The position numbers and the translations under genes were made by a program. A stretch of 48,081 nucleotides of DNA from Candidatus Magasanikbacteria bacterium CG11_big_fil_rev_8_21_14_0_20_39_34 (GTDB taxonomy: Bacteria > Patescibacteriota > Patescibacteriia > Magasanikbacterales > UBA922): the NCBI GenBank assembly GCA_002787355.1, contig PCWN01000007.1, positions 16,232 through 64,312 on the forward strand, in the 5' to 3' direction. Below the pieces are notes generated by a model, which had not been told where the DNA came from, did not search any database, and was given only the letters and a program-made list of their open reading frames with translations. Shown one piece after another: positions 1 through 48,081 of this stretch (positions are counted from its first letter, which is position 1; each line of letters begins with the position of its first letter).

Positions 1-1
1 A

Positions 2-1009
2 TTTGGTTTGGAGAGGGGAAAGGATGGACTAGAAGTATTTGTGATGTGCGAAATTCCTTCAAACGTAATACTCGCTGAAGAATTTGCAAAAATTTTTGAT
101 GGCTTTAGCATTGGTTCCAATGATCTTACGCAATTGACTTTGGGCATTGATCGAGATACGAGTTCTTTATCTGATTTGGGCAATGCAAACAATCCCGCTG
201 TAAAAAATTTGATTGCAGAAGTGATAAGGGTTGCAAAAAAGCATAAGAAAAAAATTGGTATCTGTGGTCAGGCGCCAAGCGATTATCCTGACTTTGCGCA
301 ATTTTTAGTTTCTTTGGGTATTGATAGCATATCTCTCAATCCCGACACTATTATCTCAACTCGAGAGAGGATTGCTGTGCAGGAAAAGAAACGAAATACC
401 AAAGGTTTAAAAAAAGTTGACACCAGGCGTTTGGGGCTTGTGGCACTCTGTGCTCTGGTGGGTGGTTTTTTTGTAACATTGGGTGCTGGATGTTCCAATA
501 TGGCTTCTGAATTTGGTTTTGGAACACAGGAACAAAAAAATGTTGCTCAAGTACAGGTGACACCCGCTCAACTGCGTGAAAAGACTGAAAATAATTTGAA
601 ACAGAATTTGAAGGAAGAGATTAAGAAAGAAATTTTAGAAGAAATGCGTTCAGAGTATAGCGGATTCCTTTCAGATGATATGAAAATTGACATAGGTTAT
701 CCATCAAGCTGGAAGGTCTCACAGGGAAAGGAACAATTACTTTTTTCTCAGAATGAAGGAAGCCACTATTTTTCAATTGAGCTTGTTTCAAAAGACGAGT
801 CAAAGAATATTATAGATGATTTACCTGTATCAGGAAAAGTTTCTTTTGGTAATCTACAAGGAAATCGTTATGAATCCATTCCTCTTGATTCATTGGGAAA
901 AAATATTATATCAGTATTCTCATATGCACGAAATCAAGATCTCGTTATTCGTGGTACTGCCGATGAGTATGATTCTATCATCCAATCATTAAAAATAACA
1001 GAAAAATAA
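2..1009 (+). CDS. ppsA: Phosphoenolpyruvate synthase C-terminal part (5' end outside window), continuing into a membrane anchor and outer domain
   Basis: The first ~130 residues are the end of the PEP-utilising enzyme TIM barrel: the stretches VMCEIPSN, GFSIGSNDLTQL and GICGQAPSD, ending SLNPDTI, are the classical PpsA C-terminal motifs (ATP + pyruvate to PEP + AMP + phosphate). PpsA normally ends here, but the frame stays open for another ~200 residues: a basic linker, a hydrophobic segment encoded near 427-485 ending LGAGC, which resembles a lipoprotein signal or a transmembrane anchor, a charged helical stretch, and a ~130-residue soluble domain containing YPSSWKV. No ATG lies between the parts; an in-frame GTG at 376 could start a separate lipoprotein. 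The other frames close quickly, so a simple indel does not explain it. The PpsA identity is secure; the fusion is what the sequence shows. Confidence 0.85.
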   Translation, partial: FGLERGKDGLEVFVMCEIPSNVILAEEFAKIFDGFSIGSNDLTQLTLGIDRDTSSLSDLGNANNPAVKNLIAEVIRVAKKHKKKIGICGQAPSDYPDFAQFLVSLGIDSISLNPDTIISTRERIAVQEKKRNTKGLKKVDTRRLGLVALCALVGGFFVTLGAGCSNMASEFGFGTQEQKNVAQVQVTPAQLREKTENNLKQNLKEEIKKEILEEMRSEYSGFLSDDMKIDIGYPSSWKVSQGKEQLLFSQNEGSHYFSIELVSKDESKNIIDDLPVSGKVSFGNLQGNRYESIPLDSLGKNIISVFSYARNQDLVIRGTADEYDSIIQSLKITEK

Positions 1010-1013
1010 GAAA

Positions 1014-1046
1014 TAAAAAGAGCTCCTCAATGAGGAGCTCTTTTTA
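1014..1046. terminator. Bidirectional intrinsic terminator
   Basis: An 11-bp perfect stem (AGAGCTCCTCA / TGAGGAGCTCT, 1019-1041) is flanked by A and T runs. It lies between the convergent ppsA and the signal peptidase operon and can serve both strands. Confidence 0.9.
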
Positions 1047-1061
1047 TTTCTTATGAAAAGT

Positions 1062-1409
1062 TTAGTTTTGTTTGAGAACAATGACCACAACCATCAGACA
1101 AAATGAGATAAAAGCGATCAGAAAGAGTGCTCTTACCTGAGAGTATACTTTCACAAATTCAGAAAACGAACGGTCAAAAGTTCCACTTTGATTTCTGTCG
1201 GCAATGCGTTGGAAGCTTTCTGCACGAGAATATCGTAGTATCATGGGAATATGCAGTGGGTTCTTGCTTAAAATAAAGCCAACTAAAAGCACTGTGATGA
1301 CGGTACCAACAAGAAACCCCATAAAAAGTTTATTGACAATAAGAGCAAGACAAAATAACTTTATATCGCGAGTAATAGCCAGGACCCCTTCAATGAAATT
1401 TTGTTGCAT
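1062..1409 (-). CDS. Small membrane protein, two transmembrane segments, unknown
   Basis: A 115-residue protein with two hydrophobic segments (about residues 18-48 and 92-112) separated by a ~40-residue polar stretch rich in Arg, Ser and Phe. I do not recognise a family. It is the last gene of a tight minus-strand run (two bases after the lepB stop) and ends just before the shared terminator, so it is probably co-transcribed with lepB and the membrane-anchored protein upstream. A function in secretion or the envelope is only suggested by position. Confidence 0.7.
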   Translation of the reverse strand: MQQNFIEGVLAITRDIKLFCLALIVNKLFMGFLVGTVITVLLVGFILSKNPLHIPMILRYSRAESFQRIADRNQSGTFDRSFSEFVKVYSQVRALFLIAFISFCLMVVVIVLKQN

Positions 1410-1411
1410 AG

Positions 1412-1954
1412 TTACAATTTTATTACTCTTCCTACGATATTAGAACGAAGTATGGGGCCATATTCGCGAGAATCGATACTGTTGTTCCGATTATCTCCAA
1501 GAACAAAATATTCATTATCTTGAAGATAATAGCTCACAACTCCTTCGGTTCCAAAAGGAAGAGTAAGGGTATATGGAGGAAGGTAAGAGGACTCATCGAG
1601 TTTTTCTGTAAAAAAGGCAGACCCATTATTTTTTGAAATATACACACTCCCTCCACGTAGTATAACGGTTTCACCAGGTAAACCAATAATTCTTTTTACA
1701 ATGTGTTTTTTTTCTTTTAAGTTAATAATTTGTATTATATCATAACGTTTGGGAGGAACAAAGAGGTATATGAATCGATTTACAAAAAAATAGTCCTCAT
1801 CAACAAAAGTTGGTTCCATAGAAGGACCATTTATTTCGGAGCTACTGACAATAAAAAAGCGGATAAAAATAAATGAAAAGAGGAATATCCCAATCATTTT
1901 TGTGATCAGGCCGAGGTATCTTTCAAAAATTTTCCAAGAAGAAATAGGGGGCAT
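1412..1954 (-). CDS. lepB: Signal peptidase I
   Basis: A 180-residue type I signal peptidase that removes signal peptides at the outer face of the membrane. One N-terminal transmembrane segment (about 17-36) is followed by the catalytic serine motif GPSMEPT (Ser45), the general-base lysine in HIVKRIIGLPGE (Lys87), and the conserved box GDNRNNSIDSREYG (about 153-166). The size and single anchor are typical of Gram-positive-like and CPR enzymes. It starts directly after the preceding gene's stop and is the middle gene of a three-gene operon. Its likely substrates include the secreted proteins encoded just upstream on the other strand. Confidence 0.95.
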   Translation of the reverse strand: MPPISSWKIFERYLGLITKMIGIFLFSFIFIRFFIVSSSEINGPSMEPTFVDEDYFFVNRFIYLFVPPKRYDIIQIINLKEKKHIVKRIIGLPGETVILRGGSVYISKNNGSAFFTEKLDESSYLPPYTLTLPFGTEGVVSYYLQDNEYFVLGDNRNNSIDSREYGPILRSNIVGRVIKL

Positions 1955-1955
1955 T

Positions 1956-2906
1956 TTAATTTACAGTATAGTATGAAAATATTTCATCGTTCTTATTTTT
2001 GAGAGTAACGAAAAAACTGGTGTGGGTAAGAGATTGATCTATAAGGTAAACCTCTCGTCCATATTGCACAATAATATGATTCTCATCGACTAAGATCACA
2101 TGGCTGAAAAATGGTACAAATTTCCAAAAGAAATGGCCTTGGTCTTTCGATATGAGGATTGGTCCCCATTTTGATATTTTTGGTGAATGGTTTTTTGGGT
2201 TTTGAGTGCTATCCAGGTAGTGTTTTTTGAGTGTAAATAAATTTTGGTCCACGACTTCTACGGGAATTTTTTCCCAGGGATCATAGAGGTAGAGTTTATT
2301 TGTTTTTTTATTATATATAATAAGATTTTTTTCTTCTTTTTTATCCCAGGATATGGAAAAGTCGAAAGGAGAATCTTCAGGAAAAATATTTTTTACAATA
2401 AAGTTACAGTGGAGTGCAGGGGGGATTTTTTCCGGATTTTTTTCTCCCAGACAGAAGTAAGGAGATGAATCAGAACTTCGTATCCCTTGTACAAGAATAT
2501 AGGTGGAAGAAGGGTTATCACGTATAGAAAAGATTGGGCCAGGGAGGGATCGAATAAGGAGACTTTGAGCAAACCGTTCATCCACTAAAAACATTAGGCT
2601 GGTGCTTGTGAGTTCTTTTGGTACAAAAGCTGCTTCATTTTTATTTACAAATAAAAGATTCATATCATCTGTTATATCCTGGGGCGCCTTATCTCGGAGT
2701 CGGTATATAGTCATTTTAGGGGATTTTTCAGTGTTTTCATATTGTGAATTTTTCACCACAATGATACCAGTTTCTGCAAAAAAGTGTTGGTCAGTATAGG
2801 GTGTGAGGTGTGTTTCAAAATAGTGTAAAAGAAGTTGGTAACAAGCAATACAAAAAATTACAAACAAAAAAAATACAAAAATCGTTTTTCTATTTATTTT
2901 GAACAT
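1956..2906 (-). CDS. Membrane-anchored extracytoplasmic protein, unknown
   Basis: About 316 residues with one N-terminal transmembrane segment (about 8-28) and a large outer domain with alternating hydrophobic strands and repeated aromatic/Asp turns, which could be a beta-propeller-like fold; I see no catalytic motif. The ATG at 2906 is taken as start; an in-frame GTG lies two codons upstream (2912). A GGGAGG sequence is further upstream than usual for either start. First gene of the operon with lepB, driven by the promoter at 2947-2975. Confidence 0.7.
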   Translation of the reverse strand: MFKINRKTIFVFFLFVIFCIACYQLLLHYFETHLTPYTDQHFFAETGIIVVKNSQYENTEKSPKMTIYRLRDKAPQDITDDMNLLFVNKNEAAFVPKELTSTSLMFLVDERFAQSLLIRSLPGPIFSIRDNPSSTYILVQGIRSSDSSPYFCLGEKNPEKIPPALHCNFIVKNIFPEDSPFDFSISWDKKEEKNLIIYNKKTNKLYLYDPWEKIPVEVVDQNLFTLKKHYLDSTQNPKNHSPKISKWGPILISKDQGHFFWKFVPFFSHVILVDENHIIVQYGREVYLIDQSLTHTSFFVTLKNKNDEIFSYYTVN

Positions 2907-2946
2907 ATCCACAAAAAAGGTTTTCCTCCCTGTTTTTATATCGCTT

Positions 2947-2975
2947 ATTATAGTATACTAGGAACAGTTATACAA
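2947..2975 (-). promoter_or_regulatory. Promoter of the lepB operon
   Basis: On the minus strand: -35 TTGTAT (2970-2975), 17-base spacer, perfect -10 TATAAT (2947-2952), about 40 bases before the first gene. Confidence 0.7.
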
Positions 2976-2996
2976 GTTAACTTTTAATTTTTTGCA

Positions 2997-4298
2997 ATGA
3001 AACTGCTCTTCAAAAGAACGCTGTTCGCGTTTGTATTAGTCTTTTCTAGTTTTTTTATTTCACATTCGGTTGAAGCGATTGGGTTGTCTCCTGCTGAGGT
3101 AAAAATAAACAATATAACCAATGGGATGAGCGTGAAGAAGACGGTGTTTCTGTCTCGTGAGAATGCTGCGGATGAACAGGCATACCGAGTAAAGGTCTCC
3201 GGTGAAGGATCAAAGTATTTAAGTTTTCCAGAGCAGTATGTTCGGTTCACACGTGGCGCAAATTCGTCTGCATTTAACTTTTTTGTAAGTCCCGTAGCAG
3301 CTCCAAATGGGCTGTATCATGTGATCCTTGATTTTGAAGGTGTTCCTGTTGATGAAAAAGGAAATCCAAACGAAAGTTCTGTTTCTGTTATGCCAGGAGT
3401 TGCACTGGTGTTGACTTTTGAGGTCACAGACCAGGAAATTAAAAATTTTTCTGTTTCCACCGTGTACGTAGAAAATTCAGAAGTGGGTCAACCGGTTGTT
3501 TTTTACTTTGATGGAATCAATGGTGGAAATGTGGATGCAAAGCCTGAAAAAATTGTGGTAAAAATGACAAGCCAATCAGATCCATCAGACACCCGTCAAG
3601 TAGAGATTCCTGGGAGTGAATTGGAAGCTGTGGCTCCTTCTCAAACATCAAAGATTACCTTTTCGTATAAGAACCCATTGAAGGAGGGTACCTATTATGC
3701 AAATGTACAAATTTATGCAGATGGAAAGATTATACGAGAGCAAAGTAAGATAGTGGTTACTATATTTCCTCCGGGGACGATGAGTCAGGCTGCCAATTTT
3801 TCTGCTTTGGAGTTAAATGATGTTGAGTTTTCTTTGGGAGAATATGTAAAGATAGTAGGAAAGATAGAAAATACTGGGAATATTCCAATTGAGCCAACAT
3901 TTTATGTTGAAATTTTAAAAGATGAAAAGATTATTGATGTGCTTCGTGCAAATCCAAAAATTTTACTGAGGAACCAAAATACAGACTTTGAATTGAACTA
4001 TCAAATTACAGAGCCTGGGGATTATACTGCGCAAGCTCACTTTGAATACGGTATAAATAAGACAGAAAAAAAGACTGCAGAGTTTTTTGTAAAAACAGAA
4101 GTACAACCCTCCTACTATATTGGGTATGTTGTGGTAGGACTCATTGTACTGCTACTTTTGGTCCTTATTATCAAAAAAATAATAAGAAAAGATGAAGATT
4201 ACGATGATTATGAAGATGATGAAGATTATGATGATGAAGAGGAAAGCAATTCATCTGGCCAACAGGATAATAATGGAGGGCCTAAGTTTGTAGCATAA
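2997..4298 (+). CDS. Secreted Ig-like surface protein with C-terminal anchor and acidic cytoplasmic tail
   Basis: 433 residues: signal peptide (about 1-27, ending VEA), then three beta-rich regions resembling the DUF916/WxL-associated Ig-like folds (opening IGLSPAEVKINNI; another from about 265), a transmembrane helix (about 376-394) followed by KKIIRK, and a cytoplasmic tail of mostly Asp and Glu. The topology (outside domains, one anchor, acidic inside tail) suggests a cell-surface scaffold or adhesin. Followed after five bases by another secreted protein, so the two are probably co-transcribed. No clear Shine-Dalgarno sequence before the ATG. The family match is by overall pattern, not by a diagnostic motif. 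Confidence 0.75.
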   Translation: MKLLFKRTLFAFVLVFSSFFISHSVEAIGLSPAEVKINNITNGMSVKKTVFLSRENAADEQAYRVKVSGEGSKYLSFPEQYVRFTRGANSSAFNFFVSPVAAPNGLYHVILDFEGVPVDEKGNPNESSVSVMPGVALVLTFEVTDQEIKNFSVSTVYVENSEVGQPVVFYFDGINGGNVDAKPEKIVVKMTSQSDPSDTRQVEIPGSELEAVAPSQTSKITFSYKNPLKEGTYYANVQIYADGKIIREQSKIVVTIFPPGTMSQAANFSALELNDVEFSLGEYVKIVGKIENTGNIPIEPTFYVEILKDEKIIDVLRANPKILLRNQNTDFELNYQITEPGDYTAQAHFEYGINKTEKKTAEFFVKTEVQPSYYIGYVVVGLIVLLLLVLIIKKIIRKDEDYDDYEDDEDYDDEEESNSSGQQDNNGGPKFVA

Positions 4299-4303
4299 GT
4301 CCT

Positions 4304-5221
4304 ATGAGTGAAAAGAATTTGCATCATGGGGCTATTGGATTTTTATGGCTTATTCTCTCGCTTATTTGCTTTTTTTTCTTTAGTCATGCCTCAAGAGCAC
4401 TTGCAAGTCCTACAGTAGATTCTATAACTATAAGTGATAGCTCAGGCGGAGCAAGTACTGGTGATATTAACCTGGTAGATAACTCTACAAAGGAAATCTA
4501 TATTCATGGAGGATTTTCAGACCTTGATGGATGTGACGACGTACAAAATGGTGGAGATGTAGAATTGGTTTTGTATAGAAGTGGAGTTGTAGAAGCAGAA
4601 AGCTGTACAACGGATCCGCTTAATTGTTATAAGGCAAGTATTACAGGTGGTTGTTCCATAAGTAACTGTACGACTGGGTTGGAAACGAACGCAAATTACG
4701 AGTGTAATGTTTCATTGCAATACTATGCCGATGCAACAGACGCCGGTACCTATGCTACGGATGTCTGGACTGCCTATATTCGTGCTACCGATAGTGGTGC
4801 TGCGACAGGACAAAGTACTTCCAATACCGAGGTAAATTCATTGGTTGGGATACAGGTTGGTGGAGGAATTAACTATGGGGCATTGGAGCTGGGAGCAACT
4901 TCAACAGAGGATGCTTCCGTAATTGTACAAAATACAGGGAATAGATCATTAGATATAAATTTAAGTGGAGAAGATATGAGCTGTGACGTAGGGACCATAG
5001 ATGTGTCTCAGCAAAGATTTTCCGTTACCTCTACGGTTGTCTATGCGGATATGACGGCACTTGCTACCAGTACTCAACGAGCTCAGTTGAGTTTAGCAAA
5101 ACAGTTGAGTGCGGGAGTATATAGTACAAGTTCTCTCAACTTTAAACTGGTCATGCCAACGTCGTCGCTGGCGGGGGTCTGTTCTGGATTAGTGAATTTT
5201 AATGCTCTTGTGGATAATTAA
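4304..5221 (+). CDS. Secreted Cys-containing surface protein (paralogue of 5668-6618)
   Basis: 305 residues with an N-terminal hydrophobic export segment (about 11-34). The first domain (PTVDSITISDSSGGA, then YIHGGFSD and several cysteines) and the second domain (GGGINYGALELGATST, MSCDVGTIDVSQQRF) both have clear counterparts in the protein encoded at 5668-6618, so the two genes arose by duplication. The rest is rich in Ser, Thr and Asn, as in S-layer-like or adhesive surface proteins. No catalytic motif. Likely operon with 2997-4298. Confidence 0.75.
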   Translation: MSEKNLHHGAIGFLWLILSLICFFFFSHASRALASPTVDSITISDSSGGASTGDINLVDNSTKEIYIHGGFSDLDGCDDVQNGGDVELVLYRSGVVEAESCTTDPLNCYKASITGGCSISNCTTGLETNANYECNVSLQYYADATDAGTYATDVWTAYIRATDSGAATGQSTSNTEVNSLVGIQVGGGINYGALELGATSTEDASVIVQNTGNRSLDINLSGEDMSCDVGTIDVSQQRFSVTSTVVYADMTALATSTQRAQLSLAKQLSAGVYSTSSLNFKLVMPTSSLAGVCSGLVNFNALVDN

Positions 5222-5231
5222 GAAAAAGGTT

Positions 5232-5259
5232 TTGGAAAAAAAAGAAAAAATGCTATAAT
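5232..5259 (+). promoter_or_regulatory. Strong promoter before the small secreted protein
   Basis: -35 TTGGAA (5232-5237), 16-base A-rich spacer, TGC directly before a perfect -10 TATAAT (5254-5259), i.e. an extended -10 promoter. A ~70-base untranslated leader follows. Confidence 0.75.
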
Positions 5260-5335
5260 GAATGAAAAGTACTTTACTCATAAATATAGGTATGTCAATA
5301 TTTATTGAAATAAAAAATGCGAAGGAGGTGGTGAT

Positions 5336-5596
5336 ATGTCAAAATACCTAGTTTCTTTAGGTGTTGTATGGGTTGCTATATCTTTAATTATCGGAATTAT
5401 CCTCGTCGTTGCTCCACAGAATTCACATGGGAGTGCAACTATGAAAATGCACAATGGGTCAAGACAAACATCCTCAGATAAGGTTGCTGTACCGGTAGTG
5501 AACAACAATGATCGCGTAGATACTAAGTTGTATGTAGAAGGAACTCCTGCAAAGGGGGAGGGTCACATTGATTCCTTTGTCCGTGTGATGCCGTAA
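5336..5596 (+). CDS. Small secreted or membrane-anchored protein, probably abundant
   Basis: 86 residues: one hydrophobic segment at the N terminus (about 6-27) and a polar, outward-facing tail without recognisable domain. It has the best translation signal of the window, AAGGAGGTG at 5322-5330, six bases before the ATG, and its own extended -10 promoter, so it is likely made in large amounts. It sits between two paralogous surface proteins and may be a surface structural or accessory component; that is inference from context. Confidence 0.7.
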   Translation: MSKYLVSLGVVWVAISLIIGIILVVAPQNSHGSATMKMHNGSRQTSSDKVAVPVVNNNDRVDTKLYVEGTPAKGEGHIDSFVRVMP

Positions 5597-5667
5597 ATTT
5601 ATTTTATTCATAAAACAAAAAATATAGAGGGGGAATACATCAGTTTTGTTTATTTAGTATAAAAACT

Positions 5668-6618
5668 ATGATTGAAAGCAACGAGAGTAGACAACATTAT
5701 CTTTTTGCCATACTTCTTTTTATTGCTGGACTTCTTATCATTCTTATTTTCTTGACCGTCCGCTCACAAGCAGATGATACAACGGCTTCTGCCAGTGTTT
5801 CAAATGCAACCCCTACCATAGATAGCGTGACAATTGCCGAAAGTACCGGTGGTGCTGATTCTGATGCTATTACTCCGGTGGCTGGTTCCACAAAAACAGT
5901 ATATGTTCATGGAGCTTTTCACGACGACAACGGTTGTGCGGAAGTTACTGCTGCTGCACAAGGAGTAAAAGTTCTACTCTATAGTCCTAACACGACAAGT
6001 TCTTGTGATACAGACAATGCGGATTGTTATGAAAATGATGGTGGTGTAGCGTGTTCTTATACCAACTGTGCGGGAGGTACTGATACCGTGGCAAATTACG
6101 AGTGTCAGTTTGCCCTACAATACTATGCTGATCCAGGAGACTGGACAGCCTATGTCACTGCAAATGATGGAACCGCTACCAGTACTGCAGATAGCAGTAA
6201 CACCACAACTCTTGCAGAAATCACGGGAATTAGTCTTTCTGGGAGTATCAATTACGGTGGCGTAAGCCTTGGAGGAACTTCTACTATAGGAACCGGTTCT
6301 ACCATTAGCATGTCCAATAAAGGAAATGTGACAGAGGATTATCGATTTAGTGGTTCAAACATGACTTGTGATGTTGGTACGGTAGATGTCGGACAACAAC
6401 ACTATGCTTCAGGACTTGGTGGAATAAATTCTTCTACTGCATATGCAAGTTTATATGCATTGGGGAGTTCAGCAAGTACAGTACAACATGATATGGCAAA
6501 GGCAACTGCAAGTGCGCAAAGTACCACCAGTTCTTACTGGCAGATTACTCTTCCAAGTAATGGAGTATCTGGGACCTGTACTGGTACCATTACTGTTACT
6601 GGTATCAAGAGTGTTTAA
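5668..6618 (+). CDS. Secreted Cys-containing surface protein (paralogue of 4304-5221)
   Basis: 316 residues: an N-terminal transmembrane or signal segment (about 11-31), then the same two-domain plan as the protein at 4304-5221: PTIDSVTIAESTGGAD, YVHGAFHDDNGC, CQFALQYYADPG and, in the second half, SINYGGVSLGGTST and MTCDVGTVDVGQQHY. Very rich in Ser, Thr, Gly and Ala. No enzyme motif. A run of G residues (GAGGGGG) lies ~40 bases before the ATG, too far for a normal ribosome site. Ends before an intrinsic terminator. Best described as a surface-layer or adhesin-type protein of a duplicated family. Confidence 0.75.
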   Translation: MIESNESRQHYLFAILLFIAGLLIILIFLTVRSQADDTTASASVSNATPTIDSVTIAESTGGADSDAITPVAGSTKTVYVHGAFHDDNGCAEVTAAAQGVKVLLYSPNTTSSCDTDNADCYENDGGVACSYTNCAGGTDTVANYECQFALQYYADPGDWTAYVTANDGTATSTADSSNTTTLAEITGISLSGSINYGGVSLGGTSTIGTGSTISMSNKGNVTEDYRFSGSNMTCDVGTVDVGQQHYASGLGGINSSTAYASLYALGSSASTVQHDMAKATASAQSTTSSYWQITLPSNGVSGTCTGTITVTGIKSV

Positions 6619-6637
6619 TAATTGCATTTTTAGAAAT

Positions 6638-6667
6638 AAAAAACATCCTTCTAAGAGGATGTTTTTT
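6638..6667. terminator. Bidirectional intrinsic terminator
   Basis: 12-bp stem AAAAAACATCCT / AGGATGTTTTTT with a six-base loop, between the convergent surface-protein gene and the RNase H gene. Confidence 0.9.
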
Positions 6668-6678
6668 ATTTTTTTAAC

Positions 6679-7080
6679 TTAGGAAAGGTTATCAAGTGTT
6701 TTATTTACTTGTGCGTCTGCTTGGGTATTTTTTTCACGTGGGATATGTATAAGAGTATACGTTTTAAAACCCTGAAGAAGATTCCAGGCTTTCATAAATA
6801 ATTTTTGCAGATGGGGTTCTTTTACCTTCCAGTTTCGAAGGAGTTGTTCCACCACGAGCTTGCTATCAAGTCTACATTCTACTGTATCTGCACCCATTTC
6901 CTGAGCCTTTTGAAGTGCTGAGATGAGAGCACTGTATTCTGCTACATTATTTGTTTGTTTTCCAAGATATTCACCATATTCAAAAAGAGTATTTCCATCC
7001 GTATCTTGTATGACAAACCCAAGAGCCGCGGGCCCAGGGTTCCCACGTGCACCACCATCACAAAAAAGAATATATTTCAT
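6679..7080 (-). CDS. Ribonuclease HI family protein
   Basis: 133 residues counted from the ATG at 7080 (MKYILFCDGG); an upstream in-frame ATG would overlap recJ. RNase H fold degrading RNA in RNA-DNA hybrids. Active-site acids are visible: Asp8 in FCDGGARGNPGPA, Glu48 in NNVAEYSAL, Asp72 in RLDSKLV and Asp122 in NTQADAQVN. The GNPGPA signature is typical of the short HI-type enzymes without hybrid-binding domain. Last gene of the lepA-recJ run, 13 bases after recJ. Both recJ and this enzyme process replication and repair intermediates. Confidence 0.9.
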   Translation of the reverse strand: MKYILFCDGGARGNPGPAALGFVIQDTDGNTLFEYGEYLGKQTNNVAEYSALISALQKAQEMGADTVECRLDSKLVVEQLLRNWKVKEPHLQKLFMKAWNLLQGFKTYTLIHIPREKNTQADAQVNKTLDNLS

Positions 7081-7093
7081 ATAGAGAGAAAGG

Positions 7094-8866
7094 TTAGATG
7101 TGTTTATGAAGGTCAATAATTTTCATGCGGAGTTCACGATTTCCATTCCATTCATTTACTTCCATTTCAAAAACAATATCAATTATATCATTCTGTTTTA
7201 AAATACTACACCAGTTTGGGGAATCTTCATTATCTTTTTTACAGAGACTCCACCCAATAGCAGTTTTGATTTTACCATTTTGTTCAAGCGAAAGTTTTAA
7301 GTGCTCTCCACTTTTTCCAAGAGGATCAATTCTGTGTACTCGTACATCAAATGCTACATAAGTTGGGCTTGGATTTTTTTGTCCAAAAGGTTGAAATTTA
7401 TTCAACAAGTCGTAGAGATCCCAAGAAATGGTATCCAGAGTTAATACGGCATCAATATGAAGTGTTGGCTCAAATTTCTGTCCTTTTGTTTCTTGGTTAT
7501 AGGTTTCAATTAAAGTTTTTTTGAAATTTTCAAATTGGTTGTTATCTTTGAGCGTAAAGCCACAGGCTGCTGGGTGTCCACCAACTTTAGAAAAAAATTC
7601 AGGATTTTTTTGGAGTGCTGCGATAAGGTTAAATTGGTCAATGCTTCTGCCGGAACCTACAATTTCACCATTCCTGTGGGTACAGGCAAGAGTAGGTTTG
7701 TTGTAGAGGTCCTTGAGACGGCTTGCGATGAGTCCCACCAAACCGGAGGACCAATTTTCATTAAACACTACAAGAACCGGATTTTCCATTTGGTCCTTTT
7801 TAACTTGTTCTATAGCAACTTCTAAGTATTCTTTTGTTAAATTTTTTCTATCTTTATTATTATTTTCCAGTGCAAAGGCAAGATCGGTTGCTTCTATGGC
7901 ATTTTTGGTCATAAGAAGCTTATAGGCAACATTACTATGATCGAGTCTGCCTGCTGCATTGATCCGAGGAGCAAGGGAAAACCCAATGGTTTCTGCTGTT
8001 ATTTCTTTTTTAAGACTTCCATCCATTTCCATAAGATTTGCCTCTCTCAGGAGCATCTGGAGGCCAATTCGGCGTGTTTTATTGAGGACAATAAGGCCAT
8101 ATTTGGTAAGTGTCCTTGACTCTCCAAGAAGCGGAACCATATCTGCTACAGAAGAGATGGCAACCAGTTCCAAAAGCCATTTTTCATGTGCTTCATGGGA
8201 GTCCTCACAGAGGAGTTCTTTTCCCTGTTTTTTATGGGTGAGAAGGAGCCCTTGTGCGAGTTTAAAAGCAACTCCTCCACCTGCCAAATTTTTATCTGGG
8301 TAATTTTCACTTTCAATTTTTGGGTGGAGGATAGCAAAGGCCTCTGGAAGATTTTCTGGTATAGAGTGATGGTCAGTAATTATGGTATCTATTCCAAGTT
8401 CATTTCCAATTTTTACCTCCGGTGCATTGCTGATTCCGCAGTCACAACTGATAACCAATTTTACATCTTCTTGTGCAAATGCACGCATGTTCTTTTCATT
8501 GAGCCCATATCCATCAGTTTCACGATCGGGGAGATAATTTTGAACTTGTTTGGCGCCAAGAGCTTCAAGTGTGGAAACCAAAATAACCGATGCACATACC
8601 CCATCTGCATCGTAGTCTCCATGTACAACTATTTTTTCATTTTTTTCTATTGCTTGAAAAATACGGTTGACAGATTTTTCCATGTCGGAAAATAAAAAGG
8701 GATCATGAACATCTTGGCTATAGTCTGGATTTAAGAACTCATCAATTTGTTCTTGAGAGTGCAAATTTCGATGGTATACTAAATCAAGGACCACATGAGG
8801 AAGTTCTGGATACACATCATAAAAGGTTTTTGGAGGTTCAGATTGTACAAGCCAATGTTTTTTCAT
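7094..8866 (-). CDS. recJ: Single-stranded-DNA-specific exonuclease RecJ
   Basis: 590 residues from the ATG at 8866 (MKKHWLVQ). DHH-family 5'-3' exonuclease for single-stranded DNA. The metal-binding motifs are present: DYDADGVCAS (about residue 84), ISCDCG, the family-defining DHH in TDHHSIPE, and a later DHHA1 domain with GGHPAACGFT, followed by an OB-like C-terminal domain. Length matches the family. Starts four bases after the 2H phosphoesterase gene; same operon. Confidence 0.95.
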   Translation of the reverse strand: MKKHWLVQSEPPKTFYDVYPELPHVVLDLVYHRNLHSQEQIDEFLNPDYSQDVHDPFLFSDMEKSVNRIFQAIEKNEKIVVHGDYDADGVCASVILVSTLEALGAKQVQNYLPDRETDGYGLNEKNMRAFAQEDVKLVISCDCGISNAPEVKIGNELGIDTIITDHHSIPENLPEAFAILHPKIESENYPDKNLAGGGVAFKLAQGLLLTHKKQGKELLCEDSHEAHEKWLLELVAISSVADMVPLLGESRTLTKYGLIVLNKTRRIGLQMLLREANLMEMDGSLKKEITAETIGFSLAPRINAAGRLDHSNVAYKLLMTKNAIEATDLAFALENNNKDRKNLTKEYLEVAIEQVKKDQMENPVLVVFNENWSSGLVGLIASRLKDLYNKPTLACTHRNGEIVGSGRSIDQFNLIAALQKNPEFFSKVGGHPAACGFTLKDNNQFENFKKTLIETYNQETKGQKFEPTLHIDAVLTLDTISWDLYDLLNKFQPFGQKNPSPTYVAFDVRVHRIDPLGKSGEHLKLSLEQNGKIKTAIGWSLCKKDNEDSPNWCSILKQNDIIDIVFEMEVNEWNGNRELRMKIIDLHKHI

Positions 8867-8870
8867 AGTT

Positions 8871-9446
8871 TTATGTATTTTCCCAAAGTATTTTTCTGCA
8901 TGTATTAAATTTTCCAACGTGACAAAGGGCTATCCTTTCCGCTTTAAAAGACAAAGGTAGGTTAATAGAAAAAGGAGTTTTTGACCAGGTTGTAATGTGG
9001 GGTACAAAGTTATCAAAGCTGTAATCGGTAAAAAAATTATTTACCCAAGGGTAGCAATCAGGAGTAATAACCTCATTTTCATCGACAAAAAAGTCACTGT
9101 TTTGTGCGTCATGGGTAACATGTGGTTCAATATTTTTTGCAATATTTTTTTGAAGAGTTTGGAGATCATCTGTTTTTTCTAGGTATATCCAATTATTTTC
9201 AATACGGGGTATGCACAGATCTAAACCTGAAAATGTTTTTGTTATTTGTTTCATTTCTTTCTTCACCATGTCTTCTTGCAGAGAGGAAAGCACCCCCATA
9301 AAGAGAGAAAGATGGGGGATGAAATCATTTTTGGAAAATTTTATTGGTACAAGATTTTTTTCAAAGTCAACGTTGTTTTGTTCTATACAAAGATCAAGTA
9401 TTTCCTTTGGTGGAATAATAACAATATCAATAACCCTTCGATTCAT
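8871..9446 (-). CDS. 2H phosphoesterase / LigT-like (2'-5' RNA ligase family)
   Basis: 191 residues from the ATG at 9446 (MNRRVIDIVI). The two His-x-Ser/Thr motifs that define the 2H phosphoesterase fold are present, PHLSLFMG (about residue 45) and PHITTW (about residue 150). Family members cleave or form 2'-5' or cyclic phosphodiester bonds in RNA or small nucleotides; the substrate here cannot be told. Placed between a small membrane protein and recJ in the lepA operon. Overall sequence is divergent, so family assignment rests on motifs and size. Confidence 0.75.
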   Translation of the reverse strand: MNRRVIDIVIIPPKEILDLCIEQNNVDFEKNLVPIKFSKNDFIPHLSLFMGVLSSLQEDMVKKEMKQITKTFSGLDLCIPRIENNWIYLEKTDDLQTLQKNIAKNIEPHVTHDAQNSDFFVDENEVITPDCYPWVNNFFTDYSFDNFVPHITTWSKTPFSINLPLSFKAERIALCHVGKFNTCRKILWENT

Positions 9447-9460
9447 AAAAAAAGAAAATT

Positions 9461-9559
9461 TTAGAGGAATGCCGGATACACCAAGAAAAAAATCATTCCA
9501 AGAATAGCTATAAATGCAATAACGGTCCAAAGTGTTTTTATAGATTTTTTACCCATCAT
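9461..9559 (-). CDS. Small single-span membrane protein (32 residues)
   Basis: Short reading frame starting ATG ATG at 9559 and ending TAA at 9461: MMGKKSIKT followed by a ~20-residue hydrophobic helix and a short tail. It fits exactly between lepA (27 bases upstream) and the 2H phosphoesterase gene, same strand, in a tightly packed operon. No clear Shine-Dalgarno. Basic N terminus before the helix predicts N-inside topology. Coding status is inferred from position and the membrane-like sequence. Confidence 0.55.
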   Translation of the reverse strand: MMGKKSIKTLWTVIAFIAILGMIFFLVYPAFL

Positions 9560-9586
9560 AGAGGTTTTGTATAAAAAATAGTAAAG

Positions 9587-11377
9587 TTATCTTTTTAAGA
9601 CAGCAAGGTAGGCTTCTGTTGGAATTTCAACTTTTCCTTTCCCCATAGCCATCATTTTTTTCTTTCCCTTTTTCTGTTTTTCTAAAAGTTTTCTTTTACG
9701 AGTAACATCTCCTCCATAGAGCTTTGCGGTAACATCTTTTCGAAGGGCAGAAAGACGTTCTCCGGCAATGATTTTTCCTCCTACGGCTGCCTGAATTTTG
9801 AGGGCGAATTGCTGTTTTGGAAGAGTATCTTTGAGGGAGTTTACAATTTGTTTTCCTATACGGAATGCATCATCTTGCCAGACAAGAGTGGAAAGTGCTT
9901 CCACTTTTTCTTCTGCTACCAAAATATCAAGCTTAACGACGCGTGTTTTTCTATAGTCTTTAAATTCATAGGAAAGGGAAGCATACCCACTGGTCACTGT
10001 TTTTAGTTTATCATAAAAATCTGTGATAAGGGAGGTAAGTGGAATTTCATAGTGAAGCATTGCACGTTGCCCGGCACCGGTACTTAAATATTCCGTATTG
10101 GTGTATTGCCCCTTTCTTTCTGCCACAAGGCCCATAACATTTCCAATATATTCGTCTGGAGTAATAATATCTACATTCATCCAGGGTTCCTCAATAAATT
10201 CAATTTGTTGAACTTCTGGAAGATCTTGCGGACTTTTTATGGTAAGAGTGGTACCATTGGTTCTTTTTACATTGTATGCAACGGATGGAACGGTTGCTAC
10301 AATATGGAGTCCAAATTCACGTACGAGACGTTCTTGAAATATTTCAAGATGGAGCATCCCCAAAAACCCGCAACGAAAACCAAAACCAAGAGCTTGGGAA
10401 TGTTCCGGTTCATAAAAAAGGGAAGAGTCACTGAGTTTTAATTTATCCATGGCGTCTCGAAGTGCGTTATAATCATCGCCTTCTTGTGGAAAAATTCCTG
10501 CAAATACCATTGGCTTTACTTCCTTATATCCTGGAAGCGGTTTTTCTGCTGGATTTTCTACCGCCGTAATACTATCTCCTACACGAACATCAGTAAGATC
10601 TTTCAATCCACTCACCACATAACCAATTTGGCCGCATTCGAGTGTTGGATCTGCTTTGAGCATTGGTGCGTAATGACCTGTTTCCAATATTTCTGCTTCA
10701 GCTTGTGTACCCATAAAGCGGACTTTTTGTCCTTTTCTGAGACTCCCATCCACCATTCGTACTGAAGCAATAACTCCACGATAATCATCATAAAAAGAAT
10801 CAAAGATAAGGGCTCTTGGTGGAAGTCCTTTATTTTCTGATTTTGGTGCGGGCACACGTTCTATAACCGCCTTGAGAAGACCCTCTACCCCTTCACCTGT
10901 TTTCCCTGAGCAGTGAAGAATCTCTTCTTGTTTACAACCAAGTAAATGGATAATCTCTGCACTAACTTTTACTGCATCTGCATTGGGAAGATCAATTTTA
11001 TTCAGTACGGGAATAATTGTAAGGTCTTGGTCGAGTGCAAGATAAAGATTGGCAATAGTCTGTGCCTGTACTCCTTGTGTTGCGTCCACCAGAAGTATAG
11101 CCCCCTCAACGGCGGCTAGGGATCGAGAAACCTCATAGGTAAAGTCTACATGTCCTGGAGTGTCTATAAGATTCAATACATATCCATCATATTGCATTCG
11201 TACCGGTTGGAGTTTGATGGTGATTCCGCGTTCTTGTTCCAACTCCATTTGGTCAAGGAGTTGGTTTTTCATGTTTCTTTTGTCTACCGTCCCGGTAACT
11301 TCAAGAAAACGATCGGCAAGTGTAGATTTTCCATGATCAATATGAGCAATAATGCAAAAATTACGTATATTTTCCAT
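9587..11377 (-). CDS. lepA: Translation elongation factor 4 (LepA)
   Basis: 596 residues, full length. GTPase that acts on elongating or assembling ribosomes. G1 AHIDHGKS (11-18), G2 region ERGITIK, G3 DTPGHVDF, G4 NKIDLP, then domains II and III, and the LepA-specific C-terminal domain ending in the basic stretch GGDVTRKRKLLEKQKKGKKK. First gene of the operon lepA - small membrane protein - 2H phosphoesterase - recJ - RNase H. Promoter at 11463-11491. Confidence 0.97.
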   Translation of the reverse strand: MENIRNFCIIAHIDHGKSTLADRFLEVTGTVDKRNMKNQLLDQMELEQERGITIKLQPVRMQYDGYVLNLIDTPGHVDFTYEVSRSLAAVEGAILLVDATQGVQAQTIANLYLALDQDLTIIPVLNKIDLPNADAVKVSAEIIHLLGCKQEEILHCSGKTGEGVEGLLKAVIERVPAPKSENKGLPPRALIFDSFYDDYRGVIASVRMVDGSLRKGQKVRFMGTQAEAEILETGHYAPMLKADPTLECGQIGYVVSGLKDLTDVRVGDSITAVENPAEKPLPGYKEVKPMVFAGIFPQEGDDYNALRDAMDKLKLSDSSLFYEPEHSQALGFGFRCGFLGMLHLEIFQERLVREFGLHIVATVPSVAYNVKRTNGTTLTIKSPQDLPEVQQIEFIEEPWMNVDIITPDEYIGNVMGLVAERKGQYTNTEYLSTGAGQRAMLHYEIPLTSLITDFYDKLKTVTSGYASLSYEFKDYRKTRVVKLDILVAEEKVEALSTLVWQDDAFRIGKQIVNSLKDTLPKQQFALKIQAAVGGKIIAGERLSALRKDVTAKLYGGDVTRKRKLLEKQKKGKKKMMAMGKGKVEIPTEAYLAVLKR

Positions 11378-11462
11378 ATCAGATATATCTTTTTCGAAAA
11401 TAATGGGTCAATTCAATGCTTATTAAAGCAAAAAAAAACTAAATTTAGCAAAACTTAGTCAC

Positions 11463-11491
11463 ATTTTAGCACAAAAAATTTCTCTTGACAA
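11463..11491 (-). promoter_or_regulatory. Promoter of the lepA-recJ operon
   Basis: Minus strand: -35 TTGTCA (11486-11491), 17-base spacer ending TGC, -10 TAAAAT (11463-11468), an extended -10. An ~80-base AT-rich leader follows. Confidence 0.75.
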
Positions 11492-11539
11492 GGGTGATTG
11501 AAGACAATTATTTTGTGTAAAAATTTTAAAAAAGAGAGA

Positions 11540-13153
11540 TTAAATATCGTCCGCCTCACGGATAACAGCTTGGGCACTCGAGCGTTTAAGGAATCTTTTT
11601 TGAAAACTTGCAGTGAAAAGGCGCATTTCACGGAGGCGCAAAAGTGAACAGATAAAACCATACACAAGAACGCCAAGTAGTGTTGCGATACCGGCTTGCG
11701 TGAGCACTCCCCAGAATCTATTCATATCAACAAGAGTGGAAAGAGTTTGTTTTGTTGCCTGAATAGTAATACCCATGGCAATAGCAGCGACAGAAATTTT
11801 ATAAAAACCATGTATAATTTCTTCCTCCAGGAGTGTTTTGAGTTTATATCTCAATGAAAACCAAAGTAATATAAACTGAACAATCATAGCAATGGAAAAG
11901 GCAAGAGCAAGTCCTGCAATACCATATTCATTTTTCAGAAGAAGTGATGCAATAATATTTACCAGTGATCCAATAAATGCAATAGAAAGTGGTGTCCAAG
12001 TATTGTGCATAGCATAGAAAGCACGCATAAGAAGGGGAATAAGACATTGTGCAAAAAGGGAAAGCGCAAAAAATCCTAAAGTGTTTGCTGTGGCTATGGT
12101 CGCGTTCCAGTCAAATGCACCAGAACCAAGGACGACACGTACGATTTGTGCGCGAAGTAATAAGAAAATAAGGGTAAGTGGAATAATAAAGAAGAGAATT
12201 TGTTTGACTACGTTTACGAGGTGTTCAATAAATTCTGTTTCCTTTTTTTCAGCATACAGTTTTGAAAGAGTAGGAAAAGCCGCTAGTGAGAAGGATATAC
12301 CAATAAGTCCAATGGGAAAGTATTGAAGGTTATTGGCAAAGTTAAAGACGGTAACACTTCCACGAGAAAGTGTGGAGGCTATAATGGTAATTACCAAAAA
12401 ATTAAGCTGTGTAGTTCCTATGGTAAGAGTCCGAGGAATCATCAAAGCTCCCATTTTTTTCACATGGGTATTTGAAAAATTCAGAGACCACTTATAGGAA
12501 AAACCGTGGTGAAAGAGTGTCGGGATTTGTATAAGAAGATGGAAAAAGGCTCCAAGTATCACTCCCCATGCTAGGCCTGGAAGTCCAAAGTAGGGGACAA
12601 AAAAAATAACTCCTATGATAATACCTAAGTTGTATACAATAGGAGTAAGCGCATAGATAAAAAATGATTTGAGTGATTGCAAGACTCCACTGAAAATTCC
12701 AGAAATTCCCAAAAGGATGGGGCTTAAAAACATGACACGTGTAAGCATAATTGTTTTTTCAAGTTTTTCTGCTGAAAAACCTGGCACAATATAATGCATG
12801 AGGTATGGAGTTGCAAAAAAAAGAAGTACACAGAGGAGGGTTAGGCTTAAACCGAGGATATTGAGGATATTATTGGTGAGGACCCAGGCCTTCTTTTTTG
12901 ATTTTACGTAGAGACTCATAAATACTGGGATAAAACCTGCAGAGAGTGCTCCTACTATAATAAGGTTGTAGACAAAATCTGGAATTCGAAATGCGGCGTA
13001 ATAAATATCAAGAGTATCGGATGCTCCAAAGGTGTGTGCAAAAATTCTGTCTCGAAGTACACCAATAAGACGACTAATAAAAGAAGCGGCCGCCAAAACA
13101 ATAGCAGCACCAGTAATCGATTTGGATTGAGAGCTTATTATTTTTTTTATCAC
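11540..13153 (-). CDS. murJ: Lipid II flippase MurJ
   Basis: 537 residues, about 14 hydrophobic segments; MviN/MurJ branch of the MOP exporters that flips the peptidoglycan precursor lipid II to the outer face. Family features include the N-terminal stretch SFISRLIGVLRDRIFAHTFG and the charged loops between helices 1-2 and 7-8. GTG start at 13153, with AAGGAG 12 bases upstream. It follows corA by 21 bases. Fits a cell with its own peptidoglycan, consistent with the L,D-transpeptidase elsewhere in the window. Confidence 0.93.
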   Translation of the reverse strand: MIKKIISSQSKSITGAAIVLAAASFISRLIGVLRDRIFAHTFGASDTLDIYYAAFRIPDFVYNLIIVGALSAGFIPVFMSLYVKSKKKAWVLTNNILNILGLSLTLLCVLLFFATPYLMHYIVPGFSAEKLEKTIMLTRVMFLSPILLGISGIFSGVLQSLKSFFIYALTPIVYNLGIIIGVIFFVPYFGLPGLAWGVILGAFFHLLIQIPTLFHHGFSYKWSLNFSNTHVKKMGALMIPRTLTIGTTQLNFLVITIIASTLSRGSVTVFNFANNLQYFPIGLIGISFSLAAFPTLSKLYAEKKETEFIEHLVNVVKQILFFIIPLTLIFLLLRAQIVRVVLGSGAFDWNATIATANTLGFFALSLFAQCLIPLLMRAFYAMHNTWTPLSIAFIGSLVNIIASLLLKNEYGIAGLALAFSIAMIVQFILLWFSLRYKLKTLLEEEIIHGFYKISVAAIAMGITIQATKQTLSTLVDMNRFWGVLTQAGIATLLGVLVYGFICSLLRLREMRLFTASFQKRFLKRSSAQAVIREADDI

Positions 13154-13174
13154 ATCTTTATGAGGCTCCTTGTA

Positions 13175-14095
13175 TTAGAGCCATTTACGTTTCTTCATAA
13201 TCAAAATAAGCATAATGATAATGAGTGCAAGCGCAAGAAACATTCCCCATACAAAAATAGGTCTTTGTGCAAATGGAAGACCTGCAATATTCATACCGTA
13301 AATTCCGGAGAGAAGGGTAAGTGGAAGAAGTGCTACCGAAATAACGGTAAGAGCGCGAATAACATTATTTGTTTTTTGATTGATCAAAGATTCCACCGTT
13401 ACATGAAGTCCATTAATGGTATCTTTATATCTATCTACAATTGCCCAAAGTTTGGTAAGGTAGTCATTCACATCATCAAAGTAAAGACTTGTGTCTTCAT
13501 TGAGGAATGACTTTCGGGTATTGGCGAGGTTTGCCATCATGTACCTCTGTGGATCCACAATTCTTCTAAAGTTGAGAACATTTCGTCTGAGTACTGCGAG
13601 TTTTTTAACGGTTTGTGAATCTTGTTGTTCTTCAAATATTCCATTCTCCAAAACAGAAATGCGTTTTCCCATATTATTGAGGATAGGACGGGATTCATGA
13701 AAGAGGGCGTCGATAAGCTTGTATAACAAAAATCCGGAATTGGAGCTCATCCATCTTCTTTTGGTATTTCTGTTTTTCATGCATTTATAAAAAAAATTTT
13801 TCAACTCACGTGTTTTTGAGTGTTGAATAGTCACAAGGTAATTTTCACCAATAAAAATATCAACTTCATGATCAACCACTTTTTGTTTGTCAGCTTTCCA
13901 ATGTGGAAATTGAAGTACTATAAAAAGATAATTTTTATAGATGTCAATTTTGGGAGTTTGGGATTCACTCAAAATATCTTCCAAATCAAGATGATGAAAA
14001 TGAAAATTTTCTTTAAGATAAGCGAGTGCTTCGTCATCTACCTCATCTATATTTATCCAACGCAGCTTATTTTGTTCAATTATTTTTATAGCCAT
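13175..14095 (-). CDS. corA: CorA family magnesium/cobalt transporter
   Basis: 306 residues: a long cytoplasmic alpha/beta and helical domain, then two C-terminal transmembrane helices with the signature YGMN at the end of the first (about 266-269) and a basic tail MKKRKWL. Forms a pentameric Mg2+ channel in the family. Overlaps the upstream membrane protein gene by 20 bases and is followed by murJ, so the three are likely one transcript. Confidence 0.95.
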   Translation of the reverse strand: MAIKIIEQNKLRWINIDEVDDEALAYLKENFHFHHLDLEDILSESQTPKIDIYKNYLFIVLQFPHWKADKQKVVDHEVDIFIGENYLVTIQHSKTRELKNFFYKCMKNRNTKRRWMSSNSGFLLYKLIDALFHESRPILNNMGKRISVLENGIFEEQQDSQTVKKLAVLRRNVLNFRRIVDPQRYMMANLANTRKSFLNEDTSLYFDDVNDYLTKLWAIVDRYKDTINGLHVTVESLINQKTNNVIRALTVISVALLPLTLLSGIYGMNIAGLPFAQRPIFVWGMFLALALIIIMLILIMKKRKWL

Positions 14096-14753
14096 GACGG
14101 TTCAAGTTAATGGTGAGATTGACGGAATCGGTTCCTGCTTCAAAGGGATTATCTTCAACAACCAGAATTCCACTGACTTGCCTTCCTTGAAAAACAAGTT
14201 CGTAAAAATTTTGTTGAAATATTTCTTTCGTTATACTCAGATCTTCTGAAAGGAATGTTCGTTTATAATAATCAAAAATGAATTCCGGTTCAATTTCCAA
14301 ATCTTTCCAGGTAATCTCTATCTGGTCATTCGTGTCCATGACGGGTTCTATCAGATAATTGAGAAAATTATTCCAGGCAAAAGCTACTCGGTCTTTTGTT
14401 GAGGAAAGTTTTGCATGCTTATCTTTTTCAAACACATACGCGGGAGATAAAATAAGCTTTGGTATATAGGCGATTGCTTCCACTGGACGCATTAATTTTT
14501 GCGAACGGTATTCGATTCTTTCAATTTGTTTTTCTTGGTAAAGTTCTACAAAAGACGGAAAGTTTTCCGGAAGTTTTTTAAGCCTTTTCTCTCCAGGATG
14601 AAGTATAAACTGGAGTAATAGGAGACTTAAGAGCAATGGCACAATAACACATCCACACCCGGTAAAGCAGCTATATTTAAGACAATTCCTTTTTGTTGTA
14701 AATTCCATCAGTGCAGGTTCTTGAACCTCCACTTCCAATTGTGACTCTTTCAT
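14076..14753 (-). CDS. Single-span membrane protein, unknown
   Basis: 225 residues from the ATG at 14753 (MKESQLEVEV). One transmembrane segment (about 35-52) preceded by a cysteine-rich stretch (CLKYSCFTGCGC), then a ~170-residue soluble region with hydrophobic strands and the sequence LIEPVMDTNDQIEITW. No family recognised. Its end overlaps the corA start by 20 bases, so translation of corA may be coupled to it. An extended -10-like TATTAT preceded by TGG lies upstream on the minus strand near 14818-14824. Confidence 0.65.
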   Translation of the reverse strand: MKESQLEVEVQEPALMEFTTKRNCLKYSCFTGCGCVIVPLLLSLLLLQFILHPGEKRLKKLPENFPSFVELYQEKQIERIEYRSQKLMRPVEAIAYIPKLILSPAYVFEKDKHAKLSSTKDRVAFAWNNFLNYLIEPVMDTNDQIEITWKDLEIEPEFIFDYYKRTFLSEDLSITKEIFQQNFYELVFQGRQVSGILVVEDNPFEAGTDSVNLTINLNRHGYKNN

Positions 14754-14923
14754 AATGAGAACCTGTCTTAAAAGTAGCCAAAACTTAGCGAAATTTACTT
14801 TTAGGAAAAGTTCTGCGTCTATAATACCAAAAAAAAAGGGTTTTGGGTAGTAATATGAAAAGATATACACATAGATTATATCATTTGTGTTATACTAGTA
14901 ACAGCTATTTTTAATCTACACAT

Positions 14924-16273
14924 ATGAAATTGACCTTTTTTGGGGCGGCACACGAAGTTACCGGTTCATGTCATCTTTTGCAGGCAGATGGAAAAAATAT
15001 TTTGCTTGATTGTGGTATGTTTCAGGGGAGTGATTTTAATGAAGGAAAAAATAATGAAAAATTTCCTTTTGATCCAAAAACCATAGATGCGGTCGTGGTC
15101 TCTCATGCGCACTTGGATCATACAGGCAGGATTCCAAAATTATTTCGTGAAGGCTTTCATGGAAAGATTTATGCTACCAAGGCAACGTGCGAACTGGCCA
15201 ATATTATTTGGAACGATGCGTTTCATATCATGAGTTATAATAATAAAAAATTTCAGAGTCCTATTCTTTTTGATGAGGGAGATATCGAAATGGCCCGCAT
15301 GCATTGTGAGGGGGTAGACTATGGGGAAAAGGTAAGGATTGGGGATATTCAGGTAACTTTCAAAGATGCCGGACATATATTTGGTTCTTCATTTTTGGAA
15401 ATAGAAGCAGAAGGAAAAACTATTGGTTTTTCTGGAGATCTTGGGAATAGTAATGTTCCAATACTTAGAGATACGGACAGGCTTGGGAAAGTTGATATTC
15501 TTTTGTGTGAATCAACGTATGGAAGCAGAATGCATGAATCTGAGGAAATGCGTATTCAGATGCTCCATGATCTTATTATGGAGGGATACAATAAAGGCGG
15601 AGTGATTATGATGCCAGCATTTTCTATCGAAAGAACACAGGAAATTTTGTATCGGTTAGATAAACTTATAGAGCATGATAAGGCACTACCCTGCTTTCCT
15701 ATATTTCTTGATAGTCCCATGGCAATTGACTCACTTCCGGTGTATAAAAAGTATCCGGAATACTATGATGTAGAAGCTTCAAAACACTACATGAATGATG
15801 AAGATTTTTTAAGTTTTCATTGTCTTACACTTACAAGAACAGTAGAAGAATCAAAAAAGATTAATAATGTTCCCAATCCAAAGATGATTATTGCAGGATC
15901 TGGGATGATGACCGGTGGTCGTATACTTCATCATGCTTTCCGTTATCTTTCTGACCCCAATTCCACGCTTATAATTGTTGGATATCAAGCGTATGGAACC
16001 TTGGGAAGAAAACTTTACGAAGGAGCAGAAACGGTTTATATATTTGGTCAAGAAATTCCGGTACGGTGTTCTATAAAAGCGATAGGAGCCCTGTCTGCAC
16101 ATGCAGATCAACAGAAGATTCTGTCATGGGTACGAAATGCGGAAAAAATGCCAAAGAAAGTGTACTGTATTCATGGGGAACCCGAATCTTCAACGGCGTT
16201 AGCGCATAAATTGAGAGATGAGCTTTCAATAGACGCCTTTGTTCCAGAGCGGAATGAAACGGTGGAGTTGTAA
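14924..16273 (+). CDS. Beta-CASP metallo-beta-lactamase-fold RNA nuclease (CPSF/YSH1-like)
   Basis: 449 residues. MBL core with the metal motif SHAHLDH (60-66), the upstream DCGMFQG, DAGHIFGSS and FSGDLG, then the beta-CASP insert and a C-terminal RMMBL segment with GALSAHADQ and YCIHGEPES. Members are RNA endo/exonucleases related to mRNA 3'-end processing factors. Full length for the family. Promoter: TGT directly before TATACT near 14891-14896. Monocistronic: it is followed by an intrinsic terminator at 16295. Confidence 0.92.
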   Translation: MKLTFFGAAHEVTGSCHLLQADGKNILLDCGMFQGSDFNEGKNNEKFPFDPKTIDAVVVSHAHLDHTGRIPKLFREGFHGKIYATKATCELANIIWNDAFHIMSYNNKKFQSPILFDEGDIEMARMHCEGVDYGEKVRIGDIQVTFKDAGHIFGSSFLEIEAEGKTIGFSGDLGNSNVPILRDTDRLGKVDILLCESTYGSRMHESEEMRIQMLHDLIMEGYNKGGVIMMPAFSIERTQEILYRLDKLIEHDKALPCFPIFLDSPMAIDSLPVYKKYPEYYDVEASKHYMNDEDFLSFHCLTLTRTVEESKKINNVPNPKMIIAGSGMMTGGRILHHAFRYLSDPNSTLIIVGYQAYGTLGRKLYEGAETVYIFGQEIPVRCSIKAIGALSAHADQQKILSWVRNAEKMPKKVYCIHGEPESSTALAHKLRDELSIDAFVPERNETVEL

Positions 16274-16294
16274 TAAAAATAAATTCTTTCAAAC

Positions 16295-16323
16295 AAAAAA
16301 TTCCGATATTCTCGGAATTTTTT
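16295..16323. terminator. Bidirectional intrinsic terminator
   Basis: 12-bp stem AAAAAATTCCGA (16295-16306) / TCGGAATTTTTT (16312-16323) with a five-base loop. Serves the beta-CASP gene (plus) and, on the minus strand, would end the structured RNA candidate. Confidence 0.9.
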
Positions 16324-16649
16324 GCACTATCTTTTCCTACCTGCACAAGCAGATAAACAAAGTTGTGGTGGAGTGTGGTGGAACACTCCGGTGGGACGGT
16401 CCTTGGGCCCGGCCGATAATGGCGTTCGTCTTGGGGTGGCGGAGACGAACTCCTCGGATCGGCCGGGCCCTCGGGCACGGGTGAATTGAACTCGAGCAGC
16501 GACGGGATGCCTCTGCTACCAAAGTACTGCAGACTCCGGGGGGAGGTCTGTTTCCACGTGAGGGGAGGTCGCGTGGAAAGCCTTTGGCTTCACAGGAACT
16601 TCGTTCTCAACACCTGAAAAGAGGAATTCCTTTCAGCTATTGAGAAGTA
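16295..16649 (-). ncRNA. Candidate structured non-coding RNA, ~350 nt, unknown class
   Basis: The minus strand has a promoter (16656-16684), then a GC-rich stretch of consecutive perfect stems, then the terminator. Stems seen, in order of transcription: 16640-16646/16604-16610 (7 bp) enclosing 16628-16636/16614-16622 (9 bp, one G-U); 16572-16579/16551-16558 (8 bp); 16542-16550/16530-16537 (8 bp plus a bulge); 16458-16470/16405-16417 (13 bp, GGGCCCGGCCGAT arm) enclosing 16443-16450/16424-16431 (8 bp); 16383-16389/16370-16376 (7 bp). No reading frame with a proper start covers it. It lacks the landmarks of RNase P RNA, tmRNA, SRP RNA or 6S RNA that I could look for. Orientation is inferred from promoter and terminator. 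Confidence 0.75.
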
Positions 16650-16655
16650 AGCGTT

Positions 16656-16684
16656 AATGTAGATGAAAATGCTATTTTTGTCAA
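16656..16684 (-). promoter_or_regulatory. Promoter of the structured RNA
   Basis: Minus strand: consensus -35 TTGACA (16679-16684), 17-base spacer, -10 TACATT (16656-16661). Predicted transcription start near 16649. Confidence 0.75.
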
Positions 16685-16717
16685 GTACTCCCTGTGGATG
16701 AAAAAATGCTATTTTTG
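16662..16717 (-). repeat. Tandem repeat covering the structured-RNA promoter
   Basis: A ~20-base unit (plus strand GATGAAAATGCTATTTTTG at 16662-16680; GATGAAAAAATGCTATTTTTG-like copy at 16697-16717) is repeated 35 bases apart. The copy nearest the RNA is the spacer between its -35 and -10 boxes; the other lies just upstream, so it may be a duplicated promoter half or a regulator site. Confidence 0.55.
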
Positions 16718-16741
16718 CTAAATTTCTTCCTAAATGATTGG

Positions 16742-16762
16742 GCCCGTCGTGGTGCAACGGGC
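16742..16762 (-). other. GC-rich hairpin directly after a stop codon
   Basis: 6-bp stem GCCCGT / ACGGGC beginning one base after the TAA of the 16764-17078 gene. No T run follows on the minus strand, so it is not a standard intrinsic terminator. Similar hairpins end the other two GC-rich genes. Confidence 0.55.
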
Positions 16763-16763
16763 T

Positions 16764-17078
16764 TTAGGCGGGGTGCTGCGCTTCTTGATCAATGGCAAAT
16801 GCTTTGGTGAGGAGAGATACTGGAATGAAGAAGGGACGCATGCGTGGGACGCCTGTGAGGTGAAGTACCGGTTCAGCCGTGTTCGGTGGGTTTGGGAACC
16901 GATGATCCCCCGGGATCAGGTGGCTGCACTCCATGCACAGGGTGCTTTGCTTCCCAGGCACACTCGTGTCTTCGAGGGTCCAGGCGAGATGGGGGTGGTA
17001 GTCCGTCCTTCTGCAGTGATAACATGGAGTTTCCATGTATGCTCCTTCCTCCCATGAAGGCAACAATATTTGCATCAT
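16764..17078 (-). CDS. GC-rich orphan gene: small protein with two CxxC pairs
   Basis: 104 residues from the ATG at 17078, which has AAGGAG four bases upstream; a second start (METPCYHC, ATG at 17036) also has AAGGAG upstream. Two cysteine pairs, CYHC and CMEC about 28 residues apart, look like a zinc-binding finger or treble clef; the rest has no family I recognise. Codons end mostly in G or C, unlike the AT-rich neighbours, which suggests acquisition from another genome. A 7-bp inverted repeat (17098-17104 / 17124-17130) lies just before the ribosome site. Not obviously linked to uvrB, which points the other way. Confidence 0.6.
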   Translation of the reverse strand: MMQILLPSWEEGAYMETPCYHCRRTDYHPHLAWTLEDTSVPGKQSTLCMECSHLIPGDHRFPNPPNTAEPVLHLTGVPRMRPFFIPVSLLTKAFAIDQEAQHPA

Positions 17079-17180
17079 TGTACTCCTTTTTTTTTCTTCA
17101 ATCAAGAAGGAAAACTTTTTTATTGAAGTTGGTGGTATGATATGTTACTATTGAGCTATAAAAAGCAAAAAAAAGGGAAA

Positions 17181-19286
17181 ATGAAAGAACAATTTTCTTT
17201 GGAATCAGGATATAAGCCAGCCGGTGATCAGCCCCAAGCCATTGAGGGGCTTGTTTCGAGTTTGCAGAAAGGGAATAAAAAACAGACCCTCCTGGGAGTA
17301 ACGGGTTCTGGAAAAACATTTACGGTTGCCAATGTCATACAGAAAATTCAAAAACCAACATTGGTCATTGCACACAATAAGACGCTCGCAGCACAATTGT
17401 GCAATGAATTTCGTGAATTTTTTCCTAAGAATGCGGTTGAGTATTTTGTGAGTTATTACGATTATTATCAACCAGAAGCCTATATTGCGAGTTCTGACAC
17501 CTATATAGAAAAAGAAGCACAGATAAATGACGAAATTGATAGGCTACGGCATGCTTGCACTCAGGCATTACTTTCAAGAAAAGATGTTATTATTGTTTCT
17601 TCGGTTTCTGCCATTTATAACCTTGGTTCTCCAAAGGAATATGAACAAGTCGTCCTTCATCTCAAAAAGGGGGATAGATTAGATAGACGTGGACTCATGC
17701 AGCACTTGATTGACATTCATTTTGAGCGAACCAATAGTGATCTATCACGTGGACAGTTTCGTATGCGTGGACAGCTATTTGAAATCATGCCGGTTAATGA
17801 AGAAAAAATATATCGTTTTGAAGTTTCGTCTCAAATTGATCTGATAGAAAAAATTCATCCGGTTACCCGCAAAGTAGAATCAGAGATGCATGATGCATGG
17901 TTTTTCCCCGCAAAGCATTATGTTGCGGGGGAAAGTATTCGGCTGCAGGCAATGGAGAATATAAAAAGTGAGCTCAAAGAACGGTTGGACTATTTTCAAA
18001 AAAAAGGAATGCCTTTGGAATATGAACGTTTAAAACGGAGAGTAAAATATGATTTAGAAATGATTGCCAACGTTGGGTATTGCAATGGAATTGAAAATTA
18101 TTCAAGACATTTCGATGGAAGACTCCCAGGAGAAGCTGCATTTTCTCTTCTTGATTTTTTTCGTTATGGATCCAGTAAAGGAGAGGCTCATGAAAAGAAT
18201 AATTTTCTTGTGGTGATTGATGAGTCACATGTCACGATTCCACAGATTCGTGGAATGTACCACGGTGATAGGGCAAGAAAAGAAAGTCTCATAAATCATG
18301 GTTTCAGACTTCCTTCTGCTTTTGATAACCGTCCGCTGACCTATGATGAATTTGACGAGCGTGTAGAGCAAGTTATTTATGTTTCGGCGACACCTTCTGA
18401 GTATGAATACAATGAGAGTGCCCTGGTTGCAGAACAGATTGTTCGTCCTACGGGTCTTGTTGATCCTGAAGTTATTATTCGTCCCGTGACCGGAGATGGA
18501 AGTGGAAAACAACTTTCTCAAGTAGAAGATGTTATTGTCGAAATTCAAAAACAGGTGAAGAAAAAGGAAAGAACTTTGGTTACAACACTTACAAAAAAAA
18601 TGGCGGAAGATTTAACGGAGTATTTGGAAGAAAAGAAAATTAAAGTAAAATATTTGCATAGTGATATAAAAACTATTGAGCGAATAGAAATTATCACTGA
18701 GCTTCGACGGGGGAATATTGATGTTATCGTTGGGGTAAATCTTTTGCGTGAAGGTTTGGATATTCCTGAAGTTTCTTTGGTGGCAATTTTGGATGCGGAT
18801 AAAGAAGGATTCTTGAGAAGTCAGACCAGTCTTGTACAAACTATTGGACGTGCAGCAAGAAACGTGAATGGAAAAGTTATTTTGTACGCGGATGAACGAA
18901 CGGGTTCTATTGATAAGGCAATTGAAGAAACAGATAGGAGAAGAAAGAAACAGTTAGCATATAATAAAAAGCACAACATTACTCCAAAGACAATTGAAAA
19001 AAATATAAAAAATATTTTAGAAGAATTTGGTATTACCAGTGTTCCAACAGAAGGTGGAAATCGTTCTCGACATAGTAAAAATTTGAAGGAGGGCAAACAT
19101 ACCTTGGATCTTGATCTTTTGGGAGACGGAAGAAGTGTTGCGGAAATTATAAAAGATAAGGAAATTAAAATGAAAGAAGCGGCACAAAAATTAGAGTTTG
19201 AATTAGCTGCTATTTTGCGTGATGAAATTCGAGAACTCACTGCACGCCAGAAAATGGTAAAGCGATCATCAAAAAAGAAAAAATAA
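17181..19286 (+). CDS. uvrB: Excinuclease ABC subunit B
   Basis: 701 residues from the ATG at 17181 (MKEQFSLESGY); a start at 17142 would add 13 unconserved residues. Helicase-like damage-verification subunit of nucleotide excision repair. Visible: P-loop GVTGSGKTFT, the beta-hairpin region YYDYYQPEAYIASSDTYIEK, DESHVTIPQ, the helicase motifs FLRSQTSLVQTIGRAARN, and a C-terminal UVR motif (KMKEAAQKLEFELAAILRDE) that contacts UvrC. An extended -10 (TGG before TATGAT, 17136-17141) lies ~40 bases upstream. uvrA and uvrC are both within 10 kb. sanA follows after four bases. Confidence 0.97.
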   Translation: MKEQFSLESGYKPAGDQPQAIEGLVSSLQKGNKKQTLLGVTGSGKTFTVANVIQKIQKPTLVIAHNKTLAAQLCNEFREFFPKNAVEYFVSYYDYYQPEAYIASSDTYIEKEAQINDEIDRLRHACTQALLSRKDVIIVSSVSAIYNLGSPKEYEQVVLHLKKGDRLDRRGLMQHLIDIHFERTNSDLSRGQFRMRGQLFEIMPVNEEKIYRFEVSSQIDLIEKIHPVTRKVESEMHDAWFFPAKHYVAGESIRLQAMENIKSELKERLDYFQKKGMPLEYERLKRRVKYDLEMIANVGYCNGIENYSRHFDGRLPGEAAFSLLDFFRYGSSKGEAHEKNNFLVVIDESHVTIPQIRGMYHGDRARKESLINHGFRLPSAFDNRPLTYDEFDERVEQVIYVSATPSEYEYNESALVAEQIVRPTGLVDPEVIIRPVTGDGSGKQLSQVEDVIVEIQKQVKKKERTLVTTLTKKMAEDLTEYLEEKKIKVKYLHSDIKTIERIEIITELRRGNIDVIVGVNLLREGLDIPEVSLVAILDADKEGFLRSQTSLVQTIGRAARNVNGKVILYADERTGSIDKAIEETDRRRKKQLAYNKKHNITPKTIEKNIKNILEEFGITSVPTEGGNRSRHSKNLKEGKHTLDLDLLGDGRSVAEIIKDKEIKMKEAAQKLEFELAAILRDEIRELTARQKMVKRSSKKKK

Positions 19287-19290
19287 CCGT

Positions 19291-19929
19291 ATGCATAAAA
19301 AAAACACTCTTGTAAGTGTAGGACTTTGGCTGGTACTTTTTGGTATCGCTGCCCTTTTGTATGCCAATCTTACTATTTTGCAGTATCGGCAGGGAATTTA
19401 CACAGATCTTGCCTTGGTGCCTCAAGCTCCAGTTGCTCTGGTATTTGGTGGCGGTATGAAAGAAAATGGTGAACAATCCGATTATCAGTTTGATAGAGTG
19501 CGTGCTGGAATAGAGCTGTATAAATCAGGAAAAGTAGGAAAAATTATGATGACGGGGGATGATGGCAGAAGAAGGGCCGATGAAGTGGATGCCATGAAAA
19601 AACAAGCCATGGATATAGGAATTCCGGACACAGATATTATTGTAGACCCAGCAGGACTTAGAACTTATGAAAGCTGTTACAGAGCAAAACACATCTATGG
19701 TCTTACCGATATTATTGCTGTTTCACAAAATTTTCACCTGCCACGCATTATCTACTTTTGCTCTCGACAGGGGATACATGTAGTAGGATTTTCTGCGGAC
19801 AGAAGAGACTATGAGAGCATTTACTTTATTCACGTTCGTGAAATCCTTGCTCGTCTCAAAGGATGGTGGCAACAAGAGGTTACCAAACCAGAGCCACAAT
19901 ACTTGGGAGAAAAAATTCAAGTACTCTAG
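19291..19929 (+). CDS. SanA/YdcF-like DUF218 membrane protein
   Basis: 212 residues: one N-terminal transmembrane segment (about 8-27) and a DUF218 domain with VALVFGGGM, the TGDDGRRRADEVDAMK stretch and AVSQNFHLPRIIYFC, as in SanA (vancomycin exclusion) proteins. The family is linked to envelope or peptidoglycan precursor metabolism; the reaction is unknown. Four bases after uvrB, so co-transcribed. Convergent with the lipoprotein gene at 19934 with no terminator between. Confidence 0.85.
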   Translation: MHKKNTLVSVGLWLVLFGIAALLYANLTILQYRQGIYTDLALVPQAPVALVFGGGMKENGEQSDYQFDRVRAGIELYKSGKVGKIMMTGDDGRRRADEVDAMKKQAMDIGIPDTDIIVDPAGLRTYESCYRAKHIYGLTDIIAVSQNFHLPRIIYFCSRQGIHVVGFSADRRDYESIYFIHVREILARLKGWWQQEVTKPEPQYLGEKIQVL

Positions 19930-19933
19930 GAAA

Positions 19934-20353
19934 CTATTGAACGTCTACTTCTACATCATTACTATAAAGAGAACATTTTTTGTCCTTCATAATACAAATA
20001 CGGAAGTATTCTTTCCCCTTTGGAAGGTTAATCCATGTGACTTGACGTCTATCCGGACCTTGAAAGAACCAATAATTGGTTGGGTAAACAGGTTCTGGGT
20101 TTTTTCCTCTCACAAGAGTCATTCCTTCTGCAACATCAAGATGTCCAAGAATTGACCATTCAAAGTGAACACTTTGATCTCCATTTGGGAGTGCTTTGAG
20201 CTCAATAGAGGGCGCCCCTTGAGTGGAGGGAGTGTGTTCTACGGTGGGAGTATTTTCTGAATTTTGAGGGTTATATGTTGACTCACTTGCGCAGCCGGAA
20301 AAAAGAATAAGAAGTGAACAAATAGTTAAAAAAGTAGGAGACCAATTTTTCAT
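19934..20353 (-). CDS. Lipoprotein, paralogue of the 20726-21220 product
   Basis: 139 residues from the ATG at 20353: lipoprotein signal with lipobox LFSGC, a Pro/Thr/Ser linker, then a ~75-residue fibronectin-like domain with GKNPEPVYP, NYWFFQGPD and a C-terminal part with two cysteines (FRICIMKDKKCSLYSND). The domain matches that of the lipoprotein upstream of mazG (PEPTYP, WWWWRGP, FRLCVLKGETCLEYSN). Binding or scaffold role likely; no enzymatic motif. Separated from mazG by a terminator-like hairpin. Confidence 0.75.
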   Translation of the reverse strand: MKNWSPTFLTICSLLILFSGCASESTYNPQNSENTPTVEHTPSTQGAPSIELKALPNGDQSVHFEWSILGHLDVAEGMTLVRGKNPEPVYPTNYWFFQGPDRRQVTWINLPKGKEYFRICIMKDKKCSLYSNDVEVDVQ

Positions 20354-20365
20354 AAAGGTATCTTC

Positions 20366-20393
20366 AAAAATAAAAGCGGTACTATTGTACCGC
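20366..20393 (-). terminator. Intrinsic terminator or attenuator between mazG and lipoprotein gene
   Basis: 7-bp stem GCGGTAC / GTACCGC (20376-20393), loop of four bases, followed on the minus strand by TTTTATTTTT. It would limit expression of the downstream lipoprotein. Confidence 0.75.
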
Positions 20394-20408
20394 CTTCGTT
20401 TGTTTTTT

Positions 20409-20723
20409 TCAAGCATTTTCTTTGCGTTCCCAGTTTCTTCCCTTGTTCTTTTCTAATTTCTTGAGAATTGCATCCTCGATATCTATATTCAGACATCCAG
20501 CAAGATGCAGGACGCGTTGGATAATATCCCCCAACTCTTCTGCCAAGCCGTTGTCACCATCTCTATTTCCTTTTCTATATGCCTCAAATGCTTCGGTAAC
20601 TTCACTATGAATAAGAACAAATTTTTCTGCAACATCAATTTTGGAAGCGGATGTTCCAAATCCTTTTTCTTTCGCTTGTTGCATAACCAACTCAGAAAGA
20701 GAATGAAAACTTTGCTTATCCAT
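20409..20723 (-). CDS. MazG-like nucleotide pyrophosphohydrolase
   Basis: 104 residues, all-alpha NTP pyrophosphatase fold. The metal-binding acids appear as HSEVTEAFEAY (ExxE) and EELGDIIQRV (ExxD). Short single-domain form; family members remove non-canonical or excess NTPs. It sits two bases after the upstream lipoprotein gene, an odd partner for a cytoplasmic housekeeping enzyme. Ends with TGA, evidence for a standard code. Confidence 0.85.
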   Translation of the reverse strand: MDKQSFHSLSELVMQQAKEKGFGTSASKIDVAEKFVLIHSEVTEAFEAYRKGNRDGDNGLAEELGDIIQRVLHLAGCLNIDIEDAILKKLEKNKGRNWERKENA

Positions 20724-20725
20724 AT

Positions 20726-21220
20726 TTATTGAATGGTGAGTTCCAGTGGATTACTGTATTCTAGACAGGTTTCTCCTTTGAGAACACAAAGGCGAAAATA
20801 AGCTTTCCCTTCTGGGAGGTCTTCCCAGGTAAGATCATGATGGGCGGGGCCTCTCCACCACCACCAGCTTGCAGGATAGGTTGGTTCTGGGTCAGTAGAT
20901 CGTATGACCACATATTTTTCAGCTTGTGCTGCCATATCCTCAGGAATTTCCCAAGTAAATTCTGCCTTATGTTGCCCCATGGCTTTTCCTGAAAATTTTA
21001 TTTGGGTTTGGACGTGTGCGGAAGAAGTGTCAGAGGTTTTTTCTTCGGGCATCTGTTCTTCCTGCATTTTTTCTTCTGGCATGGCATCTTTTGTCATGAA
21101 AGTAGGGTTATCTTTTTGGGTGGAGTCAGAAGACATGGAATCTTGTGCTGGAGTTCCACATCCAGCAAAAATGAATACAATGCAAGCCAAAAAGGCAAGA
21201 GAAAAAGAAGGACGTTTCAT
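20726..21220 (-). CDS. Lipoprotein with acidic Met/Glu/Pro linker
   Basis: 164 residues from the ATG at 21220 (MKRPSFSLAF). Lipobox IFAGC, then a linker with repeated PEEKMQEEQMPEEK, and a ~95-residue domain shared with the 19934-20353 protein, including a run of four Trp (WWWWRGP) and two Cys. First gene of the run with mazG; promoter at 21253-21280. Function unknown; probably surface-exposed. Confidence 0.78.
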   Translation of the reverse strand: MKRPSFSLAFLACIVFIFAGCGTPAQDSMSSDSTQKDNPTFMTKDAMPEEKMQEEQMPEEKTSDTSSAHVQTQIKFSGKAMGQHKAEFTWEIPEDMAAQAEKYVVIRSTDPEPTYPASWWWWRGPAHHDLTWEDLPEGKAYFRLCVLKGETCLEYSNPLELTIQ

Positions 21221-21252
21221 AATTCTTTTTATCAAAAATTAGCTGTTAGTTT

Positions 21253-21280
21253 ATTATAACAGGTTTCAATACAAGGTCAA
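21253..21280 (-). promoter_or_regulatory. Promoter of the lipoprotein-mazG run
   Basis: Minus strand: -35 TTGACC (21275-21280), 16-base spacer ending TGT, perfect -10 TATAAT (21253-21258). Divergent from the uvrA promoter a few bases away. Confidence 0.8.
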
Positions 21281-21288
21281 AGCTTGTG

Positions 21289-21317
21289 TTGACAGGAAGT
21301 GAAATTTGTTTGATAAT
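21289..21317 (+). promoter_or_regulatory. uvrA promoter
   Basis: Consensus -35 TTGACA (21289-21294), 17-base spacer, -10 GATAAT (21312-21317). The ~50-base leader contains a GAGGA/TCCTC hairpin and GAGGAG before the ATG. I see no obvious LexA-type palindrome. Confidence 0.8.
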
Positions 21318-21374
21318 AGAGGAATGATCCTCAAAAGAGGACTTGTTTTGGTCTCATGAGGAGCAATCAATTTT

Positions 21375-23945
21375 ATGCAGGAAAAAATTGTTATCAAAGG
21401 TGCTCGTGAGCACAATCTCAAAAATATTGATCTTGAACTTCCAAGAAACAATATGATTGTTTTCACAGGGCTTTCCGGTTCGGGAAAGTCTTCTTTGGCG
21501 TTTGATACCATCTTTGCAGAAGGTCAACGGCGGTATGTTGAGAGCTTATCCGCGTATGCCAGACAATTCTTAGGAAATTTGCAAAAACCAGACGTAGATG
21601 AGATTGAAGGGCTTTCTCCTGGAATTTCTATTGACCAAAAAGCCCATGGTGCCAACCCACGATCTACGGTGGCAACGATTACAGAAATTTACGATTATTT
21701 GCGGGTTTTATTTGCTCGAATTGGGAAACCGCACTGTCCTGTTTGTGGAACAAAAATTGAAAAGATGACTACGGACCAAATAGAGGATCAGATCATCAAA
21801 ACCTTGAAAGAAAAGAAAATACAATCTGGCGAACTCATTCTTTTTTCTCCGGTAGTTCGTGGGAGAAAAGGGGAGTACTATCAGATGCTCTATGATATGT
21901 ATAATTCTGGATTTTTGGAAGTGAGAGTAGATGGAAAAATAAAGAGTTTACGTGAGAGAATTACACTTACAAAAAATAAAAAACATACTATTGAGATTGT
22001 TATAGATAAGATCCCTCTCTCTGGGATGAACTTTGAAAAAAATACAGATGATTGGCAGAGACTTGCAGAGGCGGTTGAAACCTCAGTGGATCTTTCAAAT
22101 GGTCTTTGTACAGTAAATTATGTGGGGAAGGATGAGCAAATTTATTCAACAGAATATTCGTGTCCAAACGATGGTTTTAGTTTCCCAGAAATTGAACCAA
22201 GACTTTTTAGTTTTAATAGTCCTTATGGATACTGTAAATCCTGTACGGGAATTGGGACGGTAGAACTTTTTTCAGAGGATCTTTGTACGATCTGTTTGGG
22301 TTCCCGATTGAATGAAAATGCATTGAGTGTAAAAATTGGTGAAAAAAATATTTGGGAAATTGTGCAGATGCCTATTGTTGAGTGTTATGATTTCTTTTTA
22401 AAACTCAAGGAAAAACTCACAGAAAAAGAATTAGAAATTTCAGGCGCGGCTCTTCGTGAAGTACGGAATCGTTTGAAGTTTATGTTTGATGTGGGACTTC
22501 ACTACCTTGCATTGGAACGTCGTGCTGGAACACTCTCCGGTGGAGAGGCACAACGTATTCGTCTTGCTTCGCAAGTTGGTCAGCAGTTGGTAGGAGCAAT
22601 GTATGTGCTTGATGAACCAACCATTGGTCTGCATCAGAGAGACAATCAACAGTTAGTTTCAACATTACGGAATCTTTGTGATATTGGAAATACGATTATT
22701 GTAGTTGAACATGATGAGGATACGATTCTTGAGAGCGATTGGGTGGTAGATATTGGTCCTGGTGCCGGAAAGCATGGTGGACATATTGTTTACAGTGGAC
22801 CACTTCATGAACTCTTATCTGAAAAAAAAGGCACCAAAACTTTTCCTACAAAGACCAAAGGAAGTGCTCAAAAATCTTTGACCGGTCAGTTTCTGCGGGG
22901 AGAAAAAAAGACTGAGCTTCCTGAAAAACGAAGAAAAGTAGATAGCTCCACTCCAAAGCTCAAAATAAAGGGAGCCACAGAACACAATCTGAAAAATATA
23001 AATGTAGAAATTCCTTTGAAACGGTTTGTGTGTATAACCGGAGTTTCTGGATCGGGAAAGTCTACACTCATGAATGATATTTTGTATAGAGCGGTCGCAA
23101 ATAAACTTCATCATGTGGAGAAACGTATTGGCGCCCATAAAGAAATACTTGGTCTTGAATATCTTGATAAAATTATTCGTATAGATCAAGGCCCAATTGG
23201 TAGAACACCTCGAAGTAATCCAGCAACCTATACCAAAGCCTATGACGGTATTCGAGATATTTTTACCGAAACTCCGGAGGCAAAAATTCGTGGTTACAAA
23301 AAAGGAAGATTTAGTTTTAACAGACCAGGTGGACGGTGTGAAAACTGTGAGGGAAGAGGAACACTCCAGATTGAAATGCACTTTTTGCCAAGTGTAGAAA
23401 TTTTATGTGATGTTTGTAATGGAAAACGTTTCAACAATGAAACACTACAGGTTCATTTCAAAGGGAAAAACATTTCTGAGGTATTGGACATGACCATAGA
23501 AGAAGGGGAAGAATTTTTTAAGGATATTCCTTTTATTGAAGATAAATTAAAAGTACTCAATGAGGTTGGCTTGGATTATCTTACACTGGGGCAGTCGGCC
23601 ACCACGCTTTCCGGTGGTGAGGCACAACGTATTAAGCTCTCAAAAGAACTTGCGAAAAGATCCACCACCAAAACACTTTATCTTCTTGATGAGCCAACAA
23701 CCGGTCTTCATTATGAGGATGTACGCAAGCTTATTGGCGTATTGCAGTCTTTGGTTTCCAAAGGAAATACTGTTGTAGTCATTGAACACAATCTGGATCT
23801 TATAAAATGTGTTGATTGGATTGTAGATCTTGGTCCAGAAGGAGGAGACAAAGGGGGAGAACTGGTAAAGGTAGGAACACCAGAGGACGTTGCACGCTAC
23901 GCCAAAAGCTTTACCGGGCAATACCTAAGAAAGTATCTTCTTTGA
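21375..23945 (+). CDS. uvrA: Excinuclease ABC subunit A, compact form
   Basis: 856 residues against about 940 usually. Two ABC ATPase halves: P-loops GLSGSGKSS and GVSGSGKST, signatures [11 protein letters not shown] and [11 protein letters not shown], Walker [12 protein letters not shown] and [11 protein letters not shown]. The C-terminal zinc module is intact (CENC ... CDVC). The shortening falls between CKSC and CTIC in the first half, where most family members have a ~80-residue insert, so the two pairs are only ~17 residues apart. Earlier, SCPNDGF has Asp where His or Cys is common. Damage recognition with UvrB in nucleotide excision repair. The 3' end overlaps the convergent DUF917 gene by 21 bases. 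Confidence 0.96.
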
Positions 23946-24995
23946 TGATACCAATCCTTCTATACTCTCTGTAGTAAGGGAAACTTCATTGAATGGAAAA
24001 CCAAAAGTTTTGGGGCAAAAAAGTTCTTTTGCCTTTTTTGATTGCCAAAGTGGTTTTGCTGGTATCCCCAGTATTTGTATTTGCATATTTTCTTTCAGAT
24101 CTGCATTGTAAATGGGCATATTATTTTCATCAAGCATGATGAGAAGCTCCGGACAGGTAAGAACTACTTCATCATTTATCCAAAGAATAAGATTTTCATT
24201 TTTTATAAACACTTTTGCGTTACTTTGAGAATTGGAAAGAAAGAGATCAAGTCCGGTAAATCCACTCATCATTTTTTCTTCTTTTTTGTTTACAACTCCT
24301 TCAAAGAGGATTTTCCCTTTGAGTGTTTTGAGAAGTTCGTTTATATTTTTTGTCTCAAGCATTTTTCCAATAAAAAGCGCTTCAGAAATTGTTTTTTGCT
24401 CACAGCTTTGTATGATTTGCTGTTTACTCATCGGGTATCCTACCACTTGAGCGTCACCTCCGGAGAGTTCGGCAAAGCTGCGCATAAAACTTTCTTCACT
24501 TTTAAGTGATGAGGATTTGAGAAGCATAGCTTCGTCACCATTATTATTGGCAATAGCAAAGGGAGTTCGTGGAATATCAAACAAGGTAATGGTTTCCAAA
24601 AATACTTCTGGTGTGGATCTTCCTCCAACAATATCTGCATCAATAACGGGAAGGTCAAGTATATCCGCCAAGAAAAAAGTTATCGCAAGGGAAAGTGGCC
24701 CAATTTCTACCGGGATAATTCCTGCTATTTTTTTGTTCATGAATTTTGAAAGATTTTGGAATGCTTTTTGTATGGGAATACTTGGGTCAGAGCAATTGGT
24801 AATGGATCCTACCCCAAATGCCGTGATAAATAGGGCATCTTCATCAAATTCTTGTATGGACTCAACGATAAGCTTTTCTTTCTTTTCAAAAATTTTCAGA
24901 AAAACTTCTTTTGCTTTTTTGGGACAACCACCACCGCCAGTGCCAAAAAAAGTACTTCCTAAGAGAAATGCATCGAGATTATTTTTTTGAATCAT
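23925..24995 (-). CDS. DUF917 family protein (hydantoinase/oxoprolinase-associated)
   Basis: 356 residues. Family hallmarks: GSTFFGTGGGGCP near the N terminus, FGVGSITNCSDPSIP, a PVEIGPLSL stretch and PVIDADIVGGRSTPE. Related proteins are sulfur-hydantoin desulfurases or companions of hydantoinases. No hydantoinase gene is nearby, so its substrate here is unknown. Unusual cargo for a reduced genome. The 3' end overlaps uvrA. Confidence 0.8.
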   Translation of the reverse strand: MIQKNNLDAFLLGSTFFGTGGGGCPKKAKEVFLKIFEKKEKLIVESIQEFDEDALFITAFGVGSITNCSDPSIPIQKAFQNLSKFMNKKIAGIIPVEIGPLSLAITFFLADILDLPVIDADIVGGRSTPEVFLETITLFDIPRTPFAIANNNGDEAMLLKSSSLKSEESFMRSFAELSGGDAQVVGYPMSKQQIIQSCEQKTISEALFIGKMLETKNINELLKTLKGKILFEGVVNKKEEKMMSGFTGLDLFLSNSQSNAKVFIKNENLILWINDEVVLTCPELLIMLDENNMPIYNADLKENMQIQILGIPAKPLWQSKKAKELFCPKTFGFPFNEVSLTTESIEGLVSSKKILS

Positions 24996-25025
24996 AACAA
25001 TTTGTTTAAATAAATAAGTTATTTT

Positions 25026-25053
25026 CTACGGCGGGGTGGATTAGCCGCCGTAG
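25026..25053 (-). other. Hairpin with the stop codon in its loop
   Basis: 9-bp perfect stem CTACGGCGG / CCGCCGTAG; the TAA of the 25041-25994 gene lies in the 10-base loop. No T run follows on the minus strand. Confidence 0.6.
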
Positions 25054-25994
25054 ATGAAGGTGAGATCGTGGAGGATACGCTCCGTGAGTTCGGAAAGTGA
25101 AAATCCGAATGGATCAGGGGTTGTGAATGCGAAGTTCACACGTGACCAATCATCTGCCTGGAAGTTCTTCCAGTTGGAATGGTTGGTAACCTCATCAAGC
25201 GGAAGAAGTCGTGTGGGGCCGGCACTGCACCAGAATGGGAGGAATCCCATCTGGTAGAGATGGCTTCGGTCAAACACCTTCGCAAAACCCGAGAGGTGGG
25301 GTGGGACGTCCATGTGGTGGATGGGCTCGCAAATGCACCCACGGTCAATGCCAAGGATGTCCAGCCAAAGAGGCGTGTACATCAACTCGACCTTGGCAAA
25401 GTCGCGGTCAGCGGGTCGGATGTTCTTCCCCGTTTGGCGTTCCCAGATGCGCAGGGCCAGTTCAAGCTCGCGCTCGACAGAACTGCTGTAGACCACATCT
25501 ACCTGACCGCGGAAACCGTAGTTGTGCAGCCAACGTTGAATGACAGGGGCGCCCTGTGTCTGGTGAACCTCTTGGAAGATCTGTGCAATCTTCTCTCCGT
25601 TGAGCCCCGTCCACTTGGCCACGCGTTTGGCCCAGATGGAGTCTTCCACGATGTAGACCACACGCTTGCAGCTTCGGGGCGGAATGCCCACACAGTCGTG
25701 TACCTGGTCTACACGTGGGTACCAGGACATGATCCACTCGCGGAAGCTCTCCTCGGTCTTGAAGGTGAGCTTCTTCTTTCGGATCTGGTCCGAGTCCGCC
25801 GTGAACAGCGAACAGATACCACCGATCCACGTGAACCGGTTGGGGTCGAGGTGTTCACCGCCGTTGCGGATGACGAGAACCTTCTTGCCCGTGGGGCCGT
25901 GGTTCCTATCATCGTGCTCACAGGGTGTGCACAGACCGTAGTTGTGGGGGTCGAATCCCTGCGTGGAGAGTTCCTTTCGAATCCAGTTTCGCAT
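25041..25994 (-). CDS. GC-rich orphan gene, 317-residue protein of unknown function
   Basis: Starts at ATG 25994 with GGAGG four bases upstream. Codons end mostly in G or C, in contrast to the flanking genes. The protein is soluble (no signal or membrane segment), has a CxxC near the N terminus (LCTPCEHDD), further cysteines in CVGIPPRSC and GCICEP, a central basic region (RVAKWTGLNGEKIAQIF) and many aromatics towards the end. I do not recognise a family. The long, highly structured leader (25996-26240) suggests conditional expression. Composition and isolation suggest horizontal acquisition. Coding status is well supported by length, ribosome site and codon bias. Confidence 0.75.
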   Translation of the reverse strand: MRNWIRKELSTQGFDPHNYGLCTPCEHDDRNHGPTGKKVLVIRNGGEHLDPNRFTWIGGICSLFTADSDQIRKKKLTFKTEESFREWIMSWYPRVDQVHDCVGIPPRSCKRVVYIVEDSIWAKRVAKWTGLNGEKIAQIFQEVHQTQGAPVIQRWLHNYGFRGQVDVVYSSSVERELELALRIWERQTGKNIRPADRDFAKVELMYTPLWLDILGIDRGCICEPIHHMDVPPHLSGFAKVFDRSHLYQMGFLPFWCSAGPTRLLPLDEVTNHSNWKNFQADDWSRVNFAFTTPDPFGFSLSELTERILHDLTFIYGG

Positions 25995-25995
25995 G

Positions 25996-26040
25996 TTTCC
26001 TCCAGCGAAAAAATCCGGCGTTACTTGCCGGATGGAGGTT
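25996..26040 (-). promoter_or_regulatory. Terminator / ribosome-site-sequestering hairpin before the GC-rich gene
   Basis: Minus-strand RNA: CCTCCA - TCCGGC AAGTAAC GCCGGA - TTTTTT - CGC - TGGAGG - AAAC - ATG. The inner stem (26013-26019 / 26027-26033) plus T6 is an intrinsic terminator; the outer CCTCCA (26033-26038) can pair with the Shine-Dalgarno TGGAGG (25999-26004). Either would switch the gene off. Confidence 0.7.
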
Positions 26041-26053
26041 CACATATTTTGAA

Positions 26054-26105
26054 GTATCCAAACTATCACCTGGCAAGTACGAGTATGCGGTGATAGTGAT
26101 GATAC
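26054..26105 (-). promoter_or_regulatory. Leader hairpin 2 with possible antiterminator
   Basis: Stem 26062-26070 / 26089-26097 (9 bp, ACTATCACC / GGTGATAGT), extended by 26054-26058 / 26101-26105 across a 3x3 internal loop. Its 18-base loop contains TACTTGCC (minus strand), complementary over eight bases to GGCAAGTA in the following terminator (26022-26029), so loop pairing would break the terminator. Confidence 0.65.
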
Positions 26106-26154
26106 AAATTTTGTTTTGATTTTTTTAAAAAAGTCATAATAAATGTATTCAAAC

Positions 26155-26175
26155 AAAAAACGCCCTTTTGGGCGG
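26155..26175 (-). terminator. Intrinsic terminator inside the leader
   Basis: CGCCC AAAA GGGCG followed by TTTTTT on the minus strand, upstream of the GC-rich gene rather than behind a gene. Its 5' arm CCGCCC can pair with GGGTGG of the preceding hairpin (26203-26208). Confidence 0.8.
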
Positions 26176-26194
26176 TTCACGGAAAATTTTTACA

Positions 26195-26240
26195 GCACGA
26201 AACCACCCTAGTCAATACGAAGGTGATAGTGATGTGAAAA
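26195..26240 (-). promoter_or_regulatory. Leader hairpin 1, diverged copy of leader hairpin 2
   Basis: Shares the 12-mer ATCACTATCACC (26222-26233; second copy 26089-26100), then TCGTA and an AGG-containing stretch. ATCACC pairs with GGTGGT here. A minus-strand -10-like GATACT lies upstream near 26268-26273, with a poor -35. Confidence 0.55.
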
Positions 26241-26257
26241 ATTTGTTTGCGAAAAGA

Positions 26258-26286
26258 TTGATTTCATAGTATCCTCAAAATAACAT
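26258..26286 (+). promoter_or_regulatory. uvrC promoter
   Basis: -35 TTGATT (26258-26263), 17-base spacer, -10 TAACAT (26281-26286), 29 bases before the ATG. Confidence 0.6.
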
Positions 26287-26315
26287 AAGCCATTTTTTTT
26301 GTCAAATTTTCAGAT

Positions 26316-27557
26316 ATGAAAGAGATTTTACAGGAAAAAATACAAAAATTCCCCAATACCCCAGGGGTATATTTTTTCTATGGAAAAAATCAGGAACTTC
26401 TCTATGTTGGAAAGGCAACTTCTTTAAAAAGTCGTGTAAAGAGTTATTTTTTGGGGAAGCGGGGGACTCGGGCCATTGAAGCAATGATAGATAAGGTAGA
26501 AAATATAAAGTATAAACAAACGGATTCTGTGTTGGAGGCCGTTATATTGGAAGCCAATTACATTCGTGATAAGCGTCCAAAATATAACGTTCTTGGAAAA
26601 GATGATAAAAGTTGGAACTATATTTTGATTACCAAGGATTCCTTTCCTCTTGTAAAAACCATGCGTGAACATGAATTCAAACAACTCTCAAAAAAAGATA
26701 TAAAACAGTTTCAATATCTTTTTGGTCCGTATCCTGGACTCAATACCAAAGCGACGCTTGTGTTACTTCGGAAACTTTTTCAGTTTTCAAGTTGCAGTCC
26801 AAGCGCAAAAAGACCATGTTTGTACTACCAAATGGGACAATGTCTTGGAGTATGCGCACATACGATAACGGAGAAAGAGTATAAACAACAGGTCATTGGT
26901 CCACTGGTTCAATTTTTAAGTGGAAAAAAGAAGCGTTTGATTAAAATATTGGAAAAGAGAATGAAGAAAGAGTCATCATCACAAAATTTTGAAGAGGCGG
27001 CACGTCTGAGAAATCAAATTTTTCGTTTACAACGGATTCATGATGTTGCCATTTTAAATAAATCTTTTTTTGAAGATGAACGAAAATCAGAGGGGGCGTT
27101 TTCTCGTATAGAGGGGTATGATATTTCCAATCTTGGAACCACTGGTAAGGTAGGGAGTATGGTGGTATTTGAAAACGGCCTGTCCAAAAAGTCAGATTAC
27201 AGAAAATTTAAAATAAAAACTATTCTAGGACAAAGTGATGTGGATTGTTTGGAAGAAGTCATGGTTCGAAGACTCAAACATACGGAATGGAAGTATCCCG
27301 ATTTGTTTCTCATAGACGGGGGAAAACCTCAAGTGAATAGGGTAAAGAGAATATTTCAAACATTTGGAGTAGATATACCTGTGATAGGCATTGCCAAAGG
27401 ACCTGCAAGAAAAAAGAATGAATTCATTTTTGCAAAGGAAGAAAAAAATCTGGTACATTGGGTATATACTCACCAGGATATTTTGATCCAAGTTCGAGAT
27501 GAAGCACACCGATTTGCCGTTACCTATCAAAGATCACTTCGAAAAATAAAAAAATGA
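26316..27557 (+). CDS. uvrC: Excinuclease ABC subunit C lacking the C-terminal HhH domain
   Basis: 413 residues against about 600 usually. N-terminal GIY-YIG nuclease (NTPGVYFFYGKNQELLYVGKA), cysteine cluster (SCSPSAKRPCLYYQMGQCLGVC), UVR motif (about 215-250) and the UvrC RNase H-like domain with EGYDISN, LIDGGKPQVN and AHRFAVTYQR. It then stops; the helix-hairpin-helix pair used for DNA binding and the 5' incision is absent. The stop codon lies in the 5' arm of a clean terminator, so the truncation is genuine rather than a frameshift. Makes the dual incision in excision repair with UvrA and UvrB. Confidence 0.95.
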   Translation: MKEILQEKIQKFPNTPGVYFFYGKNQELLYVGKATSLKSRVKSYFLGKRGTRAIEAMIDKVENIKYKQTDSVLEAVILEANYIRDKRPKYNVLGKDDKSWNYILITKDSFPLVKTMREHEFKQLSKKDIKQFQYLFGPYPGLNTKATLVLLRKLFQFSSCSPSAKRPCLYYQMGQCLGVCAHTITEKEYKQQVIGPLVQFLSGKKKRLIKILEKRMKKESSSQNFEEAARLRNQIFRLQRIHDVAILNKSFFEDERKSEGAFSRIEGYDISNLGTTGKVGSMVVFENGLSKKSDYRKFKIKTILGQSDVDCLEEVMVRRLKHTEWKYPDLFLIDGGKPQVNRVKRIFQTFGVDIPVIGIAKGPARKKNEFIFAKEEKNLVHWVYTHQDILIQVRDEAHRFAVTYQRSLRKIKK

Positions 27558-27579
27558 CTCTAAGACGAGTCATTTTTTT
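27548..27579. terminator. Intrinsic terminator overlapping the uvrC stop
   Basis: 13-bp stem AAAAAAATGACTC / GAGTCATTTTTTT, loop TAAGAC. Also terminates the tRNA transcript from the other strand. Confidence 0.9.
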
Positions 27580-27580
27580 G

Positions 27581-27654
27581 TGTCAGAGGGGAGAATTGAA
27601 CTCCCGACCTCCGGGTTATGAATCCGGTGCTCTAACCATCTGAGCTACCCTGAC
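27581..27654 (-). tRNA. tRNA with anticodon CAU (Met, or Ile2)
   Basis: Full cloverleaf: acceptor GTCAGGG / CTCTGAC, D arm GCTC...GAGC, anticodon loop TTCATAA, T arm GGGAG TTCAATT CTCCC. The closing pair of the anticodon stem is A-C. No CCA encoded. No G-rich initiator anticodon stem (three G-C pairs), so elongator Met or Ile2 are the options. Confidence 0.95.
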
Positions 27655-27682
27655 GTATGGATATCATACTTCTTACGTTTTG

Positions 27683-27754
27683 TAGCCCGTAGGGGAATCG
27701 AACCCCTGTTGCCTGGATGAGAACCAGGTGTCCTAGCCACTAGACGAACGGGCC
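27683..27754 (-). tRNA. tRNA-Glu (CUC)
   Basis: Acceptor GGCCCGT / ACGGGCT (first pair G-U), D arm GTCTAGTGGCTAGGAC, anticodon stem CCTGG / CCAGG with loop TTCTCAT, T arm AGGGG TTCGATT CCCCT. CCA not encoded. Lies 28 bases upstream of the CAU tRNA on the same strand. Confidence 0.95.
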
Positions 27755-27770
27755 AATTTTGCGTAAGAAG

Positions 27771-27799
27771 ATTATAAAGGATTATTTCCTCAAAGTCAA
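27771..27799 (-). promoter_or_regulatory. tRNA operon promoter
   Basis: Minus strand: -35 TTGACT (27794-27799), 17-base spacer, perfect -10 TATAAT (27771-27776), 16 bases before tRNA-Glu. Confidence 0.85.
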
Positions 27800-27803
27800 G
27801 ATT

Positions 27804-27833
27804 ACAAAAAACGGTCATACGACCGTTTTTTGT
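27804..27833. terminator. Intrinsic terminator after the HU gene
   Basis: 13-bp stem ACAAAAAACGGTC / GACCGTTTTTTGT, four-base loop; separates HU from the tRNA promoter. Confidence 0.9.
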
Positions 27834-27843
27834 AGTCTGCCTA

Positions 27844-28143
27844 TTACGCAGCGTGACTATTTTGACTATTTTTGAGAGAGTCTTTTAATGCTTTTCCTGG
27901 TTTGAATTTTGCAACTTTTACTGGTGGAACCTGAATTTTTTGGTTTGGATCTTGAGGATTCACACCAATTCTTCCAGCACGAACTCTTGAGCTAAAGGCA
28001 CCAAAACCGGCAATATTTACCTCTGAGTTTGCTTTAAGTTGTTCTGTGACGATGTTTACAAATGCGGCAATCATTTCTTCTGCCTCTTTTTTTGTAACAC
28101 CGACCTTTTCTGCAATAGCTTGAGCTAGAGCTGCTTTATTCAT
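27844..28143 (-). CDS. hup: HU family DNA-binding protein
   Basis: 99 residues, the usual size of the histone-like dimer that bends DNA. N-terminal helices MNKAALAQAIAEKVGVTKKE, then GFGAFSSRVRAGRIGVNPQD with the beta-arm region (GRIGVNP, IQVPPVKVAKFKPGKALK). Monocistronic, with its own near-consensus promoter and terminator. No Shine-Dalgarno sequence visible. Confidence 0.95.
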   Translation of the reverse strand: MNKAALAQAIAEKVGVTKKEAEEMIAAFVNIVTEQLKANSEVNIAGFGAFSSRVRAGRIGVNPQDPNQKIQVPPVKVAKFKPGKALKDSLKNSQNSHAA

Positions 28144-28210
28144 AGGAATACTATGTTAACCACAAAGTGGGAATGAATAATAAAAAGTAGGGATATATTT
28201 ATCTACCCCT

Positions 28211-28239
28211 ATTGTACGAAAAATTGAAAATACTGTCAA
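28211..28239 (-). promoter_or_regulatory. HU promoter
   Basis: Minus strand: consensus -35 TTGACA (28234-28239), 17-base spacer, -10 TACAAT (28211-28216). Confidence 0.85.
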
Positions 28240-28290
28240 TAGAGCCAAATTTATTATCCACATATTGTCTTCTGGCAGAAGTCAAAAAAG

Positions 28291-28325
28291 AAAAAAGGAA
28301 GAGTAAAGCAACTCTTCCTTTTTTT
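28291..28325. terminator. Intrinsic terminator after RNase Y
   Basis: 14-bp stem AAAAAAGGAAGAGT / ACTCTTCCTTTTTT with a six-base loop. Confidence 0.9.
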
Positions 28326-28341
28326 ATATGTTGAAAAATTT

Positions 28342-29859
28342 TTATCTTGCGTATTCAATAACACGAGTCTCACGGACCATCATAACTTTGATTTCACCTG
28401 GATATTGATGTTCAGCTTCAATTTTTCTGGCAATATCTTTTGCGAGGTTAAATGCTTGATAGTCATCAATAGCATTTGGATCCACAAAAATGCGTACTTC
28501 ACGTCCAGCTTGAATGGCGTATGCTTTATCAACTCCTGGGAAACTCTTTGCCGTATTTTCCAGTTCATTCAAACGGGTAACATACTGCTCTACACTATCA
28601 CGTCGTGCTCCCACTCTTGATGCAGAAATAGCATCTGCTGCCATAACAATCTTGGTAAGCAAGAGTGGAGGATTAGTATCATGGTGTGTAAGTGCAACTT
28701 CACCAAGGCGCTCATCCATTTTGAATTTCGTAAGAATAGTATGACCAATAGTGGTATGTGCTCCTTCACTTTCGTGATCTACGGCTTTTCCAATGTCATG
28801 GAAGTATCCAGCTTTTTTTGCAATGCTTGGATCCATGCCAAGTTCTTCGGCAATCATACCGGAGAGGTATCCCACTTCTTCACAATGGTTCAAAACGTTT
28901 TGTCCATAACTGGTTCGGTATTTAAGTCTTCCAATAATAGAAACCAGTTTATCTTCTGGAACCACAATTCCGAGTTTATTGAGAGATTGTTCTCCTGCTT
29001 TTTTAATATCAATGGCAAGGTCTCTTTTTGCTTCTTCAATATACTCTTCAATCTTTGCCGGTTGAATACGTCCGTCTGCAATAAGTTTTTCCAGAGCGAG
29101 GTAACATACGCGTCTACGAATAGGAGAAAAACTTGAAACAAGGATAAGTTCTGGAGTTTCATCAATAATAAGTTCACATCCAGTAAGTTTTTCCAAGGTT
29201 TTGATATTTCGTCCTTCTTTTCCAATAATTCTTCCTTTCATTTCATCACTTGGAAGAGAAACTGCGGTAGAAGTAGTTTCGGCTGCATGGTTACATGCGG
29301 TCCGTTGCATAACTCCAACCAGAATATCCTTAGCTTTTTCTTCTACTTCTTCACGAGAAACTTTGTCTAACTTCAACTTTCGAGCCAAAAGGTCTTCTTT
29401 GGAGTCCTGTTCCACATGTTCCATAAGTTGTGCTTTGGCCTCAGCAGTGCTCAGAGCGCCTACCTTTTCCAACTTATGAATCATTTCTTCGTGTTTTTCG
29501 TCAATTTTCAACTTTACGTCTTGAACTTCTTTTACTTTGTCTTCCAATCGTTGTTTTTTGTCTTCAAACTCCATCAACTTTTTGTCAAACATGGTTTCAC
29601 GTTGTTCAATGCGTTCTTGCATTTTTCGGAGTTCTTCTCGACGTTGTTTTTCTTCCATTTTGGCATCATCCAAAATTTTGATGGACTGATTCTTTGCCTC
29701 AAGGAGGATATCTTTTTCTTGCACCTTTGCTTCATCTAACTTCTTTTGTGCAATTGCTTCTGCACCATCAATTTGCTTTTTGGCATGCAAAAGACGAGCA
29801 TAGTATCCTATGCCAAGTCCGAGAGCAAGCCCCACGATTGCAATTAGAAAGGGAGTCAT
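28342..29859 (-). CDS. rny: Ribonuclease Y
   Basis: 505 residues from the ATG at 29859. Membrane-bound endoribonuclease that starts mRNA decay. N-terminal transmembrane helix (about 4-20), long Lys/Glu coiled coil (to about 185), KH domain with GRIIGKEGRNIKTLE, and HD domain with FHDIGKAVDHE followed by TLTHH-like ALTHHDTN. Full length. An in-frame TTG eight codons upstream is less likely the start. Preceded by an unusual ~230-base leader. Confidence 0.96.
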   Translation of the reverse strand: MTPFLIAIVGLALGLGIGYYARLLHAKKQIDGAEAIAQKKLDEAKVQEKDILLEAKNQSIKILDDAKMEEKQRREELRKMQERIEQRETMFDKKLMEFEDKKQRLEDKVKEVQDVKLKIDEKHEEMIHKLEKVGALSTAEAKAQLMEHVEQDSKEDLLARKLKLDKVSREEVEEKAKDILVGVMQRTACNHAAETTSTAVSLPSDEMKGRIIGKEGRNIKTLEKLTGCELIIDETPELILVSSFSPIRRRVCYLALEKLIADGRIQPAKIEEYIEEAKRDLAIDIKKAGEQSLNKLGIVVPEDKLVSIIGRLKYRTSYGQNVLNHCEEVGYLSGMIAEELGMDPSIAKKAGYFHDIGKAVDHESEGAHTTIGHTILTKFKMDERLGEVALTHHDTNPPLLLTKIVMAADAISASRVGARRDSVEQYVTRLNELENTAKSFPGVDKAYAIQAGREVRIFVDPNAIDDYQAFNLAKDIARKIEAEHQYPGEIKVMMVRETRVIEYAR

Positions 29860-29876
29860 ATTTTTCAAATTAAAAA

Positions 29877-29983
29877 ACCTCAAAAAAGGAGGTCTAACAA
29901 CGCGGTGCTTTAAGAGATAATTATCAAAAAAGCCGAAAACGGGGATTACCGTTTGCTTTCTGTAGGGGAAAAGTGATAATTAT
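29877..29983 (-). promoter_or_regulatory. RNase Y leader with two terminator-like hairpins
   Basis: Minus strand: a nested hairpin (AAAGC + AAACGG / CCGTTT + GCTTT, 29929-29959) followed by T6, enclosed by a 10-bp inverted repeat ATAATTATCA (29917-29926 / 29974-29983); then a second hairpin ACCTC / GAGGT (29877-29893) followed by T6, 12 bases before the ATG. Read-through control of rny is likely. Confidence 0.6.
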
Positions 29984-29999
29984 GTTGTGCGGGTTTCAT
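29946..29999 (-). CDS. Possible 17-residue leader peptide
   Basis: MKPAQHNYHFSPTESKR, ATG at 29999, TAA at 29946-29948 in the loop of the leader's first terminator-like hairpin. A weak AAAG precedes the ATG. Ribosome position on it could affect the hairpin; it may also be chance. Confidence 0.3.
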   Translation of the reverse strand: MKPAQHNYHFSPTESKR

Positions 30000-30088
30000 G
30001 TTTTTACTTTCTTTAGCAAAATTTGAACCTTCTTAAGCTACCAAAACTGCCGTTAGAATCTTCTTTGTGTATAAGTTATTGTAGTCAC

Positions 30089-30117
30089 ATGGTATCAAAA
30101 AAGGTGTCTTTTGTCAA
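30089..30117 (-). promoter_or_regulatory. RNase Y promoter
   Basis: Minus strand: consensus -35 TTGACA (30112-30117), 17-base spacer, -10 TACCAT (30089-30094). The start lies ~220 bases before the rny ATG. Confidence 0.75.
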
Positions 30118-30177
30118 TTGAGCGAATCCAAAGGGAAAGGAAGAGGGTGTGGATAATAAAAAGGGAAAAGAAGGGCT

Positions 30178-30843
30178 TTATAAGAGGAAAAAAGGAGGAT
30201 TTTCCGAAGATATTTGCTGTGGAGGGGTTGCTTGTTCTACTTTATATTCACCAATTTTTGTTCTTCGGAGTTCTTCACAGTAGGCACCAATTCCAAGCTT
30301 TTCACCAATATCATGACAAAGTGTCCGGATATAGGTACCAACAGAGCAAGATACCTCTATGGTTGCGGTATCCTCAGTAGTAGAAAGGAGCAAAAGATCA
30401 TAGATTTCAATTTCATTGGGTTCTCTTTCTACTTCAATCCCTTTGCGTGCCAGTTCATACAATTTTTTTCCCTTTACTTTTTTTGCACTAAACATAGGGG
30501 GAAGCTGAAGTTGGCGTCCAATACATTGCTCAAGAACCGTTTGGAGTCTGCTGAGGTCTAACTTTCCCTCTGAAGCGTATTTTTCAATTGTTCCAGTCTT
30601 ATCAAAGGTATTGGAAGTAAATCCAAATTTGAGAGTTGCAATATAGGTTTTGGGAAGAGATTTGAATTCATCAAGGCGTTTGGTGGCCTCTCTTGCCACA
30701 CCCACAATCAAAAGTCCGGTAGCAAAGGGATCAAGAGTCCCGGCATGGCCAATTTTCTTTATTTTTAAGACGCGACGTAAATAAGCCACAACATCGTGGC
30801 TGGTCCAGTCTTCTGGCTTGTCTATAAGGAGAAATTCTGCCAT
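30178..30843 (-). CDS. truB: tRNA pseudouridine(55) synthase, short form
   Basis: 221 residues from the ATG at 30843 (MAEFLLIDKPEDWTSHD). Makes pseudouridine 55 in the T loop of tRNAs. Catalytic-Asp motif HAGTLDPFATGLL, then KTYIATLKFGF, PPMFSAKKVKGKKLYELAR and CSVGTYIRTLCHDIG. Ends soon after the catalytic domain; the C-terminal PUA-like domain of longer TruB proteins is missing. GGAG lies five bases before the ATG but probably upstream of the transcription start. Confidence 0.94.
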   Translation of the reverse strand: MAEFLLIDKPEDWTSHDVVAYLRRVLKIKKIGHAGTLDPFATGLLIVGVAREATKRLDEFKSLPKTYIATLKFGFTSNTFDKTGTIEKYASEGKLDLSRLQTVLEQCIGRQLQLPPMFSAKKVKGKKLYELARKGIEVEREPNEIEIYDLLLLSTTEDTATIEVSCSVGTYIRTLCHDIGEKLGIGAYCEELRRTKIGEYKVEQATPPQQISSENPPFFLL

Positions 30844-30852
30844 AGTGACTCC

Positions 30853-30881
30853 AGAATACACAAATATTTTGAAAAATTCAA
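30853..30881 (-). promoter_or_regulatory. truB promoter, predicts a nearly leaderless mRNA
   Basis: Minus strand: -35 TTGAAT (30876-30881), 17-base spacer, -10 TATTCT (30853-30858), only nine bases from the ATG. Confidence 0.6.
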
Positions 30882-30898
30882 CCGTGTCTATTGAGATA

Positions 30899-30927
30899 TT
30901 GCAATTCTTCTGAGAATGGGGTATTCT
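30899..30927 (+). promoter_or_regulatory. Pyrophosphatase gene promoter
   Basis: -35 TTGCAA (30899-30904), 17-base spacer, -10 TATTCT (30922-30927); a second -10-like TATAAA follows nearby. Confidence 0.55.
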
Positions 30928-30970
30928 TGAGCTATAAAATAAAGAATTTAAATTTTTAACGCTTGATATT

Positions 30971-31516
30971 ATGAATCTTTGGCATGATGTATCTCTTGGA
31001 GAAAAGGCTCCGGAAAAATTTAACGTAATTGTGGAAGTCCCAAAGGGTTCACGAAACAAATACGAATTAGATAAAGATACTGGAATGATTAAACTTGATC
31101 GAGCAAATTATTCATTTGCTGCGTATCCTTTTGAGTATTGTTTTGTTCCACAAACACTTTGGGATGATGGAGATGCTATTGACGTTGTTCTTTTGGCAAC
31201 TCATCCGCTTTTTCCAGGGGTTTTAGTAGAGGCAAGACCGGTGGCATTTATGAAAATGATAGACTCCGGTGAAGATGACAGCAAAATCATTGCAGTCCCA
31301 ACCTGCGACAAGCGATTTGATAACATTCAGGATCTCTCAGATCTGAATCCTCACAATCTAAAGGAAATTCAGCATTTTTTTGAGACCTACAAGGCGCTCA
31401 AAGGAGAAACACCAGATCAATACAAAGTGGAAGTACCCGGTTTTGAACCAAAGAACATGGCTATTGAGGCATTGAACAAATCGGTAAAATTGTACCAAGA
31501 AAAGTTTGCAAAGTAA
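30971..31516 (+). CDS. ppa: Inorganic pyrophosphatase (family I)
   Basis: 181 residues, usual for the soluble Mg-dependent enzyme that hydrolyses pyrophosphate. Motifs: VEVPKGSRNKYE, YPFEYCFVPQT, the metal-binding DDGDAIDVVLL, and EDDSKIIAVP. Divergent from truB; monocistronic between promoter and terminator. Confidence 0.96.
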   Translation: MNLWHDVSLGEKAPEKFNVIVEVPKGSRNKYELDKDTGMIKLDRANYSFAAYPFEYCFVPQTLWDDGDAIDVVLLATHPLFPGVLVEARPVAFMKMIDSGEDDSKIIAVPTCDKRFDNIQDLSDLNPHNLKEIQHFFETYKALKGETPDQYKVEVPGFEPKNMAIEALNKSVKLYQEKFAK

Positions 31517-31525
31517 TATCATCAA

Positions 31526-31551
31526 GAAAAAGGGCAAAATGGCCCTTTTTT
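31526..31551. terminator. Intrinsic terminator after ppa
   Basis: AAAAAGGGC / GCCCTTTTT stem with T run. Confidence 0.88.
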
Positions 31552-31567
31552 GATTTTTGGCGCCTAT

Positions 31568-31596
31568 TTGACTTATCTTCACTCATAATGTATAAT
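31568..31596 (+). promoter_or_regulatory. infB promoter
   Basis: -35 TTGACT (31568-31573), 17-base spacer, perfect -10 TATAAT (31591-31596), 29 bases before the ATG. Confidence 0.85.
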
Positions 31597-31624
31597 TTTC
31601 CTAAATTAAGATAAACTTTATCTC

Positions 31625-33661
31625 ATGAACATTACTGAACTTGCACGAAAACTCAGAATTAATACCAAAGAACTTTTGGAAATCCTTCCAGAGCATGGTT
31701 TTGATATTGGTAAAAAAGCCATAAAAATTGATGATCGAGTAGCAGACCAGGTAATGCGAAAATGGAGATATATAAAAAGAGAGTTAGAAAAGAAACAAGC
31801 ACAGGAGTTTGAAGAAAGAAAACTGAAGGAAAGAGAGCTTAGAAAGCAAATGGGAAAAACCGTATCGGTACCAAACTTTATTACGGTAAAAGATTTTGCA
31901 GCAAAGTTAGAAATGTCGGTAACACAGATCATTACCGAGCTTATGAAAAATGGAATTCTTGCTAACCAAAATCAGGATATTGATTATGATACGGCATCCA
32001 TTATTGCAGAAGAATTAGGTTTTACTACACAAAAAGAAGAAAACAAAGTTGATATTGAAAAAGAAGTCGCCATCTCTCAAGAAGTTGAGCAAGTTCTTGC
32101 TCAAGCAAAAGATCTTCAGGTGAGACCTCCGGTTGTGGTGGTTATGGGACATGTAGATCATGGAAAAACTTCCTTGCTTGATACTGTACGAAAGGCGCAC
32201 ATTATAGATACCGAGTCTGGGGGAATTACGCAGCATATTGGTGCGTATCAAACAATTTGGAAAGATCCAAAAACACAGGCAGAGCGACTGATGACGTTTA
32301 TTGATACTCCGGGACATGAGGCGTTCACCGTGATGAGAAGTCGTGGTGCGACCATTGCCGATATTGCTATTTTGGTGGTTGCTGCAGATGATGGGGTAAA
32401 ACCACAGACAGAAGAAGTTATACAAATTATCAAAGCGGCAAAGCTTCCCTTTGTTGTGGCTATCAATAAGATAGATAAGGAAAATATAGATATCCAGAGG
32501 GTAAAAACAGAACTTTCACAAAAAAATATTATCTCAGAAGAATGGGGTGGAGATGTTCCCATGGTAGAAATTTCTGCAAAAAATAATATCAATATTGATA
32601 AACTTTTGGATGTGCTTTTGTTGGTTGCAGATATGAATGAAGATTCTATTAAGGCAGACCCAACACTTCCTGTTGTGGGAACCGTTATTGAATCTCATAC
32701 CGACAAACACATGGGGCCAGTGGCTACGGTACTTATCCAAGCGGGGACACTCAAAAAAGGTGATCCACTTATCATGAACAATGAAGTGTATGGAAAAGTT
32801 CGTGCTATGCGAGATTATCTTGGAAAAAATATGGATCTTGCCGGACCTTCCGTTCCTGCACAGATTATTGGATTTAAAGTTGCTCCGGAAGTAGGAGATA
32901 TTCTTGACCTCTCAAAAGAAAGTACCGCTCAGATGATCGACGTAAAGCAAAAACAATCTGAAATGACTTCAGCATACCGCCAGCCACATATAGATATCCA
33001 AAATCAAGATGAAGACAGTGAAGAAAAAAAGAAAACCCTTAACTTGGTTATCAAGGCAGATGTATTGGGATCACTCGAGGCAATTATTGGATCTCTTGAA
33101 CGACTAAAGCACGATGAAGTAGGTGTCCGAATCATTGGAAAGGGATTGGGAAATATCAATGAAAGTGATCTTCAAAAAGTAGAAGCTATGGGGGGAACTC
33201 TGATTGGGTTTCATGTCAAACCAACTCCAAGCGCGGAAGTTTCTATCAATGAAAAGAGTTTAGAATATAAAAATTTTGAAGTTATTTACCACCTCATGGA
33301 CTGGGTAAAGGATGAATTAGAGAAATTGTTATCCACAGAGAAAATAGTTGAGGAAATTGGTACAATGGAGGTGAAGGCGGTTTTCCGAACAGAAAAGAAA
33401 ATGCAAATTTTAGGTGGTGTGGTAAAAGATGGGAAAATTCTTCCTCATTCCAAGTTGCGTATAATTCGTGATGGCCAACAGATTGACATTGGAAAGATTT
33501 TGAAATGTCAGGTGGGACAATCAAAGGTTAAGGAACTTCCACAGGGGACAGAAGGAGGAATTCAGTATGAAGGAAAAACCAGGATTGAGGTTGGAGACAT
33601 TTTGGAGGTATATACAGAAGAGAGCAAGGCAAAAAAATTGGAATTGGAAGTTACCAAGTAA
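31625..33661 (+). CDS. infB: Translation initiation factor IF-2
   Basis: 678 residues. Two short N-terminal IF2-N folds (about 1-55 and 78-130) around a charged helix, then the GTPase: G1 GHVDHGKT (175-182), G3 DTPGHEAF, G4 NKID, followed by domains II, III and the fMet-tRNA-binding C-terminal domain. Shorter N terminus than in E. coli, as in other small genomes. Own promoter; thioredoxin follows after 53 bases, with a palindromic hairpin CAGGTTTT / AAAACCTG (33682-33698) between them. Confidence 0.97.
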   Translation: MNITELARKLRINTKELLEILPEHGFDIGKKAIKIDDRVADQVMRKWRYIKRELEKKQAQEFEERKLKERELRKQMGKTVSVPNFITVKDFAAKLEMSVTQIITELMKNGILANQNQDIDYDTASIIAEELGFTTQKEENKVDIEKEVAISQEVEQVLAQAKDLQVRPPVVVVMGHVDHGKTSLLDTVRKAHIIDTESGGITQHIGAYQTIWKDPKTQAERLMTFIDTPGHEAFTVMRSRGATIADIAILVVAADDGVKPQTEEVIQIIKAAKLPFVVAINKIDKENIDIQRVKTELSQKNIISEEWGGDVPMVEISAKNNINIDKLLDVLLLVADMNEDSIKADPTLPVVGTVIESHTDKHMGPVATVLIQAGTLKKGDPLIMNNEVYGKVRAMRDYLGKNMDLAGPSVPAQIIGFKVAPEVGDILDLSKESTAQMIDVKQKQSEMTSAYRQPHIDIQNQDEDSEEKKKTLNLVIKADVLGSLEAIIGSLERLKHDEVGVRIIGKGLGNINESDLQKVEAMGGTLIGFHVKPTPSAEVSINEKSLEYKNFEVIYHLMDWVKDELEKLLSTEKIVEEIGTMEVKAVFRTEKKMQILGGVVKDGKILPHSKLRIIRDGQQIDIGKILKCQVGQSKVKELPQGTEGGIQYEGKTRIEVGDILEVYTEESKAKKLELEVTK

Positions 33662-33714
33662 TTATTTAACTATGGAGTACAGGTTTTAAAAACCTGCACA
33701 TAATATTTAATGAT

Positions 33715-34038
33715 ATGTCAGAACTTATCCTTTCAGACGACAACTTTGAAGCAGAAGTTTTACAGTCATCGGTTCCTGTTTTAGTAGATTTTTGGGCTTC
33801 ATGGTGCGGACCATGTCAAAAGATGCTTCCTATCGTGGAAGAATTAAGCCAGGAAATGGACGCAAGTAAAGTCAAAATTGCAAAGATGAATGTTGAAGAA
33901 AATCAAATGACCACTGGAAAATACGAGGTAATGAGTATTCCAACCTTTATTCTTTTTAAGGGTGGGGAAGCTGTTGCACGTACAGAAGGTGGACAAAGTA
34001 AAGAGGTTCTTCAGAGTTTTATAGAATCATCACTTTAA
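33715..34038 (+). CDS. trxA: Thioredoxin
   Basis: 107 residues, thioredoxin fold with the redox motif WASWCGPCQK (about residues 27-36), MNVEEN and the cis-proline in SIPTFILF. Cytoplasmic disulfide reductant. Ends at the terminator 34058-34088. No reductase in the window. Confidence 0.95.
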   Translation: MSELILSDDNFEAEVLQSSVPVLVDFWASWCGPCQKMLPIVEELSQEMDASKVKIAKMNVEENQMTTGKYEVMSIPTFILFKGGEAVARTEGGQSKEVLQSFIESSL

Positions 34039-34057
34039 AAAACAAAAAAATCAATCC

Positions 34058-34088
34058 AAAGCCTCCCGAGATCAGGGAGGTTTTTGTT
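34058..34088 (+). terminator. Intrinsic terminator after thioredoxin
   Basis: CCTCCC GAGATCA GGGAGG followed by TTTTTGTTT. Confidence 0.88.
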
Positions 34089-34110
34089 TATCTTTACCAA
34101 AATTCCTCTC

Positions 34111-34139
34111 TTGATTTTTTCCGTTTAATTGGGTATCCT
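34111..34139 (+). promoter_or_regulatory. leuS promoter
   Basis: -35 TTGATT (34111-34116), 17-base spacer, -10 TATCCT (34134-34139). No T-box-like element is seen in the ~45-base leader; AAGGA precedes the ATG. Confidence 0.65.
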
Positions 34140-34185
34140 GTCTGCAGAGGAGTTATCCTATTTTTTTCGTTTATAAGGAAAAATT

Positions 34186-37089
34186 ATGCAAAAATACAGT
34201 CCAAAAGAAATAGAGGCACGTTGGCAAAAATACTGGGAAGATCAGGGAACTTTTGAAGTACAGGAAGACAAAAATAAGAAAAAGTTTTATGCACTCATTG
34301 AATTTCCATACCCATCTGGTGCTGGACTTCATGTAGGGCATCCACGACCCTTTACTGCCATGGATGTTATTTCTCGCAAGCGCAGGATGGAAGGATATAA
34401 TGTGCTCTATCCCATTGGATTTGATGCCTTTGGACTTCCTACCGAAAACTATGCTATCAAAACGGGAAGACCTCCTGCAGAAGTGACGGCAGAAAATATT
34501 GCCAACTTTACACGACAGCTCAAATCTCTTGGGTATAGTTTTGATTGGAGTAGATCAGTTGATACAACCGATCCAAAATATTACAAATGGACACAATGGA
34601 TTTTTTTGAAACTTTTTGAGCATGGTCTGGCCTATAAGAAAAATGTTCCTATTAATTGGTGCCTTTCTTGTAAGATTGGTTTGGCCAATGAGGAAATTGT
34701 TGATGGAAAGTGTGAACGCTGTGGAGGAAATGTAGAAAAAAGAGACAAAGAACAATGGATGCTGAAAATTACTGATTACGCAGAAAAGCTTTTGGAAGGC
34801 CTGGATACCGTGGATTACATCACTCGTGCCAAGGTGCAACAGCAAAACTGGATTGGAAAAAGTGAAGGAGCCTTGGTGAAGTTCAAGATTGCAAATGCAA
34901 AAGCAGAAAGTGATTCATTTTTAGAAGTGTTTACCACTCGTCCAGATACTTTGTTTGGTGCAACCTATATGGTTGTTGCCCCAGAGCATGCTATTTTGGA
35001 GAAAGAAAGATCAGAAATTACCAATTTTGATGAGATTGAATCCTATGCAAGGAAAGCTCGTTTAAAGTCAGATTTGGAAAGAACAGAATTGCAAAAGGAA
35101 AAAACCGGAGTACAACTTGAGGGTATCACGGCAATAAATCCGGTTACAGGAAAACAGATTCCTATTTTTGTTGCAGATTATGTGCTTCCAGGTTACGGAA
35201 CGGGAGCTATTATGGCAGTTCCTGCACATGATGAACGAGATTTTGCTTTTGCACAAAAATATAACCTTCCTATTGTGCATGTTGTTGCACAGCAAGTGGG
35301 GGAAAGAAAGAAAGATTACAATCCACGAAAAACCGTAAGGGGAATTTGTAGGAAAGATGGGAAAATTTTGTTGGAGTATGATACACACATGAACGAATAT
35401 GTTCTTCCAGGAGGAGGGGTTGAAGAAGGGGAAAATTTGCAAGAGGCATTGGTGCGAGAAATTGCTGAAGAGTGTGGATATACGGATGTAGAAATACAAG
35501 GAAGCTTGGGGTCAATAGAACATAATTATTTTCATCATAAACGAGAGAATGATTGGCGAGTGGAGGAATCAGCTTTCTTGGTAGACATTACCAGTGATAC
35601 GCAGATTGATCGTCCGGAAGAAGAAATTGCAAAGATACAGTATGATTGGTATGACATAGATGATGCTATAGAAAAACTTGAAAAAGGAAGCCCAACTTTT
35701 TATAGATCAAAAATATTTTTGGAGCGTGCCAAACAGGGAGAAACATTTTCTTATTTTGAAGAGGGAATTGCGGTTAATTCTGATTTTTTGAATGGTTTGA
35801 CAACGCAACAGGCAAAAGAAAAGATGATCCTATGGTTAGAAGAAAATAATATTGGACATAAAAAAGTAAATTACAAACTTCGTGATTGGATTTTTTCTCG
35901 TCAGAGATATTGGGGAGAACCTATCCCTCTGGTCTATTGTGAAAATTGTGCTTCAAAAAAACAATTTCAGAATAAAGGAGAAGAACTCAATCCAGGTTGG
36001 ATACCCCTTTCTTCAGATATGCTCCCATTGGAGCTTCCACAGGTGGAGAAATATGAACCAACAGATACAGGGGAGTCTCCATTATCTACTATGGATTCAT
36101 TTCTCAATACCACATGTCCAAGATGTTCTGGTGAGGCAAAGCGTGAGACGGATGTCATGCCAAACTGGGCAGGTTCCAGCTGGTACTGGTTACGCTATAT
36201 GGACCCACACAATGACCAGTGTTTTGCGAGTAAAGAAAATTTACAGTATTGGGGGCAAGTAGATTGGTACAATGGAGGTATGGAGCACACCGTACTGCAT
36301 CTTTTGTATTCTCGATTTTGGAATCAATTTTTACATGATATTTCTGAAGTCCCATTTTTTGAACCCTATGCAAAACGAACTTCTCACGGACTTATCATGG
36401 CAGAGGATGGAGAAAAAATGAGTAAGAGTCGGGGAAATGTGGTGAATCCAGATGATATGATAGAGCAATTTGGAACGGATGCCTTGAGAACCTATATTAT
36501 GTTTATGGGTCCATTTGATCAGCATGTTTCCTGGAGTACTGATGGTCTCAAGGGGGTACGAAGGTTTTTGGAAAGAGTTTGGAATTTGCAAGAAAAAGTA
36601 AAATTGAATGAAGAAAAAGATTCCAAGAATACTGGAATACTTCACAAAACCATAAAGAAAGTGAGCGAAGATATTGATGAAATGCGTTTCAATACTGCGG
36701 TATCTGCTATGATGGAGCTTACCAATGCCTTTTATAAAGAAGATACTATTTCTCAAACAGAGTATTCTGTTCTTCTCAAGCTCTTGAGTCCTTTTGCACC
36801 ACACATCTGTGAAGAACTGTGGTCTGAATTTTTAGGCAATACCAATAGATCTCTTGCCTATGAACCATGGCCCGTATTTGATCCCCTCAAAATGGTGGAA
36901 GATACCGTAACACTTGCCATACAGGTAAATGGAAAAGTAAGAAGTACTTTGGAGGTTTCCTCAGATATTGAAGAAGCGGAGGCAACTGCACGTGCCCTTG
37001 CAGATGAGAATGTCCAGAAGTGGCTTGCCGGTCAAGAACCCAAAAAGATTATCTATATCAAAGGGAAATTGATTTCTATTGTGATGTAG
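34186..37089 (+). CDS. leuS: Leucyl-tRNA synthetase with a Nudix domain inserted in the editing domain
   Basis: 967 residues; bacterial LeuRS is usually 800-880. Class I features: HVGH (49-52), zinc-like CLSC ... CERC, editing domain with TTRPDTLFGATYMVVAPEH and GTGAIMAVPAHDERDF (conserved Asp kept), KMSKS (744-748), anticodon-binding domain. After the editing motif, at about residues 365-525, sits a full Nudix fold: VRGICRKDGKILLEY, the Nudix box at 410-432 (GX5EX7REUXEEXG with E416, R424, E425, E428, E429) and FLVDI. LeuRS sequence then resumes at GIAVNSDFLNGL and RDWIFSRQRYWGEPIP. Frame is continuous and all catalytic parts are present, so both activities may exist. See findings. Confidence 0.96.
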   Translation: MQKYSPKEIEARWQKYWEDQGTFEVQEDKNKKKFYALIEFPYPSGAGLHVGHPRPFTAMDVISRKRRMEGYNVLYPIGFDAFGLPTENYAIKTGRPPAEVTAENIANFTRQLKSLGYSFDWSRSVDTTDPKYYKWTQWIFLKLFEHGLAYKKNVPINWCLSCKIGLANEEIVDGKCERCGGNVEKRDKEQWMLKITDYAEKLLEGLDTVDYITRAKVQQQNWIGKSEGALVKFKIANAKAESDSFLEVFTTRPDTLFGATYMVVAPEHAILEKERSEITNFDEIESYARKARLKSDLERTELQKEKTGVQLEGITAINPVTGKQIPIFVADYVLPGYGTGAIMAVPAHDERDFAFAQKYNLPIVHVVAQQVGERKKDYNPRKTVRGICRKDGKILLEYDTHMNEYVLPGGGVEEGENLQEALVREIAEECGYTDVEIQGSLGSIEHNYFHHKRENDWRVEESAFLVDITSDTQIDRPEEEIAKIQYDWYDIDDAIEKLEKGSPTFYRSKIFLERAKQGETFSYFEEGIAVNSDFLNGLTTQQAKEKMILWLEENNIGHKKVNYKLRDWIFSRQRYWGEPIPLVYCENCASKKQFQNKGEELNPGWIPLSSDMLPLELPQVEKYEPTDTGESPLSTMDSFLNTTCPRCSGEAKRETDVMPNWAGSSWYWLRYMDPHNDQCFASKENLQYWGQVDWYNGGMEHTVLHLLYSRFWNQFLHDISEVPFFEPYAKRTSHGLIMAEDGEKMSKSRGNVVNPDDMIEQFGTDALRTYIMFMGPFDQHVSWSTDGLKGVRRFLERVWNLQEKVKLNEEKDSKNTGILHKTIKKVSEDIDEMRFNTAVSAMMELTNAFYKEDTISQTEYSVLLKLLSPFAPHICEELWSEFLGNTNRSLAYEPWPVFDPLKMVEDTVTLAIQVNGKVRSTLEVSSDIEEAEATARALADENVQKWLAGQEPKKIIYIKGKLISIVM

Positions 37090-37096
37090 TACATGT

Positions 37097-38584
37097 ATGT
37101 ACAAGGAGGGGATACAGCTTATTGTTGATTCAAAAAGCAAAACGTTTTTTTCGTTTTGCTTTTGTTTTCTTTTGGGAATATTACTCGGATCACTTTTTGA
37201 TAATCAACTCATGAAATGGGATTTTCTTTCTGTGTATGTATCCTTTTTTGTTTTGAGTACATTTCTTGTTCTTGTGTGGAAAAGAAGACACGTACGCTTT
37301 TTTACCATATGTATACTTTTTGTGTTCATAGGAGGAGCTCGGTATATGCTTACGTTTCCAAGTGAACATAATATTGTTGCGCTTGCCGGAAGTCAAGCAC
37401 AATTTACAGGCTTTGTCAGTGTAGAACCGGATGTTCGAGAAGATGGAGTACGCTATATTGTGCGTCTTCTTCCCCAGCAAGAAGGAAGTGGAAAAGTGTA
37501 TATAAAAAATACTTTGTATCCTCAATATAGTTACGGAGATGTTTTGGAGGTTTCTTGTCTTCTTCAAAAACCAACTCCAATAGAAAATTTTCGGTATGAT
37601 AAATATTTGGAAAAATTTCAGATATTTACGCTTTGTATCTCTCCAAAAATTCAAAAATTAGAGGGGAAAAGAGGAAATATTTTTATGCGTTCCCTCCTTT
37701 CCTTAAAGAAAAGGGTAGAGGAAAATATAGAAAAACTTTGGCCAGAACCGTATGCTAGTTTTATGGCAGGAATTTTATACGGATACAGAGGAGGACTGGG
37801 AAAACTCGCAGATGATTTTCAAAGAACAGGAGTAACACATATTATTGCCATTTCTGGATACAATATTACTATTGTTGCATCATTTTTGGTGACCATTCTT
37901 ACCTATCTTTTTATACCAAGAAAAAAAGGTTTTTATATTGTCCTTTGTATGATAGGAATATTTACTCTTTTTGCGGGTGCTTCTGCGTCTGTTGTCCGGG
38001 CGGCTATTATGGGAATGTTGATACTTATGGCACAGCAGTTTGGACGACTGAGTCATGCGGGGAACGCCCTTATTTTGGCTGCGGCTCTTATGTGTTTACA
38101 AAATCCGCGAGTCCTTCTTTTTGATGCAGGATTTCAACTTTCCTTTTTGGCCACGCTTGGATTGCTTTATATACTTCCCATATTCCAAAAAATATTTCAA
38201 AATGTACCAGAATATTTGGGTATAAAAGATATTACCCTTGGAACCTTGTCTGCAACCATGATAACCCTTCCTCTTATCGTCTATCAGTTTGGGAGGGTTT
38301 CACTTGTCGCACTTCCCGTAAACATTTTCATTCTTCCACTTATTCCCGTTATCATGTATCTTGGATTTCTTGTCGTCTTTTTCAGTTTCTTTTTTATGCC
38401 TATTGCACTGATACTCTCATTTTTCACCTACATGGTTATGACATACGTGGTGGGGGTGGTAAAAATATTTTCAAAATTGCCATTTGCATCTTATGAAATG
38501 AGTATCCCTATTTGGTCTGTAACTTTTTGTTATGGAATCATTTTTCTATTCCTTTATTTCCACAAAAAAAAGTTGATAAAGTAG
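37097..38584 (+). CDS. comEC: ComEC/Rec2 DNA-uptake channel, membrane part only
   Basis: 495 residues, ~10 hydrophobic segments. N-terminal DUF4131-like part and the competence domain with THIIAISGYNITIVASF, ASASVVRAAIMG and DAGFQLSFLATLG. In most bacteria the channel protein continues into a metallo-beta-lactamase domain; here it stops and that domain is the next gene. Start uncertain: the ATG at 37097 has no ribosome site, and an AAGGAGG lies inside the frame at 37102-37108 with no standard start codon in frame shortly after it. Eight bases after leuS. Confidence 0.92.
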   Translation: MYKEGIQLIVDSKSKTFFSFCFCFLLGILLGSLFDNQLMKWDFLSVYVSFFVLSTFLVLVWKRRHVRFFTICILFVFIGGARYMLTFPSEHNIVALAGSQAQFTGFVSVEPDVREDGVRYIVRLLPQQEGSGKVYIKNTLYPQYSYGDVLEVSCLLQKPTPIENFRYDKYLEKFQIFTLCISPKIQKLEGKRGNIFMRSLLSLKKRVEENIEKLWPEPYASFMAGILYGYRGGLGKLADDFQRTGVTHIIAISGYNITIVASFLVTILTYLFIPRKKGFYIVLCMIGIFTLFAGASASVVRAAIMGMLILMAQQFGRLSHAGNALILAAALMCLQNPRVLLFDAGFQLSFLATLGLLYILPIFQKIFQNVPEYLGIKDITLGTLSATMITLPLIVYQFGRVSLVALPVNIFILPLIPVIMYLGFLVVFFSFFFMPIALILSFFTYMVMTYVVGVVKIFSKLPFASYEMSIPIWSVTFCYGIIFLFLYFHKKKLIK

Positions 38585-38594
38585 TACAAAAAGT

Positions 38595-39491
38595 ATGTCA
38601 AATACAAAAAAACAAATACTCTTGGTTTCATTTTTACTCATGCTTACTTTGGTTGCACTCTCTTTGATTCATTTTGGTACGAATGAGAAAAATTTTTGGT
38701 CTTTCAATATTTTTTCAAAAAATGAAAATACACTCAAGACTGTATTTTTAGATATTGGGCAGGGGGATGCAACACTTCTGGAATTTCCGGACAAAACACA
38801 AATGCTTGTGGATTGTTCCAAAGACAGAAGAATATTGAATGCCTTGGGGAGGAATATGAAATTTTGGGATAGGACCATAGATTATGTTCTTATTTCTCAT
38901 CCCGATCGTGATCACTATGGCGGATGTTTGGATGTCATAAAACGTTTTCATGTAAAAAAAATATTTTATACCGGGTTTGAAAAGAAAGGGGATTCATTTT
39001 GGGAAGATTTTTGGAGTCACATTCAATCCGACAGCAGATATGAACCTCTTTCAGAGGGAAAGAAAATACAAATTTCCGGTGTAGATGTAGAAGTTCTCTC
39101 ACCCGCTCATCGGGAGCTTGAGTCTCGGACACAAATGAGCAATGAAACCTCCATAGTTTTGAAGATAGTGTATGGTCATAGTGATCTTTTACTTATGGCA
39201 GATGCTGAGATGGATGTAGAAAAGCGACTCATGGAACAGTATGGGAACCATTTGGATGTAGAAGTACTTAAAGTTGGTCACCATGGAAGCGCAGGTGCTA
39301 CCAGTGAAGCATTTTTACAAGCGACAACCCCTCGGTATGCGGTGATATCGGTTGGACAGGAAAATCCCTATGGTCACCCTACACAAAGAGTTCTCAAAAA
39401 GTTGGAAAGATCCAATGCAAATATTTTGCGAACTGACCAAAAGGGTGATATAATAATGTATGTAGAAAATGGAAAAATATATGTTAAATAG
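38595..39491 (+). CDS. ComEC-type metallo-beta-lactamase domain as a separate protein
   Basis: 298 residues: one N-terminal transmembrane segment (about 7-26), then an MBL fold with FLDIGQGDATLLEFP, the metal motif SHPDRDHYGG, and VGHHGSAGATSEAFL. This is the domain normally fused to ComEC and thought to degrade the non-transported strand. It lies in another frame, 10 bases after comEC, and has its own membrane segment, so it is a true split rather than a sequencing frameshift. Confidence 0.9.
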   Translation: MSNTKKQILLVSFLLMLTLVALSLIHFGTNEKNFWSFNIFSKNENTLKTVFLDIGQGDATLLEFPDKTQMLVDCSKDRRILNALGRNMKFWDRTIDYVLISHPDRDHYGGCLDVIKRFHVKKIFYTGFEKKGDSFWEDFWSHIQSDSRYEPLSEGKKIQISGVDVEVLSPAHRELESRTQMSNETSIVLKIVYGHSDLLLMADAEMDVEKRLMEQYGNHLDVEVLKVGHHGSAGATSEAFLQATTPRYAVISVGQENPYGHPTQRVLKKLERSNANILRTDQKGDIIMYVENGKIYVK

Positions 39492-40917
39492 GAGAAAATT
39501 GAAAAAATTTGGGGGGATTCTTGCAGCCCTTGGTCTGCTGTTAATGGGACCCTCGCCGGTTTTTGGTGAAGGGTTCAATTTTGTAGTCAATGAAGGAATG
39601 CGAATTTCTGGAGAAAAAGTTTTTTCCGGTGATAAAGTAAAAATTTATACGGTAATTGTAAATAATGATTTTGCTTCTCTTTCCGCTGAGCCGGCTTTTT
39701 ATGATGGCGATACGCTTATTGGGACAGCATCTATAAATGAATTACAATTTGAAAAGGCACAACAGGCATGGGTAGAATATGTACTCCCTTATGGAGAGCA
39801 CACCCTTCAGATGCGCCTCACCAATGTGATTGCCAAAGATAATAAAGGGGACATTATTTCTATTGGTGACCAACAGATAGCCAGTTATCAGACGGAAAAA
39901 ATGTTTGATTTTGATCGTGATTCCGATGGTGATGATATTGGAGATAAAGAGGATCCCGATGATGATAATGATGGTCTTTTGGATGTTACAGAACAAGAAC
40001 TGGGAACGGATCCTTTGAAAAGTGATACGGATGGTGATGGAATCTCAGATAAGGAAGAACATGATAAGGGTTTGGATCCCAAAAATGCGGATACCGATGG
40101 TGACGGTGTGAACGACTCCGAGGATTTATATCCAAAAGATAAAAATGAGTGGGCAGATGTAGATGGAGATGGCATAGGAGATAATGCAGATACCGATGAT
40201 GATAATGATGGCCTTCTTGATACCGAGGAAGCAGAATTAGGGAGTGACCCACATAATCCCGATACCGATGGGGATGGGCTCACCGATGGTCAAGAAAAAG
40301 AGCATGGAACAAGTCCTACAGAAGTGGATACCGATAATGATGGGATTGATGATAAAACAGAAATTGATCAAGGGACCAACCCAACCTTACCAGACACCGA
40401 TGGAGATGGAATAGGAGATAAAGATGAGGCAGAGAAAGGAACGGATCCTGTGAAAGCGGATACCGATGGAGATGGGGTTAATGATGGTGATGAAATCCAA
40501 AAAGGGACAGATCCACTTAAAGCTGACAGTGACAATGATGGTGTCAATGATTTACTTGATATTTTTCCTCTCAATGAAAAAGAATCAGCAGATACGGATT
40601 TGGATGGTATAGGAAATAATGAAGATGACGATGATGATAATGATGGACTGAAAGATGAAGAAGAAAAAAACATTAGGACCAATCCACTCAAAGCAGATAG
40701 TGATGATGATGGTCTCAAAGATAATGTAGAACATGAACGGGGAACGGATCCAAATAATTCAGATACGGATGCAGATGGAGTGGTAGATGGGCATGATCGT
40801 GATCCACTTGTTCCCAAAAATCAAGATATAAAACGCTACGTCCAGTTTGGTGCATTGGGATGTTTTGGCCTCTTTATCTTTTTCTATATCATCTATTTAT
40901 TTAAGCGAAAAAGTTAA
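39481..40917 (+). CDS. Secreted calcium-binding protein with ~15 thrombospondin type 3 repeats
   Basis: 478 residues from the ATG at 39481, overlapping the previous stop. Signal peptide ending VFG, a ~120-residue beta domain, then from about residue 145 to 445 roughly 15 DxDxDG calcium loops (DTDGDGISD, DDDNDGLLD, DSDNDGVND and variants) with GTDP spacers, and a C-terminal transmembrane helix (about 455-475) with tail FKRKS. A rigid, calcium-stabilised stalk anchored in the membrane. Neighbours are ComEC and an L,D-transpeptidase with the same repeats, pointing to a cell-surface role. Confidence 0.88.
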   Translation: MLNRRKLKKFGGILAALGLLLMGPSPVFGEGFNFVVNEGMRISGEKVFSGDKVKIYTVIVNNDFASLSAEPAFYDGDTLIGTASINELQFEKAQQAWVEYVLPYGEHTLQMRLTNVIAKDNKGDIISIGDQQIASYQTEKMFDFDRDSDGDDIGDKEDPDDDNDGLLDVTEQELGTDPLKSDTDGDGISDKEEHDKGLDPKNADTDGDGVNDSEDLYPKDKNEWADVDGDGIGDNADTDDDNDGLLDTEEAELGSDPHNPDTDGDGLTDGQEKEHGTSPTEVDTDNDGIDDKTEIDQGTNPTLPDTDGDGIGDKDEAEKGTDPVKADTDGDGVNDGDEIQKGTDPLKADSDNDGVNDLLDIFPLNEKESADTDLDGIGNNEDDDDDNDGLKDEEEKNIRTNPLKADSDDDGLKDNVEHERGTDPNNSDTDADGVVDGHDRDPLVPKNQDIKRYVQFGALGCFGLFIFFYIIYLFKRKS

Positions 40918-40918
40918 T

Positions 40919-41374
40919 ATGCGTGAAATCCGCAGAGATATTGTATCGGGATATATTCTTTCTCATGATAATAAGGTTCTCTTTGGGAAAAAAGATCCTC
41001 ATGCTGGGGGAGTATACAGTGATTGTTGGCATATCCCGGGTGGAGGAATGGATGAAGGGGAGAGTCAACTTGAGGCTTTAGAACGCGAAATATTTGAAGA
41101 AGTAGGAATCTCTCTTACACATGCAGATGTTTCTCTTTTGGATGATATTGGACAGGGTGAATCGGAAAAAATGCTTAGTACGGGAGAAAAAGTTTTGTGT
41201 CATATGCATTTTTTTGTGTACAAAATACAATTGCATGAAAATGCAGATGACGTGTCCGTTGTATTAAGTGATGATCTGGTTGAATACCAATGGGTGGATA
41301 CACATGCAATTTCTCATATTAAACTTACTCCGCCATCTCTTGAACTTTTTCGTCGGTTAAAAATTCTTACCTAA
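40919..41374 (+). CDS. Nudix hydrolase
   Basis: 151 residues from the ATG at 40919. Nudix box GGGMDEGESQLEALEREIFEEVGI matches GX5EX7REUXEEXGU; WHIPGG precedes it. The N terminus (SGYILSHDNKVLFGKK) resembles GDP-mannose or nucleoside diphosphate sugar hydrolases; substrate not deducible. Directly follows the calcium-repeat protein and precedes the L,D-transpeptidase by seven bases; operon. Confidence 0.9.
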   Translation: MREIRRDIVSGYILSHDNKVLFGKKDPHAGGVYSDCWHIPGGGMDEGESQLEALEREIFEEVGISLTHADVSLLDDIGQGESEKMLSTGEKVLCHMHFFVYKIQLHENADDVSVVLSDDLVEYQWVDTHAISHIKLTPPSLELFRRLKILT

Positions 41375-41381
41375 AAATCTT

Positions 41382-42158
41382 GTGAAAAAAATCTTTCCTT
41401 TCTCATATTCCGTAACATTTCTTTTCTTCGTACTTTTGGTTCCCGGAATTGTTCGTGCACAGGAAGAAGATTTAGATAATGACGGTCTGTCGGATGCGCA
41501 GGAAGTATACTATTTTACCGATTCACATAACCCAGATACCGATGGAGATGGATATTTGGATGGGGTGGAAGTTGCAAATAATTATTCTCCACATGCGGGG
41601 AATGGAAAAATGATTTATGAAAATGATTATGACCAGGATGGACTCTCAGATTGGCATGAAATGTGGTTTGGAAGTAGTATTGGGAATAAAGATACTGATC
41701 AAGATGGAGTAGGAGATTATCAAGAAGCTCTGCAGGGTTTGGATCCAACTTCAAAAGATTCTCAGAAGAGATATGATACCCATATTGTGGTTGACAGGAC
41801 CAAACAGCGTCTGTATTATTATGTCAGCAAATTAAAGATGTTCAATTTTCCTGTCTCTACGGGGAATCCTGAAACGGAAACACCTGCTGGAGAGTTTCAA
41901 GTAGAGAGAAAGCTTGAAGTAAAGCGTTATTTGGGGCCAGACTACGATTTGCCAAATGTAAAATGGAATATGGAGTTTAAGCCAGGGTACTACATTCATT
42001 CTGCTTATTGGCATAATGACTTTGGCAAAAAAACGCACTCACATGGATGTGTGAACCTTCGTGAGGCGGATGCAAAGGAGCTGTATCAATACGCAACGCT
42101 TGGCACCCACATTGAGGTTATTGGGGAAACTCCCAAGCATTATAGTGTAGAGATATAA
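41382..42158 (+). CDS. L,D-transpeptidase with thrombospondin type 3 repeats
   Basis: 258 residues, GTG start at 41382. Signal peptide ending VRA, then four DxDxDG calcium loops (DLDNDGLSD, DTDGDGYLD, DYDQDGLSD, DTDQDGVGD; about 27-120), then a YkuD catalytic domain with HSAYWHNDFG and the active-site HSHGCVNLR (Cys about 222). Cross-links peptidoglycan by 3-3 bridges in the family. Calcium repeats in front of YkuD are uncommon and mirror the stalk protein two genes upstream. Confidence 0.93.
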   Translation: MKKIFPFSYSVTFLFFVLLVPGIVRAQEEDLDNDGLSDAQEVYYFTDSHNPDTDGDGYLDGVEVANNYSPHAGNGKMIYENDYDQDGLSDWHEMWFGSSIGNKDTDQDGVGDYQEALQGLDPTSKDSQKRYDTHIVVDRTKQRLYYYVSKLKMFNFPVSTGNPETETPAGEFQVERKLEVKRYLGPDYDLPNVKWNMEFKPGYYIHSAYWHNDFGKKTHSHGCVNLREADAKELYQYATLGTHIEVIGETPKHYSVEI

Positions 42159-42179
42159 TTATTCTTAAATATTGTGTAT

Positions 42180-42527
42180 ATGAAACTTATTATTCGTTGG
42201 GTTATCAATGCTATTGTCTTACTTGCAACAGCACAGGTGGTACAGGGACTGGAAATTTCAGGATGGTATGCCGCCTTTGTTACTGCGCTTGTTTTGGGAC
42301 TGGTAAATGCAGTTATTCGCCCCATTGTCCTTTTCCTGACCCTTCCTATAAATATTCTTACCCTTGGGCTCTTTACTTTTGTTATAAATGCTCTTATGTT
42401 CTGGTTTGTAGGTTCCATTGTAAAGGGATTTGATGTTGTTGGGTTTGGACCTGCATTTATTGGAGCACTGGTTATGAGTGTTGTAAGTGTCATCGTGGGT
42501 TGGATGCTCAAAAATGATGAAAAATAA
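42180..42527 (+). CDS. Phage holin family 4 / YvlD-like membrane protein
   Basis: 115 residues from the ATG at 42180, four transmembrane segments; family pattern LIIRWVINAIVLLATA, GLVNAVIRPIVLFLTLPINILTLG and FVINALMFW. Despite the name it is a chromosomal envelope protein family of unknown function; no phage genes are near. Confidence 0.85.
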   Translation: MKLIIRWVINAIVLLATAQVVQGLEISGWYAAFVTALVLGLVNAVIRPIVLFLTLPINILTLGLFTFVINALMFWFVGSIVKGFDVVGFGPAFIGALVMSVVSVIVGWMLKNDEK

Positions 42528-42543
42528 TCGGTGTCTGTGACTT

Positions 42544-42705
42544 ATGAAAAAATATTCTTCACATAAAACGCATAAAGGAAAAACAGCCTACAGAACACCT
42601 AGCCGGCTTTTAGTGACTTTACCGGAAAAAGCAAAGAGAGAAAAAACAGTATTAAAGGCAGGGTTTCTTGGTATACAAAAAAATAAAAAAATAAACTGGA
42701 GTTAA
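42544..42705 (+). CDS. Small basic protein (53 residues), unknown
   Basis: ATG at 42544, TAA at 42703. Rich in Lys, Arg and Thr (MKKYSSHKTHKGKTAYRTP at the start; ends KINWS), no hydrophobic helix; could bind nucleic acid. It fills the gap between the YvlD-like gene and the UMP kinase gene on the same strand, in a densely packed operon, which supports coding. Confidence 0.5.
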   Translation: MKKYSSHKTHKGKTAYRTPSRLLVTLPEKAKREKTVLKAGFLGIQKNKKINWS

Positions 42706-42718
42706 ATATATTTGTGAT

Positions 42719-43396
42719 ATGTATAAAATTCTTTCGGTAGGTGGGTCCATTATTATTCCAAAAACAGGTTTTGATATTACATTTCTCAAAAAATTTCGTA
42801 AGCTTATTCTTGACCAAACGCAGCAGGGGGATAAGTTTATTCTTATTGTAGGCGGAGGGGCTACGTGTCGTCAGTACCAACAGGCGTTGCATGCGGTTTC
42901 AAAACAAAACAATGACGTACTGGATTGGTTGGGGATTTATTCTACTTGGTTTAATGCAGAGTTTGTACGAATGATGTTTGGAAAAGATGCGTATGAAAAG
43001 GTAATAAAGAACCCTAAAGAAATTATAAAGACAAAAAAGAAGATTATTATCTGTGGTGGAGAACGACCTGGACAGTCAACTGATGCTGTTGCTGTAAAAT
43101 TGGCTCAAAATTTTCAGGCAAAGGAAATTTTTAATCTCTCAAATATTGAATACGCCTTTGACAAAGATCCAAACAAATATAAGAATGCAAAAAAAATAGA
43201 AAATATTTCTTGGAAAGATTTCCGAAAAATTGTAGGCAATACCTGGTCACCAGGATTTAGTGCCCCCTTTGATCCTACCGCAAGCAAGTTGGCAGAAAAG
43301 CTTCATCTTCGTGTTTCTATTGTTCAGGGAACCAACCTACCAAATTTAGGGAAAGCTCTGCGGGGTCAAAAATACAAAGGGACCGTAATTGAGTAA
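42719..43396 (+). CDS. pyrH: UMP kinase of the archaeal type (amino acid kinase family)
   Basis: 225 residues. SVGGSIIIP, VGGGATCRQYQ, GIYSTWFNAEFVR, CGGERPGQSTDAVAVKLA, NLSNIEYAFDKDP and WSPGFSAPFDPTAS follow the archaeal UMP kinase pattern rather than the bacterial PyrH one. UMP + ATP to UDP + ADP. In a genome that is otherwise bacterial this suggests old transfer or a lineage trait. Fits the pathway need of a small genome. Confidence 0.85.
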   Translation: MYKILSVGGSIIIPKTGFDITFLKKFRKLILDQTQQGDKFILIVGGGATCRQYQQALHAVSKQNNDVLDWLGIYSTWFNAEFVRMMFGKDAYEKVIKNPKEIIKTKKKIIICGGERPGQSTDAVAVKLAQNFQAKEIFNLSNIEYAFDKDPNKYKNAKKIENISWKDFRKIVGNTWSPGFSAPFDPTASKLAEKLHLRVSIVQGTNLPNLGKALRGQKYKGTVIE

Positions 43397-43401
43397 ATCC
43401 T

Positions 43402-43653
43402 ATGAGTATAGATATATTTGGGTATATTGCCGGGATATTGGTGGTTGCCTCTCTTCTTCCACAAACCATAAAAAGTTGGAAAACACGCTCCACAAAAGAT
43501 CTCTCATTGTGGAGGTATATTATCTATGTAATCGGGCTCATTTTGTGGGTTATCTATGCCATTCTCATTCATAACGGTCCGGTGGCCATTATGAATGGAA
43601 TTGGTCTTCTCTTCGCACTTTCAATTTTATATCTAAAAATAAAACACGGATAA
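43402..43653 (+). CDS. SemiSWEET-type PQ-loop transporter
   Basis: 83 residues with three helices and the motif LLPQTIKSWKTRSTKDLS; one three-helix bundle, which works as a dimer for sugar or small-solute transport. Six bases after the UMP kinase gene. Confidence 0.85.
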   Translation: MSIDIFGYIAGILVVASLLPQTIKSWKTRSTKDLSLWRYIIYVIGLILWVIYAILIHNGPVAIMNGIGLLFALSILYLKIKHG

Positions 43654-43677
43654 ATTTTTTTACTGTTTTCTCTATCC

Positions 43678-43706
43678 TTGCCAAGTGGGGTTTTTTTGTC
43701 TATAGT
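43678..43706 (+). promoter_or_regulatory. Promoter of the phospholipase D family gene
   Basis: -35 TTGCCA (43678-43683), 17-base spacer, -10 TATAGT (43701-43706), 14 bases from the ATG. ATAGTG and CACTAT flank the start region as an inverted repeat that includes the first base of the ATG context. Confidence 0.7.
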
Positions 43707-43720
43707 GAAATGGAATCACT

Positions 43721-44845
43721 ATGAAAGAATCAAACTATACAATTTATAGTACCACACAGGATGCTTGGGATGCTATGTATAATGCCATAGAAAAAGCAAA
43801 AGAGTCTATATACTGGGAACTCTATATTTTTGTAGATGATGAAGAAGGAAATAGATTTTTTGACCTTATGGAAAAAAAGGCGCAGGAAGGAATGGATGTA
43901 AAGTTAATTGTAGACTATTTTGGAAGTTTTGGCCTTTCACGAAAAAGGGTGCACAGCTTGAAAAAATCAGGTGTTGATTTACAGTTTTTTCATGCACGAA
44001 GGCATAGGTATAGAGGTATATGGAGAAGGATCATATCACGTACCCATAGAAAAGTTTTAATTGTTGATAAAAAAATTGGATTCATAGGTGGTGTAAATGT
44101 AGATAAACGGATGAAAGATTGGTTGGATATCCATCTTCAGGTGCAAGGAGAGGTGGTTCATTCACTCCTTCGTTCTTTTGCAAAGATGTATATTATCTGT
44201 GGAGGTGAAAAAGAAAATTTAAAAGGATTAATCAAATATAAAACACGGATAAAAAAAGGACTCAAAAATATTGAGCTTATTATAGATGAAGGCAGAAAAA
44301 AGTCTCGTGCAAAGAAAAAGTATATAGAGGCACTTCTCAAAGCAAGAGAGCGTGTTATTCTTTTTTCACCATACTATTTTCCCGATAAGGATTTTCTGTT
44401 TGCACTGTGGAAGGCAAGAAAAAGGGGAGTGAGAGTAGATCTTTTAATTCCTTTTCGCACGGATGTTCGTATCGCTACGTATGCCGCCTATGGTTGGTTT
44501 GCACTTATGAAAAAATATGGTGTTCGGGTTCAGCTATCTCAAAAAATGATGCATGGAAAGGGAGTTATTGTAGATGATGATTGGGCGATGATAGGAAGTA
44601 GCAATTTGGAATTTGGAAGTTTCCACGATTACTTTGAGGCAAATGTAAAAATCCATCAGAAAGATTTTGTAAGCAAATTAAAAATTACCGTACTCCATTG
44701 GATAGAGATGTCGGTTCCCTTTGAAACGCTCAATTGGGAAAAACGAGGGAACATCCAAAAAATTAAAGAGTGGTGTGCTCTTCGACTGTACCGATTATGG
44801 TTTAAACAGGCTCCGGATGTGAAGTCAAAGGAAATTGAACACTAA
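43721..44845 (+). CDS. Phospholipase D / cardiolipin synthase family protein
   Basis: 374 residues, two HxK(x)4D motifs: THRKVLIVDKKIGFIGGVN (about residue 108) and MHGKGVIVDDDWAMIGSSN (about 276). No transmembrane segments, like ClsB-type enzymes that act on phospholipids at the inner membrane face. Nucleases of the same superfamily are an alternative, but the arrangement favours lipid synthesis. Its 3' end overlaps the convergent tsaE gene by 44 bases. Confidence 0.88.
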   Translation: MKESNYTIYSTTQDAWDAMYNAIEKAKESIYWELYIFVDDEEGNRFFDLMEKKAQEGMDVKLIVDYFGSFGLSRKRVHSLKKSGVDLQFFHARRHRYRGIWRRIISRTHRKVLIVDKKIGFIGGVNVDKRMKDWLDIHLQVQGEVVHSLLRSFAKMYIICGGEKENLKGLIKYKTRIKKGLKNIELIIDEGRKKSRAKKKYIEALLKARERVILFSPYYFPDKDFLFALWKARKRGVRVDLLIPFRTDVRIATYAAYGWFALMKKYGVRVQLSQKMMHGKGVIVDDDWAMIGSSNLEFGSFHDYFEANVKIHQKDFVSKLKITVLHWIEMSVPFETLNWEKRGNIQKIKEWCALRLYRLWFKQAPDVKSKEIEH

Positions 44846-45263
44846 TCTTTCGTGTGTTTTCAGAAAGATGTTCAAATTCAAGAGTAATGCAATGTTTATG
44901 TTCCAAAAGGGTAGAGAGCTTTTCTGGCCATTCAATAAGTGTTACACTTCCCTGCATCCCAATATAGTCCTGTGCTCCAATAGAAATCAACTCATCCTCA
45001 CTCTCCATTCTATAGGTATCTATATGAATAATTTTGTGTATGAGGTCATCTTGCTGAGTGGTATCATAGAGATTCATAAGCGTAAACGTAGGGCTGGTAA
45101 TTTCTTCCTGAACCCCAAGCGTTTTGGCAAAAGCCTTGGTAAAAGTAGTTTTCCCCGACCCTAAATCACCCTTGAGAAGTAGTACCGTCCCGGGGGAAAT
45201 CTTTTGTACAAGAGAGGAGGCCAGTGCACTTGTTTCTTCACTTGAGTTTGTGATATAATCCAT
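44802..45263 (-). CDS. tsaE: tRNA threonylcarbamoyladenosine biosynthesis protein TsaE
   Basis: 153 residues. P-loop GDLGSGKTTFTKA, SPTFTLMNLY, HIDTYRM and LIEWPEKL are diagnostic for this small ATPase, which with TsaB and TsaD makes the t6A base at position 37 of ANN-decoding tRNAs. TsaB and TsaD are not in the window. Confidence 0.94.
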   Translation of the reverse strand: MDYITNSSEETSALASSLVQKISPGTVLLLKGDLGSGKTTFTKAFAKTLGVQEEITSPTFTLMNLYDTTQQDDLIHKIIHIDTYRMESEDELISIGAQDYIGMQGSVTLIEWPEKLSTLLEHKHCITLEFEHLSENTRKISVQFPLTSHPEPV

Positions 45264-45315
45264 AAAACAAAGGTGTTATTATTATATACTAATATAGTCA
45301 CTGCAAAATAGCAAT

Positions 45316-45717
45316 ATGTTATCACAATATACATTTGAGCAAACTGGATCCGTAATTACCGATTACGGAGATGGGAGGGCGAAGCTTGTTTTTGGGCGGC
45401 CCGGAATAAGCTTGGATGAGATAATAGACCAGGCAAACTGGGCAGACAAAACCTTTAAGGATATTTTTTTGCAAAGAGGGAAGAAGAAATATAAAATTTT
45501 GGTAGATTTGGAAAAACTGGATAAAATAACACTCAATGATAAAGTCCGTGCGGTGTACAAAGATATTATAGAAAGCAGTTACACGGATAAAATTGCTATC
45601 GTTGGAGATGGATTTAACTATACAAAGGTTTTGACCATCATGCTGTTACTGAGGAAAAAAGAACACGTTCGTTTTTTCTTCAATATCAAAGAAGCACAAG
45701 ATTGGCTTGATTGGTAA
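45316..45717 (+). CDS. STAS/SpoIIAA-like protein, function unknown
   Basis: 133 residues, soluble alpha/beta pattern: KILVDLEKLDKITLND, KIAIVGDGFNYTKV and FFFNIKEAQDWLDW fit the single-domain SpoIIAA-like fold. Divergent from tsaE, ends before a terminator. Assignment by pattern only. Confidence 0.6.
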   Translation: MLSQYTFEQTGSVITDYGDGRAKLVFGRPGISLDEIIDQANWADKTFKDIFLQRGKKKYKILVDLEKLDKITLNDKVRAVYKDIIESSYTDKIAIVGDGFNYTKVLTIMLLLRKKEHVRFFFNIKEAQDWLDW

Positions 45718-45734
45718 AAAAGTTTTTGAGAAAT

Positions 45735-45764
45735 AAAAAAGAGCTATAGTATAGCTCTTTTTTT
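45735..45764. terminator. Bidirectional intrinsic terminator
   Basis: 13-bp stem AAAAAAGAGCTAT / ATAGCTCTTTTTT, three-base loop, between the convergent STAS-like and glyA genes. Confidence 0.9.
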
Positions 45765-45765
45765 C

Positions 45766-47013
45766 TTAGACCAATTCTGGATAAAGAGGAAATTTTTTCG
45801 TAAGTGCATGGACTTCATTGCGTACTTCAAGAAGTTTTTCTTCACTTTTATGATTATCAAGAGCGGCACGAATAAGTTCCGCCACCTGTTCCATTTCCAT
45901 TTCCTTCATTCCACGTGTGGTAAGAGCCGGTGTTCCCAGGCGAATTCCGGAAGGATCCATAGCAGATCTTGGATCATCGGGGATCATATTTTTATTCAGG
46001 GTAATTCCGGCAATATCCAGAGCTTTTTCTGCCTCTTTTCCGGAAAGACCTTGTGGAGTAACATCTACAAGAAGAAGATGATTATCGGTTCCCCCAAACA
46101 TCATTTTATATCCAAACTCCTGAAATTTCTTTTCAAGCACTTTTGCATTGAGTTTAATTTGCCGTGCATAATTTTGGAACTCTGGTTCAAGTGCTTCTTT
46201 GAAGGCTATTGCTTTTGCGGCAATATTATTTTCATGAGGGCCACCTTGAAATCCTGGGAAGATGGATTTATTAATAGCGCCAGCATATTTTTGTTTACAC
46301 ATGATCATTCCACCTCGTGGACCACGCAGGGTTTTGTGAGTTGTGGTCGTGACCACATCAAAAATAGGGACGGGGTTATTCATCTGTTTTCCGGCAATAA
46401 GCCCGGCAATATGGGCAATGTCTGCCATAGTGATAGCGCCCACTTCATTGGCAATTTCTTGGATAGCAGGGTAGTCAATTTCTCGTGAGTATGCACTGTA
46501 TCCTACCAGGATAACCTTTGGTTTGTGCTCTTGTGCCATGGAGCGAAGATTATCAAGATCAATGAGCCCTTCCGGTGTGGTTTTATAGCGAACAAAGTTA
46601 AAAATTTTAGCAATAGAAGTAACCGGATGACCATGGGTGAGATGTCCTCCATGAGAGAGATCCATACCAAGTATGGTGTCTCCCGGCTCCATGATAGCAA
46701 AGTATGCAGCAATGTTGGCCGGAGCTCCGGAGAGTGGCTGGACATTTACATGTTCTGCATCAAAGAGCTGTTTGGCTCGATTGATAGCAAGTTCTTCCAC
46801 GGAATCTATATGTTCACATCCACCGTAGTAGCGTTTTCCTGGATATCCTTCTGCATATTTGTTGGTAAGTACAGACCCCAGGGCTTCAAGTACGGCCATG
46901 GACACAAAGTTTTCAGAAGGAATCATTTCCAAACCAGATTCTTGACGATCAAGTTCTTTTCGGATCATTTCTTGGAGTTGGGGATCAAAGGTAGCAAGAT
47001 TTTGTTTATTCAT
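45766..47013 (-). CDS. glyA: Serine hydroxymethyltransferase
   Basis: 415 residues from the ATG at 47013; a TTG three codons upstream is the only alternative. PLP enzyme converting serine and tetrahydrofolate to glycine and methylene-THF. [26 protein letters not shown], the PLP lysine in [14 protein letters not shown], and GTPALTTRG are all present. Monocistronic; probably a leaderless mRNA (promoter 47023-47051). Confidence 0.97.
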
Positions 47014-47022
47014 AGTATTCAA

Positions 47023-47051
47023 ATATTACGTACTAAAAAACAGGCCAACAA
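47023..47051 (-). promoter_or_regulatory. glyA promoter, predicts a leaderless mRNA
   Basis: Minus strand: -35 TTGTTG (47046-47051), 17-base spacer, -10 TAATAT (47023-47028); nine bases separate it from the ATG. Confidence 0.6.
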
Positions 47052-47086
47052 TGAAAATGATTATTTGTGTTCCAGGCTTTCAAAAA

Positions 47087-47497
47087 TCATATGTTTGTTT
47101 GGATATATTCATGGATAACCTCGGTAACATTTTGGGCGCAATTTTCCGGAAGATTATAAATATCAAACCAGTCCCATTGTACAATATTTTCACCAGGAGA
47201 AATTTCACCTATCCGTTTTGCTAAATAATGAATCAAAATAACAAGTTTATCCGGATACTCTGGTCTTTGTATAATCATGGGTTTTATTGCAGAGAGAATC
47301 TCTACATCAATTCCCATTTCTTCCTTTACTTCTCGTCTACAGGCGTCTTCAAGAGAAAGGTCAAAGTCTTCAACCTCTCCACCTGGAAAAAGCCAAGGAG
47401 TTTCCCCGGTTTCCTTCATTTCTTTATTGAGCAGAACCTTGCCGTTTTCTATAATAACGGGTCCTGAGGCTATGAGTGTTTTTTCAGGAAGATACAT
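47087..47497 (-). CDS. Nudix hydrolase
   Basis: 136 residues from the ATG at 47497 (MYLPEKTLIASG). Nudix box GGEVEDFDLSLEDACRREVKEEMGI, one residue longer than the consensus between Gly and the REV..EE part. Upstream WLFPGGE. Substrate unknown. Third Nudix fold in the window beside LeuRS and 40919-41374, but not a close copy of either. Confidence 0.88.
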   Translation of the reverse strand: MYLPEKTLIASGPVIIENGKVLLNKEMKETGETPWLFPGGEVEDFDLSLEDACRREVKEEMGIDVEILSAIKPMIIQRPEYPDKLVILIHYLAKRIGEISPGENIVQWDWFDIYNLPENCAQNVTEVIHEYIQTNI

Positions 47498-47522
47498 ACT
47501 ATAAAGGTCATTTTTCAAAGGA

Positions 47523-47551
47523 AGTGTATCAGATAAAAAATCCTTTGGCAA
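47523..47551 (-). promoter_or_regulatory. Promoter of the Nudix gene
   Basis: Minus strand: -35 TTGCCA (47546-47551), 17-base spacer, -10 TACACT (47523-47528). Confidence 0.6.
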
Positions 47552-47587
47552 ACAAAAAAAGACCATATCTGATCTTCTTTTGGGTGT

Positions 47588-47610
47588 CTTGATCTGGTGG
47601 GAGGATCAAG
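47588..47610 (-). other. Hairpin containing a stop codon
   Basis: 7-bp perfect stem CTTGATC / GATCAAG; the TGA of the 47606-47830 gene is in the 5' arm (minus strand). No T run follows. Confidence 0.5.
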
Positions 47611-47830
47611 TGGCGGGGTGGTGAGGTGGGGGGAGTGCGAGGTGGGGATGAGGCTTGAGTGCCTCACGCAGGAGCATCTCACGTGCCGCTGCGGTACACC
47701 CTTCGAGGAATCGAGGGGTTGCGGGATGGTTCTCCCGCAGGAGACGTGCCATACGGCTCTCGAAGAGTCGACTCCTCCTGTCGTCGACTGGTGACTGGTC
47801 TGATCTTGCGAAAAGCGATCGCAATCGCAT
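47606..47830 (-). CDS. GC-rich orphan gene: 74-residue Arg-rich protein
   Basis: ATG at 47830 with AGGAG ten bases upstream and a promoter at 47863-47891 that would exclude longer starts. Sequence begins MRLRSLFARSDQSPVDDRRS, is rich in Arg, Ala, Pro and His, has one Cys and ends LALPPPHHPAT. No family recognised. Composition differs sharply from the AT-rich neighbours. It may bind nucleic acid; that is only suggested by charge. A short structured RNA instead of a protein is an alternative. Confidence 0.5.
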   Translation of the reverse strand: MRLRSLFARSDQSPVDDRRSRLFESRMARLLRENHPATPRFLEGCTAAAREMLLREALKPHPHLALPPPHHPAT

Positions 47831-47862
47831 AGAACCGAAACTCCTGAGAAAGTTGAGCCAAG

Positions 47863-47891
47863 AGTATACCATAAAAGAAAGATTTTGTACA
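47863..47891 (-). promoter_or_regulatory. Promoter of the Arg-rich protein gene
   Basis: Minus strand: -35 TGTACA (47886-47891), 17-base spacer, -10 TATACT (47863-47868). Confidence 0.65.
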
Positions 47892-47897
47892 GTGAAT

Positions 47898-47931
47898 AAA
47901 AAAATAAGCATTTTTTGATGCTTATTTTTTT
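47898..47931. terminator. Bidirectional intrinsic terminator
   Basis: 14-bp stem AAAAAAATAAGCAT / ATGCTTATTTTTTT with a six-base loop. Confidence 0.88.
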
Positions 47932-47990
47932 ATTCCACAGGAAGAAACAGATAGAGTGTCATTGCCCGTCAATAGATACATTCTTCTTTT

Positions 47991-48020
47991 GTCATTGAGA
48001 GTGGAACGAAGCAATCCACC
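47991..48020 (+). repeat. Possible REP-like dispersed repeat
   Basis: GTCATTGAGAGTGGAACGAA followed by GCAATCCACC resembles the GTCATTGCGAG...GAAGCAATC repeats common in bacterial intergenic DNA. Only one full copy is in the window; a partial GTCATTGCC is at 47958. No gene is seen from 47932 to the end. Confidence 0.4.
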
Positions 48021-48081
48021 TATTCAAACATTGCGCCATATTATCTCCAAGCAGTCATCATTTCATCCAAACCTTAGTCCA

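Follow-up and report, generated by a model that had tools for sequence, protein, structure and literature searches.

The minus strand of positions 16295-16684 of the window (the whole stretch of 48,081 nucleotides that was analyzed, from Candidatus Magasanikbacteria) contains what is probably a gene whose product is a stable, structured noncoding RNA about 340 nt long. We put the probability of this reading at roughly 0.6. It holds that the RNA is specific to part of the Magasanikbacteria-like family to which the window belongs and that it is fast-evolving, with position, promoter region and general architecture alone having been kept. Sequence and computation gave a promoter-like site, a strong minus-strand fold, the absence of an ORF, a terminator, and, at the corresponding place in six other genera, similar units. 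The first-pass annotation had claimed a structured RNA here, and this claim is upheld by the strong fold, the apparently noncoding sequence, the lack of an Rfam match and the like-built units of six relatives, but its argument from GC content is not. The anatomy that it described on this strand, a promoter with a 17-nt spacer and a 13-bp GC stem around an 8-bp stem, was found again, and its 12-bp terminator proved to be a hairpin with perfect 13-bp arms. The features of the locus, in a genome of 1.18 Mb, are as follows.

14924-16273, plus strand: beta-CASP/RMMBL ribonuclease, TTHA0252-like (Pfam; PDB 2dkf/3iek, E 3.5e-106)
16294-16324, either strand (also listed on the plus strand): putative bidirectional terminator hairpin with perfect 13-bp arms, common to the unit and the convergent nuclease gene
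16310-16649, minus strand: proposed noncoding RNA of about 340 nt, with ends placed from the promoter and terminator
16331-16362, minus strand: AT-rich hairpin of 13 bp immediately 5' of the terminator (pair probability 0.82)
16370-16389, minus strand: hairpin GGAGTGT/ACACTCC (pair probability 0.98)
16405-16470, minus strand: 13-bp GC stem around a 10-bp stem, 8 bp of the latter perfect (pair probability 0.99 each)
16530-16550, minus strand: hairpin CAGACCTCC/GGAGTCTG (pair probability 0.93)
16552-16578, minus strand: hairpin TTCCACGCGA/TCACGTGGAA (pair probability 0.95)
16604-16646, minus strand: 5'-terminal hairpin of 18 bp with a loop of 5 (pair probability 0.97)
16656-16684, minus strand: putative promoter, -35 TTGACA (16684-16679), 17-nt spacer, -10 TACATT (16661-16656)
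16764-17078, minus strand: gene for a 104-aa orphan protein, a second GC-rich island, between the RNA unit and uvrB
17142-19286, plus strand: uvrB (NCBIfam NF003673, E 3e-293)

The promoter-like site of the unit had 10 of 12 matches, and such sites were not rarer than in shuffled sequence (6 found and 5.2 expected over 2.5 kb). An exact 15-nt direct repeat, AAAATGCTATTTTTG, was present at 16666-16680, within this promoter, and at 16703-16717, 37 nt upstream. At the other end of the unit, the terminator is a perfect 13-bp inverted repeat (16324-16312/16306-16294) into which the convergent nuclease gene also runs. Because it is AT-rich and symmetrical, it can serve both strands.

The predicted fold of the minus strand had a free energy of -151.3 kcal/mol (z -9.6), which none of 100 dinucleotide shuffles equaled, and the body of the unit without the terminator was likewise more stable than its shuffles (z -8.9). 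The plus strand scored z -6.3; this good fold of the complementary strand, usual for GC-rich inverted repeats, counts against the reading as an RNA gene. The central GC stem is perfect over 13 bp (16470-16458/16417-16405) and encloses the 8-bp pairing GTTCGTCT/AGACGAAC. A hairpin comparable to the AT-rich one at 16331-16362 also precedes the terminator in L038, L039, L043, and L059.

The GC content of the core of the unit is 0.58-0.66, compared to 0.387 for the window. The first-pass annotation had read this difference as a sign of a stable RNA. The unit is indeed GC-rich relative to its surroundings, but this property is not specific to RNA: a survey of 284 kb of the contig found 13 further GC-rich islands (roughly 52-60% GC, the gene for the 104-aa protein included), and these were mostly small protein genes without a Pfam match, two of them resembling GDSL lipase and 2OG oxygenase. 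Since the majority of the genome's GC islands encode proteins, GC-richness is no evidence for RNA here, and the argument was dropped after the survey. What sets the unit apart from the islands is its fold z-score together with the absence of an ORF. Fold z-scores of the coding islands ranged from +0.6 to -6.7, with just two below -3.3, compared to -8.9 for the body of the unit. A descriptor combining promoter and fold identified five units in the 284 kb, only one of which, the RNA unit, lacked a Shine-Dalgarno ORF. The coding islands are otherwise similar to the unit in their jump in GC content, their terminators and, in some cases, a TTGACA-type promoter. Both also contain C-rich words, which in the unit are CCACCC/CCCACC on the transcribed strand.

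Within approximately 60 nt around the stop codon, all 13 of the islands (window 16764-17078, 25041-25994, and 47606-47831, and ten in L022-L029) had CCCACC, CACCCC, or CCACCC, words whose background frequency is 0.28 per kb on each strand; the ORF ends are uncertain for two of these islands (L026:12254 and L025:18220). This tag might act as a signal for termination, stability or recombination. Three of the islands are neighbors in the same genome (L025:17710-18039, L025:18220-18510, and L025:11367-11675). In two of them the 3' UTRs and terminators are almost the same, and on visual comparison two of the three encoded proteins seem related. The genome also contains a group I catalytic intron (L026:8225-8601, plus strand; RF00028, 88.8 bits).

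The downstream flank of the beta-CASP nuclease gene was read in 44 relatives, and a unit of like build was found on the same strand in six: G001, G011, G017, G020, G030, and G031. In each of these units a TTGACA promoter precedes a 5' hairpin, a core that is GC-rich and multi-helix, and additional hairpins; none contains an ORF, and an AT-rich terminator is present in most. TTGACA is exact in all seven syntenic units, the window's included. Unit lengths vary from about 240 to 430 nt, and the bodies of the relatives' units had fold z-scores of -5.1 to -8.4. Judged by sequence, all of the units are single copy, and that of the window is unique in its own genome. A 5' hairpin of at least 18 bp that starts 9-18 nt after the -10 is present in five of the seven, compared to 6 of 79 other TTGACA promoters with a 5' hairpin of at least 13 bp (Fisher p 2.5e-4). 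The predicted folds suggest a common order of a 5' AT-rich hairpin, a core that long GC helices close, a GC hairpin, a second AT-rich hairpin and the terminator, with the exception of L056 and L057, in which pair probabilities join the 5' leader to downstream sequence.

No like-built unit was present at the nuclease flank in 38 of the 44 relatives, nor was one found at the nuclease gene in other families of the order, which indicates that the unit is not essential. Recurrent matches at the nuclease gene in those other families were rejected as leaders on the opposite strand that resemble the promoter of the mraZ operon. A unit divergent from uvrB in G019 (L109) was not counted (z -2.0 for the first 350 nt), and a region resembling it upstream of uvrB in G078 (L118) was left out as well. 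The L118 region spans about 700 nt, runs divergently from uvrB and lacks any long ORF. It contains a TTGACA promoter, the T-arm-like sequence CGGAGTTCAAATCTCCG and an ORF of 33 aa preceded by a strong Shine-Dalgarno site, and it had no Rfam or ARAGORN match. Two other regions in genomes of this group were also of note. L072:5892-6182 (minus strand, G030) has a TTGACA promoter and, after it, a very long single hairpin that ends in a T run, and is a candidate short noncoding RNA, and L083:6260-6640 (minus strand, G001) is strongly folded and GC-rich, lies directly 3' of a tRNA-like sequence and has a terminator at its end.

Alignable copies of the unit were not found in 46 family genomes, 86 order genomes, phages or plasmids, and a search of IMG/VR with exact patterns found no homologue. 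The sole perfect match of 21 nt (G004, L007) sits in unrelated sequence, and the matches of 28-30 nt are the AT-rich terminator palindrome. The seven unit bodies did not align between genera, and they had no motif in common beyond chance except A-rich words and GGGTG/CACCC. In the seven units, the 80-nt stretches preceding the -35 had a mean local pair score of 14.2, compared to 10.96 ± 0.49 for shuffles (none of 300 reached the observed score) and 10.2 ± 0.8 for sets of AT-rich promoters (none of 500). Part of this similarity may be inherited from the uvrB promoter and not from the RNA; the resemblance includes the pair G017-G001, where uvrB does not adjoin. DnaA boxes (TTATNCACA-like) were located upstream of four of the seven units, but they were also found at 7 of 66 other promoters and were therefore not used as evidence. 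Enrichment of units at this locus looked very strong by total sequence length. By intergenic length it is no more than suggestive: six units lie in intergenic flank totaling about 35 kb and one or two in about 42 kb elsewhere (conditional p 0.04-0.09).

Comparison of gene order pointed to the beta-CASP nuclease gene, more than uvrB, as the constant neighbor of the RNA. The promoter of the RNA overlaps a legible plus-strand uvrB promoter in G031 (TTGCAT-17-TACAAT), G030 (TTGCCA-17-TATAAT), and G020 (TTGCCT-17-TATTCT); the loci in which overlapping divergent uvrB promoters are directly legible are L038, L056, and L059. Because the promoters overlap where uvrB still adjoins, the RNA and uvrB genes probably once competed for polymerase. 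In the window the corresponding plus-strand -10 has been lost, and the gene for the 104-aa protein separates the RNA from uvrB. This protein had no match in Pfam, NCBIfam or PHROG, and searches of 45 family genomes and of IMG/VR found no relative of it. The closest named homologue of the nuclease (63% identity) is that of L003 (Candidatus Magasanikbacteria), where uvrB directly adjoins the nuclease gene and the insert is absent. Two units sit at places where a gene other than uvrB adjoins, and in G017 the order is nuclease, RNA unit, and then an apparent mraZ operon. The RNA thus keeps to the nuclease gene more closely than to uvrB. The first-pass description of the unit as lying next to uvrB thus captured part of the context and missed the more constant neighbor and, in the window, the intervening GC-rich gene. 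An inverted repeat, TTTAGCT-N6-AGCTAA(A), is present upstream of uvrB in two relatives (L056 and L059) and is a possible uvrB operator.

The Rfam search that the first-pass annotation had proposed gave no match at the gathering score (Rfam 15) in the segment or in the relatives' flanks, and at E ≤ 10 there was no meaningful match within 16200-17150 and none to SRP, 6S, RNase P or tmRNA. A known RNA family was therefore rejected as the identity of the unit. RNase P RNA is normally encoded by one gene per genome, and the hallmarks of tmRNA are a tRNA-like domain and a tag frame. Both are similar to the unit in size and in GC-richness against an AT-rich genome, but their models match only elsewhere: the RNase P RNA gene (RF00010, 175.4 bits) is on contig 3 and the tmRNA gene (RF00023, 117.9 bits) on contig 11. 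The unit is thus neither of the two, in agreement with the first-pass annotation. An extremely diverged form of a known housekeeping RNA (SRP RNA or 6S RNA, for example) is a very improbable identity for it. The model of the small bacterial SRP RNA (RF00169) had no match in this genome and seven relatives, which leaves one housekeeping RNA unaccounted for in eight family genomes as far as the small model is concerned, and the SRP RNA of these genomes may have diverged or belong to the large type. However, domain IV of SRP RNA is normally highly conserved, the segment did not match these models even at E ≤ 10, and patchy presence is ill-suited to an essential RNA. It is also improbable, though somewhat less so, that the unit is an mRNA, encoding a very small protein or one without an ATG start, or else a long and structured leader, like some of the GC islands. 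The GC islands nearby are protein genes, and one in G017 (L077) consists of a TTGAC promoter, a long 5' hairpin and then a 69-aa ORF. In the unit, however, no ATG occurred in the 352 transcribed nt examined on the minus strand and no Shine-Dalgarno ORF was found; the best frames, of 61 aa (TTG) and 59 aa (GTG), both lack a Shine-Dalgarno site. A small protein was rejected because start codon and Shine-Dalgarno site are absent, and the translated frame that the first-pass annotation had named as evidence against an RNA was not seen by computation. Furthermore, the unit is closed off from any downstream gene by the terminator-like hairpin, and the gene that follows is convergent.

More weight is due to an explanation that we nevertheless consider unlikely, in which the junction of nuclease and uvrB is a hot spot for the insertion of GC islands. 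The segment would then be a noncoding or decayed island (a mobile cassette or palindrome-rich element) that does not function as an RNA, and the units of the relatives would be independent insertions. Coding GC islands are present at the junction too (the gene for the 104-aa protein; L039, L042, and L109), and the number of islands in the genome, the patchy presence of the unit, the bodies that cannot be aligned and the modest enrichment per intergenic length all favor insertion. However, the folding of coding islands is much weaker, and a z-score of -8.9 would thus not result if one of them decayed. The related upstream regions, the invariant TTGACA, the long 5' hairpin in most units and the uniqueness of the unit in its own genome also argue against insertion. 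On the balance of the related upstream regions, the weaker enrichment and the coding islands at the junction, an orthologous RNA was placed at about 0.6 and insertion at a hot spot was considered unlikely.

If the unit is an RNA gene, transcription would start from the TTGACA promoter, which would be a strong one, the 5'-terminal hairpin would protect the RNA from 5'-end-dependent decay, and the RNA would end at the terminator common with the nuclease gene. The weakest step of this proposal, and a doubtful one, is that the RNA might act in trans as a scaffold or sponge that binds proteins, by means of its fold and not of a conserved base-pairing seed. A broader interpretation is offered tentatively: this may be a noncoding RNA specific to a lineage of Patescibacteria, in which place and architecture (a 5' hairpin, a multi-helix core rich in GC, hairpins at the 3' side and a terminator) have been selected while sequence has turned over completely, which would point to function by shape, and whose promoter overlapped that of uvrB in the ancestor.

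The literature searched contained no description of a structured noncoding RNA from these bacteria. An RNA kept by place and architecture, and not by sequence, escapes ordinary homology searches, which would argue for hunting such RNAs by synteny and folding, and this locus is a concrete place to look in metatranscriptomes. OLE, GOLLD, and ROOL are orphan structured bacterial noncoding RNAs that were found by comparative genomics. The unit is similar to RNAs of this kind in being intergenic, large and multi-helix, in having its own promoter and terminator (predicted in the unit) and in having no ORF and no assigned function at the time of discovery. In contrast, those families keep alignable motifs, whereas the unit keeps its position, promoter region and gross architecture only. 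In host-restricted bacteria, one study describes fast-evolving syntenic small RNAs, mostly antisense and shown by RNA-seq, that have motifs in their upstream regions and whose homologues were recognized with the help of genomic position (PMC8557413). Compared with those small RNAs, the unit is long, highly folded and known from sequence alone, but it is like them in its upstream motifs and in a putative homology that is recognized with the aid of position.
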